NCBI RefSeq assembly: GCF_000620705.1
Contig: NZ_KK211166.1
Location: 124,001-188,000, forward strand
DNA length: 64,000 nt
From: Nocardioides sp. URHA0020
GTDB taxonomy: Bacteria > Actinomycetota > Actinomycetes > Propionibacteriales > Nocardioidaceae
Direction of reading: 5' to 3'
The notes below the pieces were generated by a model. The model was not told the DNA's origin, did not search any database, and was given only the letters and a program-made list of their open reading frames with translations. The position numbers and the translations under genes are program-made. Of the stretch, positions 1 through 64,000 are shown piece by piece (the stretch's first letter is position 1; every line of letters starts with the position of its first letter).

Positions 1-711
1 GCGCTCCTGCCCGATGTCGTCCTGGGCGTAGACGGTGATGTCGTAGACGACCGGGCCCGTCGTGCCGTTGCCGGGCGCGACCCAGGTGCCGGCGTACCTG
101 CTCCCACCCCCGCCGGCCAGGTCGACGACGTACTCGCTGCCGATCTGGTCCCTGGCGGTCGCGTGGACCGACGAGACCGAGCGGTCGTCGCTGGCGTAGG
201 CGGAGATGCTGACCGAGTCGCCCCCGGGCCCGACGGCGCGCGGCGACACGTCCTCGCCCCACACGGACGGGAGCTCGTCGAACGGCGTGACGCCCGCCTG
301 CGAGATGTCACCCAGGAGCTCCTGCGTGGTGCCCTCGTGGTCGTCGACGGCCGTGACCTCGACGGACCAGCTGACCGGGGAGTCGGACGGGTTCGACGGC
401 AGGTAGAGCCCGCCGGTCCAGGTGCCGCCCTCCGGCGGCCCGCCGAGCGTGGCGGCGACGGTCTCGCCGCTGTTGCTGGAGTACGCCGTCGCGACCACCG
501 CCGTCAGCGAGCCGTCGGGGTCGGCCGCGGAGACGCTCAGCTCGACCGAGCCCCCGTCGGTGCCCACCGAGCCCGGCGACGCGACGAAGGAGCCCAGCAC
601 CGGCAGCGCGTTGTCCGGTGGCCCGTCGGCGAGCGCGGGGGCAGCCGTCACGGCGGCGGCCACGAGCGCGAGCACGACGACCAGCGGCAGCCGAGAGCCT
701 TGAGCAGTCAC
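1..711 (-). CDS. Secreted protein with repeated beta-sandwich-like modules (partial)
   Basis: Only the first 237 codons are visible; the gene continues past the left edge. The GTG at 711 is preceded at once by GGAGGT. Residues 1-28 are a signal peptide (hydrophobic LPLVVVLALVAAAV, then an ALA-type cleavage site). Two similar modules follow, about residues 40-130 and 140-237. Each opens with a proline/glycine linker (SPGSVGTDGGSV; SPRAVGPGGDSV) and has a Ser/Asp-rich strand pattern like bacterial Ig or cadherin-type folds. Inference: an exported surface or matrix protein. No catalytic motif is visible and the C-terminus, where an anchor would lie, is missing. The product family is not identified. 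Confidence 0.7.
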   Translation of the reverse strand, partial: MTAQGSRLPLVVVLALVAAAVTAAPALADGPPDNALPVLGSFVASPGSVGTDGGSVELSVSAADPDGSLTAVVATAYSSNSGETVAATLGGPPEGGTWTGGLYLPSNPSDSPVSWSVEVTAVDDHEGTTQELLGDISQAGVTPFDELPSVWGEDVSPRAVGPGGDSVSISAYASDDRSVSSVHATARDQIGSEYVVDLAGGGGSRYAGTWVAPGNGTTGPVVYDITVYAQDDIGQER

Positions 712-799
712 GGGACCTCCACGGGCGCGGTCCTCCCAAGCTAGCCACGCGGGGAGGGGGCCGCATGACCCATCCGGGCCCCGGGTCGGCGCGTGGGGG

Positions 800-1273
800 C
801 TACCGCCGACCGAACACCTGCGAGACCCACCAGAACCCGTCGCGGTCGCGGTAGGCGCCGATCCCCATCAGCCGGTACTGCGGGCGCAGGATGTTCTGCC
901 GGTGACCCGGGGAGTGCATCCAGCCGGTGTTGACCACCGCCCGGCCGCTCCGGTAGCCGGCCGCGATGTTCTCCCCCGTCCAGGAGGTGTGGCAGCGCTT
1001 GGCGATGGCCCCCAGCGACTGGTGCTCCAGCTTGCCCGTGCGGGCCATGTGCCTGGCCCACCGCTTGGCCATCGTCGTCAGGCAGGCGGACTTCTTCAGC
1101 CGCACCCGGTCGTGCTTGACCCGCTGCACGTTGGTCGCCTTGAAGGCCGCGTGGGAGTACGTCGCCGCCGGGCTCGCCTTCGCGGCGACGGCCTGGACCG
1201 GGACGAGCCAGGGCGAGACCGCGAGGACGGCGGCGGCCAGCAGGAGGGTGGTGGATCGAAGAGCCGAGAACAT
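800..1273 (-). CDS. CAP-domain (SCP/PR1-like) secreted protein
   Basis: 157 residues. An N-terminal signal peptide (about 1-30, LLLAAAVLAV core) precedes one CAP domain of about 120 residues. CAP signatures are visible: GENIA at 100-104, HSPGHRQNIL at 120-129, the conserved His in KLEHQS at 82-87, and a C-terminal GFWWVSQVFG strand. Two cysteines (64 and 94) could form a disulfide. Actinobacterial CAP proteins are exported; their biochemical role is mostly unknown. It lies 52 bases downstream of the pilus operon on the same strand and may be co-transcribed, though nothing ties it functionally to pili. Confidence 0.85.
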   Translation of the reverse strand: MFSALRSTTLLLAAAVLAVSPWLVPVQAVAAKASPAATYSHAAFKATNVQRVKHDRVRLKKSACLTTMAKRWARHMARTGKLEHQSLGAIAKRCHTSWTGENIAAGYRSGRAVVNTGWMHSPGHRQNILRPQYRLMGIGAYRDRDGFWWVSQVFGRR

Positions 1274-1325
1274 GACACTCCAGACGAGTCGGCGTGGCGC
1301 AGGTGCGTCGTCACGCTAACCCGAC

Positions 1326-1769
1326 TCATCGATCGGCAACCACCACGGCCGACCCGGTCGCGCCGATCGTGGCCACGCCCGGAGACCCCGGGACGGTGAG
1401 CGGCAGGTCGAGCGGCGCGGTGACGTGCACCGTCACGGTGGAGGTGGCGGCATCAAGGTCGACGTCGAAGGACAGGCCGGGATAGTCGGCGTACGCACCC
1501 GAGCCGGCGAGGAACTCCCGCACCGAGCCGCGGACCCGGTCGACGCTCAGGTCGAGCCGTCCCTGGGGCACCCCGCCGCCGTACACCTCCTCGCCGGTGG
1601 CGCCGAGGTCGGCGGCCCGCAGGGCGGCACCGTCGGCGACCGTGTCGAGGCTCTGCCGCTGGAGATACGCCGCCGACACGTCGACGACCGCGGCGACGGC
1701 CATCGCCAGGACGAGCGCCAACCCGACGATCAGGACGGTGGTCGCCCCGTCCTCGTCACGGCGCCCCAT
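1326..1769 (-). CDS. TadG-like pilus assembly protein (Rv3654c-like)
   Basis: 147 residues. Starts MGRRDEDGATTVLIVGLAL: a short charged leader, a Gly-Ala junction and one transmembrane helix (about 10-30), as in TadE/TadG pseudopilins processed by prepilin peptidase. The helix is followed by the VDVSAAYLQRQSLDTVADGAALRAAD segment typical of the Flp/TadG-like N-terminal domain (DNA runs longer; only the opening is diagnostic). The rest is a small beta-rich extracellular domain. It overlaps the upstream gene by 14 bases, so it is the last gene of the tad operon. Role: probably a minor pilin or envelope subunit of the Flp pilus. Confidence 0.75.
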   Translation of the reverse strand: MGRRDEDGATTVLIVGLALVLAMAVAAVVDVSAAYLQRQSLDTVADGAALRAADLGATGEEVYGGGVPQGRLDLSVDRVRGSVREFLAGSGAYADYPGLSFDVDLDAATSTVTVHVTAPLDLPLTVPGSPGVATIGATGSAVVVADR

Positions 1770-2214
1770 CGCCCGCCTCCACCTCTCGAAACTGCCCGAT
1801 CGGGACGGTGTGCGTGGAGTCGAGCGCGAAGCTGGGCGCGCCCCCGCCGAGGATGTCGGGCATCAGCGGCAGGTCGACCCGCGACGCGACGACGACGGTG
1901 ATGACGGAGGTGCCGCTGTGGCAGTCGCGCGGGTACGGCGTACAGGTGATGCGCACGTCGAGCGGGGCGTCTCGCACGCCCTGGTCGGCCAGCGCCTGGC
2001 GAGCCGCGGCCTCGGCCCGCGACCGGCCAGCGGCGTCGTCGGGCGCCTGCGCGTAGGCCCGCCCCGCCGCGCGAGCCGCACCGGACACCGCGAACGCACC
2101 GCGCTGGACCTCGAAGACCGAGACCACGATCCACAGCATCGGGACGAGCAGCAGGATGCCCAGCCAGCTCAGCTCGACCAGCGCGCTGCCGTCCTCGCCG
2201 CGACGCCGCCTCAC
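1756..2214 (-). CDS. TadE-like pilus protein
   Basis: 152 residues from a GTG whose last base pair overlaps the preceding stop (GTGA, 4-base overlap), which fixes the start. A basic leader (MRRRRGEDGSALVE) with the pseudopilin-type Gly/Glu pattern precedes a transmembrane helix at about 14-35 (LSWLGILLLVPMLWIVVSVF). The remainder is soluble and extracytoplasmic with two Cys (CTPYPRDC) that could pair. TadE-like proteins are processed like prepilins and are needed for Flp pilus assembly. Second of three consecutive pseudopilin-like genes. Confidence 0.75.
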   Translation of the reverse strand: MRRRRGEDGSALVELSWLGILLLVPMLWIVVSVFEVQRGAFAVSGAARAAGRAYAQAPDDAAGRSRAEAAARQALADQGVRDAPLDVRITCTPYPRDCHSGTSVITVVVASRVDLPLMPDILGGGAPSFALDSTHTVPIGQFREVEAGDGAP

Positions 2215-2606
2215 GGTGCCTCCTCCTCCACGGCATGCCCGGACACCTCCAGGGCGACGCCCGGCCCACCGATCCCCAGCGCGGGCACCACGGCCCGTAC
2301 CGTGACCTCGACGCCGGGCGCGCCGTCGACCGTCGCCGGCCGGGCCGAGACGTTGCGTGCGAACCGTCCCGACACGGCGCCGTCGATCTGCTGGCGAGTG
2401 CGAGCCGCGCCGTCGGCGGGGCCGCGGTCGAGGGTGGCGGCGTACCGCGCCCCCTCCGAGGCGGCCGAGGCCAGCGTGTTGCGCACGAGCAGCACCAGGG
2501 CGACCTGGAGGATGCCGAGGAAGACCGGCACGAGCACGACGAGCACCAGCACGAAGTCGACCACGGCCGACCCGCGCTGGCTGTGCCGCCCGCGCCGGTG
2601 GTGCAC
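2211..2606 (-). CDS. TadE family pilus protein
   Basis: 131 residues. The GTG at 2606 shares one base with the TAG of the flp gene (TAGTG). Leader HHRRGRHSQRGSAVVDFVLV matches the TadE N-terminus, with the invariant G-S-A-x-x-(D/E)-F pattern, followed by one membrane helix (about 15-38) and an extracellular domain beginning LASAASEGARYAA, typical of TadE. Expected to be a membrane-anchored minor pilin. Confidence 0.8.
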   Translation of the reverse strand: MHHRRGRHSQRGSAVVDFVLVLVVLVPVFLGILQVALVLLVRNTLASAASEGARYAATLDRGPADGAARTRQQIDGAVSGRFARNVSARPATVDGAPGVEVTVRAVVPALGIGGPGVALEVSGHAVEEEAP

Positions 2607-2800
2607 TACTTCACCTTGTTGAGTGCCGAGGACACCATGTCCTGCAGGGCCGGCCCGGCGATCGCAGTGATGCCGACGACGAGCCCGGCGGTCATCACGG
2701 TGATCATCACCCAGCCGGGCACGTCGCCGCGCTCGTCACGCGGTCGCGGTGCCACCACCGTGAGGCAGATCCTCGTCAGCGCGAGGGTGAGGTGTTCCAT
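2606..2800 (-). CDS. Flp-type small pilin-like protein (DUF4244-like)
   Basis: 64 residues, too short for many gene callers. ATG at 2800 follows an AAGGA site about 9 bases upstream. An N-terminal basic segment ends in RDERGDVPGWVMITVMTAGL: a Gly before a hydrophobic helix (about 29-50), as in prepilins cleaved by a TadV-type peptidase. The mature peptide would be only about 35 residues, the size of Flp pilins. Its place between tadC and tadE is where flp sits in actinobacterial tad operons. Best candidate for the major pilin of this locus. Confidence 0.7.
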   Translation of the reverse strand: MEHLTLALTRICLTVVAPRPRDERGDVPGWVMITVMTAGLVVGITAIAGPALQDMVSSALNKVK

Positions 2801-2829
2801 GGATCGCGTCCTTCCAGGTGAGGGAGTGG

Positions 2830-3765
2830 TCAGGGAGTGGTCAGGGAGAGGCCCACGACGCCGGGCCAGAAGGCGAAGAGCACGGTCACGGGCAGCACGA
2901 GGAACACGACGGGCACCATCATCAGGACCTCCTTGCGAGCGGCGGTCTCGATGAGCTCGCGCCGCCCGGCCTCGCGCACGTCGGCCGCCTGGGCGTGGAG
3001 CACGTCGGCCAGCGGGGTGCCTCGCTCGACGGCGACCGCGATGCCCTGCGCGAAGCGCGACACGATCGGCAGCCCGGTCGTCGCGGCCATCGCGTCGAAG
3101 GCGGAGCTGACCGGCTCGCCGGTCCTGATGGCGGACAGCACCCGGGCGAGCTCGCGCGAGAGCTCGCCGCCACTGCGGCGCACGACGCGGTCCAGCGCCA
3201 TCACCGGGCTCTCCCCCGCGGCCACTGCGAGCGCCAGGAGCTCGGCGATGGTAGGGAACTCGGCGAGGATCTGGCGCTCGCGTCGGCGCACCTGGCTGGT
3301 CAGGTGGGTGTCGCGGGCGAGCACGCCGCTGACGAACGCGATCGCGCACGCGATCATCCAGAGGACGACCGACCCGGGATGGGTAAGCACGCGGAGCAGG
3401 GCGAAGGCCGCCACGGCGCCGAAGGCGACCAGTCCCCACACGACCTGCTCGACGCGGAGCTCCTGCACGGTCTTGTCGATCCCGGCCCGCTCCAGCCGGC
3501 GGCGTACCGACGTCGCGCCGCCCAGCACGCGTTCGACGGCCTCGGCCGCCGAGCGCAGCGGTGGTCCGAAGACCCCGACCGCCGCGGACGTCGCAGCCGG
3601 AGCGGTCCGCGGCCCGGACTCGTCGAGCTGCGGGAGGTCACGAACGTAGGGCAGCACCCGGAGTGCGAGCTGTGGACGCCGGATGGTGCGGACCCGGACG
3701 ACGACCACCAGCAGACCGGCCGCGGCCGTGGCACCGAGCAGCGCGCCCCACACCGGCGGGCTCAC
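2830..3765 (-). CDS. tadC: TadC-like inner-membrane pilus assembly protein (GspF/T2SSF domain)
   Basis: 311 residues from GTG at 3765, which overlaps the tadB stop by four bases (GTGA); an upstream in-frame ATG at 3831 lies inside tadB and is less likely. N-terminal helix (PPVWGALLGATAAAGLLVVVV), a paired helix region about residues 115-165, a cytoplasmic four-helix T2SSF domain (RQILAEFPTIAELLALAVAAGESP...), and two C-terminal helices (KEVLMMVPVVFLVLPVTVLFAF). TadC with TadB forms the membrane platform on which the TadA ATPase drives pilus assembly. The stop lies in an 11-base direct duplication. Confidence 0.88.
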   Translation of the reverse strand: MSPPVWGALLGATAAAGLLVVVVRVRTIRRPQLALRVLPYVRDLPQLDESGPRTAPAATSAAVGVFGPPLRSAAEAVERVLGGATSVRRRLERAGIDKTVQELRVEQVVWGLVAFGAVAAFALLRVLTHPGSVVLWMIACAIAFVSGVLARDTHLTSQVRRRERQILAEFPTIAELLALAVAAGESPVMALDRVVRRSGGELSRELARVLSAIRTGEPVSSAFDAMAATTGLPIVSRFAQGIAVAVERGTPLADVLHAQAADVREAGRRELIETAARKEVLMMVPVVFLVLPVTVLFAFWPGVVGLSLTTP

Positions 3766-4613
3766 GACAGGATCCGGCGCTCGACGGGCAGGCGACCGAT
3801 CCGCATCATCAGCCGGTAGGCGACGACGCACAGCCCGGCACCGACCGCGAGCACGAACACGCCCGTGGGCGAGGCGTAGCGGTGGATGACGTCGGACTGG
3901 AAGGACATCAGCAGCAGGACCAGCCAGGGCGACGCGACGGCGAGGCGGGCGCCGTTGAGGGTCCAGGCCTGACGGGCCTCCATCTCCGAGCGGGTCCGCG
4001 CGTCCTCACGCAGGTAGGAGGAGAGGCTGCGCAGCAGGCGCCCCAGCTCGCCGCCACCGACGTCGCGGGCCACGCGCAGACCCTCGACCACGCGGTCGCC
4101 CACCGGGTCGGCCAGCCGCTCCTTGAGCCGGTCCAGCGACTCCCCGAACCGCCCGGTGACCTGGTAGTCCAGCGCGAACTGGTCGAACGCCTCGCGCAGC
4201 GGCGCCGGGCCGCGGACGGCGAGCCCGGCCAGCGCGTCGGGCAACGACATGCCGGCTCGTACGGCGGAGGTCAGGTTGTCGACCGCCTCCGGCCAGACCT
4301 CGGCCAGCTCCTGCTGGCGCCGTCGGGCCCGACCGGACACCACCGCGACCGGCAGGTAGCCGCCCATCACGCCGAAGGCGAGGGCCACCGGCGGCGTCCC
4401 CGACACCACCTGCATCACCAGGGCGGTGACCGTCGCGCAGACCAGGCACAGCAGCACGAACCCGGTCGCCGACACCTGGCCGAGGCCGGCCCGCGCCAGC
4501 AGGTCCGTCGTACGCCGTGACGTGGCGGCACCGCGAGGTCGGCGCGGCAGGAAGAACGCGCTCCAGACCAGCAGCAGGCCGATGCCCACGCCCAGTCCGA
4601 CCAGCGCGCCCAT
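3762..4613 (-). CDS. tadB: TadB-like inner-membrane pilus assembly protein (T2SSF domain)
   Basis: 283 residues; the ATG shares one base with the tadA stop (TGATG). Layout: N-terminal membrane helix (3-22), a second helical pair (about 50-90), a cytoplasmic T2SSF domain (EVWPEAVDNLTSAVRAGMSL, about 105-215), and two terminal helices (LAVASPWLVLLLMSF; TGVFVLAVGAGLCVVAYRLM). Length and order match the TadB family. Partner of TadC in the cytoplasmic membrane. Confidence 0.9.
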   Translation of the reverse strand: MGALVGLGVGIGLLLVWSAFFLPRRPRGAATSRRTTDLLARAGLGQVSATGFVLLCLVCATVTALVMQVVSGTPPVALAFGVMGGYLPVAVVSGRARRRQQELAEVWPEAVDNLTSAVRAGMSLPDALAGLAVRGPAPLREAFDQFALDYQVTGRFGESLDRLKERLADPVGDRVVEGLRVARDVGGGELGRLLRSLSSYLREDARTRSEMEARQAWTLNGARLAVASPWLVLLLMSFQSDVIHRYASPTGVFVLAVGAGLCVVAYRLMMRIGRLPVERRILS

Positions 4614-5893
4614 CAGGCAGCTCCGGCCACGATCCGGTGGACGTCGATCCCGACCCGCTCGAAGCGCTCCAGGTGCGGCGGCATCCCACCGGCCCGGCGC
4701 AGCTCAGCGCCACGCCGCTCGAACACCGGCTCGGCCTCGATGACGTCCTGCTCGACGCGGCCGGGGACGCCGACGATCTCGTTGACCCGGCGTACGCCGC
4801 GCTCGTCGATGCCGAGGTGCACGACCAGGTCCACCGACGACGCAACCGTGGGCACGACGAACCTCGCCGAGATGTTCTCCCCGGCCAGCAGCGGCAGCGT
4901 GCACATCTTCACCAGGGCCTCGCGCGCGCTGTTGGCGTGGATCGTGCACATGCCGGGCAGACCCGCGTTGAGCGCGAGCAGCAGGTCGAGGCACTCCTCG
5001 GCCCGGACCTCACCGACGATGATCCGGCTGGGCCGCATCCGCAGGCTCTCCTTCACGAGGTCGCGCAGCTGGATCCGACCGGTCCCCTCGAGCCCGGACT
5101 GCCGGGTCTGCAGCGCGACCCAGTCCGGGTGTGCGAAACGCAGCTCGAAGACCTCCTCCGCCGACACCACCCGGTCCCCGCCCGGGATGGCCGCGGCCAG
5201 GCAGTTCAACATGGTGGTCTTGCCTGCCTGGGTCGAGCCGGCGACCAGGATGTTGAGCCCGGCGCGCACCGACGCCTCGAGGAAGGCCGCCGCCGGCGGA
5301 GTGAGGCTGCCCAGCTCGACCAGCTGGCCCAGGCGACCTGCGCGGAGGACGAACTTGCGGATGTTGACCGCCGAGAAGCCACGGCTGATGCCCTCGAGGA
5401 CGACGTGGAGCCGGTGGCCCTCCGGCAGCATCGCGTCCACGAACGGGCTGCTCATGTCGATGCGGCGCCCGGACGACTTGAGCATCCGCTCCACCAGCTC
5501 CTGGACCTGGGCGCTGGTGAGCACCAGCGTGGTCAGCTCGTGCCGGCCGTTGCGCGCGATGAACACCCGGCTCGGGTCGTTGATCCAGATCTCCTCGACC
5601 GAGTCGTCGTCGAGGAAGGGCTGCAGCGGACCGAAGCCGGAGACCCGGGCGACCAGCTCGCCCACCATCGACCCGACGTCGGGCACCGGGGCGACCGCGC
5701 CGGTCAGGCTGCGGTCGTCGTGGTCGCGGACCACGCTCTCCGCGATGCGGCGCACCAGCGCCGACTCGCGCTGCGGGTCGACGCCCTCCCGGCGTACGAG
5801 CTCACGCACCTGCTGGTCGAGCCGCTCGACGAGTTCGTCGTGCGCGCCGGCGCCGTCGTGCGTACGGCGAGCCGCGGGATGAGCCAAGGACAT
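4613..5893 (-). CDS. tadA: TadA/CpaF family pilus assembly ATPase
   Basis: 426 residues. N-terminal helical domain (1-100), then a secretion ATPase core. Visible motifs: FIARNGRHELT-type N-domain strand, Walker A GSTQAGKTT at 219-227, Asp box near 244-250 (SAEEVFELR), Walker B RIIVGEVR at 290-297, and His box MCTIHANSAREAL at 315-327. All catalytic motifs are intact. It is a cytoplasmic hexameric ATPase that powers extension of Flp pili, or the related type II/IV-like secretion. First gene of the operon reading down to 1326; GGGGG five bases before the ATG may be the ribosome site. Confidence 0.93.
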   Translation of the reverse strand: MSLAHPAARRTHDGAGAHDELVERLDQQVRELVRREGVDPQRESALVRRIAESVVRDHDDRSLTGAVAPVPDVGSMVGELVARVSGFGPLQPFLDDDSVEEIWINDPSRVFIARNGRHELTTLVLTSAQVQELVERMLKSSGRRIDMSSPFVDAMLPEGHRLHVVLEGISRGFSAVNIRKFVLRAGRLGQLVELGSLTPPAAAFLEASVRAGLNILVAGSTQAGKTTMLNCLAAAIPGGDRVVSAEEVFELRFAHPDWVALQTRQSGLEGTGRIQLRDLVKESLRMRPSRIIVGEVRAEECLDLLLALNAGLPGMCTIHANSAREALVKMCTLPLLAGENISARFVVPTVASSVDLVVHLGIDERGVRRVNEIVGVPGRVEQDVIEAEPVFERRGAELRRAGGMPPHLERFERVGIDVHRIVAGAA

Positions 5894-5983
5894 GGAGACC
5901 CCCGAGATGGAATCCTTCGCCGCCAGTCTTGCCGGGAAGCAGGCCGGTGAAACAGCCCCCTCCCGTGATCTGTGGACAACGAA

Positions 5984-6011
5984 GCCGCCGCAGGATGGTT
6001 CCTGCGGCGGC
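5984..6011 (-). terminator. Strong rho-independent-like hairpin after the WXG100-like operon
   Basis: A perfect 12-bp stem (GCCGCCGCAGGA paired with TCCTGCGGCGGC) with a 4-base loop begins 17 bases past the stop of the gene ending at 6028. On the minus strand it is followed by TTCGTTGT, a weak U-tract. It separates that operon from tadA, which is transcribed in the same direction. Confidence 0.7.
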
Positions 6012-6027
6012 TCCGTGATGCGATCCG

Positions 6028-7407
6028 TCAGTCCAGTACGCCGGGGGCTGCGCCCTCGTCGTCGACCCAGTCCTCACCGACGTCGAAGAGCTCGCGCTTC
6101 TTGCCGTCCTTGTCGTCCTTGCTGCGCCCGGAGCGGCCACTGGGCCCGGCGCCGCCGCGGCCACCCGAGCCACCGCGACCTCCGGCGCCCGTGCCTGCCC
6201 GACCACCGGAGCCGGAGCGCGCACCCGAGCCGGTGCCCGCGCCCTTCGCGGCGCCCTTGCCGGCACCTGCACCCGCACTCTTGCCGCCGGCTCCGGCACT
6301 GCCCGCGCCCGAGCGGCCTGCGGCCGAACCGGGAGCCGCGCCGGAGCGCCCGAGCGTGCCGGACCCGCCGCTGCGCGCCGAGCTGCCGATGCCACGCACG
6401 GCGTTGGCGGCCGTGCCGCGGGCTGCCGCGCCGGCCCTCGCCCCGCCACCGGCGGCGGTGGACGGGAAGAGGCCACCCTTGAGCGCCCCGGTGAGCTTGG
6501 CCCCGATGAGGCCGGCGGCCGCGCCGCCGGCGGTCAGGCCGGCCGCGCTGACGCCGGACCCGGCGGCACCGCCACCGCCACCGGTCGAGCCGGCGCCGGC
6601 ACCACCGATCTCACCGGCGCCTGTGGAGCCCGAGTAGTCCACCGGAGCGGCGGTGCCCGGGACGCCGGACGTCGTGCCGGACCCCGACCCGGGGCCCTGC
6701 GGCGTCGGGTCGGCGCCGACGTGCGGGCCCTGAGCGACGTGGCCGATCGCGTAGTGCGGACCGGGCCCGCCGCCGGTGCCGGACATCGGCGTGTAGACGG
6801 CGCTGCCGGTCATCCCGCCGGAGGAGCCGCCGCTGCCGCCCGTCGAGCCACCCGACGTCGGGGGCGGCGGAGGCGGCGGCGGGTCCGGCTCACCGTGGAT
6901 CTTCTTCATCGTGGTCGTCGCCTTGGCGAACTCCACGTCGAGCTTGTCGGCGTGCGCCCGGGCGGTCTCCTCCTGGTCGGCGTAGCTCGCGGCGAACTGC
7001 TGCTCGCGGGCCTTGCTCTTCGCCTGGTCGTGCAGCTCCTCGTCGGTGGGGTTGCCCACCGGGGCGCGGTACGGCGTCGGCGGCGCCATGTCCTTGAGCT
7101 TGGCCTCCGCCTCCTTGGCGGTCACGATCGCCGCGCTCGTGTCGGCGAGCGCCGTCGCCCCGTCCCCGAGCACCAGCGCCTTCTTCTGCATGGCCTCCGC
7201 GGAGCGCTTGAACGCCTCGTCGACCGCGGGACCGGTCTCGCCGCCGATGGCCCAGCGCACGGTGCTCGACGCGCCGGTCAGGTAGTCCCCGACCTGCTGG
7301 AGCACCTCGGCGCACCGGACCCACTCGCGCGCCGCGGCGCCGACCATCATCTCGTCGGCCCCGGTGACCGCCGTGGTCAGCCGCTCGGCCTGGGGACCCC
7401 GCACCAT
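6028..7407 (-). CDS. WXG100/PPE-like helical protein with long Gly/Ser/Pro-rich tail
   Basis: 459 residues. Residues 1-180 are nearly all alpha-helical, with Trp residues (WVRCAEVL near 29; VRWAIGGETGP near 51) spaced as in WXG100/PPE secretion substrates. A PPPPPPPP run (about 175) starts a low-complexity Gly/Ser/Ala tail to about residue 430, ending in a charged KDDKDGKKRELFDVGEDW segment. ATG overlaps the upstream stop (TGATG). This architecture resembles ESX/type VII substrates such as EspB (helical head, disordered tail). No EccC, EccB or mycosin gene lies in the window, so the export route is inferred. Exact family not recognised. Confidence 0.6.
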   Translation of the reverse strand: MVRGPQAERLTTAVTGADEMMVGAAAREWVRCAEVLQQVGDYLTGASSTVRWAIGGETGPAVDEAFKRSAEAMQKKALVLGDGATALADTSAAIVTAKEAEAKLKDMAPPTPYRAPVGNPTDEELHDQAKSKAREQQFAASYADQEETARAHADKLDVEFAKATTTMKKIHGEPDPPPPPPPPTSGGSTGGSGGSSGGMTGSAVYTPMSGTGGGPGPHYAIGHVAQGPHVGADPTPQGPGSGSGTTSGVPGTAAPVDYSGSTGAGEIGGAGAGSTGGGGGAAGSGVSAAGLTAGGAAAGLIGAKLTGALKGGLFPSTAAGGGARAGAAARGTAANAVRGIGSSARSGGSGTLGRSGAAPGSAAGRSGAGSAGAGGKSAGAGAGKGAAKGAGTGSGARSGSGGRAGTGAGGRGGSGGRGGAGPSGRSGRSKDDKDGKKRELFDVGEDWVDDEGAAPGVLD

Positions 7408-7790
7408 CAGCCCTCACCCCCGCCGGAGTTGTGGAAGTTGGTGGAGTCGAGGTTGGAGGCGATGTCGGCGAGCTCGGCCTTGCGGCTCGGCGTCAGGTCG
7501 GCGGCCGCCTGCAGGTCACGCTCCTGCAGGTCCCTGCTGAACTCGTGGAGGTTGGTGGCGTAGCCCTGCAGGCCCGCGACCATCTGGTTCAGCGCATCGG
7601 CGACGTGCTGGTGGGCGATGCTCGTGTGGTGCTCCAGCGTCGCGCCGTGCCCGGAGCCACCGAAGACACTGCCGACGGTGGGCGGCGATGCGCTGTGGAT
7701 GGTGGCCGCATGCTCCTCGAGGATCTCTCGGCACGATTCGACCAGAGCGTCAGGCAGCCCCAGCATCGTCAGCACGTCCAGCGTTCCCAT
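7407..7790 (-). CDS. Small WXG100-like helical partner protein
   Basis: 127 residues, two-helix hairpin pattern: helix 1 about 12-35 (DALVESCREILEEHAATIH), a turn VGSVFGGSGHG at 39-49, then a long amphipathic helix 52-100. Similar turns with a large hydrophobic plus Gly are seen in PE/WXG100-type partners, here F-G instead of W-x-G. GGGGGAAGG lies upstream of the ATG. Together with the next gene it looks like a PE/PPE- or EsxAB-style pair encoded by one mRNA. The family assignment is structural inference, not a recognised sequence match. Confidence 0.55.
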   Translation of the reverse strand: MGTLDVLTMLGLPDALVESCREILEEHAATIHSASPPTVGSVFGGSGHGATLEHHTSIAHQHVADALNQMVAGLQGYATNLHEFSRDLQERDLQAAADLTPSRKAELADIASNLDSTNFHNSGGGEG

Positions 7791-7983
7791 TTATCTGACC
7801 TTCCCCCGAAATGAAGATTCGTCTCGCTCCGTCGAGCCGTCGTACGGCCACCTCCCCCGTTGGCGCGGAGGCAAAACATCTCGGCCCGCACGAGCTCGGG
7901 CGGACGCCGACCAGCGCACGTTTCGCGACCCGGGCGCGTGGCTAGAGTGACCACGACGTTCTCGGAACCGCAGGAGGCCCCGC

Positions 7984-8604
7984 GTGTCGCGCTCCGCCCA
8001 TCCCCAGCTGACCGCCGCGGCGGTGGCGGCCGGCCTGGTCCTGACCCTCGCCGGTTGCAGCGACGACGACCCGAAGGCCGACCCGAGCTCCAAGCCGTCG
8101 CTCTCCGCGTCCTCGTCGGCCCCGTCCGGGTCGACCTCGCCGACCGCGACCGCGGAGGCGAGCCCGTCGGTGTCGCCGGCGACAGGACCGCTGCTCAAGA
8201 TGCCCAACGCCACGATCAAGGCGCCGAAGGACTGGATCCAGGCGTCGGACCTGATCGACATCGCCACGGAGGCCAACCCGCCGTCAGCCAGCCTCTCGGC
8301 CGTCCGGCTCGGGTCGATCGAGTACACCGGGCCCACGATCCCCCTCGACCTGCAGGCCGAGTCCGCGATCGACTCCTACGCCGAGCGCGGCACGCTGAAG
8401 CGCCTGCCCGACGTCGAGCTCGACGGCGTGACGCTCTTCCACGTCGCCGGCAGCCCCCGCAAGGGGATCCACCTCGACGCGTACGGCGTCCGGCAGGACG
8501 GCTGGGACACCGACGTGCAGTTCCGGTTCGACCGGGCGTTCACGCCGGCCCAGCGCAAGGAGATCATCGCCCAGAGCCTGGCGACCTTCGACTGGACCGG
8601 CTGA
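7984..8604 (+). CDS. Putative lipoprotein (LpqN/LpqT-like)
   Basis: 206 residues from GTG at 7984, with AGGAGG nine bases upstream. Signal peptide ends in a lipobox LTLAGC (Cys about 24), followed by a Ser/Thr/Pro/Asp linker (about 25-70) typical of cell-wall-spanning lipoproteins. The folded part (71-206) contains APKDWIQASDLIDIATEANP and ends in AQRKEIIAQSLATFDW, the pattern of actinobacterial LpqN-type lipoproteins. Likely anchored on the outer face of the membrane; substrate unknown. A TAGAGT -10-like box lies at 7943-7948. Confidence 0.7.
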   Translation: MSRSAHPQLTAAAVAAGLVLTLAGCSDDDPKADPSSKPSLSASSSAPSGSTSPTATAEASPSVSPATGPLLKMPNATIKAPKDWIQASDLIDIATEANPPSASLSAVRLGSIEYTGPTIPLDLQAESAIDSYAERGTLKRLPDVELDGVTLFHVAGSPRKGIHLDAYGVRQDGWDTDVQFRFDRAFTPAQRKEIIAQSLATFDWTG

Positions 8605-8607
8605 GCC

Positions 8608-9207
8608 TCAGCGGTGGCGCAGGGTGCCGGCGAACCAGGAGTTCGTCCACACGGCCTCGGTGCGCACCCGCGACCCGGAGTACGGCGCGTGCAGCACCAT
8701 CCGGCGTCCGTGGGAGCGACCGACGTACACGCCGACGTGGTAGACGCGGCCGCCGCCGTTGAAGAAGATCAGGTCGCCGCGCCGCAGGGACTTGCGGGAG
8801 ATGTGCCTGGCGTAGCCCGACTGCGCCGCCGCGGTGCGCGGGATGTGCGAGAAGCCCGCGTGCTTGAAGCTGTAGTAGGTCAGCCCGGAGCAGTCGAAGC
8901 TGCCGGGACCGGCCGCGCCGTAGCGGTAGGGGTCGCCCTTCTGGTGGCCGGCGACGCGCATCGCGTGGCGGACCTGCTTGAGGCGCTCGAGCCGGGCGGC
9001 GTGCCAGTGCTTGGCGCGCGACCGGGCCTTGGCCTTGGCCCTCGCCTCGGCCTTGGTCAGCGTCTTCGCGACGACCTTGGAGGAGGTCGCGGTGGCGCCG
9101 TGGGCGTCGGCGATCGGGGCGGAGGTCAGGAGTCCGACGGCGAGCGCGCCGCAGAAGGCGAGTCGCGCTCCGGCGCGGATCAGGGTGGTGGGCAGGGCAA
9201 GAGTCAT
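8608..9207 (-). CDS. NlpC/P60 peptidoglycan endopeptidase
   Basis: 199 residues from ATG 9207 (GGAAGGA upstream); a longer in-frame reading to 9444 would run through the riboswitch and is rejected. Signal peptide 1-36, a Lys/Ala/Arg-rich helical linker (45-80), then an NlpC/P60 domain with catalytic Cys106 (FDCSGLTYYSF), His157 (YHVGVYVG) and a polar third residue His173 (VLHAP). It hydrolyses D-Glu-diaminopimelate-type peptide bonds in the wall during growth or division. Control by c-di-AMP through the upstream riboswitch fits the actinobacterial pattern for wall hydrolases. Confidence 0.92.
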   Translation of the reverse strand: MTLALPTTLIRAGARLAFCGALAVGLLTSAPIADAHGATATSSKVVAKTLTKAEARAKAKARSRAKHWHAARLERLKQVRHAMRVAGHQKGDPYRYGAAGPGSFDCSGLTYYSFKHAGFSHIPRTAAAQSGYARHISRKSLRRGDLIFFNGGGRVYHVGVYVGRSHGRRMVLHAPYSGSRVRTEAVWTNSWFAGTLRHR

Positions 9208-9220
9208 CGCGTGGTTTCCT

Positions 9221-9385
9221 TCCCACGCCTGTGAGGTGAGCTGTCGGGTTCGGGCGAGGAAGGTGCCCGGCCGCCAATTCGGCGGCTTCACCCCGAGCGA
9301 CCACTGGTCGTGGCCGCGAAGGTGGTTCCCCCACTCCTGCCCGTGCAGATCAGATCGTCGGCCGGCTGATTCGTCCGACCTGGCG
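9221..9385 (-). promoter_or_regulatory. ydaO/yuaA-type c-di-AMP riboswitch
   Basis: On the minus strand the leader contains, in order, GTGGGGGAACCAC, CGGGGTGAAGCCG, a CGGGC-to-GCCCG arm, and GAACCCGACAGCTCACCTC followed by CAGGCGTGGGAAGGA. These blocks are the signature of the c-di-AMP (ydaO) aptamer found before rpf and NlpC/P60 genes in actinobacteria. The last block ends 13 bases before the ATG, so the ribosome site GGAAGGA sits at the aptamer edge. The 5' boundary is approximate. In this family c-di-AMP usually switches expression off. Confidence 0.85.
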
Positions 9386-9575
9386 GACCGGTCCACGAGT
9401 CGGGCAGGACTCGGCGTGCTCGGGACCGGGTGTGTTTGGTTCAATCGTCAAAGACAGTAGCCGTCCGAAAACGAGGATCAAGATTCCTCGGCGTGCCGGC
9501 CGGTGATCCAAGTCACATCCCCCGCCTGGGACGACGCCCCGGATGGACGCAGATCACACCGTCGGACGGCGTGTC

Positions 9576-10214
9576 TCAGCCCTGGACCCGACCGTCGGCC
9601 AGTCGTACGACGCGGTGCGCGACCTCCCAGACGCGCTGGTCGTGGGTCGACACGAGCACCGCCGACCCGGCCCGCGCGGCACCGGCGAGCGCCTCGATGA
9701 CCTGTCCGACGTGGTCGTCGTCCTGGTGCCCGGTCGGCTCGTCGAGCACGGCCAGGCGCGGGTCCAGGACGAGGGCGCGCGCAACGGCGACGCGCTGCTG
9801 CTCGCCCAGGGAGGTCTCGGTGATGCCGCGGCGCAGGAAGCCCGCGATGTCGAGGGCCGCCGCGAGCCGGGCCAGCGCCTCGGTCGCGTCGATCCTGGCC
9901 CGCAGCGCGGGCAGCGCGATGTTGTCCTGCACGGACAGCCCGGCCAGCAGCCCGTGCTGCTGGGGCACGACGGCGACCTGGGACCAGTCGGCGATGTCGG
10001 CCGTCGGCCGTCCGTCGAGCGTCACGGCACCGCGATCGGGTCGCTCGATGCCCGCGGCCAGGTGGCAGGCGGTCGACTTGCCCGAGCCGGAGGGGCCGGC
10101 GAGCGCGACGAGCTCGCCCGGCTCGACCCGCAGCGAGACGCCGTGCAGCACCTCGACCCGGCCACTGCCGGCGGCGTACCCGTGGTCGACGTCGACCAGC
10201 TCGAGGGCGGTCAC
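9576..10214 (-). CDS. ABC transporter ATP-binding protein
   Basis: 212 residues; GTG at 10214 overlaps the preceding stop by four bases. Walker A GPSGSGKST (about 41-49), Q-loop VVPQQHG, signature SLGEQQRVAVARAL, Walker B LAVLDEPTG, H-loop STHD. The signature reads SLGEQ in place of LSGGQ, as in some MacB/LolD-like ATPases. It belongs with the second ATPase and the FtsX permease directly upstream; the set may export a lipid, peptide or antibiotic. Confidence 0.85.
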   Translation of the reverse strand: MTALELVDVDHGYAAGSGRVEVLHGVSLRVEPGELVALAGPSGSGKSTACHLAAGIERPDRGAVTLDGRPTADIADWSQVAVVPQQHGLLAGLSVQDNIALPALRARIDATEALARLAAALDIAGFLRRGITETSLGEQQRVAVARALVLDPRLAVLDEPTGHQDDDHVGQVIEALAGAARAGSAVLVSTHDQRVWEVAHRVVRLADGRVQG

Positions 10215-11044
10215 GGCTCGACCTCCGGTGCTCGCAGGCGTACGCCGTCGTCGCCGACCTCGACGATGACCCGGCGCGAGGGGAAGAGGTCGAGCACGGT
10301 CGGCGGGAGCTGGAGCCGGCCGGTCCCGTCGATCACGGCGGTGGTGTCGCGGCTGGTCGTCTCGCTGGAGACCACGCCGTGGCGCAGCCGCAGCAGCCGG
10401 TCGCCGCGGTGCATGATCCGCTCGTCGTGGCTGCTGATCAGGACGGCCGCACCGGCCGCGGCAGCGGCCAGCAGCGCGTCGACCACGAGGTCGGCGTTGG
10501 CGTGGTCGAGCTCGGCCGTCGGCTCGTCGGCGACCACCAGCGAGGGCTCGCCGACGAGGGCGATCGCGACGGCGAGCCGCTGCTGCTCACCGCCCGAGAG
10601 CGCGGAGGGCAGGTGGTCGGCCCGGTGCCCCAGGCCCACCGCGTCCAGGGCGTCGACGACGTGGTCGGCCGACCCGCGCCACGACGCCACCTGGCGCAGC
10701 TGGTCGACCGCGCGCAGGTGCTGGAAGACGCTCTCCGAGGACCGCTGCGGCACGTAGCCGATGCGCTTGCGCCGCAGGGCGCTCAGCTGACGGGTGGACG
10801 CGGCACCGACGTCGCTGCCCAGGACGGAGAGCCGTCCGGCGCTCGGGCGGTCCCGCGCCCCGAGCATGGTCAGCAGGCTGCTCTTGCCGGAGCCGGACGG
10901 GCCGGCGACGACGGCCAGCGCGCCGGCGTGCACCTCCAGCCCGATGCCCCGCAGGGCGTGGGTCTCCCCGGTCGCGGACCGGAAGACCTTCACCAGGTCC
11001 TCGCAGCTCACGGCAGGGCCGGCCACGGTCTCAACCTCCGGCAC
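10211..11044 (-). CDS. ABC transporter ATPase with C-terminal AbrB-like extension
   Basis: About 277 residues. Start chosen at GTG 11044 (GGAGGT five bases upstream, 14-base overlap with the permease gene); GTG 11026 is an alternative. The N-terminal 220 residues form a MacB/LolD-type ATPase: Walker A GPSGSGKSS, Q-loop YVPQRSSE, signature LSGGEQQRLAV, Walker B LVVADEPTAELD, H-loop SSHDE. The last 45 residues (AVIDGTGRLQLPPTVLDLF then VIVEVGDDGVRLRAP) follow the strand-turn pattern of SpoVT/AbrB swapped-hairpin domains, which is unexpected on a transporter ATPase. Part of the FtsX export system. Confidence 0.85.
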   Translation of the reverse strand: MPEVETVAGPAVSCEDLVKVFRSATGETHALRGIGLEVHAGALAVVAGPSGSGKSSLLTMLGARDRPSAGRLSVLGSDVGAASTRQLSALRRKRIGYVPQRSSESVFQHLRAVDQLRQVASWRGSADHVVDALDAVGLGHRADHLPSALSGGEQQRLAVAIALVGEPSLVVADEPTAELDHANADLVVDALLAAAAAGAAVLISSHDERIMHRGDRLLRLRHGVVSSETTSRDTTAVIDGTGRLQLPPTVLDLFPSRRVIVEVGDDGVRLRAPEVEP

Positions 11045-13796
11045 GCAGCACCTCCGCGGGATGGCGCCGGCGCGCCCGCCAGGCACCGAGCAGCCAGGCG
11101 ATCAGCACGGTGACGACGAGGACGGCGACGAGGACGAGGACGTCGTCGGTGTCGGGGCGGGGCCGGGTCAGGGGAGGTACGGCGGCCGTCGCGTCGATGA
11201 TCGTCGGGATCGAGACGAGCACCGCGCCGGCGATCACCGCGGCGACCACGGCGGTCGCGAGGGCGTAGCCGACCTCCCACGCACGGGAGCGGGCGAGCTC
11301 GGTCGGACCCCAGCCCATCCGGGAGAGCAGCACGTCGGAGACGGCGTCGCGGTCGGCCAGGCGCAGCGCCAGCAGGAGCGCGCCGGCCACGGCCAGGACC
11401 AGCACGACGACACCGAGCGCGAGCACGTAGCCCGCCGCCCAGGTGGCTGCCACCAGCCCGCCGCCGACGGCCGCCTGGGAGGCGGTGGCCACGTCGCCGG
11501 TGGTCGAGACGTCGGCGTCGGCGAGCGAGCGTCGCAGCTCACCCGCGGTCCCGTCCGACCAGACCGCCGAGGTGAAGGCGCCGGCCTCGGTGCTGGTGGC
11601 GCCCGGGCGCCCGGGGTTGACCGGCGGCGGCACCAGACGGAAGAGGCGGTCGGTGGCCGTGACCACGGTGGTCCGACCGGTCTCGGTCTCGGACCCCGGG
11701 AAGGCGTCGACCACGCCCACCACCTGGAAGGGGATCTGGAACTCGGCGTTGAAGTCCATCGTGCCCCGGTCACCCACCGAGAGGTCGGTCTCACCGACCA
11801 GGATCACGGCCAGGCCGCGCGCCTTGCGGTCGATCTTCGAGACCAGCGCGCGGCCGGCGTCGAGGTCGCCCGAGGCGCCCCAGTCGGCCACCTCGGCGAA
11901 GGACGCGGGGTCGATCGCCATCAGCGGCTCGTCGCCGAACTCGGGCGGGAGGGTCACCGTGCGCCGCCAGACGATCGACGTCCCGTCCGCCGGCGGCTCG
12001 CTGAGCAGCACCCGCTCGCGCCGCTTGAGCCCACCGCCGCGGAAGTCGTCGGCGACCTGGATGGTCGTGGTCGCGCCGGCCAGGACCGCGGTCTTGTCGG
12101 CCACGCCCTCCCCGATCCCCCGGTGCACCGTCAGGGCGTAGCCGAAGAGCCCCAGGCTGACGGCGACCACCGCGGTGAGCGAGGTGACCTCGCGGACCAC
12201 CAGGCCCGTACGACGGGTGGCCAGCCACCGCGGCCGGCCCGGTCGGGTCCGCGCCGGGCGCCGGGAGCGCAGCCAGGCGGCAGCCCGCGCCACCAGCACG
12301 GCGACCGCCCCGGCGACGAGTACCGGGAGCAGCATGGTGAGAGGAGCGGCGCTGCGGTCGCCGACGTCGATCGTGTAGACCGCCGCGGCGATCGCCCCGG
12401 TCGCGACGAGCAGCGCCGCGGTCCAGGGCAGCGAGCGGCGGCTGCGGCCGAGCAGCGACAGCCGCGCCGACCGGTCGGTGCCGACCGCCGTCAGGGCCGC
12501 CGTCACGAGCACCAGCAGCAGCCCCGCGGCCGCGGCCAGGACGGCGCGCACGACGTCGGCCTGCGTGTAGGCCAGGCTCGCGTCCGTCGGCGGTCCGGCC
12601 GTGACCAGACCCAGCCCGGCCAGTCCGAGCCCCGCGGGGACGGCGAGCACCAGGACCGGCAGCGCCTCGAGGCCCGCCATCGCGGCGAGCTGCGTGGGCC
12701 GCAGGCCCAGGCCCGACACGAGCAGCTGCTCACGGCGGCGGCTGCGCCCGAGCATCACCCACGCGGCGAGCAGCAGGAAGCCGGCCAGCGCCTGCCCGGC
12801 GACGGCGTACGGCCGCACCTGGTCCCGGGCGCTGGTCGCCGTGCCGTTCGCCTCGAACGCGATGTCGGGCAGACCGGTGTTGACGTCGAGCTGGGCGCCG
12901 CCCAGCGGGAGCGCCGAGCCCAGGGCGACGTAGAGCTGCGAGCGGGAGTCGTAGGCGTCGTCGGCGATGCGCTGGACCTGGGTGACGGCGGTCGAGGCGT
13001 CGTCGGGGCTGATGACGGGGTCGATCTGGAGGTCGGCGAGGTAGAGCGGTGACTCGGTCGTCTTGAGGACCAGCCGGTCGAAGGCCGCGCGGCCGGCGAT
13101 CGCCAGGGGCGTGGACCGGCTGGGGTCGTCGGGGTCGACCGGGAGGAACCACCGGTCGGCGTCGGGGTCGTCCGCGATCGCGGCGGGCAGGACCGAGTCG
13201 GGTGCGGTCTTGTAGGTGCCCGCGAGCACCGTCTCGGTCATGTGCGGTCGCTTCTCGGTCACGAAGGTCTGCACGAGTCCGAGGCGGACCGGGTCGCCCG
13301 TCTTGATCCCGAGCCGGGAGGCGACGTCCTCGGCGAGCCAGACGCCGTCGGCGTCCTCGTCGCCCCCGATCGCCTCCACCGCGCCGTCGCGATACCACAG
13401 CTCGGAGCCCTCGTCGCGGGTGCCGACCCGGGCGACGGCTCGTCGGGTGCGGTTCTGCGCGACCCCGGCCGCGGTGAGGACCGGTGGGCCGTAGCCCTTG
13501 ATCGCCGACAGCCTCGACATCACGAGCTGGTCGCCGGCGGGGCCCAGGACCCCGCTCCAGGTCACGCGCAGGTCGGCCGAGTCCCCGCCGTACGGCGCGC
13601 CCGCGGCCGCACCCAGGCTCTCGGCGAGCGCCGTCGACCGGGCGGAGGAGCTGAACATCGGCGGCGCCACGAAGGAGGCGACCAGGAGGGTCGCGGCGAC
13701 CAGCAGGAGCACGAGCCAGCCGGGGGTCCGCAGCAGCCGCAGGGGCGCGGCGCGCCAGAGGGCTCCCCGTCGGGGGCGGACGGCGCGGCGGCTCAC
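11031..13796 (-). CDS. Large FtsX-like ABC permease
   Basis: 921 residues from GTG 13796, four bases after the upstream stop. One N-terminal helix (27-47) is followed by a large extracytoplasmic region (50-320). Then comes a helix cluster (about 335-530, with LAGFLLLAAWVMLG and further helices), a second large extracytoplasmic domain (about 545-770), and a final FtsX helix set (about 785-910, starting GYVLALGVVVLVLAVAGALL). This is the duplicated-FtsX layout of large MacB/LolCDE-like permeases. Runs with two ATPases and probably acts as an exporter or envelope mechanotransmitter. Substrate unknown. Confidence 0.85.
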   Translation of the reverse strand: MSRRAVRPRRGALWRAAPLRLLRTPGWLVLLLVAATLLVASFVAPPMFSSSARSTALAESLGAAAGAPYGGDSADLRVTWSGVLGPAGDQLVMSRLSAIKGYGPPVLTAAGVAQNRTRRAVARVGTRDEGSELWYRDGAVEAIGGDEDADGVWLAEDVASRLGIKTGDPVRLGLVQTFVTEKRPHMTETVLAGTYKTAPDSVLPAAIADDPDADRWFLPVDPDDPSRSTPLAIAGRAAFDRLVLKTTESPLYLADLQIDPVISPDDASTAVTQVQRIADDAYDSRSQLYVALGSALPLGGAQLDVNTGLPDIAFEANGTATSARDQVRPYAVAGQALAGFLLLAAWVMLGRSRRREQLLVSGLGLRPTQLAAMAGLEALPVLVLAVPAGLGLAGLGLVTAGPPTDASLAYTQADVVRAVLAAAAGLLLVLVTAALTAVGTDRSARLSLLGRSRRSLPWTAALLVATGAIAAAVYTIDVGDRSAAPLTMLLPVLVAGAVAVLVARAAAWLRSRRPARTRPGRPRWLATRRTGLVVREVTSLTAVVAVSLGLFGYALTVHRGIGEGVADKTAVLAGATTTIQVADDFRGGGLKRRERVLLSEPPADGTSIVWRRTVTLPPEFGDEPLMAIDPASFAEVADWGASGDLDAGRALVSKIDRKARGLAVILVGETDLSVGDRGTMDFNAEFQIPFQVVGVVDAFPGSETETGRTTVVTATDRLFRLVPPPVNPGRPGATSTEAGAFTSAVWSDGTAGELRRSLADADVSTTGDVATASQAAVGGGLVAATWAAGYVLALGVVVLVLAVAGALLLALRLADRDAVSDVLLSRMGWGPTELARSRAWEVGYALATAVVAAVIAGAVLVSIPTIIDATAAVPPLTRPRPDTDDVLVLVAVLVVTVLIAWLLGAWRARRRHPAEVLRAGG

Positions 13797-13800
13797 GCGG

Positions 13801-14607
13801 TCAGGGTACGGGTGTGGGAGCGCTCCCGCCAGTCACTTCGCCCACCAGGTCCGCGATCGAGTCGACCACCCGGGTGGGCCGGTAGGGGAAGGTCTCGATC
13901 TGCCCGGGCCGGGTCGACCCGGTGCTCACCAGGATCGTGCGCAGGCCCGCCTCGAGCCCGCTGATGATGTCGGTGTCCATCCGGTCGCCGATCATCACCG
14001 TGGTCTCGGAGTGCGCGTCGAGCCGGTTCAGTGCGCTGCGCATCATCAGCGGGTTGGGCTTGCCGATGAAGTACGGCGTCCGCCCGGTCGCCGTGCTGAT
14101 CAGCGCCGCCACCGAGCCGGTCGCCGGCAGCAGGCCGTGCTGGCTGGGCCCGCTCGGGTCGGGGTTCGTGGCGATGAAGCGGGCACCGGCCGCGACCAGC
14201 CGGATCGCCCTGGTGATCGCCTCGAAGGAGTAGGTCCGGGTCTCGCCCAGCACCACGTAGTCGGGGTCGCGGTCGGTCATCACGTAGCCGATGTCGTGCA
14301 GGGCGGTCGTCAGCCCGGCCTCGCCGACCACGTACGCCGTGCCGTGCGGGCGCTGGTCCTGGAGGAACTGCGCGGTGGCGAGCGCCGAGGTCCAGATCGC
14401 CGCCTCGGGCACGTCGATGCCGCTGCCGAGCAGGCGCGCCCGGAGGTCGCGCGGGGTGAAGATGGAGTTGTTGGTGAGGACCAGGAACCGCCGGCCCGAG
14501 GCCTTGAGCGCCTCGATGAACTCCTGGGCGCCGGGGATCGGCACCTCCTCGTGGACGAGGACGCCGTCCATGTCGGTCAGCCAGGTCTCCACGGGGCGCG
14601 AGGTCAT
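13801..14607 (-). CDS. HAD-IIA family phosphatase (NagD-like)
   Basis: 268 residues. HAD motif I DMDGVL (12-17), motif II TNNS (45-48), cap region of the IIA (C2) type, motif III Lys in GKPNPLMM and motif IV GDRMDTDI: all catalytic Asp/Lys residues present. NagD-like enzymes dephosphorylate nucleoside monophosphates or sugar phosphates in the cytoplasm. It sits between the histidine kinase (23-base gap) and the FtsX permease (4-base gap), so it is probably co-transcribed with both. Confidence 0.9.
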   Translation of the reverse strand: MTSRPVETWLTDMDGVLVHEEVPIPGAQEFIEALKASGRRFLVLTNNSIFTPRDLRARLLGSGIDVPEAAIWTSALATAQFLQDQRPHGTAYVVGEAGLTTALHDIGYVMTDRDPDYVVLGETRTYSFEAITRAIRLVAAGARFIATNPDPSGPSQHGLLPATGSVAALISTATGRTPYFIGKPNPLMMRSALNRLDAHSETTVMIGDRMDTDIISGLEAGLRTILVSTGSTRPGQIETFPYRPTRVVDSIADLVGEVTGGSAPTPVP

Positions 14608-14630
14608 GACGCCATTGTGTCGGCTCGGGC

Positions 14631-15848
14631 TCAGCGTTGGGGCAGCAGGACTTCGATGCCGTCGGCGGGGTGCTCGCCGATCAGCCGGCCGCCGAGCGCC
14701 TCGACCACCGCACGGACCTGGCTGAGACGGTCGACCGTCTCACCGCCGAGCTCCGACTCCGGGGTGCGCCCCGCGCACAGCACGGTGATCCGCAGATGGC
14801 CGTCGGCCCCCGCGTTGAAGACGATCCGGACGGCGCCGGTGCCACGGCGTACGACGTCGGCGAGCAGCAGGTCGGTCGCGTGCTCGACCGGGCCGGGGGT
14901 GTAGCGCAGCGTCAGGTCGCCCTCCACGGCCGCGGTGAGCGCGCGGTTGCGGGAGCCGAGCCGGTCCGCCCAGCGCTGCGCCAGCTGCGCGGACAGCTCG
15001 GACAGCGGGACCTCGGCGCCGATGACGAGGCTGCCCCGGCGGGTGATCTCGACCAGCTCGGCCGCCACGGCCGAGACCTCCTCGACCCGGGCCAGGCAGC
15101 GCAGCACGGTCTCGTGGGCGTCCGACGGCAGGTCGTCGCGCAGGCTGAGGTCCTCGAGCTCGAGCCGGATCCCGGTCAGCGGGGTGCGCAGCACGTGCGA
15201 GGTGTGCTCGGCGAAGGCGCGCTCGCGGTGCATCCGGTCCTCGAGCGCGAGGGCGCTGGAGCGCAGGGCGTCGGCGATCGCGCTCGCCTCCGGGATCCGG
15301 GTCCTCGGCAGGTCGAGGTCGAAGCGACCGCGACCGAGCGCGGCGGCCGCGATGGCCAGGCGCTTGAACGGCGCGGACAGCGCCGTGGCGATGAGGAAGC
15401 CGACGATGCCGGCGGCAACCCCGATCAGCAGGAAGAGCGCGGCGATCGACCCGATGTCGCGTCCGATGACGTCGCGGATCACCGACGAGGACTCGCTGAC
15501 GGTGACCTGCCCGGTGCCGTCGACGACCTCGGTGGCCGAGATGTCCTTGCCCGGGTCGCCGTCGCCCTGGTAGTCCTTGCCGGTCACCACGACGGTCGCG
15601 TCGCCGGCGACGTCGTACTCCAGCCGGTCCTCGGGGCCGACCAGGGTCTGCAGGAACGCGGCGTCGACGGTGCCGCCGGACGCCTCCCGGTCGGTGACGA
15701 TCGCGGCGACCAGGTCGGCCTCCTGACTGAGCTGCCCGGCGACCTGCTCACGGATCAGGTCCTGGAGCACGTAGGTGCGCACCAGACCCGCCCCCAGCAG
15801 GAGGACGATGCTCAGGACGATGAAGGCAGCGGTGAGCCGCTCACGCAT
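14631..15848 (-). CDS. Sensor histidine kinase with degenerate ATP-binding domain
   Basis: 405 residues from ATG 15848, which overlaps the regulator stop by eight bases. Helix 1 (7-28), an extracytoplasmic sensor (29-130), helix 2 (about 133-157), HAMP (158-210), then the H-box AEHTSHVLRTPLTG with phospho-acceptor His218. The C-terminal ATPase region is odd. The usual N-box Asn is absent (DLLLADVVRRG occupies the place of NLLxNAxxHG), and the DxGxG loop is replaced by VLCAGRTPESEL. Either ATP binding is lost or strongly modified. Pairs with the adjacent OmpR-type regulator. Confidence 0.85.
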   Translation of the reverse strand: MRERLTAAFIVLSIVLLLGAGLVRTYVLQDLIREQVAGQLSQEADLVAAIVTDREASGGTVDAAFLQTLVGPEDRLEYDVAGDATVVVTGKDYQGDGDPGKDISATEVVDGTGQVTVSESSSVIRDVIGRDIGSIAALFLLIGVAAGIVGFLIATALSAPFKRLAIAAAALGRGRFDLDLPRTRIPEASAIADALRSSALALEDRMHRERAFAEHTSHVLRTPLTGIRLELEDLSLRDDLPSDAHETVLRCLARVEEVSAVAAELVEITRRGSLVIGAEVPLSELSAQLAQRWADRLGSRNRALTAAVEGDLTLRYTPGPVEHATDLLLADVVRRGTGAVRIVFNAGADGHLRITVLCAGRTPESELGGETVDRLSQVRAVVEALGGRLIGEHPADGIEVLLPQR

Positions 15849-16536
15849 CGGTGGGGCCGCCTTCGAGGCGGAATCCCACACCCCGAACGGCCACCACGCG
15901 GTCAGTCACGCCGACAGACTCGAGCTTCTGGCGCAGCCGACCGATGGTGACGTCGAGCGTCTTGGTCGAGCCGTACCAGTTCTCGTCCCACACGTCGGCC
16001 ATCAGCCGACCGCGCGAGACCACCTTGTCCCGGTTGGCGGCAAGGATCGCGAGGACCTCGAACTCCTTGCCCGTCAGCGGGACCTCCTCCGTGCCGGCGT
16101 AGACCCGGCGGGCCTCGACGTCGATGCGGACCCCGTCCGGGGACACCTCGTCGACGCTCTGGGCCAGAGGTGAGGCGGTACGGCGCAACAGGGCGCGCAC
16201 GCGCGCCTGCAGCTCGGCCAGGCCGAAGGGCTTGGCCAGGTAGTCGTCGGCCCCGTAGTCCAGGCCGACCACCCGATCGAGCTCCCCGGCCCGCGCGGTG
16301 ACGATGATGATCGCCCCCGTGTAGCCGGCCTCACGAGCCCGACGACAGACCTCGAGCCCGTCGATGTCCGGGAGCCCCAGGTCGAGGATCACGAGCTCGG
16401 GCCCCGACGCCAGGGTGTCGAGAGCCTTCTGCCCGCTCTCGACCCACTCGACGTCGTACCCCTCGCGCTCCAGGGTGCGAACGAGGGGGAATGCGATGTC
16501 CTCCTCGTCCTCGACGACCAGGACACGTTGCGCCAT
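15841..16536 (-). CDS. OmpR/PhoB-family response regulator
   Basis: 231 residues. Receiver domain with acidic pocket EDEED (9-13), phospho-acceptor Asp52 (ILDLGLPDIDG), Thr80 and Lys102 (AKPFG). A winged-helix DNA-binding domain follows (about 130-225, LTGKEFEVLAILAANRDKVV, and the wing RGVGFRLE). The start at 16536 has no ribosome site, but a TATGCT -10 box lies seven bases upstream, so the mRNA is probably leaderless. First gene of a likely operon with the kinase, HAD phosphatase and FtsX/ABC exporter. Confidence 0.93.
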   Translation of the reverse strand: MAQRVLVVEDEEDIAFPLVRTLEREGYDVEWVESGQKALDTLASGPELVILDLGLPDIDGLEVCRRAREAGYTGAIIIVTARAGELDRVVGLDYGADDYLAKPFGLAELQARVRALLRRTASPLAQSVDEVSPDGVRIDVEARRVYAGTEEVPLTGKEFEVLAILAANRDKVVSRGRLMADVWDENWYGSTKTLDVTIGRLRQKLESVGVTDRVVAVRGVGFRLEGGPTDA

Positions 16537-16543
16537 GGGTGGG

Positions 16544-16549
16544 AGCATA
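16544..16549 (-). promoter_or_regulatory. -10 box for leaderless response-regulator transcript
   Basis: TATGCT on the minus strand, seven bases before the ATG at 16536. The spacing puts transcription start at or next to the start codon. Confidence 0.5.
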
Positions 16550-16580
16550 GGGCCACGGAGGTCCGACTCGAGCGCGGTGT

Positions 16581-17198
16581 TCACTGTTTCGCCTCCCGGG
16601 TGCCCGACTTCACTCCCGCACCGCTCGTCCCAGCCCCCGTGGGCCACGGCGTCGCCCCGGCCTCCGGCGCGGCCGATGCCCGCAGCGTGGGCGCAGGTCG
16701 TCGCAGGCGACGTGACAGGAGCACCACGAGCACCACCGCCGAGGCCACCGTCAGCAGCCACGCCTGGTGGTGGCGGAGCCCGAGGTAGGCCCACCCGACC
16801 CACGGGACCGTCAGCTCGACCCGCGACATCGTCGGCCCCTCGGTGCGCAGCACCCACGGGTCCGGGGCCGCCACGGCGTCGCCCTTCGTCCGGATGCCGT
16901 CCGGCTCGATGGCGATGATGCGATGGGTGACCATCGCGTCCTGCTCCGAGTCACCCGGCGCCCGGAACGTCACGACGTCGCCGACGCGGAGGTCGCTGAC
17001 GGGGACGACGCGCTCGAAGACGATCGAGCCGCGATCGATGCTGCCCGCCATGGAGTCGCTGGACACGACGTAGCGCTGGAGACCGAGACCGATCGGCAGC
17101 AGCACGAAGAGGGTCACGGGAGCGAAGAGCACCACGAACAGCAACCAGCGCCCCCACGGCGTAGGCGCCGGGAGGCGGGAAGCGGTTTCGATCTCCAT
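16581..17198 (-). CDS. SipW-type (ER/archaeal-like) signal peptidase I
   Basis: 205 residues. Helix about 18-40, then the nucleophile region YVVSSDSMAGSID with Ser49-Met50. The general base is His92 (MVTHRII), not Lys, which marks the SipW/archaeal S26B class. A C-terminal helix (about 146-166) is followed by a basic, Pro/Ala/Gly-rich cytoplasmic tail. In Bacillus the SipW enzyme processes TasA-like proteins. Here the TasA-like gene lies just upstream on the same strand, so it is the likely substrate. Loop residues after the Ser differ from the usual SMxPxxxxGD (Pro to Gly, Asp to Ser), so activity should not be taken for granted. Confidence 0.8.
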   Translation of the reverse strand: MEIETASRLPAPTPWGRWLLFVVLFAPVTLFVLLPIGLGLQRYVVSSDSMAGSIDRGSIVFERVVPVSDLRVGDVVTFRAPGDSEQDAMVTHRIIAIEPDGIRTKGDAVAAPDPWVLRTEGPTMSRVELTVPWVGWAYLGLRHHQAWLLTVASAVVLVVLLSRRLRRPAPTLRASAAPEAGATPWPTGAGTSGAGVKSGTREAKQ

Positions 17199-17229
17199 GG
17201 TCCGTGCTTTCCGAGAGTGGGGGGTGGAT

Positions 17230-17424
17230 CTGTCGGCCCGAGCGCTCCCCCCCAAGCGCCGGACCGACAGCTCCGTCTCGCAGAACGACCTGCGCGGCAC
17301 TCCCCCAGATGCGCCGCACGGTCGTCCGAATGTGGTGTGACGGTGACCGTCCGCGTTCCCCCCAGACGCGCGGGCGGCCACCGTCATCCCAGGGACCGGG
17401 TCGGCCAACAGCCCGATCGGTCCC
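17230..17424 (+). ncRNA. Candidate 6C-like RNA: tandem hairpins with C-run loops
   Basis: Three consecutive hairpins occupy the gap between the TasA-like and SipW-like genes: 17230-17270 (outer stem CTGTCGG/CCGACAG, loop with seven C), 17285-17325 (outer stem ACGACC/GGTCGT, loop with five C), 17338-17386 (outer stem TGACGGTG/CACCGTCA, loop with six C). A fourth stem (GGGACCG/CGGTCCC, 17392-17424) has no C-run. Two hairpins with six or more loop cytosines define the actinobacterial 6C RNA. Strand is uncertain: read on the minus strand the loops carry G-runs ending in GGA and would lie in the tasA-sipW mRNA. No U-tract terminator or clear promoter was found. Confidence 0.45.
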
Positions 17425-17448
17425 AGCTCTTCAGTTGTGGGTCAGCTG

Positions 17449-17976
17449 CTACTTCTCCCTGGTCACGGTGTTGACCCAGGTGTAGGTCGCCGTGGCGGGC
17501 TTCCCCTGGTCCGCGAACGGTGCGTCGTCGGGCAGCGACACGGTGAACGCGAACTTGCTGGACGCGCCGGGAGCCAACGAGCCGACATCCTGGGTGACGT
17601 CGTTCATCTCCCCGAACGGGCCGCGGTAGATGGTGCGGCCGTCCTGCTGGATCCGGAGCTCGAGGGCACCGCCGGCGAAGGCGGACGCCTCGGCGTTCTC
17701 CTCGAACGTCAGCCGGGACTGGCCGGACGCCGAGTTGCGGATCGTCACGACCTTGGTCGCGGAGTCGCCCGGCTCCAGCTCGGTGATGGTGAGCTTGGCG
17801 CCCTGGCCGGGCTCGGCGTGGAGGCTGACCCCGCTCGCGGCCTGGCTGGCACCCGTCCAGGGGATGCCGGCCACCGACGCGAGGACCGCGAGGCCGGCGA
17901 CGACGGCGACCGGGATGATGAACCGCTTCGCCTGCGCTACCGACGGACGCGTCGGTGCGGTGGTCGCGATGGTCAT
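17449..17976 (-). CDS. TasA/CalY-like secreted protein with alternate-type signal peptide
   Basis: 175 residues. A long N-region and hydrophobic core (KRFIIPVAVVAGLAVLASVAG, about 17-37; first 20 shown of a longer run) with ASQAAS cleavage area, as in proteins cut by SipW-type peptidases. The mature 125 residues form a beta-sandwich with GDSATKVVTIRNSASGQSRL and LPDDAPFADQGKPATATYTW, the TasA/CalY pattern. GGGAG precedes the ATG. Inference: a surface or matrix fibre subunit processed by the neighbouring SipW-like peptidase. A TAGCGT box upstream near 18019 may be its -10. Confidence 0.7.
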   Translation of the reverse strand: MTIATTAPTRPSVAQAKRFIIPVAVVAGLAVLASVAGIPWTGASQAASGVSLHAEPGQGAKLTITELEPGDSATKVVTIRNSASGQSRLTFEENAEASAFAGGALELRIQQDGRTIYRGPFGEMNDVTQDVGSLAPGASSKFAFTVSLPDDAPFADQGKPATATYTWVNTVTREK

Positions 17977-18083
17977 CTGTGGGTCTCCCGGCTGCGGCTG
18001 TGTGATCTGGTGATCACGCTAGGAGTCGGGCACCCACGACCCGTCCACACCCGGGCCACCGTTTGGTAACAGAATCCGAGGCG

Positions 18084-19007
18084 CTACCCCGCAGCGGTGA
18101 AGAGGTCGCCGTGCTCGGCGACCCGCGCGAGCACCTGCTCGGGGCTGAACTGCTCCAGCGCGAACGGGTCCTCCGCACCCTCCTCGACCTCGGCCCAGGT
18201 CACCGGCGTCGCGACGGCCGGCCGCTCCCGACCGCGCAGCGAGTACGGCGAGATCGTGGTCTTCGAGCCGGCGTTCTGCGACCAGTCGAGGAAGACCTTG
18301 CCGCCCCGCCGGGCCTTGGTCATCGTCGCCGTCACCAGCTGGGCGTGCTCGCGCTGGAGCTCCTCGGCGACCTCCTTGGCCAGCGCCGTGGACTCGTCCG
18401 AGGGCAGCCGCTTCGGCAGGTCGGCGTACAGGTGCAGGCCCTTGCTGCCGCTGGTGACCGGCCGGGCGGTCAGGCCGCGCTCCGCGAGCTTCGCGCGCAC
18501 CATCAGCGCCACCTGGCAGCACTCGTGCAGCCCCGCCGGCTCGCCGGGGTCGAGGTCGATGACCAGCCGGTCGGCGTTGCGCGGCCGGCCGTTGCGGCCC
18601 ACGGTCCACTGGTGGACGTGCAGCTCGAGGGCCGCGAGGTTGGCCAGCCAGGTCAGGGTGGCCAGGTCGTCGACGATCGGGAACACCAGCGTGTCGCTCG
18701 TCGACTGGGCCCGCGAGCCGGTCGTCGGCACCGTGGCCGTGCGCACCCAGGACGGCGTGCCGGGTGGCGTGTTCTTCTCGAAGAAGCTCCCGTCCTGCAC
18801 CCCGTGCGGCCAGCGGATCCGGGTGACGCACCGGTCCCGGAGCAGCGGCAGCAGCACCGGCGAGACCTGGGCGTAGTAGTTGAGGACCTCACCCTTGGTG
18901 AAGCCGGTGCGCGGGTAGAGCACCTTGTGGAGGTTGCTGATCGTCAGGGTGCGTCCGCCGACGTCGACCCGCACCTCCTCCTTGTCGGCCTTGCCCGGGG
19001 AGGCCAT
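18084..19007 (-). CDS. ligD: LigD-type polymerase/primase domain protein (NHEJ)
   Basis: 307 residues, a stand-alone LigD polymerase (archaeo-eukaryotic primase fold). Catalytic Asp pair in VIDLDPG (D151, D153), third Asp241 in FLDWSQN, and the nucleotide-binding SGSKGLHLY at 186-194; all intact. It fills or extends ends, preferring ribonucleotides, during Ku-dependent double-strand break repair. ATG at 19007 overlaps the stop of the L,D-transpeptidase gene (TGATG). The ligase domain is a separate gene upstream, so this genome encodes the LigD activities as split polypeptides. No nuclease domain is visible here. Confidence 0.92.
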   Translation of the reverse strand: MASPGKADKEEVRVDVGGRTLTISNLHKVLYPRTGFTKGEVLNYYAQVSPVLLPLLRDRCVTRIRWPHGVQDGSFFEKNTPPGTPSWVRTATVPTTGSRAQSTSDTLVFPIVDDLATLTWLANLAALELHVHQWTVGRNGRPRNADRLVIDLDPGEPAGLHECCQVALMVRAKLAERGLTARPVTSGSKGLHLYADLPKRLPSDESTALAKEVAEELQREHAQLVTATMTKARRGGKVFLDWSQNAGSKTTISPYSLRGRERPAVATPVTWAEVEEGAEDPFALEQFSPEQVLARVAEHGDLFTAAG

Positions 19008-19705
19008 CAGCGGCCGATGGCGATCAGGGGACGGCTGTCCGGGTCGAGCCGCGTCATCAGCGACCTGATGAACCAGCGCGGTGCGCTCACGCACCCGGCC
19101 GTGGCGCCGGAGCCGTTGACGTGCAGGAAGATCCCGGAACCCCGGTGTCGCACCTGGCGGCGGTTGAAGTCGATGACGATCGACCACTCGTACTGCGTGC
19201 GGTAGTCGGTCAGGCGCTCCGACGCGTCGTCGTTGCTCGGACCGAGCCACCAGCGGAACCCGCCCTGGCTCTGGTTGCGGAAGCGGTTGTAGTAGCGCGA
19301 CCGGTTGTCCTGCACCCAGAAGTCACCGGAGCGGACCTTGCGGTAGGGCAGGTCGAAGGTGGAGGCGCGCCGGTGCATGCCGAACGCCCACGGCAGGGCG
19401 AAGGTGCCCAGCGGCGTGGCGCCGGTGCCCTGCTTGCGGCGCTTCGCCGCGACCAGGCCGCCGTACCCGATGCGGGCGTCGGTCGACCGGATGCGCTTGT
19501 GCCAGTGACCCTTCTCCAGGCGCCACAGCGTGATCCGGGCGTGGTGGCCGCTCGTGCGGTTGACCGTGACCACCTGGTGGGTGCCCTCGCGCAGGGACAC
19601 CACGACGCCGTCGAGGCGGACCTTGCGCCCGGCCGCGTCGGCCGACGTCGGCACCAGGAAGGTCGTGAGCGCCAGCGTCATCGCGAGCAGGATGCGGAGC
19701 TTCAC
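19007..19705 (-). CDS. L,D-transpeptidase (YkuD)-family secreted protein
   Basis: 232 residues: signal peptide 1-25 (LLAMTLALTTFLVP ... ADA), then a YkuD-like domain with the catalytic His195 and Cys205 in HVNGSGATAGCVS. YkuD enzymes make 3-3 cross-links in peptidoglycan or attach proteins to it; some act as carboxypeptidases. It is embedded between the DNA ligase gene (4-base ATGA overlap) and the LigD polymerase gene (1-base overlap), so all three share one mRNA. A functional link to DNA repair is not evident. Confidence 0.88.
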   Translation of the reverse strand: MKLRILLAMTLALTTFLVPTSADAAGRKVRLDGVVVSLREGTHQVVTVNRTSGHHARITLWRLEKGHWHKRIRSTDARIGYGGLVAAKRRKQGTGATPLGTFALPWAFGMHRRASTFDLPYRKVRSGDFWVQDNRSRYYNRFRNQSQGGFRWWLGPSNDDASERLTDYRTQYEWSIVIDFNRRQVRHRGSGIFLHVNGSGATAGCVSAPRWFIRSLMTRLDPDSRPLIAIGR

Positions 19706-20622
19706 GTCAGGTCCTCCGGGGACAGGTCGGTGCGGATGCCCTGGTAGGAGGGCTGTCGCAACCGCTCGTACCCACGCCCGTGCGTGTCGATGTCCACGAC
19801 GAGCACCGGCTCCAGCCAGCGCGTGCCCTGGGTGTCGACACGGGGCACCTCGTCGGCGAACGGGCTGTCGGCGCGGCCGATGGTCGCGACGAGCTCGGCG
19901 AGCACCGCGCCCTGCCTCGCCCCGATGCCGCTGCCCACCCGGCCACGGTAGAGCAGCCCGTCCGGCGTCGGCTCACCCACGAGCAGCGCGGCGAGCCGGT
20001 CGGTCGTGCCCTCCTGTGGCCGCCAGCCACCGACGACGTACGACACCCGGTGCCGGTGGGCGAACTTCAGCCAGTGCGGGCTGCGCTCCCCCGGTCGGTA
20101 CGGCGAGGCCCGGCGCTTGCTCACGATGCCCTCGAGCCCCTGCTGCAGGGTGGCGTCGAAGAGCATCGCGCCGTCGTCGTACGGCGCCGGCACCTGCCAG
20201 GACCCGTCGAGCCCCAGTCCGGCGAGTGCGTCGCGGCGCTCCTCCTGCGGCCGGCCGGTGAGGTCGCGGCCGTCGAGGCGGAGCAGGTCGAAGACCATGT
20301 AGATCGCCGGGACCGCCTCGGCCAGGCGGGCGGCCGTCGTCGCCTTGCGGACGTGCATCCGCTCCTGCAGCGTCCGGAAGTCCGGCAGCCCGCGCTCGTT
20401 GAGCGCGATGACCTCGCCGTCGACCAGCAGGTCGCGGTCACCGAGGGGGCTGGTGGCCAGCTCGGGCCAGGCGATCGTGATCGCGTTCTCGTTGCGGCTG
20501 GTCATCCGCACGACCCCGTCCCGCACCTCGGTGAGGGCCCGGACGCCGTCCCACTTCACCTCGTGCGTCCAGGCGTCGCTGCTCGGCACGTGGGTGCCCC
20601 GGGTGGCGAGCATCGGTTGCAT
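19702..20622 (-). CDS. ligD: ATP-dependent DNA ligase, LigD-type (NHEJ)
   Basis: 306 residues from ATG 20622 (MQPMLATRGT, the usual start of these ligases). Nucleotidyltransferase motif I EVKWDGVR with adenylated Lys23. Motifs follow as MTSRNEN, LLVDGEVIAL, VFDLLRLDGRDL, EGIVSKR and WLKFA, then an OB-fold domain to the end. All six ligase motifs are recognisable. Seals breaks held by Ku. Only 17 bases separate its start from the divergent monooxygenase start at 20640. Confidence 0.92.
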   Translation of the reverse strand: MQPMLATRGTHVPSSDAWTHEVKWDGVRALTEVRDGVVRMTSRNENAITIAWPELATSPLGDRDLLVDGEVIALNERGLPDFRTLQERMHVRKATTAARLAEAVPAIYMVFDLLRLDGRDLTGRPQEERRDALAGLGLDGSWQVPAPYDDGAMLFDATLQQGLEGIVSKRRASPYRPGERSPHWLKFAHRHRVSYVVGGWRPQEGTTDRLAALLVGEPTPDGLLYRGRVGSGIGARQGAVLAELVATIGRADSPFADEVPRVDTQGTRWLEPVLVVDIDTHGRGYERLRQPSYQGIRTDLSPEDLT

Positions 20623-20639
20623 GCCGCCATCATGCCTAG

Positions 20640-21971
20640 GTGAACTCGACCGGACCACTCGACAATCCTGGCGACGAGACGGCGTCGTACGCCGTGATCG
20701 GTGCCGGTCCGTCGGGCCTCGCGGCGGCCCGCAACCTGCAGCGGTCCGGGATCCCGTGGGCCGGCTACGAGCTGGCCTCGGGCGTCGGCGGGCTGTGGGA
20801 CATCGACGGGCCGCGCAGCACCGTCTACGAGTCCGCGCACCTGATCTCGTCGAAGCGGACCACCGAGTTCGCTGAGTTCCCGATGCGCGACGAGGTCGCC
20901 GACTACCCCTCGCACCGCGAGCTCCTCGCCTACTTCCGCGACTTCGCCTCGGCGCACGACCTGGCGTCCGGCTTCTCGTTCCGGACCGAGGTCGTCTCGG
21001 CCCGCCCGTCCGGCGACGGCGGCTGGATCGTCGTGAGCCAGGGCCCGGCCGGTCGGGTCGAGCGCCGGCACGCCGGCGTGATCGCGGCCAACGGCACCCT
21101 CAGCGAGCCGTCGGTGCCGACCTTCGAGGGCAGCTTCGACGGCGAGATCCTCCACACCAGCGCCTACCGGTCGCCGACCGTCTTCGCGGGCAAGCGGGTG
21201 CTGATCATCGGCGCCGGCAACTCCGGCTGCGACATCGCGGTCGACGCGGTCCACCACGCCGCGTCGGTCGACCTGTCGGTGCGGCGCGGCTACTACTTCG
21301 TGCCGAAGTACCTCTTCGGCAAGCCGTCCGACACGCTCAACCAGGGCAGACCGCTGCCGCCGCGGATCAAGCAGGCGATCGACTCGCGGGTGCTCAGGGC
21401 GTTCACCGGCGACCCGGTGCGCTTCGGCTTCCCCCAGCCGGACTACAAGATCTACGAGTCGCACCCGATCGTGAACACGCTGGTCCTGCACCACCTCGGC
21501 CACGGCGACCTGTCGGTCCAGCCGGACATCGCCCGGCTCGACGGGGACGGCGTGGTGTTCGCGGACGGGTCGAGGCGGGCGTACGACGTCATCGTGCTGG
21601 CCACCGGCTACCACCTGCACTACCCGTTCCTGAGCCCCGAGCTGCTGCGGTGGTCGGGGCGCGGCAGCGCGCCGGACCTCTACCTCAACATCTTCACCCA
21701 GGAGGACCCCAACCTCTTCGTGCTCGGCATGATCGAGGCGTCGGGCATCGGCTGGCAGGGGCGCTACGAGCAGGCCGAGCTGGTGGCGTCGTACCTGCGA
21801 GCACGTGACACCGCGCCGACGGCCGCCCGGGCCCTCGAGGCCCGCGTCGCCGGTCCGCGCCCCGACCTGTCGGGCGGCTACCACTACCTGGGGCTCGAGC
21901 GGATGTCGTACTACGTCAACAAGGACGCCTACCGCAACGCGGTGCGTGCTGAGACCGAGAGGCTGCACTGA
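20640..21971 (+). CDS. Flavin-containing (class B) monooxygenase
   Basis: 443 residues from GTG 20640. FAD Rossmann motif VIGAGPSGLAAARNL (18-32), second (NADPH) Rossmann motif IIGAGNSGCDIAV (about 184-196), the FMO-like FEGSFDGEILHTSAYRS between them, and the C-terminal ATGYHLHYPF. These are the marks of class B flavoprotein monooxygenases that oxidise N, S or ketone substrates with NADPH and O2. Substrate cannot be read from sequence. The stop shares a base with the next ATG (TGATG), so the gene is coupled to the BASS transporter. Confidence 0.9.
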   Translation: MNSTGPLDNPGDETASYAVIGAGPSGLAAARNLQRSGIPWAGYELASGVGGLWDIDGPRSTVYESAHLISSKRTTEFAEFPMRDEVADYPSHRELLAYFRDFASAHDLASGFSFRTEVVSARPSGDGGWIVVSQGPAGRVERRHAGVIAANGTLSEPSVPTFEGSFDGEILHTSAYRSPTVFAGKRVLIIGAGNSGCDIAVDAVHHAASVDLSVRRGYYFVPKYLFGKPSDTLNQGRPLPPRIKQAIDSRVLRAFTGDPVRFGFPQPDYKIYESHPIVNTLVLHHLGHGDLSVQPDIARLDGDGVVFADGSRRAYDVIVLATGYHLHYPFLSPELLRWSGRGSAPDLYLNIFTQEDPNLFVLGMIEASGIGWQGRYEQAELVASYLRARDTAPTAARALEARVAGPRPDLSGGYHYLGLERMSYYVNKDAYRNAVRAETERLH

Positions 21972-22918
21972 TGCTCCCGCTGCTGACCACCCTGGCGACC
22001 GACCTCGACGACATCACGATCGACTTCGACTCGGGGTCGCTGACCTTTTTGAAGATCGTGATCGCGCTGATCCTCTTCGGCGTCGCGCTCGACACCAAGC
22101 TCGAGGACTTCACGGCCGCCATCCGTCGTCCGGTCCCGATCGCGATCGGCGTGGTCGCGCAGTTCGTGCTGCTGCCCGCCCTGACCTTCCTGCTCACGAT
22201 CGCGCTGGACGTGCGCGGCTCCGTCGCGCTGGGCATGATCCTGGTGGCCTGCTGCCCACCGGGCAACGTCTCCAACATCCTCACCCACCGCTCCGGTGGC
22301 GACGTGGCGCTGTCGGTGTCGATGACCGCGGTCAGCAACGTGCTGTCGATCTTCCTGCTGCCGATCAACCTGGCCTTCTGGGGCGGTCTGTCCCCCCACG
22401 GCGACGACCTGCTGCAGTCGGTCGACATGAGCATCTGGGAGACCTTCGGCGAGATCGCGCTGGTGATCGGGCTGCCGTTCGCCGCCGGCATCGCGATCAC
22501 CCGGCTGTGGCCCCGCGTCGGGGAGCGCGCCCACCAGATCGTGGGTCCGGTCTCGTTCGTGCTGCTGGCCGTCATCATCGTCCTGGGCTTCACGACCAAC
22601 TTCGACATCTTCCAGGACTACATCACCGTCGTGCTGCTGGCCGTGTTCCTCCAGAACGCGCTGGCCCTCGCCCTCGGCTACGTCATCGCGCGGGCGACCC
22701 GGCTGCCGGTCCGGCAGCAGAAGGCCATGACGTTCGAGGTCGGCGTGCGCAACACCGGCCTCGGGCTGCTGCTCGTCTTCACCTACTTCGACGGCCTGGG
22801 CGGGATGGCGCTGGTCGCCGCGTGGTGGGGGCTCTACGACATCATCACCGGGCTGGTCGTGGCCACGGTCTGGCGACGGCGGACGACGCTCGCGCCCGAG
22901 CCGGCCGTGACCGCATGA
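21971..22918 (+). CDS. BASS-family (bile acid:Na+ symporter-like) transporter
   Basis: 315 residues with about nine to ten hydrophobic helices. Family marks: GMILVACCPPGNVSNILTHR in the first half (the conserved discontinuous helix with PGN-SN) and FEVGVRNTGLGLLL in the second. Both lie in crossover helices that bind sodium. It imports organic anions such as bile acids, pyruvate or pantoate with Na+. Operon with a monooxygenase and an epimerase suggests uptake plus catabolism or modification of one organic acid. Confidence 0.9.
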   Translation: MLPLLTTLATDLDDITIDFDSGSLTFLKIVIALILFGVALDTKLEDFTAAIRRPVPIAIGVVAQFVLLPALTFLLTIALDVRGSVALGMILVACCPPGNVSNILTHRSGGDVALSVSMTAVSNVLSIFLLPINLAFWGGLSPHGDDLLQSVDMSIWETFGEIALVIGLPFAAGIAITRLWPRVGERAHQIVGPVSFVLLAVIIVLGFTTNFDIFQDYITVVLLAVFLQNALALALGYVIARATRLPVRQQKAMTFEVGVRNTGLGLLLVFTYFDGLGGMALVAAWWGLYDIITGLVVATVWRRRTTLAPEPAVTA

Positions 22919-23832
22919 AGGTGCTGGTGACCGGCGGCGGCGGGTTCCTCGGGCGGTCCGTGGTCGCGGGCCTGACGACGGCCGGCCACGAGGTCGTCAG
23001 CGCCGACCTGCGTCCGCCGTCCGTGGTGATGGACGTGACCTCGCGGTCCGCGGTCGACGCCGTGATCGGGGCGGAGCGACCCGAGGTCGTCGTCCACCTC
23101 GCGTCGATCGTGACGCCCGGGCCCGACTCGACGCGCGAGCTCGAGTACGCCGTCGACGTCACCGGGACGCGGCACGTCCTGGACGCGTGCGTGGCCCACG
23201 GCGTACGCCGCGTGGTGGTGTCGTCCAGCGGCGCGGCGTACGGCTACCACGCGGACAGCCCGGCGTGGATCACCGAGGACCAGCCGGTGCGCGGCAACGA
23301 GGAGTTCGCCTACAGCCACCACAAGCGGCTCGTCGAGGAGATGCTGGCCGAGCTCAGGCACCGGGAGCCCTCGCTCGAGCAGGTGGTGCTGCGGATCGGC
23401 ACCATCCTCGGGGCCTCGGTGGACAACCAGATCACCGCGCTCTTCGAGCGCAAGCGGCTGCTGAGGATCCGGGGCGCCGAGTCCCCCTTCGTCCTCGTCT
23501 GGGACACCGACGTGGTGGCCGTGATCCAGCAGGCCGTCACCGGCTCCGTGACCGGCGTCTTCAACGTGGCCGGCGACGGCGCGCTGCCGATCACCGAGAT
23601 CGCGGCGCTGCTCGAGAAGCCCGTGCTGACGATCCCCGAGCCGGTCCTCCGGGCGGCGCTCGCCGTCGGCTCGAGGCTCGGCCTGACGGCGTACGGACCG
23701 GAGCAGACGATCTTCCTGCAGTACCGCCCGGTGCTCGACAACACCCGCCTGAAGACCGTCTTCGGCTACACCCCCTCGCGCACGTCTCGCGAGGCGTTCG
23801 ATGAGTGGCGCGCGTCCCGCCGGTCATACTGA
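22915..23832 (+). CDS. NAD-dependent epimerase/dehydratase (extended SDR)
   Basis: 305 residues; ATG overlaps the transporter stop (ATGA). NAD-binding GGGGFLG at 7-13, Asp in VVSADLRP, the VSSSGAAYG strand, and a SYK-type triad written YSHHK (Tyr and Lys spaced by three). Extended SDR layout. Acts on nucleotide sugars, sterols or other alcohols; with the neighbouring monooxygenase a sterol-like substrate is possible, but this is inference. Confidence 0.87.
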   Translation: MKVLVTGGGGFLGRSVVAGLTTAGHEVVSADLRPPSVVMDVTSRSAVDAVIGAERPEVVVHLASIVTPGPDSTRELEYAVDVTGTRHVLDACVAHGVRRVVVSSSGAAYGYHADSPAWITEDQPVRGNEEFAYSHHKRLVEEMLAELRHREPSLEQVVLRIGTILGASVDNQITALFERKRLLRIRGAESPFVLVWDTDVVAVIQQAVTGSVTGVFNVAGDGALPITEIAALLEKPVLTIPEPVLRAALAVGSRLGLTAYGPEQTIFLQYRPVLDNTRLKTVFGYTPSRTSREAFDEWRASRRSY

Positions 23833-23836
23833 GACC

Positions 23837-24745
23837 ATGCGAGCAATCTGGAAGGGCGCCGTGTCGTTCGGGCTGGTGAGCGTGCCCGTGAAGCTGTACG
23901 CCGCGACCGAGTCGCACGACGTCTCGTTCCGCCAGGTGCATGCCAAGGACGGCGGCCGGATCAAGTACCAGCGGGTCTGCTCGCTCGACGGCGAGGAGGT
24001 CGCGTACGCCGACATCGCCAAGGGCTACGAGACCGAGGACGGCGAGATGGTCATCCTCAGCGACGACGACATGGCCGAGCTGCCGTCGACCTCCTCGCGC
24101 GAGATCTCGGTCGAGAAGTTCGTGCCGTCCGACCAGATCGACCCGCTGCTCTTCGAGAAGAGCTACTACCTCGAGCCCGAGTCGACCGGCGCGAAGCCCT
24201 ACTCGCTGCTCCGCCAGGCCCTGCTGGACGCCGACCGGATGGCGGTGGTCACCGTCGCCCTGCGCCAGCGCACCACCGTGGCCGTGCTCCGGGTCCGCGA
24301 CGACGTGATCGTGCTCCAGACGATGATGTGGCCCGACGAGGTCCGCACACCCGACTTCTCCGTCGAGGCGGGCGAGGTCAAGCCGGCCGAGGTCAAGATG
24401 GCCAACATGCTGGTCGAGACCCTCGCCGGCGACTTCGACGCCTCGGAGTTCGAGGACGACTACGCCGGCGCCGTCGAGGCCCTGGTGAAGACCAAGATCG
24501 AGGGCGGCGAGGTCAAGCGCACCGCGACCTCGACCAAGTCCTCGGGTGAGGTGGTCGACCTGCTCGCCGCCCTGCAGCGCTCGGTGGACGCAGCCAAGAG
24601 CGCGCGCGGGGAGTCGTCGTCGGAGGCCGACGACGAGCCGGCGGCGAAGAAGACCGCGAAGAAGGCTCCGGCCAAGAAGGCCGCCGCCAAGAAGACGGCG
24701 AAGAAGGCCCCTGCCCGGAAGGCCGCGGCCAAGAAGGCGAGCTAA
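23837..24745 (+). CDS. ku: Ku homodimeric DNA-end-binding protein (NHEJ)
   Basis: 302 residues from ATG 23837 (MRAIWKGAVSFGLVSVPVK, the conserved Ku N-terminus). Beta-barrel Ku core 1-230, the LigD-interacting stretch (VVDLLAALQRSV) near 245-256, and a C-terminal histone H1-like Lys/Ala tail with AAKKTAKKAPAKKA repeats that binds DNA. It loads on broken ends and recruits LigD. Starts five bases after the epimerase stop; a CATACT box six bases before the ATG may give its own leaderless start. The ligase and polymerase partners are encoded 3 kb away on the other strand. Confidence 0.95.
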   Translation: MRAIWKGAVSFGLVSVPVKLYAATESHDVSFRQVHAKDGGRIKYQRVCSLDGEEVAYADIAKGYETEDGEMVILSDDDMAELPSTSSREISVEKFVPSDQIDPLLFEKSYYLEPESTGAKPYSLLRQALLDADRMAVVTVALRQRTTVAVLRVRDDVIVLQTMMWPDEVRTPDFSVEAGEVKPAEVKMANMLVETLAGDFDASEFEDDYAGAVEALVKTKIEGGEVKRTATSTKSSGEVVDLLAALQRSVDAAKSARGESSSEADDEPAAKKTAKKAPAKKAAAKKTAKKAPARKAAAKKAS

Positions 24746-25159
24746 TCAGGCCGTCCCGACGAGCAGGCAGAACGGGTGTCCCTCGGGGTCGCCGAGGACG
24801 TACAACGGCTCGTCGAGCTCGTCGGTGCGGTCGAGCAGCAGCGACGCCCCGAGCTCCTGGGCCCGCCGCCGGTGCCGCTCCAGCTCCTCGACGCTCGGCA
24901 CCCGGAAGTCGAGGTGCAGCTGCATCGGCACGTCCGCGCTCGGCCACGTCGACCGCGTCAGCGCCGGCTCCTCCTGGAACGCCAGCACCCGACGGCCCCG
25001 GGCGTCGACCAGCACCAGCCAGTCTGCGTCGTCCTCGCCGACGGGCACCTCGTCACCCGCCCGGTAGTGCAGCCCCAGCAGCTCGCGGTAGAACTCGGCG
25101 AGCCCGCGGACGTCCACGGCGTCGAGCACGGTGTGCATGAGCACCGGGTGGTCGGGCAT
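24746..25159 (-). CDS. VOC (glyoxalase/bleomycin-resistance) superfamily protein
   Basis: 137 residues with two beta-alpha-beta-beta-beta modules (LDAVDVRGLAEFYRELLGLH ... MQLHLDFRVPSVEELERH ... YVLGDPEGHPFCLL). Metal-ligand positions His/Glu are partly visible (His in MQLHLD, Glu in DPEGHPF). Function could be isomerase, dioxygenase or resistance; not assignable. Its stop directly abuts the Ku stop, and no terminator was seen between these convergent genes. Confidence 0.85.
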   Translation of the reverse strand: MPDHPVLMHTVLDAVDVRGLAEFYRELLGLHYRAGDEVPVGEDDADWLVLVDARGRRVLAFQEEPALTRSTWPSADVPMQLHLDFRVPSVEELERHRRRAQELGASLLLDRTDELDEPLYVLGDPEGHPFCLLVGTA

Positions 25160-25323
25160 GTCTGCCTCCCGAGGCGAGCGTCTGGGGTGGGCCGGTGGCT
25201 GCGGCGCACGAGACGCACCGACGGGACCAGCCTCTCACCCGGCGGCGACGGTGGCACCTGGACAGACCCGCCGGATCGAGTCGAGGCTGGTCTCAGTCCA
25301 GCCGACCACCGGAGGAGCTCCCC

Positions 25324-26067
25324 ATGTCCGACCACCTGCCCGGCCGCCCGATCTGGCTCGAGCTCTACACCGCCGACACGGACGCCGCGAGAGCCTTCTA
25401 CGGCGGGCTCTTCGGCTGGACGGTGGAGGACTCCGGACCCGAGCTCGGCAACTACGCGCTCTTCCTGCGCGACGGCGCACCGGTCGCAGGGCTCATGCAG
25501 AGCAGCGGGGAGACTCCCGACGCCTGGTCGGTCTACCTCGAGAGCGACAACGCGGAGGACACGGTGGCGATGGCTGTCGCCAACGGTGGCCAGGTGATCG
25601 TGGAGGCGATGCAGGTCGGCGACCTGGGACACATGGCGATGGTGGCCGACCCCGGCGGGGCGGCCGTCGGGATCTGGCAGCCGGGCGCGCACCCCGGCTT
25701 CGCGGCGCTCGGCGAGGAGCACGCACCGGGCTGGTTCGAGGTGCTGAGCAACGACTACGACGCGACCGTGTCCTTCTACCGCAACGCCTTCGGCTGGGAC
25801 ACCCACACCATGAGCGACACCCCCGAGTTCCGCTACACGACGCTCGGGGAGTACGACCACTCCCTCGCCGGCATCATGGCCGCCGACGGTCCGTCGCACT
25901 GGAGCGCCTACTTGATGGTGGGCGACGCCGACGACGCGGTGGCCCGTGCCGTGGGGCTCGGCGGCAGCGAGGTCGATGCGCCCGCGGACACGCCGTACGG
26001 CCGGCTCGCGACGATCGCCGACCCGAGCGGGGTGCCCTTGAAGCTGATGGGGCCCAACCGGGGCTGA
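25324..26067 (+). CDS. Two-domain VOC family protein
   Basis: 247 residues from ATG 25324 (GGAGGAG upstream). Two tandem VOC modules of about 115 residues: the first opens PIWLELYTADTDAARAFYGG, the second GWFEVLSNDYDATVSFYRNA. Each has the FYxxxFGW strand typical of the hydroxylase-like VOC proteins found near antibiotic genes in actinobacteria. It is divergent from the one-domain VOC gene (164-base gap, no feature seen besides the ribosome sites). Enzymatic role unknown. Confidence 0.85.
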   Translation: MSDHLPGRPIWLELYTADTDAARAFYGGLFGWTVEDSGPELGNYALFLRDGAPVAGLMQSSGETPDAWSVYLESDNAEDTVAMAVANGGQVIVEAMQVGDLGHMAMVADPGGAAVGIWQPGAHPGFAALGEEHAPGWFEVLSNDYDATVSFYRNAFGWDTHTMSDTPEFRYTTLGEYDHSLAGIMAADGPSHWSAYLMVGDADDAVARAVGLGGSEVDAPADTPYGRLATIADPSGVPLKLMGPNRG

Positions 26068-27351
26068 CTACCAGCCGGGCAGCACGAGCGCCGTCCACAC
26101 CAGCAGCGGACCGACGAGCACCACGATGACGCTGTAGGTGAGGATCTGCTTGTAGTAGGTCTGCTCCTCGATCGTGTCCGGCCGGTTGGCCAGCATCAGC
26201 GCCCCGTTGGTGGAGAAGGGGCTGACGTCCACGATCGTCGACGACACCGCGAGGGCCGCGACGAAGAAGCCCGCGCTGACGCCGCCGTCGGCGATCAGCG
26301 GGATCGAGATCGGGATGATCACCGGCAGCAGCGCCGTGGATGACGCGAACGCCGACACGACGCCACCGACGTAGCAGAGGATCAGCGCGCCGATCACGGC
26401 CGCACCAAGCCCGGCCGCCCAGTTGCCGACGAACTCCGGGGAGCCGGCCGTGGTCAGGATGGTCGCGTAGGTGCTGACGCCGGCGACCAGGAGCACCGTC
26501 GGCCAGGCGATCTGCTTGACGGTGTCCTTGTTCTGCTGCGGCGCGAGGATCGACAGGATCACCGCGGCGGTGATCGCGACGAACCCGATGTTCTTGTCGA
26601 GGATCAGCGACACCAGCGCCACCCCGACGAACGCGATCAACGTCAGCACCTGGTCGCGTCGTACGCCGGTCTCCACGGCGACCCCGGTGCCGCCACCGGC
26701 ACCCGCACCGGTCGGCTCGTCGTCCTCCGTCGGGTCGATCCGCCGCGACATCAGCTCGCGGCCGCCGAGGACGACGAAGAGGATCGCGGCCAGGATCGTG
26801 TTGACCACCAGGCTCGACAGGAAGATCGTGATCTCGCTGTCGGGCAGGTCGTTCTCCCGCATCACGGAATTGGTGATCGTGCCGTAGATGCTGATCGGCG
26901 AGAAGCCGCCCGCCTGGGCCCCGTGCACGACGAACATGCCCATCATCAGCGGGCTGATCCGGTAGCGGCCGGCGAAGCCGAGAGCGATCGGCCCGATGAT
27001 CGCGCAGGCCGCCGGACTCACCGCGCCGATCGCCGTGAGCAGCGCCGTGACGGCGAACATCACCCACGGGATCAGCGCGACCCGGCCACCGACCCCCTTC
27101 ACCGCGGATCTGACGATCAGGTCGACCGTGCCGTTGTTGCGCGCGATCGCGAAGAGGTACGTCACCCCGATCAGCGTCAGGATCAGGTCGCCGCTGACGC
27201 CGGCGAGGATCTCCTTCTCGTCGAGGTGGAGGGAGTACATCCCGACCAGCCAGGCGGCGACGTACGCCAGGGCTCCCATGTTGATCGGGAGCACCGTGCC
27301 GACGACGAACAGTGCGACGAGGGCGATGATCGCCACCCATTCCGGTCCCAC
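26068..27351 (-). CDS. MatC/SLC13-like dicarboxylate transporter
   Basis: 427 residues from GTG 27351 with AGGAGG six bases upstream. About 11-12 helices in two halves joined by a hydrophilic loop (about 203-235, DPTEDDEPTGAGAGGG). N-terminal MatC_N-type segment (MGALAYVAAWLVGMYSLHL), the ion-transporter pore motifs GAVSPAACAIIGP and SAFASSTALLPVIIP in inverted repeats. Likely imports malonate, malate or another C4 acid. Stands alone, divergent from the TauE-like gene. Confidence 0.85.
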   Translation of the reverse strand: MGPEWVAIIALVALFVVGTVLPINMGALAYVAAWLVGMYSLHLDEKEILAGVSGDLILTLIGVTYLFAIARNNGTVDLIVRSAVKGVGGRVALIPWVMFAVTALLTAIGAVSPAACAIIGPIALGFAGRYRISPLMMGMFVVHGAQAGGFSPISIYGTITNSVMRENDLPDSEITIFLSSLVVNTILAAILFVVLGGRELMSRRIDPTEDDEPTGAGAGGGTGVAVETGVRRDQVLTLIAFVGVALVSLILDKNIGFVAITAAVILSILAPQQNKDTVKQIAWPTVLLVAGVSTYATILTTAGSPEFVGNWAAGLGAAVIGALILCYVGGVVSAFASSTALLPVIIPISIPLIADGGVSAGFFVAALAVSSTIVDVSPFSTNGALMLANRPDTIEEQTYYKQILTYSVIVVLVGPLLVWTALVLPGW

Positions 27352-27418
27352 GAGGACCCTCCTTCGCGTGCCGCTCGCCGGGTGTCCCGAGTGACCCCGC
27401 TCACACGAGCGCCTGATC

Positions 27419-27424
27419 TAGGGT
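27419..27424 (+). promoter_or_regulatory. -10 box for leaderless TauE/SafE transcript
   Basis: TAGGGT six bases before the ATG at 27431; no ribosome site precedes that ATG. Confidence 0.45.
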
Positions 27425-27430
27425 TACCCG

Positions 27431-28192
27431 ATGCACGGCTGGGAACACATCGCGGTGCTCGCGACCGGCCTGGGGGCGGGCGTGATGACCTCGACCGTGG
27501 GCGTGGCGTCGCTGCTCAGCTTCCCGGTGCTGCTCGCCGTCGGGCTCCCTCCCGTCGTCGCCAACGCGTCCAACACCGTGGGGCTGACCCCCGGCGCGAT
27601 CACCGGCTCCTTCGGCTACCGGGCCGAGCTGCGCGAGCACCCGGTCGTCACGGCCACCGTCATCGGGACGTGCGCGGTCGGCGCGGTCGGTGGGGCCGTG
27701 CTGCTGCTCGCGCTGCCGCCGGGGGTCTTCGAGGCGGTCGTGCCGTGGCTCATCCTCGGCACCTGTCTCCTGGTCGGCGCCCAGCCGCGGATCAGCGGCT
27801 GGCTCAGGAGGGCTGCGGCCGCCGCCCCCGACGAGCGCACCCGCCTGTCCCCCGCCACGACGTTCTGCTGCACCCTCGTCGGCGGGTACGGCGGCTACTT
27901 CGGCGCCGGGTCCGGCGTGATGATGATGGCGGTGCTGGGCTTCGGCTCCCACCTCGACTTCCGGGTCGTCAACGCGCTCAAGACGCTGGCGATCCTGGCC
28001 AGCAACCTGGTCGCCAGCGTCATCTTCATCGTCGCCGCCGAGCTCGACTGGGCGGCGATCGTGCTCCTCGCCGCAGGCTCGGTCGTCGGCGGGTACGCCG
28101 GCGCGCGCATCGGTCGCCGGCTCGACCCGACGCTGCTCCGCGGCCTGATCGTCGTGGTCGGCGTCAGCGCCGCGGTCGTGATGCTGGTGTAG
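27431..28192 (+). CDS. TauE/SafE (TSUP) family anion exporter
   Basis: 253 residues, about eight helices in two repeats. Signature stretches GAGVMTSTVGVASLLSFPVL and VANASNTVGLTPGAITGSFGY in repeat 1, and GGYGGYFGAGSGVMMMAVLGF plus NALKTLAILASNLVASVIF in repeat 2. TSUP carriers move sulfite, sulfoacetate or related organosulfur anions across the membrane. No sulfur-metabolism neighbour is present to specify the substrate. Confidence 0.88.
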   Translation: MHGWEHIAVLATGLGAGVMTSTVGVASLLSFPVLLAVGLPPVVANASNTVGLTPGAITGSFGYRAELREHPVVTATVIGTCAVGAVGGAVLLLALPPGVFEAVVPWLILGTCLLVGAQPRISGWLRRAAAAAPDERTRLSPATTFCCTLVGGYGGYFGAGSGVMMMAVLGFGSHLDFRVVNALKTLAILASNLVASVIFIVAAELDWAAIVLLAAGSVVGGYAGARIGRRLDPTLLRGLIVVVGVSAAVVMLV

Positions 28193-28240
28193 CCCCGGTC
28201 AGGCAGCGACCAGCGGCCAGCATCGCGTCATGCGGCGACC

Positions 28241-31200
28241 CTAGCCCGACGCCAGCAGCCCCCGGACGACCCGCAGCCCGACCGAGAGCCGGGCCAGGTC
28301 GGTGTGGTCCTCGGCGCAGATCTCGTCGAGCGTGGCGGTCGCCCGCGGCACGACGACGGCCTCGGCCTCCTCCCAGGCGGCGATCCGCGCGGCCGCGGAC
28401 TCATCGGACGAGGTCCGCGCCAGCACCTGCCCGGTCAGCTGCGCGTGCACCGCGTGCAGGTCGTCGCGCAGCGCCGCCCGGGCCATGGTCTGCCAGCGGT
28501 CGGCGCGCGGCAGCGACAGGATCCGCTGCACCAGGGCGGGCAGCCCCAGCCGCTCGCCGAGGGTGAAGTGCAGCCGGGCGACCTCACTGGGCTCGAGACC
28601 CTCGCGGTTCGCGACCTCGATCACGCCCAGGAGCATGTACGCCGGTGGCAGCACCGCGATCCGCGACGCCAGCTCCGCCGGCACGCCGGCGGTCTCGAGC
28701 GAGTCCTTGCGCTCGACGTACGCCGTCAGCTCATGGCCGCTCATCAGCTCCGGCAGCTCGGCCATGGTGCGCTGCACCGGGCCGGAGAACTGCTCGACGG
28801 TGCCGGTCGTGTCCAGCGGCGGCCGGCGGTTGTTGACCAGCCAGCGCGACGCCCGCTCGACCAGCGTGCGCATCTCCAGGCGCATCCGGGTCTGCACCGC
28901 AGCGTCGAGCCGGTTGTCGAAGGTCGCCAGCTCCCGGCGCAGGTCGAGCGAGCCGAAGATCTCCCGCGCCACGAAGTTGGCCCGGGTCAGCTCGCCCGCG
29001 GTCGCACCGGTCTCGCCGGCGAGCCGCGGCCAGTACGTCATGCCCGCGCCGTTGACCAGGTCGTTGCCCACCTGGGTCACGATGATCTCGCGGCGCAGGG
29101 GGTGCTGCTCGACCTGCGTCCCGAAGCCGTCGCGCACCTGGGCCGGGAAGTAGGCCCGCAGGTCGAGGTCGAGGTACGGGTCGTCGGGCAGGTCGGAGTC
29201 GAGCAGCTCCTGGGCCAGCACGATCTTGGTCCAGGCGAGCAGGACCGAGAGCTCCGGTGCCGTCAGGCCCTCGCCGGCGTCGCCCCGGCGCTTCATCTCC
29301 CGCGACGGAGGCAGCCCCTCCAGCTCGCGGTCGAGGAAGCCGTCGCGCTCGAGCCGGCGCATCCACTCCTCGTGGACGTGCAGCATCGACGGCGCGTGGT
29401 CGAGGGCGTTGGCGAGCGCGAGGTTCTGCTCGTAGTTGTCGCGCAGCACCAGCTCGGCGACCTCGTCGGTCATCTCGGCGAGCAGGTGGTTGCGCTGCTT
29501 CTCGGTCAGGTCTCCGTCCTTGACGACCCGGTCGAGCAGGATCTTGAGGTTGACCTCGTGGTCGGAGGTGTCGACGCCGGCGGAGTTGTCGATGAAGTCG
29601 GTGTTCATCCGACCGCCCGTGCCGACCGCACCCTCGCGGGCGTACTCGATGCGTCCGGCCTGGGTCAGCCCGAGGTTGCCGCCCTCGCCGATCGACCGGG
29701 CCCGCACCTCGCGACCGTCGACCCGGATCCCGTCGTTCGCCTTGTCGCCGGCCGCCGCGTGCGGCTCGGTCGACGCCTTCACGTAGGTGCCGATGCCGCC
29801 GTTCCACAGCAGGTCGACGGGCGCCCTGAGGATCGTGCTCATCAGCTCGGCCGGCGTCATCGTCTGGACGGAGCCGTCGATCCCGAGGGCCGCGCGCACC
29901 GGCTCGGTCAGCACGATCTTCTTCAGCGACCGCGAGTAGATCCCGCCGCCCTCGGAGATCAGGTCGTGGTCGTAGTCCTGCCAGCTCGACCGCGGCAGCT
30001 CGAAGAGCCGCTTGCGCTCGGCGTACGACGTCGCCGCGTCGGGGGTCGGGTCCAAGAAGATGTCGCGGTGGTCGAAGGCGGCCACCAGGAGGGTCTTCTC
30101 GGAGCAGAGCAGGCCGTTGCCGAAGACGTCGCCCGACATGTCACCGATGCCGACGCAGCTGAACTCCTCGGTCTGGCAGTCGATGCCGCGCTCGCGGAAG
30201 TGCCGCTGCACCGAGACCCATGCGCCCCGCGCGGTGATCCCCATCGCCTTGTGGTCGTAGCCCACCGAGCCACCGCTCGCGAACGCGTCGCCGAGCCAGA
30301 AGCCGTAGTCCTTCGCGACGCCGTTCGCGATGTCGGAGAAGGTCGCCGTGCCCTTGTCGGCGGCGACCACCAGGTAGGCGTCGTCGCCGTCGTGGCGCAC
30401 GACGTCGCTCGGCGGCACCGTCCGGCCGTCGACCAGGTTGTCGGTGATGTCCAGCAGGCCCGAGATGAAGGTCGTGTAGCAGGCGATGCCCTCGGCCAGC
30501 CAGGCGTCGCGGTCGGAGGGGTCGGGCAGCTGCTTGCAGAAGAACGCGCCCTTCGCGCCGACCGGCACGATCACGGTGTTCTTCACCATCTGCGCCTTGA
30601 CCAGGCCCAGCACCTCGGTGCGGAAGTCGTCGCGACGGTCCGACCAGCGCAGGCCGCCGCGCGCGACGGCGCCGAAGCGCAGGTGCGAGCCCTCGACCCG
30701 GGGCGAGTAGACGAAGATCTCGTACTTGGGGCGAGGTGCGGGCAGGTCGGGGATCAGGTCCGGCTCGAGCTTGATCGAGATGTACGACCGGGGTCCGCCG
30801 CCCGCGGCCGGCTGGAAGTAGTTGGTGCGCAGCGTCGCCCGGACGTGCGTGAGGTAGGAGCGCAGGATGCGGTCGTGGTCGAGGCTCGCGACGTCATCGA
30901 GCGCGCGGGCGATGCGGGCCTCGACGACCGCCTCCCCGTCGTCGGAGGACCGGTCGAGCGTCGGGTCGAACCGCTTCTCGAAGAGCTGCACCAGCAGTCG
31001 GGTGATGTCGACGTTGTTGCGCAGCGCCTCCTCGATGTAGTCGAGCGCGAACGGCGAGCCGCCCTGACGCATGTACTTCGCGTACGCCCGCAGCAGCGTC
31101 GCCTGCCGCCAGGTCAGCCCCGCCGACAGCACCAGCGCGTTGAAGCCGTCGATCTCGTTGTAGCCCTCCCACACCGCTCGGATCGCGTCCTGGAAGAGCT

Positions 31201-33118
31201 CGCGGGCGTTGTCGGGCAGGCCGCCGGCGTACCGCAGGCCGAACTCGTAGATGTACGTCGGGCGGTCCAGGCCGTCGAGCTCGTAGGGGCGCTCGTCGAC
31301 GACCTCGACGCCCATCGACGACAGCATCGGCAGCACCTGCGACAGCGAGAGCGGCGGCCCGATCCGGAAGACCTTGAGCCGCGCCTCGCCGCGTCCGGCG
31401 TCGAGGTCCTCGTAGAGCGACAGGTCGATCCCGGCGTCGCCCGCCGGGACCTGCATCGACTCGAGCCGTCCGAGGTCGACCGAGGCGACGCGGGGCGCGA
31501 AGTCCTCCTTGTACGCCTCCGGGAAGGACGCGTGGTAGCGCCGGGCCAGGCGGGCGCCGACCTCCTCGCCGTACGCCGCGATGACGGCGCTCGTGAAGTC
31601 GTCGCGCCACGACCGGGAGGCCTCGGCCATCCGGCGCTCCAGGTCGGCGGTGTCGACCTCCTGGATCGCGGAGCCCTTGGGCGGGTGCACGACGAAGTGG
31701 ACCCGCGCGGTCGTCGACTCGGTGAGCCGGACCGTGAACTCGACGGACTCGCCGCCGAGCCGGTCGCGGAGGATCTCGGAGAAGCGCTCACGGACCGTGG
31801 TGTTGTAGCGGTCGCGAGGGAGGTAGACCAGCACCGAGACGTAGCGGCCGTAGGTGTCACGGCGGATGAAGAGCCGCAGCTGGCGACGCTCGCGGGCGTG
31901 CATGGCCTGCTCGGCCATCGGCGCGAGCTCGTCGACCGTCGTGTGGAAGAGCTCGTCGCGCGGATAGGTCTCGAGCGTGTCCAGCAGCGCCTTGCCGTCG
32001 TGGCTCTCGGGGGAGAACCCGATGCGCTTCAGCACGGCGACGGCTCGCTCGCGCAGCAGCGGGATCCGGGTCAGCGACTCGGTGTACGCCGCGCTCGAGT
32101 AGAGGCCGAGGAAGCGGCGCTCGCCGACCACCTCGCCGTTCTCGAACTTCTTGACGCCGACGTAGTCGAGGTACGCCGGGCGGTGCACGGTCGAGCGCGA
32201 GTTGGCCTTGGTCAGCACCAGCACGGTCTTCTCGCGGGCCTTCGCCGCCGCGGCGGCCGGCAGCCGTCCGGAGGTGGCCGCCATGTCCTGGTCGGCGCGC
32301 AGGATGCCCAGGCCGGTCCCGGCGACGCCCCGCAGGAACTCGTCGTCGCCCTGGGACTCGAGGCGGTACTCGCGGTAGCCGAGGAAGGTGAAGTTGCCCT
32401 CGGCCAGCCACTGCATCAGGTCCCGCGCCTGGTGGACCTCGTCGGCCTCGACCCCGGCCGGCGGGGCGGTCGACAGCTCGTGCACGACGTCGGCGACCTG
32501 GGCGTTCATCTTGCCCCAGTCCTCGACGGACTCGCGGACGTCGCGCAGCACCCGCTGGATCGACTCCTCGAGCCCCGTGACGTCCTCGTCCTCGGGGATG
32601 CGGTCGATCTCGACGTGCATCCACGACTCGCGGACGCCCTCGCCCTCGTCGACCTCGGCGTCGCCGTCGGCGACCGGCCGGACCTCCTGGACCGCACCGG
32701 TGATGTCGCGGACGACGTCGAAGAGCGGGTGGATCACCAGGTGCACGTCGTGCAGCTGGCGGGAGAGCTCCATCGTCAGGGAGTCGACGAGGAAGGGCAT
32801 GTCGTCGACGACGACCTCGACGACCGAGTGGCCGTCCGCCGACCAGCCCTGCTCGCTCGGGCCCGGGGTGAAGACCTTGACCCGCGCAGTGCCCTGGGGC
32901 CGGCTGCCCGCGAGCCGGTAGTGCGAGGCGAAGGCGCCGTACACGTCGATGTCGGAGCGCTCGGCGATGTCCTCGACCGCGACCCGCCGGTAGTAGGCGT
33001 GCAGCAGCACGTCGACGAGGTCGTGCGGTGGCCCGCCGCTGCCCCTCCCTCCGCGGGCGGCCTCGATGGCCTGGGTGAGGAGAGCGGACTTGTCTACATC
33101 GTGCGTCGTCGTTGACAC
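28241..33118 (-). CDS. gdhB: NAD-specific glutamate dehydrogenase, large (GDH180) class
   Basis: 1625 residues from GTG 33118, matching the 180-kDa class. N-terminal ACT-like regulatory region (about 1-480) with VEVVVDDMPFLVDSLTMEL, a helical domain, then the catalytic core: KYEIFVYSPRVEGSHLRFG, ARGGLRWSDR, and VPVGAKGAFFCKQLP holding the catalytic Lys. Also present are GIGDMSGDVFGNG, LWNGGIGTYVKAS and a NAD-binding segment, followed by a long C-terminal helical domain. Converts glutamate to 2-oxoglutarate, feeding the TCA cycle. TAGTGT seven bases before the start suggests a leaderless mRNA. TDO is 57 bases upstream on the same strand. Confidence 0.95.
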   Translation of the reverse strand: MSTTTHDVDKSALLTQAIEAARGGRGSGGPPHDLVDVLLHAYYRRVAVEDIAERSDIDVYGAFASHYRLAGSRPQGTARVKVFTPGPSEQGWSADGHSVVEVVVDDMPFLVDSLTMELSRQLHDVHLVIHPLFDVVRDITGAVQEVRPVADGDAEVDEGEGVRESWMHVEIDRIPEDEDVTGLEESIQRVLRDVRESVEDWGKMNAQVADVVHELSTAPPAGVEADEVHQARDLMQWLAEGNFTFLGYREYRLESQGDDEFLRGVAGTGLGILRADQDMAATSGRLPAAAAAKAREKTVLVLTKANSRSTVHRPAYLDYVGVKKFENGEVVGERRFLGLYSSAAYTESLTRIPLLRERAVAVLKRIGFSPESHDGKALLDTLETYPRDELFHTTVDELAPMAEQAMHARERRQLRLFIRRDTYGRYVSVLVYLPRDRYNTTVRERFSEILRDRLGGESVEFTVRLTESTTARVHFVVHPPKGSAIQEVDTADLERRMAEASRSWRDDFTSAVIAAYGEEVGARLARRYHASFPEAYKEDFAPRVASVDLGRLESMQVPAGDAGIDLSLYEDLDAGRGEARLKVFRIGPPLSLSQVLPMLSSMGVEVVDERPYELDGLDRPTYIYEFGLRYAGGLPDNARELFQDAIRAVWEGYNEIDGFNALVLSAGLTWRQATLLRAYAKYMRQGGSPFALDYIEEALRNNVDITRLLVQLFEKRFDPTLDRSSDDGEAVVEARIARALDDVASLDHDRILRSYLTHVRATLRTNYFQPAAGGGPRSYISIKLEPDLIPDLPAPRPKYEIFVYSPRVEGSHLRFGAVARGGLRWSDRRDDFRTEVLGLVKAQMVKNTVIVPVGAKGAFFCKQLPDPSDRDAWLAEGIACYTTFISGLLDITDNLVDGRTVPPSDVVRHDGDDAYLVVAADKGTATFSDIANGVAKDYGFWLGDAFASGGSVGYDHKAMGITARGAWVSVQRHFRERGIDCQTEEFSCVGIGDMSGDVFGNGLLCSEKTLLVAAFDHRDIFLDPTPDAATSYAERKRLFELPRSSWQDYDHDLISEGGGIYSRSLKKIVLTEPVRAALGIDGSVQTMTPAELMSTILRAPVDLLWNGGIGTYVKASTEPHAAAGDKANDGIRVDGREVRARSIGEGGNLGLTQAGRIEYAREGAVGTGGRMNTDFIDNSAGVDTSDHEVNLKILLDRVVKDGDLTEKQRNHLLAEMTDEVAELVLRDNYEQNLALANALDHAPSMLHVHEEWMRRLERDGFLDRELEGLPPSREMKRRGDAGEGLTAPELSVLLAWTKIVLAQELLDSDLPDDPYLDLDLRAYFPAQVRDGFGTQVEQHPLRREIIVTQVGNDLVNGAGMTYWPRLAGETGATAGELTRANFVAREIFGSLDLRRELATFDNRLDAAVQTRMRLEMRTLVERASRWLVNNRRPPLDTTGTVEQFSGPVQRTMAELPELMSGHELTAYVERKDSLETAGVPAELASRIAVLPPAYMLLGVIEVANREGLEPSEVARLHFTLGERLGLPALVQRILSLPRADRWQTMARAALRDDLHAVHAQLTGQVLARTSSDESAAARIAAWEEAEAVVVPRATATLDEICAEDHTDLARLSVGLRVVRGLLASG

Positions 33119-33125
33119 GGCTCCG

Positions 33126-33131
33126 ACACTA
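33126..33131 (-). promoter_or_regulatory. -10 box for leaderless NAD-glutamate dehydrogenase transcript
   Basis: TAGTGT on the minus strand, seven bases before the GTG at 33118. It lies inside the 57-base gap after tryptophan 2,3-dioxygenase, so the dehydrogenase can be expressed independently of that gene. Confidence 0.5.
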
Positions 33132-33175
33132 GGACGCCGAGGCGCGAGGGGCCAAGGCGGGGGCGGTCGGACGGG

Positions 33176-33982
33176 TCACAGCGCGCTGCGCAGCTCCCAC
33201 AGCAGCGGGTAGTACTGCACCGGCAGCCGTGAGCGGAGGTACGTCGCGCCGCTCGACCCGCCGGTCCCGGACTTGGCGCCGATCATCCGCTCCACCATCA
33301 CCACGTGCCGCGCGCGCCAGCTCGCGGCGAGCTCGTCATGCTGCAGGAGCGCCTCGGCGAGCGCCCACACGACGGCGTGCTGGTCGCGATCGTGCGCGAC
33401 CGTGCGCAGCGACGCGGTGACCTCCTCGTCGCTGCCGGTGGCGAACCCGGAGGAGTCGAGGACGTGGAGGAAGGCGTCCCACAGCGTCGGCTCGGCCAGC
33501 CGCGCATCGAGGTGCTGGCGCTCCAGCTCGGTGATCCCCTTGAAGCGCTGCAGGTACGACGAGTCCTTGGCGCCCGACATGAACTCGAGCTCGCGGAACT
33601 GCACCGACTGGAAGCCGCTCGCCGGCGCCAGCTGCTGGCGGAACTCCAGGAAGTCCTGCGGGGTCATCGTCTCCAGGACGTCGACCTGCTGGATCAGCGT
33701 CCGCTCGATCACGTGCACCCGTGCAAGCAGGTGCTGGGCCCACCACAGCCGTCCGCCGTCGACCCCGCCGAGCATCGCGTCGCGCGCCGCGGTCACCTCG
33801 TGCAGCAGCTGCTTGAACCACAGCTCGTAGACCTGGTGGATCGTGATGAACAGCAGCTCGTCGTGCGCGGGCGGGTCCGACTCGAGGTGCTGGGAGTCCA
33901 GCAGCTGCGGCAGCCGGAGGTAGCTGCCGTAGGTGAGCTGCGCGCCCTGCTCGCCAAAGGACACAAAGCTCTCGTCGGTCAT
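33176..33982 (-). CDS. kynA: Tryptophan 2,3-dioxygenase
   Basis: 268 residues, normal length. Conserved blocks: LTYGSYLRLPQLLDSQ near the N-terminus, FITIHQVYELWFKQLLHE with substrate-pocket His and Tyr, FLEFRQQLAPASGFQS, FRELEFMSG and the C-terminal GTGGSSGATYLRSRL. Heme enzyme that opens the indole ring of tryptophan to N-formylkynurenine. No kynurenine formamidase or kynureninase gene is adjacent in the window. A TAGTCT box six bases before the ATG suggests a leaderless transcript. Confidence 0.95.
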   Translation of the reverse strand: MTDESFVSFGEQGAQLTYGSYLRLPQLLDSQHLESDPPAHDELLFITIHQVYELWFKQLLHEVTAARDAMLGGVDGGRLWWAQHLLARVHVIERTLIQQVDVLETMTPQDFLEFRQQLAPASGFQSVQFRELEFMSGAKDSSYLQRFKGITELERQHLDARLAEPTLWDAFLHVLDSSGFATGSDEEVTASLRTVAHDRDQHAVVWALAEALLQHDELAASWRARHVVMVERMIGAKSGTGGSSGATYLRSRLPVQYYPLLWELRSAL

Positions 33983-33988
33983 GGGTCG

Positions 33989-33994
33989 AGACTA
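33989..33994 (-). promoter_or_regulatory. -10 box for leaderless kynA transcript
   Basis: TAGTCT on the minus strand, six bases before the ATG at 33982; there is no purine-rich ribosome site in that gap. Confidence 0.5.
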
Positions 33995-34037
33995 ACGAGG
34001 CGTTTCGGTCGGGCCGTTGCCCGGCATGATGGCGCCC

Positions 34038-34121
34038 ATGAGCCTCCGACACGAGCTGACGTACGACGCCACCCCGGCCGAGCAGCGCTCGGGCACCGCC
34101 CACCGGGAGGGGCGACGATGA
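34038..34121 (+). pseudogene. 27-codon N-terminal remnant of a DUF2505 paralogue
   Basis: ATG 34038 encodes MSLRHELTYDATPAEQ..., ending TGA at 34121. The first 15 residues match the start of DUF2505 proteins and of the intact gene next door (MSTQLTHTMTYDAPLAAV). The reading frame then diverges and stops inside the next start (ATGA). Best read as what remains after deletion of most of a tandem duplicate. It could still be translated and couple ribosomes into the downstream gene. Confidence 0.5.
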
Positions 34122-34600
34122 GCACCCAGCTCACGCACACCATGACGTACGACGCACCGCTCGCCGCGGTCAGCGCGATGCTCGACGACCCGGCCTACCG
34201 CCACGAGGTCATCGTGGCGCAGGGCTGCACCGACGGCAGCTTCACGATCGAGACCGCCGGCGACGTGACGACGGCCGTCGTCGACCAGGTGCGGCCGGCG
34301 GCGGGGCTGCCGTCGTACGCCACCAGGCTCGTGGGCTCGGAGATCAACATCGTGCAGCGCGAGGAGTGGACGTCGGCGGAGTACGCCGACCTCCACGTGT
34401 CCATCCCGGGCAAGCCCGGTCAGATGGTCGGGTCGAACACGCTCGTCGAGGACGGCACCACGACGACGGAGACGCTCGAGGTGGCCATCTCCGTCAGCAT
34501 CCCGCTGGTGGGCGGCAAGGTCGAGAAGCTGATCGCCGACATGCTGCGCAAGGCGCTGCGCGAGGAGGAGAGGGTCGCGCACGCCTACCTGTCGCGCTGA
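34118..34600 (+). CDS. DUF2505 family protein (START-like fold)
   Basis: 160 residues from ATG 34118 (GGGAGGGG upstream). Begins HTMTYDAPLAAVSAMLDDPAYR and ends ISVSIPLVGGKVEKLIADML, the DUF2505 pattern related to SRPBCC/START lipid-binding folds: a curved sheet with a long C-terminal helix over a hydrophobic pocket. Ligand and role unknown; widespread in actinobacteria. Its 3' end overlaps the convergent small membrane gene by 16 bases. Confidence 0.8.
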   Translation: MSTQLTHTMTYDAPLAAVSAMLDDPAYRHEVIVAQGCTDGSFTIETAGDVTTAVVDQVRPAAGLPSYATRLVGSEINIVQREEWTSAEYADLHVSIPGKPGQMVGSNTLVEDGTTTTETLEVAISVSIPLVGGKVEKLIADMLRKALREEERVAHAYLSR

Positions 34601-34740
34601 GTCTCGGCGCTCTCCGGGTCGTCCTGCCGACGACGGTGCACGATGACGCCCCCGAGCACCAGGAACGGGCCGAACGCCAGGGCGATCGTCAGCGCCTGCT
34701 CGTAGGGGTGCATCGCCCCCATGTGCATCGGGAGGATCAC
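34585..34740 (-). CDS. Small single-helix membrane protein downstream of pruA
   Basis: About 51 residues from GTG 34740, two bases after the P5C dehydrogenase stop; an internal ATG (MHPYEQALTIALAFGPF) is an equally good start. One membrane helix (EQALTIALAFGPFLVLGGVIV) followed by a basic, then acidic tail (HRRRQDDPESAETQRDR). Position suggests translational coupling to pruA. No known family recognised; the clear helix and coupling argue for a real gene. Confidence 0.5.
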   Translation of the reverse strand: MILPMHMGAMHPYEQALTIALAFGPFLVLGGVIVHRRRQDDPESAETQRDR

Positions 34741-34742
34741 GG

Positions 34743-36371
34743 TCAGCCCAGGTAGGGGTAGCGGTAGTCGGTGGGCGGCACGAACGTCTCCTTGATCGAC
34801 CGCGGGCTGGTCCACCGGAGCAGGTTGACCGCGGCACCGGCCTTGTCGTTGGTGCCGGACGCCCGGCCACCGCCGAAGGGCTGCTGACCGACGACGGCGC
34901 CGGTGGGCTTGTCGTTGATGTAGAAGTTGCCGGCCGCGAAGCGCAGCTCCGCCTGGGCCCACGCGATCGCCCGGCGGTCCTGGGCGATGATCGAGCCGGT
35001 CAGGGCGTACGGCGCGATCGACTCCATCGCGAGCACGACCCGCTCGAAGTCGGCGTCCTCGTAGACGTGGACGGCCAGGATCGGCCCGAAGTACTCGGTC
35101 GTGAACATCTCGTCGGTGGGGTCGCCGCCCTCGACCACGGTCGGGCTGACGAAGTAGCCGACCGAGTCGTCGAGCGTGCCGCCCACGAGGATGTCCAGCT
35201 TGCGCGAGCGCTTGGCGCGGTCGACGGCCTTCTGGTGCTTGGCGAAGGCCCGGTCGTCGATGACCGCGCCCATGAAGTTGGTGAAGTCGGTCGGGTCGCC
35301 GATGGTGATCGACTCGATCTCGGAGAGGAACGAGTCCTTCATCCTCTTCCACACCGAGCGGGCGACGTAGGCCCGCGAGGCGGCCGAGCACTTCTGGCCC
35401 TGGAACTCGAAGGCACCGCGGATCATCGCGGTCCGCACGACGTCGGGGTCCGCCGACGGGTGGGCGACGATGAAGTCCTTCCCGCCGGTCTCGCCGACGA
35501 TGCGCGGGTAGGCGCGGTAGCTCTCGATGTTGTTGCCGACCTCGCGCCACAGGTGCTGGAAGGTCGGCGTCGATCCGGTGAAGTGGATGCCGGCGAGGTC
35601 CGGGCTGGCGAGCGCGACCTTGGAGACCTCGAGGCCGTCGCCGGGGAGCATGTTGATGACGCCGGGCGGCATCCCGGCCTCCTCGAGCAGCTCCATCGTC
35701 AGCGACGCGGCGAGCTGCTGGGTGGGCGACGGCTTCCAGATCACGGTGTTGCCCATCAGCGCGGGAGCCGTGGGCAGGTTGCCGGCGATCGCGGTGAAGT
35801 TGAAGGGCGTGATCGCGTAGACGAAGCCCTCGAGCGGGCGGTGGTCGGTGCGGTTCCAGACGCCGGGGCTGTTGGCGATCGGCTGGTCGGCGAGGATCTC
35901 GCGCCCGTAGGTGACGTTGTAGCGCCAGAAGTCGATGAGCTCGCAGGCCGAGTCGATCTCCGCCTGGTACGGCGTCTTCGACTGACCGAGCACGGTGGCC
36001 GCGTTGAGGCGCTGGCGCCAGGGACCGGCCAGCAGGTCGGCCGCCTTGAGCAGGACGGCCGCGCGATCGTCGTACGACATCGCGCGCCAGCCGGGCGCGG
36101 CGTCGGCCGCGGCCTTGACCGCGGCGCGGGCGTCGGCCTGCGTGGAGTTCTTCAGGACACCCAGCACGTGCTGGTGGTCGTGCGGCTGGACGACCTTGAT
36201 CTCTTCGCCGCCACCGGCCTTGCGGCGCCCGCCGATGTGCGCCTTGAGGTCCTTCTGCTTCCGCTCCAGCTTCTCGATCTCGACGAGCAGCTCCGCACGC
36301 TCGGCAGAGCCGGGCGCATAGTTGAGAACGGTCTCGTTGATCGGGGCGGGAGGAGTGGTGACGGCGTCCAT
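34743..36371 (-). CDS. pruA: L-glutamate gamma-semialdehyde (P5C) dehydrogenase
   Basis: 542 residues from ATG 36371, the length of stand-alone P5CDH. Aldehyde dehydrogenase marks: FNFTAIAGNLPTAPALMGNT, FTGSTPTFQHLW, general-base Glu in VGETGGKDF, catalytic Cys in GAFEFQGQKCSAASRAYV, and the C-terminal GQQPFGGGRASGTNDKAG. Oxidises glutamate semialdehyde from proline to glutamate with NAD. The proline dehydrogenase partner is not in the window. Its glutamate product is the substrate of the dehydrogenase 1.6 kb away. Confidence 0.96.
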   Translation of the reverse strand: MDAVTTPPAPINETVLNYAPGSAERAELLVEIEKLERKQKDLKAHIGGRRKAGGGEEIKVVQPHDHQHVLGVLKNSTQADARAAVKAAADAAPGWRAMSYDDRAAVLLKAADLLAGPWRQRLNAATVLGQSKTPYQAEIDSACELIDFWRYNVTYGREILADQPIANSPGVWNRTDHRPLEGFVYAITPFNFTAIAGNLPTAPALMGNTVIWKPSPTQQLAASLTMELLEEAGMPPGVINMLPGDGLEVSKVALASPDLAGIHFTGSTPTFQHLWREVGNNIESYRAYPRIVGETGGKDFIVAHPSADPDVVRTAMIRGAFEFQGQKCSAASRAYVARSVWKRMKDSFLSEIESITIGDPTDFTNFMGAVIDDRAFAKHQKAVDRAKRSRKLDILVGGTLDDSVGYFVSPTVVEGGDPTDEMFTTEYFGPILAVHVYEDADFERVVLAMESIAPYALTGSIIAQDRRAIAWAQAELRFAAGNFYINDKPTGAVVGQQPFGGGRASGTNDKAGAAVNLLRWTSPRSIKETFVPPTDYRYPYLG

Positions 36372-36415
36372 GCTTGCGATGCTCTCACTCCCGGTCGTGG
36401 GCCCCAAACCGGTCG

Positions 36416-36763
36416 CTAGAGGAGGTGCGGGATCTCCGCGATCGCGTACCACCCGAGGTCCTCGTCGGGATCGGCGTCGGCCGGGCGGTCGGCCTCGTCG
36501 GCGTGCACCGCGACGATCCGTCGCAGCGGGATCGTCCAGCCCGTCTCCGGCTCCTTCTCCAGCTCGGCCACGACGACGACCCGACGACCGCCGCCGTCCA
36601 GCAGCGCGGACGAGGCGTCGGCGGCGGTCATCAGCGCGGCGTACTCCCCCTCCTCGCTGTCGTCGGGGGCGAGCACGGCGTCGTCGGTGACGGTGAGCTC
36701 GCCCGAGGAGTGCAGCTCGGCCAGCAGGGCGACGGTGAGCGGGACGTAGACCCGGGTGGTCAT
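36416..36763 (-). CDS. Conserved actinobacterial protein (DUF6912-like)
   Basis: 115 residues; ATG overlaps the acyltransferase stop (ATGA). Begins MTTRVYVPLTVALLAELHSSGEL, carries an acidic stretch EEGEYAALMTAADASSALL, and ends DEDLGWYAIAEIPHLL. This pattern is shared by a small actinobacterial family of unknown function. No catalytic motif is visible; cytoplasmic by composition (very acidic). Confidence 0.65.
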   Translation of the reverse strand: MTTRVYVPLTVALLAELHSSGELTVTDDAVLAPDDSEEGEYAALMTAADASSALLDGGGRRVVVVAELEKEPETGWTIPLRRIVAVHADEADRPADADPDEDLGWYAIAEIPHLL

Positions 36764-38208
36764 GACTTCTCCGGGGTCCGGCGCTTGCGGCGACCGCGCG
36801 GTGCACGGTTGCGGCTGGGCGAGGCCGAGTCGACGAGCTCGTCGAGCGCCTCGCGCACGCACTGCCCGATCAGGTCGGCGTCGGGCAGCATCACGCGGTC
36901 GGCGTTGAAGCCGTAGAAGACCGACCCGTCGTACGACGTCACGCCGATCGCCAGCGGCCGCCCCTCGAAGAGCGGCGGCACGGGGTAGGTGGCGACCATC
37001 CGGGCGCCCGCGGCGTACAGCGGCGCCTGCGGACCCGGGACGTTGGTCACGCAGAGCTGGTAGCCCTTGCGGCGCTCGGCGCCGGCCACCCGCGCTCCCA
37101 GGGCGTGGAAGGTCGCCGGAGCGAAGCCGGCCATCCCCGCGAGCCGCGACGCCGGGATGCTGCGGCCGGTCTCCTTGTGGGCGAGGAAGGAGTACGACAC
37201 CTGGTGCAGCCGCACGAGCGGGCTGGCCTCGCCCACGGGCAGGTCGACGAAGTGCGCGGCGATCTGGCTGCCGAGCGAGGTGGGCTCGAGCTCGTCGTCG
37301 ATCACCGAGACCGGCACCAGCGCCCGGATCCTCCGGATGCCCCGCATCGACTCCCCCCGGGTCATCAGCCAGGCCCGCAGGCCGCCGGTGATCGCCGCGA
37401 GCACCACGTCGTTGACCGTGCCGCCGTGGGCCTCGCGCACCTTGCGGTGGTCGGCGAGGTCGGTCCGGACGGTCACCACGCTGCGCTGCTGCGAGAGCGG
37501 CCCGATGATCGGCGAGTCGGAGCGCGGCGTCCGGTTGGTGAGCGCGTCGACGACCCGGCCGGTCGTCCGGGCGCCGGCCGCCGCGCCCCTCACGACGGCG
37601 CCGGTCGTCGTCCGCACCGTGTCGACGACCACGTCGGTGTCCGTCGCGGAGTCCTTGACCGCCCCGGCCATCAGCGAGAAGGGCGACAGCGAGCGACGCG
37701 GGCGCCAGTCGTCGGAGCCCAGCTCCTTGGGCTCCGCGCTCGTGTCGAGCAGCACCTGACCGAGGTCGACGGTGTCGATGCCGTCGACGAGCACGTTGTG
37801 GGACTTGCTGAGCAGCGCGACCTGGCCGTCGGCGAGGCCCTCGATGACGTACACCTCCCACAGCGGCCGGCTGCGGTCGAGCGGGCGCGAGACGATGCGG
37901 GAGACCAGCTCGCGGAGCTGGTCGAGGCTGCCGGGACGCGGCAGCGCGGAGCGGCGTACGTGGAAGCCGATGTCGAAGTGCTCGTCGTCCACCCACACCG
38001 GGTTGGCGATCCGGCCGGGCACGACCTGGACGCGCTGGCGGTAGCGCGGGACGAAGGAGATCCGGTCCTGCACCAGCTCGACCAGGCGCGGGTAGTCGAA
38101 GCCGGAGGCACCGGGCTCGAAGATCTCCACCGTCGCGTTGTGCATCGGCGTGGAGGGCGACTCCTCGGCGAGCAGGGCCACGTCGCGCGGGCGAAGCCGC
38201 TCACTCAT
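36760..38208 (-). CDS. WS/DGAT-family O-acyltransferase with altered active-site motif
   Basis: 482 residues from ATG 38208. N-terminal domain with MHNATVEIFEPG, PLWEVYVIEGLADGQVAL, then C-terminal NDVVLAAITGGLRAWL and CVTNVPGPQAPLYAAG, all typical of wax ester synthase/diacylglycerol acyltransferases. The catalytic HHxxxDG reads SHNVLVDG: the second His is Asn. In Acinetobacter AtfA that His is the more critical one, so this protein may have another substrate, lower activity or a non-catalytic role. Confidence 0.85.
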   Translation of the reverse strand: MSERLRPRDVALLAEESPSTPMHNATVEIFEPGASGFDYPRLVELVQDRISFVPRYRQRVQVVPGRIANPVWVDDEHFDIGFHVRRSALPRPGSLDQLRELVSRIVSRPLDRSRPLWEVYVIEGLADGQVALLSKSHNVLVDGIDTVDLGQVLLDTSAEPKELGSDDWRPRRSLSPFSLMAGAVKDSATDTDVVVDTVRTTTGAVVRGAAAGARTTGRVVDALTNRTPRSDSPIIGPLSQQRSVVTVRTDLADHRKVREAHGGTVNDVVLAAITGGLRAWLMTRGESMRGIRRIRALVPVSVIDDELEPTSLGSQIAAHFVDLPVGEASPLVRLHQVSYSFLAHKETGRSIPASRLAGMAGFAPATFHALGARVAGAERRKGYQLCVTNVPGPQAPLYAAGARMVATYPVPPLFEGRPLAIGVTSYDGSVFYGFNADRVMLPDADLIGQCVREALDELVDSASPSRNRAPRGRRKRRTPEKS

Positions 38209-38336
38209 CCGCTGCCCTTTCGTCTCCGCCGACCTTCCGAGGGGTCGCGCTGCCGGCACTTGGTGCCACGTGGGATTCTGACAGACGTCATCGTCGGTAG
38301 GTCCGCCCTGCCCGGAACAGACGGGAAGGATCCACC

Positions 38337-38702
38337 ATGCGTCGTACCCTCGCGGCCGCTGCCGTCGTGCTGGCGACTCTTACCCTCACCACCGCGTGCG
38401 GTGACTCGGACAGCCCGTCGGACGCGGGCTCGTCCGACCCGAAGGTCATCACGGTGACCTTCGACGGCGACGCGGTGACCCCGAGCGGCGAGCGGGTGGA
38501 GGTCGCCTCGGGTCAGGACATCGAGCTCGACGTGACCGCGGACAAGGCCGGCGAGATCCACGTGCACTCCTCGCCCGAGCAGGAGCTCGAGTACGAGGCC
38601 GGCGAGTCCACCGTGACGATCACGGGCATCGACCAGCCGGGCACCGTCGACGTCGAGTCGCACACGCTGGACAAGGTCATCGTCCAGCTCGAAGTGCGCT
38701 GA
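38337..38702 (+). CDS. Cupredoxin-like lipoprotein
   Basis: 121 residues from ATG 38337 (GGGAAGGA upstream). Signal peptide with lipobox LTTAC (Cys21), a Ser/Asp linker, then about 90 residues of beta strands (VITVTFDGDAVTPSGERVEV ... AGEIHVHSSPEQELEY). The family resembles cupredoxin-like periplasmic domains, but a Cys-Met-His-His copper set is not evident; His residues in HVHSS and ESHTLDK could bind metal. Twelve bases upstream of the membrane protein gene, so probably co-expressed. Confidence 0.7.
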   Translation: MRRTLAAAAVVLATLTLTTACGDSDSPSDAGSSDPKVITVTFDGDAVTPSGERVEVASGQDIELDVTADKAGEIHVHSSPEQELEYEAGESTVTITGIDQPGTVDVESHTLDKVIVQLEVR

Positions 38703-38714
38703 CGGCCGGCCGAG

Positions 38715-40043
38715 GTGTCACCCGACGGCAGCACGCTCGCCCACGGCATCGGCGGCGCCAAGGACCTCCCGATCTCCCCGGAGCTGGCGATCGCGGGAGC
38801 GACCGCCGCCCTGGTGATCTCCTTCACCGTCCTGGCGGTCGCCTGGCGCACGCCGCGCTACGACGCCACGACCTCCGGTCGACCCGCGCCGGCCCGGCTG
38901 GGCGCGGTCGTCGACTCCACCGGGTGGCGCGTGCTGTGGCGGGTCCTGGGCCTCGCGCTCTTCCTGTACGTCGGGACCGCCGCGATCCTCGGCAAGGACC
39001 TGGTGATCAACCCGCTCTTCGGGGTGTTCTACGTGTGGTGGTGGGTGGGACTGGTCCCGCTCTCGCTCCTCCTCGGACCGGTGTGGAAGGCGATCAGCCC
39101 GGTCCGCACGATCAACCTGGCCTTCGCGAAGGTCTCCGGCAGTGACCCCGAGCGCGGTGTCTTCACCTACCCCGAGCGGCTCGGACACTGGCCCGCCGTC
39201 CTCGGCCTCTTCGCGTTCGTCTGGCTCGAGCTGGTCTACCCGTACTCCACCGAGATCGGGCCGGTGCGGCTCTGGGCGGCGGCGTACGTCGCGGTGATGC
39301 TGGTCGGTGGCGCGCTCTTCGGCAACGTCTTCTACGAGCGGGCCGACCCGTTCGAGGTCTACTCCACGCTGGTGTCGCGGATGTCCGCCTGGGGCCGCCG
39401 CGACGGCGTGCTCGTGGTCCGCAGCCCGCTCGCCAACCTCGACACCACTCCGGCGCTGCCCGGACTGGTCGGCGTGGTCGCGGTGCTCTTCGGCAGCACG
39501 GCCTTCGACTCCTTCAAGGACTCCACGCGCTGGGTGCAGTTCGTCCAGGCCCGCGACGTGTCGCCGTACCTCCTGAACAACCTCGCCCTGCTCACCTTCT
39601 GCGTCGGCGTGGGGGCGATCTTCGCGGCCGGCACGATGCTCACCGGTCTCGGCGACGACCTCCAGCGCAGCCAGCTGCCCAACCTCTTCGCGCACTCGGT
39701 GGTGCCGATCGTCGTCGGCTACGTCATCGCGCACTACCTGAGCTACCTGGTCGAGGTCGGGCAGCTGACGCTGATCCAGCTGAGCGACCCGCTGAGCAAC
39801 GGCAGCAACCTGCTGGGCACCGGCAACCTCGACGTGAACTACTGGCTGAGCTATCACCCCACGCTGCTGGCCAACATCAAGGTGCTCGCGGTCGTCACCG
39901 GTCACGTGCTCGGCGTGGTCGCCGCGCACGACCGCGCGATCCGGATCCTGCCGCCGCGCCACCAGCTGACCGGTCAGCTGCCGCTGCTCGCGGCGATGAT
40001 CGCGTTCACCGTCGGCGGGCTCTACCTGCTGTTCGCCGCCTGA
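38715..40043 (+). CDS. Polytopic membrane protein (annotated elsewhere as fenitrothion hydrolase-like)
   Basis: 442 residues from GTG 38715 with roughly ten helices. Begins LAHGIGGAKDLPISPELAIA, the start shared by a broad actinobacterial membrane family; some members carry the name of a fenitrothion hydrolase (FedB). Conserved aromatic stretch NPLFGVFYVWWWVGLVPLS and PYSTEIGPVRLWAAAYVAVM. No hydrolase motif is apparent, so the enzyme name should not be copied. The preceding cupredoxin-like lipoprotein suggests a metal or redox role in the membrane (inference). Confidence 0.65.
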   Translation: MSPDGSTLAHGIGGAKDLPISPELAIAGATAALVISFTVLAVAWRTPRYDATTSGRPAPARLGAVVDSTGWRVLWRVLGLALFLYVGTAAILGKDLVINPLFGVFYVWWWVGLVPLSLLLGPVWKAISPVRTINLAFAKVSGSDPERGVFTYPERLGHWPAVLGLFAFVWLELVYPYSTEIGPVRLWAAAYVAVMLVGGALFGNVFYERADPFEVYSTLVSRMSAWGRRDGVLVVRSPLANLDTTPALPGLVGVVAVLFGSTAFDSFKDSTRWVQFVQARDVSPYLLNNLALLTFCVGVGAIFAAGTMLTGLGDDLQRSQLPNLFAHSVVPIVVGYVIAHYLSYLVEVGQLTLIQLSDPLSNGSNLLGTGNLDVNYWLSYHPTLLANIKVLAVVTGHVLGVVAAHDRAIRILPPRHQLTGQLPLLAAMIAFTVGGLYLLFAA

Positions 40044-40069
40044 CAGCTGCTGGCCCCTGCTGGAGGCTG

Positions 40070-40813
40070 CTACACGGCCGTCGGGCCGGCCGCGATCCCG
40101 GCGTGCCACGGCTCGCTGGCGGCGGCCACCAGGTCCTCCTCGACGACGTCGGCGAGGATCACGGCGGCGGCTCGCAGCCGGGTGGCCCGGAAGACGGGGC
40201 TGCGCCGTACGGTCGCGCTCGAGACGGCGGTGACCCGGGTGACCATCCGCAGCGCGGACTGACGGCCGGTGACGGCGGCGGTGGCGAGGAACGTGTCGGC
40301 GATGCCGTCCCAGTAAAGCTCCGGGCGGGCGATCCACGCCTCCGTCACCGCCCGGACCCGGCGGGCACTGCCCGTGAAGTCGGCGATGCCGTGGAGCACG
40401 TCGAGCACCTCGTCGTACGCCGGCCCGAACCCGAGCTCCTCCTCGGGACCGACCAGCTGGCGCAGCGGGCGCATGGTCTCGGTCGCGACCCCCGGCTGGA
40501 TCCAGCGCTCGAGGTGCAGCACGGTGGCGACGTCACAGAGCGCGTCGACGCCGTTGCGGTGCATCCGCTGCAGGCCGGGCATCAGGTCGAGGTAGTAGCG
40601 CACCAGGTTGGCCCGGACCCGGACCTGGCTCACCAGGAGGTCGGGGGGTGCGCCGGCGGGCAGCACGGTCGGGCTGACCGGGCCGCGCATCGTGCCGAGC
40701 ATCTCGAGCTCGACGCGCGACATCCGCGGCAGCAGCGCGGGGACGACCGAGCCCAGCAGCGGCGACACCGCAGGGGTGCGCCGCCCGTTCGGGTACAGCA
40801 GGCGCGCCTCCAT
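40070..40813 (-). CDS. Protein of unknown function downstream of TadZ-like gene
   Basis: 247 residues, mostly alpha-helical, no signal peptide or membrane helix. Sequence features: LLYPNGRRTPAVSPLLGSV, VRANLVRYYLDLMPGLQRMH, LGFGPAYDEVLDVLHGIADF, TAAVTGRQSALRMVTRVTAV. I do not recognise the family. It follows the TadZ-like gene on the same strand after a 105-base gap without an obvious terminator, so it may belong to the same pilus unit. Confidence 0.5.
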   Translation of the reverse strand: MEARLLYPNGRRTPAVSPLLGSVVPALLPRMSRVELEMLGTMRGPVSPTVLPAGAPPDLLVSQVRVRANLVRYYLDLMPGLQRMHRNGVDALCDVATVLHLERWIQPGVATETMRPLRQLVGPEEELGFGPAYDEVLDVLHGIADFTGSARRVRAVTEAWIARPELYWDGIADTFLATAAVTGRQSALRMVTRVTAVSSATVRRSPVFRATRLRAAAVILADVVEEDLVAAASEPWHAGIAAGPTAV

Positions 40814-40918
40814 CTCGGCGGCCGCCGGCTCCAGGTCATCAAGTTCCCACAGAGGAAGGTTCGGCCGTCGCGGCCCGCGCCTGAGGGATCCGGGCGGGTG
40901 GCTTTGTCCCGTCGGCCC

Positions 40919-42133
40919 TCAGCCGACGGTCGGGAGCAGCCCGTCGGTGAGGCGGGCGACGGCGCGACCGAGGTCGGAGTCCCCCACCTCGACGAGGGTG
41001 CGCCCCGAGACCAGGGCGCGGTCGACGGTCGGCTGGTCGTCCGGGAGGAAGTGCACGGCGCTGGGGCGCGCGAACTCCGAGACCATCGCGACGATCTCCC
41101 GCTCGGTCCAGCCGAGGGTGGGTCGCATCCGGTTGACCACGACCTGGACGGGACGGCCGCCGCGCCGCTCCCGGAGCTCCACCAGCGCACGCGCCAGTCG
41201 GGACAGCCCGACCGGGTCGGCGCCACCGACGACGAGCACGTCGTCCGCCGCGTCCAGCGCGTCCATCGTCATCTGGTTGCGACCCGGCCGGCCGCTCAGG
41301 TCGGGCACCGTGTCCTCCTCGATGCTGAAGCCGGTGTCGACCACCACCTCGGCCCCGGTGCTCACCAACGACAGCAGGTGCTCGAGGGTGCCGGCCCGGA
41401 TCTCGACCCAGCGGTCGGCGCGGGGCAGTCCCGTCACGACGCTCAGGTGCTGGTCGAGCCCACGCTGCACCGAGCCCAGCCGCTGCTCGAGCTGGCCGGC
41501 CGCATCGAGGCGGACCGCGGCGAGCAGTCCGGAGACCTCGTCGAGGATCCCGAGCTGCTGCGCGATCGCCCCGCCGTACGGGTCGGCGTCGACGAGCACG
41601 ACCCGCCGTCGGCGCCGCCCGATCTCGGCGGCGACGGCCGCGGCGAGGGTGGTGCGGCCCGATCCGGCCGGTCCCCAGACGGCGACGACCCGGCCGGCGA
41701 CCGCCGCGGTGCGCTGGACCGGCGGACCATCCGGAGCCGGCTCGGCGGGACGGCGTACGACGGTCTGCGGCCGGTCGTCGGCGCAGATCGCGTCGGCCAG
41801 CGTGTCGAGCCGGTCGTCGGGCACCACCACCGGGATGCCGACCCGTCCTGCGCGCAGCCGGCCCCCGTCGAGCGTGGCCCCGCTGGAGGCGATGGCCACG
41901 GCGCGGACGGCGTGCGCGCGGAGGTGGTCGACGGCCGCGCGGTCCAGGCCGGGCGCGTCCAGGCCGACGACCGCCACGTCGGCCTGCCCGGCAGTCGCGG
42001 CGGCGAGCAGGTCGTCGACGTCGACGCACCGTTTGAGCACGACGATGCGGGGGTGGTCGCTCATCAACCTGAGCGCCTCGGGCTCCCATGCCGCCCCGGA
42101 GGCGACGATCAGGACGACGACCCGCTCCGCCAT
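40919..42133 (-). CDS. tadZ: TadZ/CpaE-like MinD-family ATPase
   Basis: 404 residues. N-terminal receiver-like domain (5-115) without a usable phospho-Asp arrangement, then a MinD/ParA ATPase: deviant Walker A VWGPAGSGRTTLAA, VLVDADPYGG, and VVVDTGFSIEED. The ParA-type K-G-G-x-G-K-T is altered (GPAGSGRT; Arg for Lys), as is common in CpaE/TadZ. TadZ places pilus machinery at a cell pole or site. It is 35 kb from the tadABC operon. The start at 42133 is three bases past the CpaB-like stop. Confidence 0.8.
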   Translation of the reverse strand: MAERVVVLIVASGAAWEPEALRLMSDHPRIVVLKRCVDVDDLLAAATAGQADVAVVGLDAPGLDRAAVDHLRAHAVRAVAIASSGATLDGGRLRAGRVGIPVVVPDDRLDTLADAICADDRPQTVVRRPAEPAPDGPPVQRTAAVAGRVVAVWGPAGSGRTTLAAAVAAEIGRRRRRVVLVDADPYGGAIAQQLGILDEVSGLLAAVRLDAAGQLEQRLGSVQRGLDQHLSVVTGLPRADRWVEIRAGTLEHLLSLVSTGAEVVVDTGFSIEEDTVPDLSGRPGRNQMTMDALDAADDVLVVGGADPVGLSRLARALVELRERRGGRPVQVVVNRMRPTLGWTEREIVAMVSEFARPSAVHFLPDDQPTVDRALVSGRTLVEVGDSDLGRAVARLTDGLLPTVG

Positions 42134-42135
42134 GC

Positions 42136-42849
42136 TCAGCCCCGGCGCACCACGGTGAGCAACGGGCTCTCCAGGGAGGCGACCGCCGCGAAGTACGCCG
42201 CGGCGTCGTCCTGCGGGACGGCCAGCACCAGCTGACGACGCCCGGTGGCGCCACCGAACCCGTCGTCCGCGCTGGGGGCGTCGACGACGGTCGCCTCGGT
42301 CAGCACCGGGCTGCCCGGTGCGGCCGTCTGCTTGGCTCCTCGAGCCGGGTCGCCCACGAGGTAGACGTCCACGACCGACCCGGAGTGCACGGCCGGCGGG
42401 ACCTGCTCGGACTCGACAGCCACCGGCAGCTCCACCGTGTCGGCCTGCTGGTCGGCAGCACCCACCGCTCCGCGCGGGAGCAGCTCGCCGGCGCCGACCC
42501 CGCGGACCAGCCGCAGCTCGCCCGGCAGGGTGTCGTCGACGCGGTAGTAGCCGGCGAGGTCGGAGGACTCGGCGAACCGCACGCGGTGCACCACCAGGTC
42601 GTCCTCGCTGAGTGCGGCGCCCGGCCCCGCGTCGGCGGCCACCGCCCACACCGCGACGGTGTCGTCGGCGGCCGCCAGCAGCCGCGCACCGGCCACGACC
42701 GAGACGGCGACGATCAGGAGACCCACCCAGAGCCGGAGGTCACGCCACCCCGGCGTCGTGGCCCGTGCCGCCGGCGGCACGGGCGTCGCCGCCCGAGCAC
42801 CGGCCCGGCGACCGGTGTCCGGGTCGTCGTGCCTGACCCCGAGACTCAC
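42136..42849 (-). CDS. cpaB: CpaB/RcpC-like pilus assembly protein (SAF domain)
   Basis: 237 residues from GTG 42849. One N-terminal helix (about 37-55, LWVGLLIVAVSVVAGARLLA) follows a basic cytoplasmic segment. A SAF domain is next (VWAVAADAGPGAALSEDDLVV ... LRLVRGVGAGELLPRGAV; only parts quoted), and then a beta-rich region (VPPAVHSGSVVDVYLVGDPA). CpaB/RcpC proteins are envelope components of the Flp pilus. Forms an operon with the TadZ-like gene and is divergent from an HTH gene. Confidence 0.8.
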   Translation of the reverse strand: MSLGVRHDDPDTGRRAGARAATPVPPAARATTPGWRDLRLWVGLLIVAVSVVAGARLLAAADDTVAVWAVAADAGPGAALSEDDLVVHRVRFAESSDLAGYYRVDDTLPGELRLVRGVGAGELLPRGAVGAADQQADTVELPVAVESEQVPPAVHSGSVVDVYLVGDPARGAKQTAAPGSPVLTEATVVDAPSADDGFGGATGRRQLVLAVPQDDAAAYFAAVASLESPLLTVVRRG

Positions 42850-42939
42850 GACGACATGATCACCCCTGGGCGCTCGACCGAAACCCGCTCCTCCACAGGC
42901 GCGCGAGGCGCCGCGCGGGCCACCCAGCGAGGTGCGACG

Positions 42940-43185
42940 ATGGGACGCATGTCCGCGTCGCCCCGCTTCCTCACGCTCGCCGACGTCGCGGAGGTGCTCA
43001 ACACCTCCAGCGCGCAGGTCTACGCGCTCGTACGCCGGGGCGAGCTGGCGGCGATCAAGATCGGCGGCCGCGGCCAGTGGCGGGTCGAGGCAGCGCAGCT
43101 CGAGGAGTTCATCCAGCGGATGTACTCCGAGACGCGCACCTTCGTCGACGAGCATCCGTTCGTCGACGCCGAGCCCGAGGCGTAG
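42940..43185 (+). CDS. Small excisionase/MerR-type helix-turn-helix protein
   Basis: 81 residues. The domain is FLTLADVAEVLNTSSAQVYA (helix-turn-helix) followed by LVRRGELAAIKIGGRGQWRV and a short alpha tail. This is the excisionase-family DNA-binding fold (HTH_17), used in actinobacteria as a stand-alone regulator. GAGGTG lies upstream of ATG 42940; ATG 42949 is an alternative start. It is divergent from the cpaB/tadZ pair (90-base gap) and may control it. No integrase is nearby, so a phage origin is not supported. Confidence 0.8.
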   Translation: MGRMSASPRFLTLADVAEVLNTSSAQVYALVRRGELAAIKIGGRGQWRVEAAQLEEFIQRMYSETRTFVDEHPFVDAEPEA

Positions 43186-43190
43186 CTGCC

Positions 43191-43215
43191 CTCAGGCTCA
43201 GGCTCAGGCTCAGGC
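43191..43215. repeat. Hexanucleotide tandem repeat (CTCAGG, four copies)
   Basis: Four tandem copies of CTCAGG between two convergent stops. The DUF4193 stop codon lies inside the repeat, so copy-number change would alter its 3' end. Confidence 0.7.
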
Positions 43216-43506
43216 GCAGTCGCGGCAGAGGTCCACGCCCGGAGCGTCGCGCCGGGAGTTGTGCTGCACGAGGAAGCACGACGTACAGGTGAACTCGTCG
43301 GCCTGCTTGGGCGTGACCTCGATCGAGAGCGTCTCGTGCGAGAGATCCGCACCGGGCAGCTCATACGTGTCCGCGAGCTCGGCCTCGTCCTCGTCCACCT
43401 TGCCCGAGGTCTTATCCTGCTCGCCCGAGGTGAGGCGACGTGCCTCGAGGCTCTCTTCCTTCTGCTCGTCTTCAGTCTTGCGGGACGCGTCGTAGTCCGT
43501 AGCCAT
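43210..43506 (-). CDS. DUF4193 family zinc-ribbon protein
   Basis: 98 residues from ATG 43506 (GGAAGGA upstream). Acidic, Lys/Glu-rich N-terminal half (ATDYDASRKTEDEQKEESLE) then a C-terminal CTSCFLVQHNSRRDAPGVDL-CRDC unit, two CxxC pairs that should bind one zinc. Conserved across actinobacteria; role unknown, possibly transcription-related by analogy with small zinc-ribbon proteins. Ends exactly in a CTCAGG repeat. Confidence 0.88.
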   Translation of the reverse strand: MATDYDASRKTEDEQKEESLEARRLTSGEQDKTSGKVDEDEAELADTYELPGADLSHETLSIEVTPKQADEFTCTSCFLVQHNSRRDAPGVDLCRDCA

Positions 43507-43620
43507 ATGCAGTTCCTTCCGGGGCAGAGCGCGAACCATAGCCCCGTCCGGTGCAACAACCTGCAATCGCGGCGACGTCGACCCGTCCGCAGGCGTGCCG
43601 GCGTCGTACTCGAGAGCACC

Positions 43621-44961
43621 TCAGGCGGCGTACTCGAGAGCAATCTGGCTCAGGTGGATCTCGGCGGTGCTGGTGGGTCGCAGGGTGCTGGGTCGTGGTG
43701 TCGGTGGCGCCGACGTGGTGATCTCGTGGCCGGTCGGGAGGATGGTGCGGATGGTGTGGGGCTGTTGAGGTGGTCCGTGGATGGGTCCGGCGGCCCAGCC
43801 GGGCGCCTGCTTGGCGTGGTTGCAGTGGGCGCAGAGGCCTTGTCCGTTGGTGGCGGTGGTCGGTCCACCGCGGGAGTGGTCCTGGGCGTGGTCGCGGTGC
43901 CGGACGGGTGCGTCGCAGTAGGGAGTGCGGCAGGTGCGGTCGCGGAGCTCGATGAACCGGGCCAGGGCGGTGGGGAACTCCCGGGCGGTGGACTCCATGG
44001 TCACCAGGGTGCCGTTGGTGGGCTTCGCGTAGAGCCTGCGGATCGCGGTCATGGAGTCGGGGCTGATGGTGTCGGCGGGGACGGGTCCGTAGCTCTGGAG
44101 CCAAGCGGGTTGGTGGTCACCGTCGAGGAGGGCTTGGTCGGAGATCACGACGTTGACGGTGACCGGGACGTTGTCGGCGTGGGCGAGTCCGGTGATGCGC
44201 TCGACGAGGGTGTCGGCCATGACCTGGCCCCGGCTTCTGGGGTCGCCGGTGGATCGGGCGTGTTCGGCGGCTCGGGTGAGGGTGGCCCACACGGCGACGC
44301 CTTGGGCGGCGGGCAGCAGGACGGAGAGCCGGGCCATGGTGTCGGGGGCGGGGCGCATGGTGACGTGCCGGTCAGCCTCGGCCCTGGCCCGGCGGTTGAC
44401 GACCGCTTCGGGGTCGAGGGCGATGACGTGTCGTTGGGTCTCGGCGACCAGGCGTTGGTCGCCCCACCCCTCGAAGGGGTAGGTGCCGTCCGGCCGGCGC
44501 GCGCTGATGTGGGCGTCGACGACGGCGCGGTCCTGACGCGAGAGGCAGGAGGTCTCACGGCTGATGAGCGTCGCCCGCCACTCCGACAACTCGCCGGCGG
44601 CCATCGCGGCGTGGGTGTGGGGCTGCTCGGTCAGGGCGTGTGCGAGGCCGAGGAGGCGGCGTCCTCTGGCCGGTGACTCGCGTCGGGCGTATCCAATCAG
44701 GCCGGCGACGTCGCGGCCCTGCTGGGCGGCAGGGACCCGGGCTGCGGCGTGACGGGCGCGGACGGCCTGGTCGAGGCGCACGGTGACGGTGGCCTGGGCG
44801 GCGCACAGCGTGGCTTTGACGTCCTCGAACAGCCGGAGGGTGTCGACCAGCTCGCGTTCGGAGAGCTCGGACTGAAGCGGTGCGAGCAGCTGCTCGAGGC
44901 CCTGGCGCGCGGCCGCGGTCGGCACCGTACGAGGCGCGTCAGGTGCGGAGTGCTGGGCCAT
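43621..44961 (-). CDS. 13E12-repeat/DUF222 HNH endonuclease-domain protein
   Basis: 446 residues. Helical DUF222 domain (about 15-310, LAPLQSELSERELVDTLRLF to the LLPAAQGVAVWATLTRA region) and a C-terminal HNH nuclease motif around 345-400 (CRTPYCDAPVRHRDHAQ, then NGQGLCAHCNHAKQ) with Cys pairs and His residues intact. The family is multi-copy in actinobacteria; function unproven. A perfect LexA/SOS box lies just upstream, and mycobacterial 13E12 genes are known members of the LexA regulon. The last codons are partly duplicated just past the stop (CTCTCGAGTACG repeated). Confidence 0.9.
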   Translation of the reverse strand: MAQHSAPDAPRTVPTAAARQGLEQLLAPLQSELSERELVDTLRLFEDVKATLCAAQATVTVRLDQAVRARHAAARVPAAQQGRDVAGLIGYARRESPARGRRLLGLAHALTEQPHTHAAMAAGELSEWRATLISRETSCLSRQDRAVVDAHISARRPDGTYPFEGWGDQRLVAETQRHVIALDPEAVVNRRARAEADRHVTMRPAPDTMARLSVLLPAAQGVAVWATLTRAAEHARSTGDPRSRGQVMADTLVERITGLAHADNVPVTVNVVISDQALLDGDHQPAWLQSYGPVPADTISPDSMTAIRRLYAKPTNGTLVTMESTAREFPTALARFIELRDRTCRTPYCDAPVRHRDHAQDHSRGGPTTATNGQGLCAHCNHAKQAPGWAAGPIHGPPQQPHTIRTILPTGHEITTSAPPTPRPSTLRPTSTAEIHLSQIALEYAA

Positions 44962-44972
44962 GTCTCATTGTA

Positions 44973-44988
44973 TCGAACGTGTGTTCGA
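44973..44988 (-). promoter_or_regulatory. LexA (SOS) box
   Basis: TCGAACGTGTGTTCGA: both half-sites match the actinobacterial consensus TCGAAC-N4-GTTCGA exactly. It lies 12-27 bases before the ATG of the 13E12 HNH gene, overlapping the probable promoter, so LexA should repress that gene until DNA damage. Confidence 0.85.
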
Positions 44989-45024
44989 ACCGCAATGGTC
45001 CAAGCGCGGGTTCCGTGCCTCCCC

Positions 45025-45111
45025 CGTGGTCGAACAGCGAACGTCGTCGAGACCCGGCCCGCGACCAACCCGGTGGTCGAGCAGCGAGCGCCAGCGAGCG
45101 CCGTCGAGACC
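45025..45111. repeat. Two copies of a GTGGTCGA...TCGAGACC intergenic repeat
   Basis: Copy 1 (45025-45055) reads CGTGGTCGAACAGCGAACGT with a TCGTCGAGACCC end; copy 2 (45072-45111) reads GGTGGTCGAGCAGCGAGCG with a CGTCGAGACC end. The ends are inverted (GGTxxTCGA against TCGAxACC) and could fold. Copy 2 contains an internal 12-base duplication. Confidence 0.55.
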
Positions 45112-45159
45112 CCCTCGGCGTACGCGCGTTTTCCACCCCATTGCGCGCAGAACGACGAT

Positions 45160-45620
45160 CCGCGGGCCGCCGTCGGCCTTCCGGGGTTTCGAGGCTCGGG
45201 CCCGGCGGCCCTCACACCTCAACCACCGGTGCGCCGTACGCCTTCTCCGCCTGTTGGCGCGCGACAACCGCCCGGCCGCAGGCCGCGCTCGGCCTTCCGG
45301 GGTTTCGAGGCTCGGGCCTGGCGGCCCTCACACCTCAACCACCGGTGGGCCGTACGCCTTCTCCGCCTGTTGGCGCGCGACAACCGCCCGGCCGCAGGCC
45401 GCGCTCGGCCTTCCGGGGTTTCGAGGCTCGGGCCTGGCGGCCCTCACACCTCAACCACCGGGGGGCTCAGGCCCGGGAGGCCGACCGGGGCCCCAGCTCG
45501 CCGTACCCGCCCTCGCTGCCTGTCGGCCTGCATCAACCGCCCGGCCGCAGGCCTCCGTCGGCCTTCCGGGGTTTCGAGGCTCGGGCCTGGCGGCCCTCAC
45601 ACCTCAACCACCGGAACGCC
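45160..45620. repeat. 116-bp tandem intergenic repeats between the HNH gene and htrA
   Basis: Four copies of a core starting GGGGTTTCGAGGCTCGGGC and ending CACACCTCAACCACCGG begin at 45183, 45299, 45415 and 45568. The first three have a 116-base period, with near-identical spacers (CTTCTCCGCCTGTTGGCG); the last interval is 153 bases and diverged. The core ends are inverted (GGTTTCGAGG against CCTCAACC), so each copy can form a hairpin. No gene is supported here. Together with the flanking repeats they fill the roughly 700-base gap from the SOS box to htrA. Confidence 0.85.
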
Positions 45621-45660
45621 CGGCCCCGGCAGCCCTCACCCACACCCGGCGCCGGTGGGG

Positions 45661-46950
45661 CTAGCCGACCTCGCCGTCGAGCTTCAGGGTGACGGTGCGC
45701 TCGTCGCCGTCGCGGACGACGGTGAACTTCACGGTCTCGCCGGGCTGGTGGGTGCGGATGGCGACGATCAGGGCGATGCCGTCGGTGACGCGGGCACCGT
45801 CGACCTCGGTGATCAGGTCGCCCTTGAGGAGGCCACCGTCGGCGGCCGGGGTGCCGGAGCCGACGGAGTCGACGGTCGCGCCGGTGCCGTCGGACTCACC
45901 GGTCTGCACCTTGGCGCCGATGATCGGGTAGCGCGCCTTGCCGGTGCGCAGGATCTGGTCGGCGGTGATCTTCACCTGCTCGATCGGGATCGCGAAGCCG
46001 ACGCCGATGCTGCCGGACTCACCCCCGATGGAGCCGCCGGTGGTCGCGATCGCGGAGTTCACGCCGACGACCTGGGCCTGCAGGTTGACCAGCGGACCAC
46101 CGGAGTTGCCGGGGTTGATGGCGGCATCGGTCTGGACGGCGTTGATGTACGACGAGTCGTTGCTCGAGTCACCCGTGGTGACCGGGCGGTGCAGCGCGCT
46201 CACGATGCCTGCGGTCACCGTGGAGCTCAGCCCGAGCGGCGAGCCGATGGCCACCACGCCCTCACCGACCACGAGCCGGCGCGAGGTGCCCAGGGCAGCG
46301 GGCGAGAGCCCGCGCGCCTTCGGGACGTAGAGGACGGCCAGGTCGTAGACGGGGCTGCGCCCCACGATCGTGGCCTTGTAGCGGTTGCCGTCCTGGTCGA
46401 CGACCTGGATCGGGCCGTCGTCCTTCGCAGCATCGGAGACGACGTGGTTGTTGGTGATCACGTGGCCCTGCCGGTCGAGCACGAACCCCGAGCCGGTCGC
46501 GCCGCCTGCCTTGCCGTCGTACTCCGCGATGATCTGCACCGTGCTCGGCAGCATCTTCTGGGCGACGGCCGCGATCGAGCCGTTGTCGGCCTCGAGGGGC
46601 GGCTCCGAGACGGTGTCCACGTCGTCGAGGCCCCCGCTCACGGTGCCCGCGTCGTCACGGAGGCCCTCGTACGCCGCGCCGCCGACCAGGCCGCCGAGGA
46701 CGCCGAGCACCAGGGCCAGGACGCACACGACCGGCCAGAGCCAGCCGGGCACCCGGCTGCGCCCAGCGGGCGGGCGGTTCGGCGGGGGCGGCTGCGCGCC
46801 GAAGGGGGTCGGCTGCTGCCACCCGACGTACGGCGGCGGCTGCGTCGTCGGCGGCACCCAGCTCGGCGCGGGGCCGGCCGGCGGCGGGGGCGCGACCGGG
46901 AGGGGCTGGGTCGGCTCGGCGCCGGACGGAGGGGCGTCGTCGTGGCTCAC
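45661..46950 (-). CDS. htrA: HtrA/DegP-family trypsin-like serine protease with PDZ domain
   Basis: About 429 residues. Proline-rich cytoplasmic N-terminus (1-67), one membrane helix (about 70-92), a trypsin-like protease domain with His169 (VITNNHVV), Asp203 (VYDLAVL) and Ser283 (GNSGGPL), and one PDZ domain (about 340-425). All catalytic residues present. Degrades or refolds misfolded exported proteins. Follows the anti-sigma gene as in the mycobacterial sigE-rseA-htrA order. Start uncertain: GTG 46950 is chosen; ATG 46983 has AGGAGG only one base away. Confidence 0.93.
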   Translation of the reverse strand: MSHDDAPPSGAEPTQPLPVAPPPPAGPAPSWVPPTTQPPPYVGWQQPTPFGAQPPPPNRPPAGRSRVPGWLWPVVCVLALVLGVLGGLVGGAAYEGLRDDAGTVSGGLDDVDTVSEPPLEADNGSIAAVAQKMLPSTVQIIAEYDGKAGGATGSGFVLDRQGHVITNNHVVSDAAKDDGPIQVVDQDGNRYKATIVGRSPVYDLAVLYVPKARGLSPAALGTSRRLVVGEGVVAIGSPLGLSSTVTAGIVSALHRPVTTGDSSNDSSYINAVQTDAAINPGNSGGPLVNLQAQVVGVNSAIATTGGSIGGESGSIGVGFAIPIEQVKITADQILRTGKARYPIIGAKVQTGESDGTGATVDSVGSGTPAADGGLLKGDLITEVDGARVTDGIALIVAIRTHQPGETVKFTVVRDGDERTVTLKLDGEVG

Positions 46951-46993
46951 GACACCATCATGTCCCGTGACCCGAAGGCTCATGCCTCCTGGG

Positions 46994-47473
46994 CTACTTG
47001 CGGGGGGTCGCTGAGACCGACGAGCGGAGCAGGTGCGGGTCGCTGGTCGCCGGAACCCGGGGAGCCTGACTCTGGTTGATCGAGGCGGGGGCGCGCCGGT
47101 CGTTGGTGGGCGCGTCGGCCGGCGCGAACCCGAGCGCGAGCACGCCCACGACCGCCGCGCCGACGGCGCCGCCACCGAGCGCGACCAGGCCGACCTGACG
47201 CCGGCGGTGGTCGCGGTCGCTCGTGAGGAAATCGTCGTCGGGCGTGGCCGGGAGGGCACCCAGCAGGGAGCCCTTCAGGCTGTCGGAGGCGCTGGTGGGA
47301 CCGAAGGACAGCCCGGCCAGGCTGGTCTTCACCCAGCCCTCGCGCTCGACCAGGTCACGGCAGGCGTGACAGGTGTGCACGTGCGCCCACGCCCGCTCGG
47401 TGTCGTCGGCGGAGAGCCGCCCGTCGAGCAGGGCGCTGACCTTCGTGCCGAGGTGTCCGACCGGTCCGATCAC
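46994..47473 (-). CDS. rseA: Zinc-binding anti-sigma factor (RseA-like)
   Basis: 159 residues; GTG overlaps the sigma stop (GTGA), so the two are translationally coupled. ZAS domain with HxxxCxxC formed by His31, Cys35 and Cys38 ([10 protein letters not shown]), then a membrane helix (about 97-118, [21 protein letters not shown]) and an extracellular tail. Holds SigE inactive at the membrane or releases it under stress. Position immediately after sigE and before htrA supports the assignment. Confidence 0.9.
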
Positions 47474-48150
47474 TGCACCGACCCCCAGCCCGAGAGCAGC
47501 TGGCCCGAGGCGGGGCCGGCGTACCGGACCCGGCCGGCGCTGGGCGCGCGGTGGGCCAGCGCGGTGCGGAGCATGGCGCGGCCCCGGTGGATGCGCGAGC
47601 GGACGGTGCCGAGCTTGGTGCCGAGGATCTCGGCGATCTCCTCGTACGTCAGACCCTCGACGTCGCACAGCACGACGGCCGCGCGGAAGTCGGGGGGCAA
47701 GGTCGCGAGCGCCTGCTCGATGTCGTCGTCGAAGGTGCGGTCGACGTACGCCAGGTCGGGCGTCGGCGCCGCCGAGGTGATCCGCTCGGCGCGCTCGTCG
47801 GAGAGGGCGTCGAAGCGGATCCGCTGCTTGCGGCGGGCCTGGTCGAGGAAGAGGTTGGTGGTGATGCGGTGCAGCCAGCCCTCGAACGTCCCCGGGGTGT
47901 AGGTGGACAGCGAGCGGAAGACGCGGACGAACACCTCCTGGGTGAGGTCCTCGGCGTCGTGCCGGTTGCCGGTCAGGCGGTAGGAGAGCCGGTAGACCCG
48001 GTCGGAGTGGCGCTCGACGATCTCCTCCCAGGTGGGCACGCCCTCGGTGGGACCCTCGACCACCCGGTCCTGGGGAACGTCCACCGGAGCCTCCTCGACT
48101 CGCTTGCCACGCTTGCGCGTATCCGGGAACAACGCCTTGCCTTTCGTCAC
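47470..48150 (-). CDS. sigE: ECF-type RNA polymerase sigma factor (SigE-like)
   Basis: About 226 residues from GTG 48150. Region 2: [20 protein letters not shown] and [20 protein letters not shown]. Region 4: [20 protein letters not shown] and [20 protein letters not shown]. It carries the extended N-terminal segment of SigE-type factors. Starts are unsure; TTG 48138 with AAGGC upstream is possible. Directs RNA polymerase to envelope-stress promoters. An ECF-type promoter (GGGAAC-17-CGTTCT) sits upstream, predicting autoregulation. An O-methyltransferase gene is divergent, as in mycobacteria. Confidence 0.93.
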
Positions 48151-48212
48151 CGTAGGGACACGTACTGAGAGAATCCTGTGAGGCCAGTGTCCTCGTGCCG
48201 GGCTCGATGGGG

Positions 48213-48241
48213 AGAACGAGCGAGCCGCGGCCGGTGTTCCC
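48213..48241 (-). promoter_or_regulatory. SigE-type (ECF) promoter of sigE
   Basis: On the minus strand: -35 GGGAAC (48241-48236), 17-base spacer, -10 CGTTCT (48218-48213). This matches the GGAAC-N17/18-CGTT pattern of mycobacterial SigE/SigH promoters. Predicted start near 48206, giving a leader of about 56 bases before GTG 48150. Confidence 0.65.
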
Positions 48242-48263
48242 GCCCGCGGCGTCGCTGTCGCGA

Positions 48264-48269
48264 TACGTT
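48264..48269 (+). promoter_or_regulatory. -10 box for leaderless O-methyltransferase transcript
   Basis: TACGTT six bases before the GTG at 48276; no ribosome site is present between them. Confidence 0.5.
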
Positions 48270-48275
48270 GGGCCG

Positions 48276-48917
48276 GTGAAGCCTCCCAGCTGGTCGTACG
48301 CCGAAGAGTTCGTCGATGAGGACGAGGTCGTTGCCGCCGCCCGCGCTCGGGCGGTCGAGGTCGGCGTGACGCCGATCGGCTCCGGTGGCGGCGCGGCACT
48401 GCGCTTCCTGGCCTCGGTCCTCGACGCCCGCGCGGTGGTCGAGATCGGCACCGGCACCGGCGTCTCGGGGCTCTGGCTGCTGCGCGGCATGCGCGCCGAC
48501 GGCGTGCTGACGACCGTCGACATCGAGACCGAGCACCAGCGCCTGGCCCGGCAGTCCTTCACCGAGGCCGGCTTCGCCAACCAGCGGGCCCGCACCATCT
48601 CCGGTGCCGCGCTCGACGTGCTGCCCCGGCTGACCGACGGCCACTACGACCTGGTCTTCTGCGACGGGGACAAGCGCGAGTACTCCGCCTACCTCGCCGA
48701 GGCGCTGCGCCTGCTGCGACCCGGCGGGGTCGTGGCCTTCGACAACGCCCTGTGGCACGACCGGGTCGCCGACCCGGCCCAGCGCGACGAGGAGACGGTC
48801 GCGATCCGCGACCTCGGGCGCGAGGTGGCCGAGCACGCGGGCCTGGTGCCGTTGCTGCTGCCCGTCGGAGACGGGCTGCTGGTCGCGAAGAAGGAGTGGA
48901 GCCCGGACGCCGAGTAG
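48276..48917 (+). CDS. SAM-dependent O-methyltransferase (family 3)
   Basis: 213 residues from GTG 48276. SAM-binding motif [18 protein letters not shown] (about 54-71), the acidic VDIETEH after strand 2, DLVFCDGDK with metal-binding Asp, and [10 protein letters not shown] near strand 5. This is the catechol/caffeoyl-CoA O-methyltransferase fold. It sits next to and divergent from sigE, the same neighbour as mycobacterial Rv1220c. Substrate unknown. Confidence 0.9.
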
Positions 48918-48929
48918 GCGCACGCAGGC

Positions 48930-50480
48930 TCAGCCGGTGACCGCGGCCACCGGGTCCGGCGAGCCGAGCCACTCGAGCAGCGCGCGGGCACCGAAGCCCG
49001 TCGGGCCGGTGGTCCACTCGTAGGACTCCTCGGGGGCGTCGCCCACCGAGGCGATGTCGAGGTGGGCCCACGGGGTCTCCCCGACGAAGTGCTGCAGGAA
49101 GAGCGCGGCCGTGATCGCGCCCGGGCCGCCCGCCGCGTTGTCGGCGTCGGCGACCGTCGAGCTGAGCTTGGGCTCGTAGGTGTCGCTCAGCGGGAAGCGC
49201 CACAGCGGCTCCCCCGCCGCCTCGCCGGCCCTCGCGATCACGTCGGCGAGCGCGTCGTCGTTGGCGAAGAACCCGCCGACCTGCTGACCGAGCGCGACCT
49301 TCATCGCCCCGGTCAGGGTGGCGACGTCGACGATCACGGCGGGCTTGATCTCGCTCACGGCGTAGGCGAGGGCGTCGGCGAGCACCACGCGGCCCTCGGC
49401 GTCCGTGTTGTTGACCTCGGTGGTGCGCCCGCCGAAGTGGCGTACGACGTCACCGGGGCGCAGCGCGTTGCCGCCGACGGCGTTCTCCGCGGCGGCCACC
49501 AGCCCGACGACGCGCACCGGGCAGCCGACGGCGGCGAGGGCCGCCATGGTCGCGAGCACCACGGCACCGCCGGTCATGTCGCGCTTCATGTTGACCATCG
49601 CCTCGCCCGGCTTGATCGAGAGACCGCCGGTGTCGAAGGTGATGCCCTTGCCGACGATCACGACCGTCGGCGTACGACGGGTCGCCTTCGGCGGCGCGTA
49701 GTCGAGGCGGATCAGCCGCGGCGGGGTGGCCGATGCCTGACCGACCCCGACGATGCCGCCGAAGCCCTCGGCGGCCAGCTGCTTCTCGTCCCAGACGGTG
49801 AGCTCGAGGCCGTGCTCGGTCGCGATCGCCCGGGCCTGGTCGGCGAGCCAGGCGGGGTTCTTGAGGTTGGAGGGCACCGTCGCCAGCAGTCGCGAGCGCC
49901 AGCCTGCGCCGCCGACGGCGACGGCGCGGGCCAGCACCGGCGACAGGTCGTCCGGCACGTCGGCGAGCACGACCCGTGCGACCGGCCGGTGCTCGGGCGC
50001 ACCGGAGCGCCAGTGGAAGTGGAAGGAGCCGAGCATCGCGCCCACGACGAACGGCGTCACCGCGACGTCCGGGGCGATCGCCGGGATCGACGTGGCCACC
50101 GCATCGCGGTCGCGGGTCGCGCGCGCCAGCGCGGCCCCGGCCCGACGGAAGTCCTGGGCGCGCTGGGCGCCGACCCCCACGAGCAGCACGGAGACCAGGT
50201 CGGCGCCGTCGGGCGTGCCCAGCGGCACCGGCACCGACGTCACCTCACCGGCACGGCCGGTCGCCTCGGAGAGCTCGAGGACGCCGTACAGGTCGATCCC
50301 GAGCAGGTCCGAGAGCTCGGCCGCACCGGGCCCGAGCAGGACGGCGGAGCCGTCCTCCCCGGGCAGGACCGGCAGGGCCACGACCTCCACCCCCACCACG
50401 GCGTGCGGCAGGGCCGCACTCAGGGCGAAGTCGGGAGGTGAGGCCTGGCTCGGAAGTGGTGAGGCCTGGTGTGCCGACAC
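48930..50480 (-). CDS. pepA: Leucyl aminopeptidase (M17)
   Basis: About 516 residues from GTG 50480, four bases after the DUF3117 stop; ATG 50498 is an alternative. The C-terminal catalytic domain shows KGITFDTGGLSIKP with metal/active-site Lys and Asp, MKRDMTGGAVVLA, and NTDAEGRVVLADALAYA with the bicarbonate Arg. All zinc ligands are recognisable. Removes N-terminal residues from peptides in the cytoplasm. The first 15 codons contain a duplicated CCAGGCCTCACC, so the N-terminus is probably variable. Confidence 0.93.
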   Translation of the reverse strand: MSAHQASPLPSQASPPDFALSAALPHAVVGVEVVALPVLPGEDGSAVLLGPGAAELSDLLGIDLYGVLELSEATGRAGEVTSVPVPLGTPDGADLVSVLLVGVGAQRAQDFRRAGAALARATRDRDAVATSIPAIAPDVAVTPFVVGAMLGSFHFHWRSGAPEHRPVARVVLADVPDDLSPVLARAVAVGGAGWRSRLLATVPSNLKNPAWLADQARAIATEHGLELTVWDEKQLAAEGFGGIVGVGQASATPPRLIRLDYAPPKATRRTPTVVIVGKGITFDTGGLSIKPGEAMVNMKRDMTGGAVVLATMAALAAVGCPVRVVGLVAAAENAVGGNALRPGDVVRHFGGRTTEVNNTDAEGRVVLADALAYAVSEIKPAVIVDVATLTGAMKVALGQQVGGFFANDDALADVIARAGEAAGEPLWRFPLSDTYEPKLSSTVADADNAAGGPGAITAALFLQHFVGETPWAHLDIASVGDAPEESYEWTTGPTGFGARALLEWLGSPDPVAAVTG

Positions 50481-50484
50481 GGCG

Positions 50485-50652
50485 TCAGCCGACGACATCC
50501 TTGAGGGCATTGCCGAGAGCACCGGCTTCCTCGGCATTGAGCTCGACAACGAGGCGGCCACCACCTTCGAGCGGGACGCGCATCACGATGCCTCGTCCCT
50601 CCTTCGTGACCTCCAGCGGACCGTCGCCCGTCCGCGGCTTCATCGCCGCCAT
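50485..50652 (-). CDS. DUF3117 family small protein (Rv1211-like)
   Basis: 55 residues, from ATG 50652 with GAGGAAGG upstream. Sequence begins MAAMKPRTGDGPLEVTKEGR and ends LNAEEAGALGNALKDVVG, almost invariant among actinobacteria (mycobacterial Rv1211). The repeated charged beta-strand pattern suggests a small all-beta fold. Function is unknown. Its stop is four bases before pepA, so the two are probably co-translated. Confidence 0.93.
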   Translation of the reverse strand: MAAMKPRTGDGPLEVTKEGRGIVMRVPLEGGGRLVVELNAEEAGALGNALKDVVG

Positions 50653-50798
50653 CCGCGCACCTTCCTCTACCTGTCAGGGCCAGCCGAGCCTCCGAGCGTG
50701 CTCGCTGCGCCATCGCGCAGACCATTATCCCCCATGACGCGGTGACCTGGCGCACAGGGCACACACTTGCCGACGGGGAGGGCTGGCAGACTCAGCCT

Positions 50799-51572
50799 AT
50801 GCAGGCCCGCTCGGCACTCTTCGACGTGTACGGAGACCACCTGCGCGCCCGCGGGAGCGAGGCCCCCGTGGCGGCCGTCGTCCGGATGCTCGACCCGGTC
50901 GGGATCGCCGCCCCCGCGGTGCGTACGGCGATCTCGCGGATGGTCATGCAGGGGTGGCTGGAGCCGGTGCAGCTCAGCGGCGCTCGCGGCTACCGGACGA
51001 CCGAGCGCGCCAACCGCCGGCTCGACGAGGCCGGCCACCGCATCTACCGCCGGCGCGTGCCGACCTGGGACGGCCGCTGGCAGCTCGTCTTCATCCAGGC
51101 GCCGGAACGGCCCACCCGCGCCCGCCTGCGCGCCGACCTGACCTTCGTGGGGTACGCCGAGCTCGTGGACAACGTCTGGGTGAGCCCCTTCCCCCGCGTG
51201 GAGCTCGACTCGGTCCTCGAGCGCGCCGGGGCCACCGCGCGGACCGCGTGGGCCGACCGGTTCGACCCCGAGCCGACCGGCGCGTGGGACCTGAGCACGC
51301 TCCGGTCGTCGTACGACGGCTGGCTCGAGAGCGCCGACGGCCTGGTCGACCACCACCTCGACGCCCACGACGACGAGGACGAGGCGGCCTTCGCGGCCCG
51401 CTTCCACCTGGTCCACGAGTGGCGGAAGTTCCTCTTCGCCGACCCGGGCCTGCCCGACGAGCTGCTCCCCGACGACTGGCCCGGAGGGGACGCGGCCGCG
51501 TTGTTCGCGACCGAGGCGACCCGGCTCAAGCCCGGCGCCGACCGCTTCGTCGCACGATGCCTGGGCGCCTGA
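50799..51572 (+). CDS. paaX: PaaX-family transcriptional regulator
   Basis: 257 residues from ATG 50799. N-terminal winged helix (SALFDVYGDHLRARG ... VRTAISRMVMQGWLEPVQLS; first parts), the central GRGYRTTERANRRL-type stretch (ARGYRTTERANRRLDEAG), WDGRWQLVFIQAPE, and a C-terminal helical domain with HEWRKFLFADPGLPDELLP. PaaX repressors respond to phenylacetyl-CoA. The adjacent enoyl-CoA hydratase gene starts 12 bases later, supporting control of an aryl-CoA pathway, although no paa ring-oxidation genes are in the window. Confidence 0.88.
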   Translation: MQARSALFDVYGDHLRARGSEAPVAAVVRMLDPVGIAAPAVRTAISRMVMQGWLEPVQLSGARGYRTTERANRRLDEAGHRIYRRRVPTWDGRWQLVFIQAPERPTRARLRADLTFVGYAELVDNVWVSPFPRVELDSVLERAGATARTAWADRFDPEPTGAWDLSTLRSSYDGWLESADGLVDHHLDAHDDEDEAAFAARFHLVHEWRKFLFADPGLPDELLPDDWPGGDAAALFATEATRLKPGADRFVARCLGA

Positions 51573-51584
51573 CATCATGCGTCC

Positions 51585-52379
51585 ATGACCGAGTCCCCCG
51601 TGCTGCTCGACGTCACCGACGGCGTCGGCACCATCACGCTGAACCGTCCGGCGGCGTACAACAGCCTCGACATCGCCACCAAGGAGCTGCTGCTCGAGAC
51701 CGTCCGCCAGGTCGCCGACGACCCGGCCGTGCGCTGCGTCGTGCTGACCGGCACCGGCAAGGCCTTCTGCACCGGACAGGACCTCAAGGAGCACGTCGAG
51801 CTCCTCGAGAACGGCGGCAGCGACGCGCTCTTCACGACGGTCGACAAGCACTACAACCCGACCGTGACCCTCCTCGCCGGCATGGCGAAGCCGGTGATCG
51901 CGGCCGTCAACGGGGTCGCCGCCGGCGCGGGCTCCAGCCTCGCCTTCGCCTGCGACCTGCGCATCGTCGCCGACACCGCGGGCTTCAACCTGGCCTTCGC
52001 CAACGTCGCGCTCTCGTGCGACACCGGCGCCAGCTATCACCTCCAGCGGCTGGTCGGTCGAGCCAAGGCGATGGAGCTGCTCTACTTCCCCAGCACGATC
52101 AGCGCGGCCGACGCCCTGGAGCTGGGGCTCGCGACCAAGGTCGTCCCCGCCGACGAGCTGACCGCCGAGGTGGGTGCCCTCGCCGCCCGTCTCGCCGCCG
52201 GCCCGACCGTCGCCCTCGGCGCGATGCGTCAGTCGGTGGCGTACGCCGCCGGGCACTCCCTCGAGGAGGCCCTGGAGCTCGAGAGCGCGATGATGACCAA
52301 GACCGGCGCCACCGCCGACCACCGGGCCGCCGTCGCCGCGTTCGTCGCCAAGGAGAAGCCGGTCTTCACCGGGGAGTGA
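51585..52379 (+). CDS. paaG: Enoyl-CoA hydratase/isomerase (PaaG-like)
   Basis: 264 residues. Crotonase oxyanion-hole strands GKAFCTGQDLKEH and AAVNGVAAGAGSSLAFACDL. The second catalytic stretch is ALSCDTGASYHLQRLVGRAK, where an Asp replaces the usual Glu of hydratases, as in PaaG/dienoyl-CoA isomerases. This favours ring-opening isomerisation of phenylacetyl-CoA epoxide or a related isomerase. It overlaps the convergent M14 peptidase gene by 14 bases. Confidence 0.85.
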   Translation: MTESPVLLDVTDGVGTITLNRPAAYNSLDIATKELLLETVRQVADDPAVRCVVLTGTGKAFCTGQDLKEHVELLENGGSDALFTTVDKHYNPTVTLLAGMAKPVIAAVNGVAAGAGSSLAFACDLRIVADTAGFNLAFANVALSCDTGASYHLQRLVGRAKAMELLYFPSTISAADALELGLATKVVPADELTAEVGALAARLAAGPTVALGAMRQSVAYAAGHSLEEALELESAMMTKTGATADHRAAVAAFVAKEKPVFTGE

Positions 52380-53130
52380 TCCGGGTGCCGCCGAAGATCC
52401 GGAGCACCTGGCGCGGCGCCCGGGTCCGCATCTGCGTGCGGGAGGGGCGGGCGCCGTACTCGACGGTGACCGCGGCGCCGTCGAACCTGCGGTTGAACCA
52501 GCCGGTCATCGTCCCGTGGCACACGCCGCCGCACGTGAAGGACTTGAGCGGGAGACCCAGCTCCCGGGCGACGTGACGGGAGTACGACGGCCTCTTGGTG
52601 TCGGTGTCGACGCCGTGGAGCGGCTGGTGGAAGCTGAGGATCCGCGTGGGCCGCAGCTTGCGCAGGAAGCGCATCATCGCCCGGGTCTCCGGCTCCGAGC
52701 CCGCACGCGAGCCGGACTCGTACGACCCGTCGAGGTCGGCCCAGTGGTAGGGGAAGTTGCGGTTGAGGTCGACACCACGGGCGTTCTTGCGGGTGCCCCG
52801 CGCCAGGCCGTCGGGGTTGTAGACCGGCACGACCCACAGGTTGAGGTCGTGGATGCGGCGCCCGTCGCGCAGCGCGTTGAGGATCTGGCGCGGCCTGCCC
52901 TCGTCGCCGTGCATGGTCGCGACCAGCAGCACCCGCTTCCCGCGGGGCTCGCCGAGGTGCCAGGCGACGATCGGCCGGCCCTTCACCGAGTGGCCGATCA
53001 CCACCTTCTCGATCACCGCCGGACGCTCCCGCGGCGCGGGTGCGGCGTACGACGTCGCGGTGGTCGGCGAGGCGACCAGTGATCCGGCGGCGAGCGCGGT
53101 GGCGGTGACGAGCAGGTGTCCGAGACGCAT
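52366..53130 (-). CDS. Secreted M14 zinc carboxypeptidase
   Basis: 254 residues from ATG 53130. Signal peptide 1-30. M14 zinc ligands His74 and Glu77 (MHGDEG), third His in SFHQPLHG, and the catalytic Glu in VTVEYGARP. Short for an M14 enzyme, as in DacA-like or amidase-type members that act on murein peptides. NLWVVPVYNPDGLARG and GVDLNRNFPYHW are the family core. Envelope or nutrition role. Confidence 0.9.
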   Translation of the reverse strand: MRLGHLLVTATALAAGSLVASPTTATSYAAPAPRERPAVIEKVVIGHSVKGRPIVAWHLGEPRGKRVLLVATMHGDEGRPRQILNALRDGRRIHDLNLWVVPVYNPDGLARGTRKNARGVDLNRNFPYHWADLDGSYESGSRAGSEPETRAMMRFLRKLRPTRILSFHQPLHGVDTDTKRPSYSRHVARELGLPLKSFTCGGVCHGTMTGWFNRRFDGAAVTVEYGARPSRTQMRTRAPRQVLRIFGGTRITPR

Positions 53131-53163
53131 GCCCGGCACCCTGTCACACCCGGGCGACGATGC

Positions 53164-53595
53164 TCAGATCCGGGAGAAGAGATAGGCCCAGGTGAAGAAG
53201 CAGACCCCGCCGAGGAGGCCGATGTGCCCCAGGACGGAGAGTGCGGGACCCCACCACGGGCCGTCGTCGCCGGGGTCGGCGTGGCGGCCCCGGGGGCGGC
53301 GCCAGCGTGCGAGCAGCATCAGGCCGGCCACCACCGTGACCCACCAGCACGCCAACGAGATGATGCCGAAGGTCGAGCTGCCGAGGAAGCTGTCCTCCGG
53401 GGCGACCAGGAAGGCCACCCAGGACGCGAGCGCGAGCACCCCGACGACGGTGTGCACGTCGACCAGTCCCCGGCCCATCTGCAGGCGACCCGCGCCCCGG
53501 CGGTCGCGGCCCAGCCGGAGTCGCGTGACCACGACCACCACCGCGGCCAGCGCGGTGAGGACGTACACGACCCTCTCGGTCACCTCGGTCGACAC
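53164..53595 (-). CDS. Four-helix membrane protein of unknown function
   Basis: 143 residues from GTG 53595. Helices about 9-26, 47-66, 75-95 and 118-138, joined by basic loops (RLRLGRDRRGAGRLQMGRGL; WRRPRGRHADPGDDG). No known domain recognised. It follows the DivIVA-like gene by 15 bases and may be in the dapE-LOG-DivIVA operon. Confidence 0.6.
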   Translation of the reverse strand: MSTEVTERVVYVLTALAAVVVVVTRLRLGRDRRGAGRLQMGRGLVDVHTVVGVLALASWVAFLVAPEDSFLGSSTFGIISLACWWVTVVAGLMLLARWRRPRGRHADPGDDGPWWGPALSVLGHIGLLGGVCFFTWAYLFSRI

Positions 53596-53610
53596 GGTGC
53601 GAAGTGTGCC

Positions 53611-53952
53611 CTACAGCGCGGCGTCGTCGCCACGCCCGGGGTCGGGCGCGGGGTCGGGCGTGGGGTCGGACACGGGGTCGGGCGTGGGGTCGGGCGCGGC
53701 CGTCTCGTGCTGCTGGGCGAGCTCCTGGGCCAGTCGGTCGAGGAGGGCGTCGACCTCCGACATCCGGTAGCCGCGGAAGGCCAGCGAGAAGCGCACGCGG
53801 CGCAGGTCGTCGGCCGCGAGCGGTCCGGTCGCGGTGACGGTGGCGTCGGGGCGGTCGTCGTACACCTCGGCCAGCGGGGTGCCGCGGCCGGCGGCGAGCA
53901 GGGCGACGCCACCGAGCGCGAGGACCACCAGGATGGCGAAGAACCAGGTCAC
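53611..53952 (-). CDS. Membrane-anchored DivIVA-domain protein
   Basis: 113 residues from GTG 53952, overlapping the LOG stop by four bases. N-terminal helix (3-20), then VRFSLAFRGYRMSEVDALLD, the DivIVA/Wag31 motif that recognises curved membrane, and a coiled region. It ends in a disordered PDPTPDPVSDPTPDP repeat. Resembles mycobacterial Rv1209. DivIVA domains organise polar growth and division in actinobacteria. Confidence 0.82.
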   Translation of the reverse strand: MTWFFAILVVLALGGVALLAAGRGTPLAEVYDDRPDATVTATGPLAADDLRRVRFSLAFRGYRMSEVDALLDRLAQELAQQHETAAPDPTPDPVSDPTPDPAPDPGRGDDAAL

Positions 53953-54680
53953 GAGCCGTGCGCCTCTCGTGCGGAGACCATCAGCTCGACGGCCTCGTCG
54001 ACGTCGTCGGTGAGGATCAGCCGGTCCAGGTCGATCTCGCTGACGGTGCCGGTGGCCAGCGCGGTGTCGCGCAGCCAGCCGAGCAGGCCCTGCCAGTACG
54101 CCGTGCCGATGAGCACGATCGGGAAGTCGGTGATCTTGCCGGTCTGCACCAGCGTCAGCGCCTCGAACAGCTCGTCGAGGGTGCCGATGCCGCCGGGGAG
54201 GACGATGAAGCCCTGGGCGTACTTGACGAACATGGTCTTGCGGGCGAAGAAGTAGCGGAAGTTGACGCCGACGTCGACCCACTCGTTGAGGCCCGACTCC
54301 CACGGCAGCTCGATGCCGAGGCCGACGCTGACGCCGCCCGCCTCGCACGCGCCCTTGTTGGCCGCCTCCATCGCACCGGGGCCGCCGCCGGTGATGACGG
54401 CGAACCCCTCCTCGACCAGGCGTCGCCCGGCGACCTCGCCGGCGGCGTACCAGGGGCTGTCGGTGGGGGTGCGCGCCGAGCCGAAGACCGCGATCGCCGG
54501 GCCCAGCTCGGCGAAGGCGCCGAAGCCCTCGACGAACTCCGCCTGCATCCGCAGCACCCGCCAGGGGTCGGTGTGGACCCAGTCGGTCGCGCCGCGCGAG
54601 TCGAGCAGCCGCTGGTCGGTGGTGCCGTGGTCGACCTGGTCGCGCCGCTGCAGGATCGGCCCCTTGCGCTTGGACATCAT
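53949..54680 (-). CDS. LOG-family protein (TIGR00730 Rossmann fold)
   Basis: 243 residues from ATG 54680 (4-base overlap with dapE). Motifs VFGSARTPTDSPWY, VITGGGPGAMEAANKGA, and PGGIGTLDELFEALTLVQTG, the PGGxGTxxE signature. LOG proteins are phosphoribohydrolases that release free cytokinin-type bases or degrade nucleotides. Mycobacterial Rv1205, the LOG protein near dapE, occupies the same place. Confidence 0.92.
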   Translation of the reverse strand: MMSKRKGPILQRRDQVDHGTTDQRLLDSRGATDWVHTDPWRVLRMQAEFVEGFGAFAELGPAIAVFGSARTPTDSPWYAAGEVAGRRLVEEGFAVITGGGPGAMEAANKGACEAGGVSVGLGIELPWESGLNEWVDVGVNFRYFFARKTMFVKYAQGFIVLPGGIGTLDELFEALTLVQTGKITDFPIVLIGTAYWQGLLGWLRDTALATGTVSEIDLDRLILTDDVDEAVELMVSAREAHGS

Positions 54681-55747
54681 GACGTCAGCCACCTGGTCAG
54701 CAGCGCCTCGCAGCGCTCGATGTGCTCCACGGGCACGTGCTCCTCCTGCTTGTGGGCGAGCATCGGGTCACCCGGGCCGAAGTTGACCGCCGGGATGCCG
54801 AGTGCGCTGAACCGAGCGACGTCGGTCCAGCCGAACTTGGGGAGGACCTCGCCGCCGACGAGGTCGACGAAGGCCCGGGCGGCCGGCAGGGCGAGCCCGG
54901 GCAGCGCGCCCGGCGCGGAGTCGGTGAGGGTCACGTCGTAGCCCTCGAAGAACTCGCGGACGAAGGCCTCGGCCTCCGCCTCGGAGCGGTCGGGCGCGAA
55001 GCGGTGGTTGACCTCGACGACGCACTCGTCGGGGAGCACGTTGCCCGCGACGCCTCCGCGGACGAAGACCGCGTTGAGGCCCTCGTGGTACTCGAGCCCG
55101 TCGATGACCGGCTTGCGGGGGACGTACTCCTCGAGCCGCCGGAGCACCGCGCCGGCCTTGTGGATCGCGTTGGACCCGCGCCAGGCGCGCGCGGTGTGCG
55201 CGCGCTCGCCGGTGGTGCGGACCTCGACGCGGAGGGTGCCCTGGCAGCCGGCCTCGACGCCGGCGTTGGAGGGCTCCATCAGGATCGCGAAGTCCGCGGC
55301 GAGCAGTCCGGGGTCGGTCTCGGCCAGCCGGCGCAGGCCGTTGTGCTCGGCGGCGATCTCCTCCGCGTCGTACAGGATGAAGGTGACGTCGCGGTTGGGC
55401 TCGGGCACGGTCGCGGCGATCCGCAGGATGACCGCGTCGCCGCCCTTCATGTCGCAGGTGCCGAGGCCGTGCAGGAGGGCGCCCTCGCGGCGGGCGGGCA
55501 GGTTGTCGTTGAGCGGGACGGTGTCGAGGTGGCCCGCGATCACGACGCGCTCGGAGCGGCCGAGATCGGTGCGGGCGATGACGTTGTTGCCCCGGCGTAC
55601 GACCTCGAGGTGGCCCAGCCCGCGCAGCGCCTGCTCGACGGCGTCGGCGATCCGCTGCTCGTCGAGGCTCACGGACTCGATGTTGACCAGCTGCTCGGTG
55701 AGGGAGACGGCGTCGGTCGTCAGGTCGAGGATCGTCACGGGCACCAT
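54677..55747 (-). CDS. dapE: Succinyl-diaminopimelate desuccinylase
   Basis: 356 residues from ATG 55747; GTG 55738 is also possible. M20 metallopeptidase: GHLDTVPLND (metal-binding His), HGLGTCDMKGG (Asp bridging two metals), LYDAEEIAAEHNG with catalytic Glu, and AGNVLPDECVVEVNHRF. Removes succinate from N-succinyl-LL-DAP in the succinylase branch to lysine and wall diaminopimelate. Its partners dapD and dapC lie 5-8 kb away. Confidence 0.94.
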   Translation of the reverse strand: MVPVTILDLTTDAVSLTEQLVNIESVSLDEQRIADAVEQALRGLGHLEVVRRGNNVIARTDLGRSERVVIAGHLDTVPLNDNLPARREGALLHGLGTCDMKGGDAVILRIAATVPEPNRDVTFILYDAEEIAAEHNGLRRLAETDPGLLAADFAILMEPSNAGVEAGCQGTLRVEVRTTGERAHTARAWRGSNAIHKAGAVLRRLEEYVPRKPVIDGLEYHEGLNAVFVRGGVAGNVLPDECVVEVNHRFAPDRSEAEAEAFVREFFEGYDVTLTDSAPGALPGLALPAARAFVDLVGGEVLPKFGWTDVARFSALGIPAVNFGPGDPMLAHKQEEHVPVEHIERCEALLTRWLTS

Positions 55748-55822
55748 CCAACCAGCCGGGCCGGCGCGGGCACCGTGGTGGAGTCCACACCGCAGCTCCG
55801 GGTGGACTGCTGTCCAGAGAAG

Positions 55823-55836
55823 TGGAACACGTTCTA
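55823..55836 (+). promoter_or_regulatory. KstR-like operator
   Basis: TGGAACACGTTCTA fits TnnAACnnGTTnnA, the operator of the KstR cholesterol-catabolism repressor, and shares its AACACGTTCTA core. It overlaps the TAGTGT -10 box (55835-55840), which is six bases before the ATG at 55847, so a bound TetR-type repressor would block transcription. Confidence 0.6.
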
Positions 55837-55846
55837 GTGTGGGCGC

Positions 55847-56695
55847 ATGCGCAACGGACTCGTCCTCTTCACCTCCGACCGCGGCATCCGGCCGGCCACC
55901 CTCGCTGCGGCGGCCGAGGAGCGGGGCTTCGACACGTTCTACGTGCCGGAGCACACGCACATCCCGGTCAAGCGCACCGCCGCGCATCCCGGGACCGGCG
56001 ACGAGACGCTCCCCGACGACCGCTACATGCGGACCCTCGACCCCTGGATCTCGCTGGCGACGGCCGCGCAGGTGACGTCGCGGATCAAGCTGTCCACGGC
56101 CGTCGCGCTGCCGGTCGAGTCGGACCCGATCACGCTGGCCAAGCAGATCGCGACCCTCGACCACCTCTCCGGCGGGCGGGTCGAGATCGGCGCGGGCTTC
56201 GGCTGGAACACCGACGAGCTCGCCGACCACCAGGTGCCGGCCGCGAAGCGGCGCACGGTGCTCAAGGAGTACGTCGAGGCGATGCGCTCGCTGTGGACGC
56301 AGGAGGAGGCGTCGTACGACGGGCAGTTCGTCTCGTTCGGTCCCTCGTGGGCGTTCCCGAAGCCGGCGAGCCACATCCCGCTGATCATCGGCGCCGGTGG
56401 CGGCCCGAAGACCTTCGCCTGGATCGCGGCGAACGCCGACGGCTGGATGACCACGCCCACCCAGTCCGACATCTCGGGCCAGATCGAGGCGCTGAAGAAG
56501 GCCTGGGCCGACGCGGGACGCTCCGGCGCGCCCGACATCCGGATCCTGATCGCCTTCAAGCCCGACCCGCAGGACCTGATGGCCTGGGCCGAGGCCGGCG
56601 CCACGGAGCTGATCTGGGGAGTCCCGGACAAGTCCGAGGACGAGGTCCTCGGCTCCCTCGACCGCCTCGCCGGCCGGCTGGGCATCTCCGGCTGA
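55847..56695 (+). CDS. LLM-class F420-dependent oxidoreductase
   Basis: 282 residues from ATG 55847, probably leaderless. TIM-barrel luciferase-like monooxygenase family: ATLAAAAEERGFDTFYVPEH, KLSTAVALPVESDPITLAKQ, TLDHLSGGRVEIGAGFGWN and PLIIGAGGGPKTFAWIAANA. Such enzymes use F420 for hydride transfer on lipophilic substrates. A KstR-like box in its promoter places it in a sterol-type regulon, although no other cholesterol gene is in the window. Confidence 0.88.
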   Translation: MRNGLVLFTSDRGIRPATLAAAAEERGFDTFYVPEHTHIPVKRTAAHPGTGDETLPDDRYMRTLDPWISLATAAQVTSRIKLSTAVALPVESDPITLAKQIATLDHLSGGRVEIGAGFGWNTDELADHQVPAAKRRTVLKEYVEAMRSLWTQEEASYDGQFVSFGPSWAFPKPASHIPLIIGAGGGPKTFAWIAANADGWMTTPTQSDISGQIEALKKAWADAGRSGAPDIRILIAFKPDPQDLMAWAEAGATELIWGVPDKSEDEVLGSLDRLAGRLGISG

Positions 56696-56697
56696 CG

Positions 56698-56742
56698 GTG
56701 GTTGAGGTGCGAAGGCGCCCTGGCGCCTGAGCCTCGAAACCA
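56698..56742. repeat. Dispersed intergenic hairpin repeat between convergent genes
   Basis: GGTGGTTGAGGTGCGA ... GCCTCGAAACC with an inner perfect stem AGGCGCC/GGCGCCT. It is the inverted form of the core in the 45183-45620 tandem repeats (GGTTTCGAGGCTC ... CACCTCAACCACC), so this is a member of the same dispersed family. It fills the gap between the LLM stop and the ileS stop and may act as a two-way terminator. Confidence 0.75.
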
Positions 56743-56743
56743 G

Positions 56744-59700
56744 CTAGGCCTTGGTGACGGTCAGCGTCGGCTCGCCCTCCGGCCCCGCCGTGACGTCGTA
56801 CGACGTGGCGAGGGTCTCGGCGGCGATCAGCCGCTCGTGGGTGCGGGCCGCCGCCTGGACGTCCGCTCCCCCGGCGATGGTCAGCGCGATCCGGTCGGAG
56901 ACGTCGAGGCCGGCGTCGCGTCGGGCCTGCTGGACCGCGCGCACCAGGTCGCGGGCGAGACCCTCGGCCGCCAGCTCGGGCGTGACCTCGGTGTCGAGGA
57001 CGACGAACCCGCCGCTGCGCAGCACGCCGGTCGCCGAGTCGGCATCGGCGGAGCCGGCGACGGTCTCGAGGGCGTACTCCCCCTCCTCCAGCGCCAGGCC
57101 TCCGGACGTGACCGTGCCGTCCTCGGCCACCGACCAGTCGCCCGACTTCGAGCCCTTGATCGCGAGCTGGACATCCTTGCCGAGGCGCGGACCCGCAGCG
57201 CGGGCGTTGACGGTGAGCTTCTGCTCGACGCCGTACGACGCCGCCTCGTCCGAGTCGGCCGCGAGCAGCCGGACGTCCTTGACGTTGACCTCGTCGCGCA
57301 CGATCGCCTCGAAGCCGGCGAGCGCGGCCGGGTCGGCCACGACGACGGTGAGTGCGGCGAGCGGGAGCCGGTTGCGCAGGTTGCGGGCCTTGCGCAGCGC
57401 GGACACCGCCGAGCAGACCTCGCGCACCTGGTCCATCGCCGCGACCAGCGCGTCGTCGGCGGGCAGCTCGTCGACGAGCGGCCAGTCGGCGAGGTGCACC
57501 GAGCGAGCGCCGGTCAGCCCGCGCCAGACCTCCTCGGTCGTCAGCGGCATCAGCGGCGCCGTCGTCCGGCAGACGACCTCGAGCACGGTGTAGAGCGTGT
57601 CGAAGGCGGCCGGGCTGTCGCCCCAGAACCGGTCGCGCGAGCGCCGGATGTACCAGTTCGTCAGCACGTCGAGGAAGGACCGCGTCGCGTCGCACGCCTC
57701 GGCGACGGCGTACGCGTCGAGCGTCGTGGTCATCTCCTCGACGTAGTCGCGGCACTTGGCCAGCAGGTAGCGGTCGAGCGGGTCCGTCGACGCGGTCGAG
57801 ACCGAGGCGTCGTACCCCTGCCCGCTCCGGGCGGCGTTGGCGTAGAGCTGGAAGAAGTACCAGCTGTTCCACAGCGGGATCAGCACCTGCCGCACCGAGT
57901 CGCGGATGCCCTGCTCGGTGACGACGAGGTTGCCGCCGCGCAGGATCGGCGACGACATCAGGAACCAGCGCATCGCGTCGGCGCCGTCGCGGTCGAAGAC
58001 CTCCCGCACGTCGGGGTAGTTGCGCAGCGACTTCGACATCTTGTTGCCGTCGGAGCCCAGCACGATGCCGTGGCTGATGCAGTTCTCGAAGGCCGGGCGG
58101 TCGAAGAGCGCGGTCGCCAGGATGTGCAGCGTGTAGAACCAGCCGCGGGTCTGGCCGATGTACTCGACGATGAAGTCGGCCGGGAAGTGGTGCTGGAACC
58201 ACTCCTCGTTCTCGAACGGCACGTGCACCTGGGCGAACGACATCGAGCCAGAGTCGAACCACACGTCCAGCACGTCGGCGACGCGGCGCATCGTCGACCG
58301 GCCGGTCGGGTCGTCGGGGTTCGGGCGCACCAGGTCGTCGACGTAGGGGCGGTGCAGGTCGGGCTCGCCCTGGTGGTTGCGCGGCAGCCGGCCGAAGTCG
58401 GCCTCGATCTGCTCGAAGGAGCCGTAGACGTCGATGCGCGGGTACGTCGGGTCGTCGCTCTTCCACACCGGCACCGGGGAGCCCCAGAAGCGGTTGCGGG
58501 TGATCGACCAGTCGCGGGCGTTCTCCAGCCAGCGGCCGAACTGGCCGTCCTGGATGTGGTCCGGCACCCAGTTGATCTCCTGGTTGAGCTCGAGCATCCG
58601 CGCCTTGATCGCGGTCACCTCGACGAACCACGACGAGACGCCCTTGTAGATCAGGGGCTCGCGGCAGCGCCAGCAGTGCGGGTAGCTGTGGTCGTAGGTC
58701 TCCCGGCGCAGCAGCACCGTGCCCGGCGACACCGCCCCGGTCTCGCCCGTGCCGGCGGTCGCGGCCTTGAGGTGGTCGATCACGTGCAGGTTGGCGTCGA
58801 AGACGAGCATGCCCTCGTACTCGACGACCGGGAACGTGAACCTGCCGTCCTTGCCGACCGGCATCACGGCCTCGATGCCCTCGCGGTCGGTGACGATCTT
58901 GTCGTCCTCACCGAAGGCGCCCGCGGTGTGCACCAGGCCCGTGCCGTCCGTGGTCGTGACGAACTCGGCCGGGACCACGCGGAAGGCGTTGTCGTGGCCG
59001 GCGTAGTAGGTGAACGGGGGCGTGTAGGTGAGCCCGAGCAGGTCCGCACCGGTGCCACGCCAGGTCACCTCCGGGTCGTCGCCCAGCTCGCGGGCGTACG
59101 ACGCGACCCGTGCTGCGGCCAGGATGTAGCGCACGCCTTCGACCGAGACCACGACGTACTCGATGTCCTCGCCGACCATCACCGCGAGGTTGCTCGGCAG
59201 CGTCCACGGCGTCGTCGTCCAGACGAGCAGCTTGGCGCCCTGGAACGGGCCGTCCGTCGTCACGTCGTACCCGACGGTGACCGCGGGGTCCTGGCGCATC
59301 TGGTAGACGTCGTCGTCCATCCGCAGCTCGTGGTTGGAGAGCGGCGTCTCGTCGTTCCAGCAGTAGGGCAGCACGCGGAAGCCCTCGTAGATCAGCCCCT
59401 TGTCGAAGAGCTGCTGGAAGGCCCAGATCACCGACTCCATGTAGTCGGGGTTCATGGTGCGGTAGTCGTTGTCGAAGTCGACCCAGCGGGCCTGCCGGGT
59501 GACGTACTCGCGCCAGTCGCCGGTGTACTTCATCACCGAGGCGCGGCAGGCCTCGTTGAACTTGTCGATGCCCATCTCGACGATCTCGTCGGTGGTCTTG
59601 ATGCCGTTGAGGCGCATCGCCTCGAGCTCGGCGGGCAGCCCGTGGGTGTCCCAGCCGAAGCGCCGCTCGACCTTCTTGCCGCGCATCGTCTGGTAGCGCG

Positions 59701-59944
59701 GGATCAGGTCCTTGACGTAGCCGGTCAGCAGGTGGCCGTAGTGCGGCAGCCCGTTGGCGAAGGGCGGGCCGTCGTAGAAGACGAACTCGTTCGCGCCGTC
59801 CTCGCCGGGGTCGCGCTGGTCGATGCTGGCCTGGAAGGTGCCGTCCTGCTCCCAGTACGCGAGCACCCGCTCCTCGATCTCGGGGAAGCGTGGGCTCGAC
59901 GGGACACTGCCCGTGTCGGACGTGGGGACCTTCGGATAGGTCAT
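56744..59944 (-). CDS. ileS: Isoleucyl-tRNA synthetase (eukaryotic/archaeal-like type)
   Basis: 1066 residues. Class I synthetase: HIGH motif as HYGH at 68-71 ([12 protein letters not shown]), editing domain (CP1, about 200-400), KMSKS starting at Lys635 ([11 protein letters not shown]), and an anticodon-binding C-terminus with a DALR-like helical bundle. The C-terminal zinc region of bacterial IleS1 is absent, consistent with the IleS2 type associated with mupirocin resistance. Charges tRNA-Ile. Regulated by the T-box just upstream. Confidence 0.96.
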
Positions 59945-59954
59945 CGGTGGCTCT

Positions 59955-60120
59955 CCTGCGCTGCGTCGTCGTCACGTGAGGACGACGTGTGCCGCGGTAC
60001 CACCTCACTTGCCGCCCGGGGACGGCCACTCAAACGGCTGTGACGGGCCTACCCGTCCGGTTCTACTGGGCACTCGCGTGCTGTTCTTCCGGAGGCTCGC
60101 CGCTGATGACGGCTCGGACG
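59955..60120 (-). promoter_or_regulatory. ileS T-box riboswitch (translational type)
   Basis: On the minus strand the T-box core GAGGTGGTACCGCGG (60006-59992) matches AGGTGGNACCGCG, where the loop pairs with the tRNA acceptor end. Upstream, CGTCCG (60120-60115) pairs with CGGACG (60059-60054) to close stem I, which contains ATC triplets that could serve as the Ile specifier. Downstream, CGTCGTC/GACGACG and the GGAG ribosome site just before the ATG fit sequestration of translation in actinobacterial ileS leaders. Boundaries are approximate. Confidence 0.88.
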
Positions 60121-60202
60121 CCTGTGCGCACAGCGTACGGCGCGCGCGTCGTGCGGAGCCAATCGGATTGCTTCGGCGCCCCGCGGGTGATCGGGTGGGC
60201 GC

Positions 60203-60694
60203 ATGACCGATGACGACGTGCGCGGCGAGGAAGCCGTCCTGCGCGAGTACCTCGACCACTTCCGGACGACCTTCGAGCGCAAGTGCGAGGGCCTCGACGC
60301 CGAGCAGCTGGCGCGGCGCTCGGTGCCGCCGTCGACGCTGTCGCTGCTGGGCCTGGCCCGCCACCTCGCAGCGGTCGAGCTCTCGTGGTGGCGCCGCGTG
60401 ATGGGGCGCAACCTCGACCTGCCCAAGATGTGGGGCAAGGACCTGCACCGCAACGCCGACTTCGACGGCGCGGTCGCCGACGACGACGTCGTGGCCGAGG
60501 CCTGGGCGGCCTGGCGCGCGGAGGTCGCGCACGGCCGGGCGTTCCAGGCCTCCCACCCGATGGACTACCTGGGCTCGCACGACGACGGCCCGATCGAGAT
60601 GCGCGAGGTCGTGGTGCACCTGATCGAGGAGTACGCGCGCCACTGCGGCCACGCCGACCTGCTCCGGGAGTGCATCGACGGGCGCACCGGCTGA
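60203..60694 (+). CDS. DinB-like (DUF664) four-helix protein
   Basis: 163 residues. Four-helix bundle with metal-binding His positions: [17 protein letters not shown] (first His), and [20 protein letters not shown] (second and third). This DUF664 class includes mycothiol- or bacillithiol-dependent thiol transferases. Divergent from the ileS T-box leader. Precise substrate unknown. Confidence 0.85.
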
Positions 60695-60712
60695 GCGGCG
60701 TACGGCGCCGAC

Positions 60713-60718
60713 TAGGCT
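60713..60718 (+). promoter_or_regulatory. -10 box for dapD leaderless transcript
   Basis: TAGGCT eight bases before the GTG at 60727, with no ribosome site in between. Confidence 0.45.
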
Positions 60719-60726
60719 CTGCGCCT

Positions 60727-61686
60727 GTGAGCGCGACACCGACGACTGCCTGGGGCTTCGGCCTGGCCACCATCGACTCCGACGGCAATGTCCTCGACGT
60801 GTGGTTCCCGTCGCCGGCGCTGGGCGAGCAGCCGGAGGGTACGACGGCGCCGGCCGAGCTCGGTCCGCTCGCGGGTGCCGACACCGACCGTGGGGTGCAC
60901 ACCGAGGTCCGCCTGGTCGAGGTCGCCGACCTCCAGGCCGCGCCGACCTCGACCGAGGACGTCTGGCTGCGCCTGCACCTGCTGTCGAGCCGGCTGGTGG
61001 TCCCGCACTCGATCAGCCTCGACGGCATCTTCGGGCTCCTCACCAACGTCGTGTGGACCAGCGCCGGCGCGTGCGCGGTCCAGGGCTTCGAGGCCACCCG
61101 GCTCCGGCTGCGCGCCGGCGGGCGGCACATCACGGTCTTCGGCGTCGACAAGTTCCCCCGCATGGTCGACTACGTGCTGCCCACCGGGGTCCGCGTCGCC
61201 GACGCCGACCGGGTCCGGCTCGGGGCACACCTGGCCGAGGGCACCACGGTGATGCACGAGGGCTTCGTCAACTACAACGCGGGCACGCTGGGCGCGAGCA
61301 TGGTCGAGGGAAGGATCTCGGCCGGCGTCGTGGTCGGCGACGGCTCCGACATCGGCGGCGGCTCCTCGATCATGGGCACCCTCTCCGGCGGCGGCAAGCA
61401 GGTCGTCTCGATCGGCGAGCGCTGCCTGCTGGGCGCCAACGCCGGCATCGGCATCTCGCTCGGCGACGACTGCGTCGTCGAGGCCGGGTGCTACGTCACC
61501 GCCGGCACCAAGGTCACCGTCGCGGACCCGGACCTGGCGCACAGCCGCACCAAGGTCATCAAGGCCGTGGAGCTCTCCGGCGCGAGCAACGTGCTCTTCC
61601 GACGCAACTCGGTCTCGGGCGCGATCGAGGCGGTGCCGTGGAAGAGCACCGGCATCGAGCTCAACGCCGACCTGCACGCCAACTGA
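60727..61686 (+). CDS. dapD: 2,3,4,5-tetrahydropyridine-2,6-dicarboxylate N-succinyltransferase
   Basis: 319 residues from GTG 60727, the actinobacterial DapD length. N-terminal domain, then a left-handed beta-helix of hexapeptide repeats ([60 protein letters not shown]). C-terminal [20 protein letters not shown]. Transfers succinyl from CoA to tetrahydrodipicolinate, the first succinylase-branch step. Next enzyme DapC is encoded 1.3 kb away, convergent. Confidence 0.95.
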
Positions 61687-61726
61687 GGATCGCGGTGGCC
61701 TTGGGTCGCGTCCGCACACTGTCTCC

Positions 61727-62689
61727 ATGAAGCTCCGCACGGGCGTGGCCCTGGTCGGCCTCGCCAGTGTGGGCGTCGCCGCCGCTGTCGGCTACGGCCT
61801 GCTGCGCCAGGTCGCGCCGATCCTGCGACCCGACGGGTGCACCGCGACCGTCGACGGGCGCACCGTCTCGCTCGACGTGGAGCAGGCCGAGAACGCCGCG
61901 CTGATCACCGCCGTGGCGATCAACCGGGGCATGCCCGCCCGCGCGGCCACGATCGCCCTCGCGACGGCGTACCAGGAGTCCAAGCTCTACAACCTGGAGT
62001 CCGGCGACCGCGACTCGCTCGGTCTCTTCCAGCAGCGCCCGTCGCAGGGCTGGGGCTCCGAGGACGACATCCTCGACCCGTACTACGCGACGAACGCCTT
62101 CTACGACGCGCTCGCGAGGCTCGACGGCTACGAGGGCATGCGGGTCACGGTGGCCGCCCAGCGCGTGCAGCGCTCCGGCTTCCCCGAGGCGTACGCCGAC
62201 CACGAGGCGGATGCCCGCGTGCTGGCGTCCGCGCTGTCCGGCAACTCGCCGCACGCCTTCAGCTGTCGCCTCGGCGGCACCCCCGACGCGGCGACGACCA
62301 GGCTGAAGAGGTCCGGGCTGACCCCGCGCGCCGACGTCGTGCGCCGCGAGGTCGACAGCGTCTTCGGCGACCCGCCCCTCGGCGGGTTCGCGCCCGGGGG
62401 CGTCCGCAGCGGCCACATGCGGGGATCGGCCCACTACGACGGCCGCGCGGTGGACATCTTCGTGCGACCGATCAGCCGGGCCAACAAGATCCGGGGGTGG
62501 GCGATCGCGCACTACCTGGTCGCCCAGGCCGACCGGCTGGACATCAAGACCGTGATCTTCGACGACCGGATCTGGACCGCGGGCCGCAAGTCGGGGCGCG
62601 GCTGGCGCGACTACGACCCGCCCGAGAGCTCCGGTGACCGCGCGATCCTCGAGCACCGCGACCACGTGCACGTCGACGTGTACTCCTGA
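61727..62689 (+). CDS. Secreted protein with lysozyme-like and M15-peptidase-like domains
   Basis: 320 residues. N-terminal helix (5-25) is a signal or anchor. Residues 55-180 resemble a lysozyme/transglycosylase fold (AINRGMPARAATIALATAYQ with catalytic-type Glu in YQESKL, then DSLGLFQQRP). Residues 195-320 carry SAHYDGRAVDIF and HRDHVHVDV, the zinc-binding pattern of M15 LD-/DD-peptidases. Combination suggests a bifunctional peptidoglycan hydrolase. Some databases label relatives as heavy metal transporters; nothing here supports that name. Confidence 0.6.
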   Translation: MKLRTGVALVGLASVGVAAAVGYGLLRQVAPILRPDGCTATVDGRTVSLDVEQAENAALITAVAINRGMPARAATIALATAYQESKLYNLESGDRDSLGLFQQRPSQGWGSEDDILDPYYATNAFYDALARLDGYEGMRVTVAAQRVQRSGFPEAYADHEADARVLASALSGNSPHAFSCRLGGTPDAATTRLKRSGLTPRADVVRREVDSVFGDPPLGGFAPGGVRSGHMRGSAHYDGRAVDIFVRPISRANKIRGWAIAHYLVAQADRLDIKTVIFDDRIWTAGRKSGRGWRDYDPPESSGDRAILEHRDHVHVDVYS

Positions 62690-62827
62690 CGACTGTGGAG
62701 AACGGCTGCGCCGACGCGATGCGCGGCGCATGCTGGGAGGGAGCGGCCGGAACGACCTCCGGAACCACTCAGGCCCCACCGACGTCCTGCCGATGGAGAC
62801 GTTGACCACGCGCCCCCTGGAGACGAG

Positions 62828-63010
62828 ATGTGCACTCACTCACCCACCTGCCCCGACCTCGCGTCCGCTGACTGCTGCACGGCCCAGGTGGTCGCCGACC
62901 ACAACGGCGACCAGGGCTGGTGCCGGCTGTGCAACGGCGTCATCCTCTTCGACGACGGCCACTACCTGACGCCGGACGGGCACGACGCCCCGATCACGCT
63001 GGCGAGCTAG
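62828..63010 (+). CDS. DUF5999 family small Cys-rich protein
   Basis: 60 residues from ATG 62828 (GGAG upstream). Cysteines at MCTHSPTC, DCC and WCRLCNG, His residues and the conserved GWCRLCNGVILFDDGHYL. A likely zinc-binding actinobacterial small protein of unknown role. Overlaps the dapC stop by four bases on the opposite strand. Confidence 0.85.
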   Translation: MCTHSPTCPDLASADCCTAQVVADHNGDQGWCRLCNGVILFDDGHYLTPDGHDAPITLAS

Positions 63011-64000
63011 CCGACGAGACGGGCCACCGCAGCGTCGACGCGCTCGTCGGTGGCCGTGAACGCCACCCGCACGTGCCGCGAGCCCGCGGCGCCGTAGAAC
63101 GCCCCCGGCGCGACCAGGATGCCGCGATCGGCCAGCCAGGACACGGTCTCCCAGCAGTCGTCACCGCCGGCCTCCGAAGCACGCCGGGACCACAGGTAGA
63201 GCGACGCCTCGGAGTGCTCGATCGTGAAGCCGGCCGTCTCGAGCGCCTCGCGGAGCCGGGCCCGCCGGGCGGCGTACCGCGCGTGCTGCTCGACGACGTG
63301 CTCGTCGTCGTCGAGCGCCGCCGCCATCGCGACCTGCTGCGGCCCGGGCATGATCAGCCCGAGGTTCTTGCGCACGGCGAGCAGCTCGCCGACCAGCGCC
63401 GGGTCGCCGGCGACGAAGGCGCAGCGGTAGCCGGCGAGGTTGGAGCGCTTCGAGAGCGAGTGGACGGCGAGGATGCCCTCGTGCGAGCCGCCGCTGATGT
63501 CGGGGTGCAGCACCGACATCGGCGTCGCCTCCCAGGCGCACTCCAGGTAGCACTCGTCGGAGACCAGGACGGTGCCGCGCTCGCGGCACCAGTCGACGAC
63601 CTTCTTGAGGTGCTCGGGGGGCAGCACCCGGCCGGTCGGGTTGGACGGTGAGTTGATCCAGAGCAGCGCGGGCGTCTCGGGACCGAGCGCCGTCAGCGAG
63701 TCGGTGGCGACGCCGCGGGCGCCGGCCAGCGCCGCGCCGACCTCGTACGTCGGGTAGGCGAGCTCGGGCCACGCGACCAGGTCGCCCGGGCCGATGCCGA
63801 GCTGGCTGGGCAGGGCCGCGACCAGCTCCTTGGAGCCGATGAGCGGGAGCACGCCGTCGAGGCCGAGGCCGGTGACGCCGTGGCGCCGGGCCAGCCAGTC
63901 GACACAGGCCTGCCGCGTGGCAGCGGTGCCGATCGTCAGCGGGTACCCCGGCGAGTCGGCCGCGGCGCGCAGCGCGTCCTGCACGACGGCGGGCGTCGGG
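63007..64000 (-). CDS. dapC: Succinyldiaminopimelate transaminase (partial)
   Basis: About 330 codons visible, running off the right edge without a start. Class I/II PLP aminotransferase: N-terminal TPAVVQDALRAAADSPGYP, INSPSNPTGRVLPPEHL, and the PLP-lysine region VHSLSKRSNLAGYRCAF. C-terminal HVRVAFTATDERVDAAVARL. Converts N-succinyl-2-amino-6-ketopimelate to N-succinyl-LL-DAP with glutamate. A ferredoxin gene usually precedes dapC in actinobacteria and would lie beyond the edge. Confidence 0.93.
   Translation of the reverse strand, partial: PTPAVVQDALRAAADSPGYPLTIGTAATRQACVDWLARRHGVTGLGLDGVLPLIGSKELVAALPSQLGIGPGDLVAWPELAYPTYEVGAALAGARGVATDSLTALGPETPALLWINSPSNPTGRVLPPEHLKKVVDWCRERGTVLVSDECYLECAWEATPMSVLHPDISGGSHEGILAVHSLSKRSNLAGYRCAFVAGDPALVGELLAVRKNLGLIMPGPQQVAMAAALDDDEHVVEQHARYAARRARLREALETAGFTIEHSEASLYLWSRRASEAGGDDCWETVSWLADRGILVAPGAFYGAAGSRHVRVAFTATDERVDAAVARLVG

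Follow-up and report, generated by a model that had tools for sequence, protein, structure and literature searches.

A conserved array of predicted G-loop RNA hairpins just ahead of a sipW-like signal peptidase gene in Nocardioides

The window, a stretch of 64,000 nucleotides from Nocardioides sp. URHA0020 (contig NZ_KK211166.1, positions 124,001 to 188,000), carries a minus-strand locus in which a gene for a TasA-like exported protein is followed by genes for a SipW-like signal peptidase, a response regulator and a sensor kinase. The intergenic gap between the TasA-like and SipW-like genes (17199-17448) holds an array of hairpins. The features of the locus are given below in window coordinates and in the reading sense of the minus strand.

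18056..18071, minus strand: box TGTTACCAAACGGTGG upstream of tasA, present also in array-less sipW loci
18016..18021, minus strand: TAGCGT, putative -10 of the tasA-array-sipW transcript, proposed from sequence only
17449..17976, minus strand: TasA-like small exported protein of 175 aa, with an N-terminal helix and a beta-sandwich in its model
17424-17392, minus strand: fourth stem, preceding hairpin 1 and lacking a G-run (from folding)
17391-17333, minus strand: hairpin 1, the first in the mRNA sense, with a G6 loop at 17363-17358 (from folding)
17327-17283, minus strand: hairpin 2, with a G5 loop at 17306-17302 (from folding)
17274-17226, minus strand: hairpin 3, with a G7 loop at 17253-17247 (from folding)
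17207..17215, minus strand: conserved CTCGGAAAG, from the columns of alignment A2
16581..17198, minus strand: SipW-like signal peptidase of 205 aa, PF10502 and TIGR02228 above cut-off
15841..16536, minus strand: OmpR-type response regulator (PF00072, PF00486)
14631..15881, minus strand: sensor histidine kinase (PF18092, PF00512)

The two family matches agree with the signal peptidase named in the initial annotation. SipW-type signal peptidases belong to the S26 family and carry Ser/His in place of Ser/Lys; the present protein combines PF10502 with Ser49 and His92, which we take to be the likely catalytic pair, and it scored below the cut-off of the Bacillus SipW model NF046067 (41 vs 190 bits). 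In alignment A3, His92 was invariant and Ser49 was replaced by Asp in L047, so that the SipW-like protein of that genome (G112) may be inactive. TasA-type fibre proteins have a jelly-roll fold; comparison of the TasA-like model with known structures (Foldseek) gave no single clear relative, and the two PDB sequence matches of this protein, the better at E 0.54, were taken as chance. The box upstream of tasA is likely a response-regulator site, and one search pattern recovered a box close to TGTTACCNAACGGTGG in 12 of the 18 array loci and in 9 of the 10 others. Its occurrence both with and without the array indicates that a promoter-gene arrangement already in place has gained or lost the array. 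TAGCGT is a possible -10 element, and a sigma-70 scan around it gave no promoter; CTCGGAAAG is likely the ribosome binding site of sipW.

The plus strand of the gap contains C-runs of seven (17247-17253), five (17302-17306) and six (17358-17363) residues, each within a strong hairpin. These three hairpins with loops of 5-7 C, and the C-free fourth stem, were found as first described. On each strand, none of 200 dinucleotide shuffles folded as well as the gap itself (z of -4.2 for minus and -5.0 for plus); all three hairpins were formed in the best minus-strand fold and the middle one was absent from the best plus-strand fold. When the window was searched with model R1, whose training set includes the three window hairpins, hairpins 1, 2 and 3 were matched at 17336-17387 (E 6.6e-7), 17280-17330 (E 9.6e-4) and 17224-17275 (E 4.1e-5), respectively. 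The same hairpins were the top three matches in the whole genome of the strain (E 4.8e-5, 0.003 and 0.07), the next match having an E of 0.375. As a background, 400 kb from four related genomes contained 16 YTG5-7A sites, five of them in a hairpin by the set rule, and the best of these hairpins reached -24.1 kcal/mol; three of the four such sites in the window are the array hairpins, with -32.5 to -38.0 kcal/mol. The existence of the three hairpins is confirmed; they exceed chance expectation and are conserved. A stem resembling the fourth one was recognised by eye in L002, L032 and L033, and in an altered form in L003 and L034. Separately, ACAACTGAAGA was seen to be kept upstream of hairpin 1 with or without a preceding tasA (L001, L002, L003, L031, L032 and L034). 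A coding function was rejected, as the frames of the G-runs relative to the sipW start vary between species and in-frame stops occur in some arrays. An intramolecular G-quadruplex was likewise rejected: among the 18 array leaders uncut by a contig end, 17 showed no four-tract pattern (loops of at most 12) within their final 215 nt; pattern matches numbered five in L040 and 16 in L045, which was not counted as an array.

Conservation of the stems was evaluated in alignment A1, comprising 46 hairpins from 19 loci selected by a G-run of five or more, in which hairpins of one array are related rows. This alignment leaves out two diverged hairpins of L034 and the middle hairpins of L039, L040, L043 and L047 (loop CCGGGGAGGGAG or similar). 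Two-sided change was found in 10 of 11 pairs (6 of 500 shuffles as high), 88.3% of the cells were paired compared with 67.3% after shuffling (0 of 500 as high) and the covariation score was 0.530 compared with 0.191 (0 of 500 as high), values whose significance is overstated by the shuffle control because the arrays share ancestry. In 11 whole arrays aligned, two-sided change was seen in 24 of 50 pairs. The stems are held by compensatory change, and the loops and inner stems are more constant than the outer stems. Alignment of the same gap in relatives was a check set by the first reading itself, and the conserved, compensated stems support one of its proposals, a cis-acting element, here ahead of the signal-peptidase gene.

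The strand was judged from mismatch-type cells, with 45 GU/UG against 13 CA/AC in A1 and 72 G-U against 17 A-C in A2 (40 against 17 without the inner loop pairs). This excess makes the minus strand the likely RNA, the strand shared by the tasA-like, sipW-like and two-component genes, and the loops would accordingly be read as G5-G7 (YUGGGGGGA) and not as C-runs, a reading that the initial annotation had mentioned for the minus strand. Around the G-run, for which five or more G was the selection rule while the flanks were not selected on, U preceded in 39 of 46 hairpins, A followed in 41 of 46, and the run was exactly G6 in 32 of 46. The starts of neighbouring G-runs were mostly 53-63 nt apart. 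In the array loci read, the sense of the array was constant ahead of sipW or the response-regulator gene. It had further been suggested that the third stem could switch to an alternative hairpin (GACGGT/ACCGTC). This hairpin exists here, with -6.6 kcal/mol, but the same arm gave nothing better than -4.0 in 10 of 18 arrays and folded in another register in several others, so that a conserved switch is unsupported and was set aside. The array is a conserved RNA structure predicted for the minus strand, where it immediately precedes the sipW-like gene.

When 215 genomes of the genus were searched for SipW, 36 gave a match at E 1e-30 or better. The array was present in 21 of the 36, as determined by reading the leaders and by R1 search, five of the other 15 being scored array-less only by a missing R1 match. 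G198 has the array and lacks sipW at the locus, which brings the array genomes to 22. Three hairpins are usual in this Nocardioides group and two are found in some species. The order tasA-array-sipW was found in 16 of the 22 (split over contigs in G199 and G208), whereas the locus yielded no tasA in five genomes (G213, G078, G238, G102 and G112), its order there being LigD-like gene, array and sipW; in G198 the array precedes the response regulator (tasA-array-response regulator). Retention of the array in five genomes without tasA and in one without sipW at the locus indicates that it is not merely a 3' tail of tasA. In a midpoint-rooted tree of the response regulator and kinase (29 rows), 19 array loci fell in one supported group (99/97), three more, including G198, in another (100/100), and the seven rows labelled none outside both, this label being impure since the leader of L045 is divergent but G-rich and L007 carries a G6 run that lacks a clear stem. 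L051, outside the tree, has a single short hairpin (GUUCC-GGGG-GGAAC).

With R1 at E 0.01 or less, matches were obtained in 29 of the 215 genomes, 20 at the sipW/tasA/response-regulator locus and nine elsewhere, G131 having both kinds and the training genomes G238 and G112 being missed at this threshold. At class level, 5 of 394 genomes matched at E 0.003 or less; four were of the same genus, and the fifth (E 0.0019) was taken as chance. Among 64 named sipW-like loci from several phyla, mostly records of the same species as the 215-genome set, 29 R1 matches (E 0.01 or less) were found, all in 11 Nocardioides loci, all in the sipW sense and none outside Nocardioides. In G036, G018 and G131 (L117, L118, also L143 and L144, and L112 with L142), hairpins with the same G-loop, singly or in twos, separate a gene from a second, convergent LigD-like gene; they are possibly terminators with C-loops on the LigD sense. 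Single G-loop hairpins lie at the 3' end of what seems to be the same gene in L116 and L123 (G179, G192).

The genome of the strain contains 22 exact CTGGGGGGA sites, one of which, outside the array, lies in a strong local hairpin as judged by eye. Its G-run is 39 nt before a gene for a protein of 117 aa with no family assigned, unlinked to the array and divergent from an AAA ATPase gene that is presumably MoxR-like. The 117-aa gene was found in 93 of 215 genomes, 16 with the array and 77 others, some gene starts being extrapolated from partial matches. A hairpin with a CCUGGGGGG or UCUGGGGGG loop was present in 8 of the 16 array genomes, with a variant in G163, and was lacking in seven (G219, G032, G010, G102, G127, G238 and G198). 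It was found in none of 32 inspected array-less genomes of the 77 with the gene, of which G235 has the loop sequence without the stem. This stem covaries, with two-sided change in 4 of 9 pairs and a pair-type count no better than shuffles, and its strand cells were undecided (G-U in L243, L249 and L250; C-A in L244 and L245).

6C RNAs are independent small RNAs of about 100 nt with two stem-loops and about six C in the loops, and the initial annotation had considered the array a possible variant of them. The covariance search on both strands speaks against this. RF01066 gave no match in the window at the gathering threshold, none in 16900-17800 at E up to 10 and none in the genome of the strain at E up to 5, a search of limited sensitivity. 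No match over the cut-off was obtained in 22 genomes, 21 of them with the array, in a search that scored 135 candidates of about 2,650 to 4,340 per genome and in which the Corynebacterium glutamicum control was also below the cut-off. The result was the same for 54 genomes of the genus (0 of 54), with C. glutamicum, which has a known 6C RNA (PMC4046766), likewise below the cut-off. Judged by Rfam, the array was rejected as a 6C RNA, no covariance match having reached the gathering score. That the plus strand, with its three C-loops, gives rise to a 6C-type RNA is very improbable given also the G-U excess on the opposite strand and the constant sense of the array in the loci read. The sole Rfam match above gathering score within the window was a c-di-AMP riboswitch (RF00379, 9211-9373, minus strand, 67.6 bits). 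6C-like RNAs, mostly with C7 loops, were observed in other families of the same order (L076-L083, L084, L087 and L090); these matches are below the Rfam cut-off and look genuine by eye.

With a chance somewhat short of even, the array is read here as a set of docking sites for one trans partner, probably a C-run RNA, that would set sipW and two-component output, and we infer with it that the leader is transcribed, that such a partner exists and is of this kind, and in which direction it exerts control. The constancy of the loops, their tandem copies and the second target point to a partner that reads the loop. The YUNR U-turn is a motif of known recognition loops, and YUGG at the 5' side of the loop fits it. 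The predicted pairing of a G-loop amounts to -13.5 kcal/mol with C6 and -21.5 kcal/mol with the full complement. The target study of 6C/B11 is said to be that of Mai and colleagues in 2019. By analogy, a C-tract RNA is the likeliest kind of putative partner, because C-loops of 6C/B11 RNAs pair with G6 tracts of mycobacterial leaders, as described in PMC10470900 and PMC12395582. In Mycobacterium abscessus, the G6 tract of the eccB4 leader pairs with the C-loops of B11, with compensatory mutants reported (PMC10470900). The array thus shares with 6C and B11 the homopolymer G or C tracts of actinobacterial loops or leaders, and with the B11 target a G6 tract in a 5' leader as the known target of a C-loop RNA (PMC10470900). 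It differs from the eccB4-type target in that the G-tract itself lies in a hairpin loop and is repeated two or three times, and from 6C in being cis to sipW and in being no separate known RNA; no 6C RNA was found in this genome. In the likely scheme the C-tract RNA would form loop-loop pairs with the G-loops, several of which would capture it more tightly; the pairing would stop or retard translation, or make the transcript more or less stable, and so set the amounts of the downstream sipW and two-component gene products.

The loops, the second target, the 6C precedent and the CsrA evidence together rank a C-tract RNA first, intercistronic stability second and a protein third. Stabilising stem-loops are commonly used in operons, and the array resembles them in that its very stable stems separate a substrate gene, likely an abundant one, from the gene of its enzyme, the peptidase; in addition, the terminator scan found no U-tract terminator at the array, an intrinsic terminator being a stem plus a U-tract. 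Such a barrier would block exonucleases so that the tasA message outlasts sipW, or provide a processing site, with the loops incidental. However, the sequence, flanks and length of the loops are conserved, the array is kept without an upstream tasA at the locus in five genomes, and the same loop stands ahead of another gene, so we regard this explanation as rather unlikely. Less probable again, and improbable overall, is the binding of the loops by a CsrA-type GGA-binding protein that controls translation. CsrA (PF02599) is encoded in the genome of the strain and more often in array genomes (16 of 22) than in the rest (77 of 193; Fisher p 0.005, which ignores ancestry), GGA lies within every G-run that has A after it, and several GGA-loop hairpins in tandem beside a two-component system recall CsrA-regulated leaders and the CsrB/RsmZ sponges. 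The CsrA target core in hairpin loops is ANGGA, though, which differs from YUGGGGGGA (YUG5-7A), and six array genomes keep the loops without a CsrA match (G038, G163, G131, G238 and G198, at least 91% complete, and G209, 69% complete), G038 having three G-loops and the second-gene hairpin.

That the G-loops act inside their own mRNA, either pairing with a C-run ahead of the ribosome site or serving as ribosome standby sites that pair with the 16S 3' end, is slightly more doubtful than the CsrA reading. A C6 does lie between hairpin 3 and the ribosome site here, and the pairing of a G-loop with the anti-SD of the 16S tail is about -10 kcal/mol, but only 8 of 19 arrays carry at least five consecutive C from that hairpin to the start, and no conserved C-run was found near the start of the second gene.

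For the preferred partner, a C-tract RNA, candidates were sought in the genome of the strain. Two spaced C6 runs occurred at nine places, as many as for the reversed-pattern control (9), and none of these places showed a pair of C-loop hairpins. A candidate C-loop, UCCCCCCAGA, which is the exact complement of UCUGGGGGGA, lies in the intergenic region before a tsaB-like gene and is kept in G000, G164 and G038, in a stretch of 222-224 nt with 83-87% identity. This element, around position 1500 of L057, combines a C6 loop with a large upstream stem. G158, an array genome, lacks the C-loop at the syntenic position, and in G233 a search for the tsaB place found none; scans of the locus for Rfam families and tRNAs were unremarkable, and the stretch may be the decayed remnant of an old reading frame. 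It is an unlikely, if specific, version of the docking model that a C-loop RNA, possibly this one, acts as a mirror image of 6C by kissing the G6 loops of the sipW operon and the second gene and so controls fibre export. If true, tandem G6 loops would be captured by multivalent loop-loop kissing.

In the titles and abstract openings of the matches listed for Nocardioides sipW, tasA and riboswitches, actinobacterial structured RNAs and peptidase leaders, the element was not described, and PMC7395162 had no bearing on it. The array would add to the control of an actinobacterial TasA/SipW-type export locus a structured leader RNA that Rfam 15 does not match. It suggests a use of G-tract loops as a multivalent address dedicated to regulation in trans, and its two target genes and loop sequence are available for a search for the partner.
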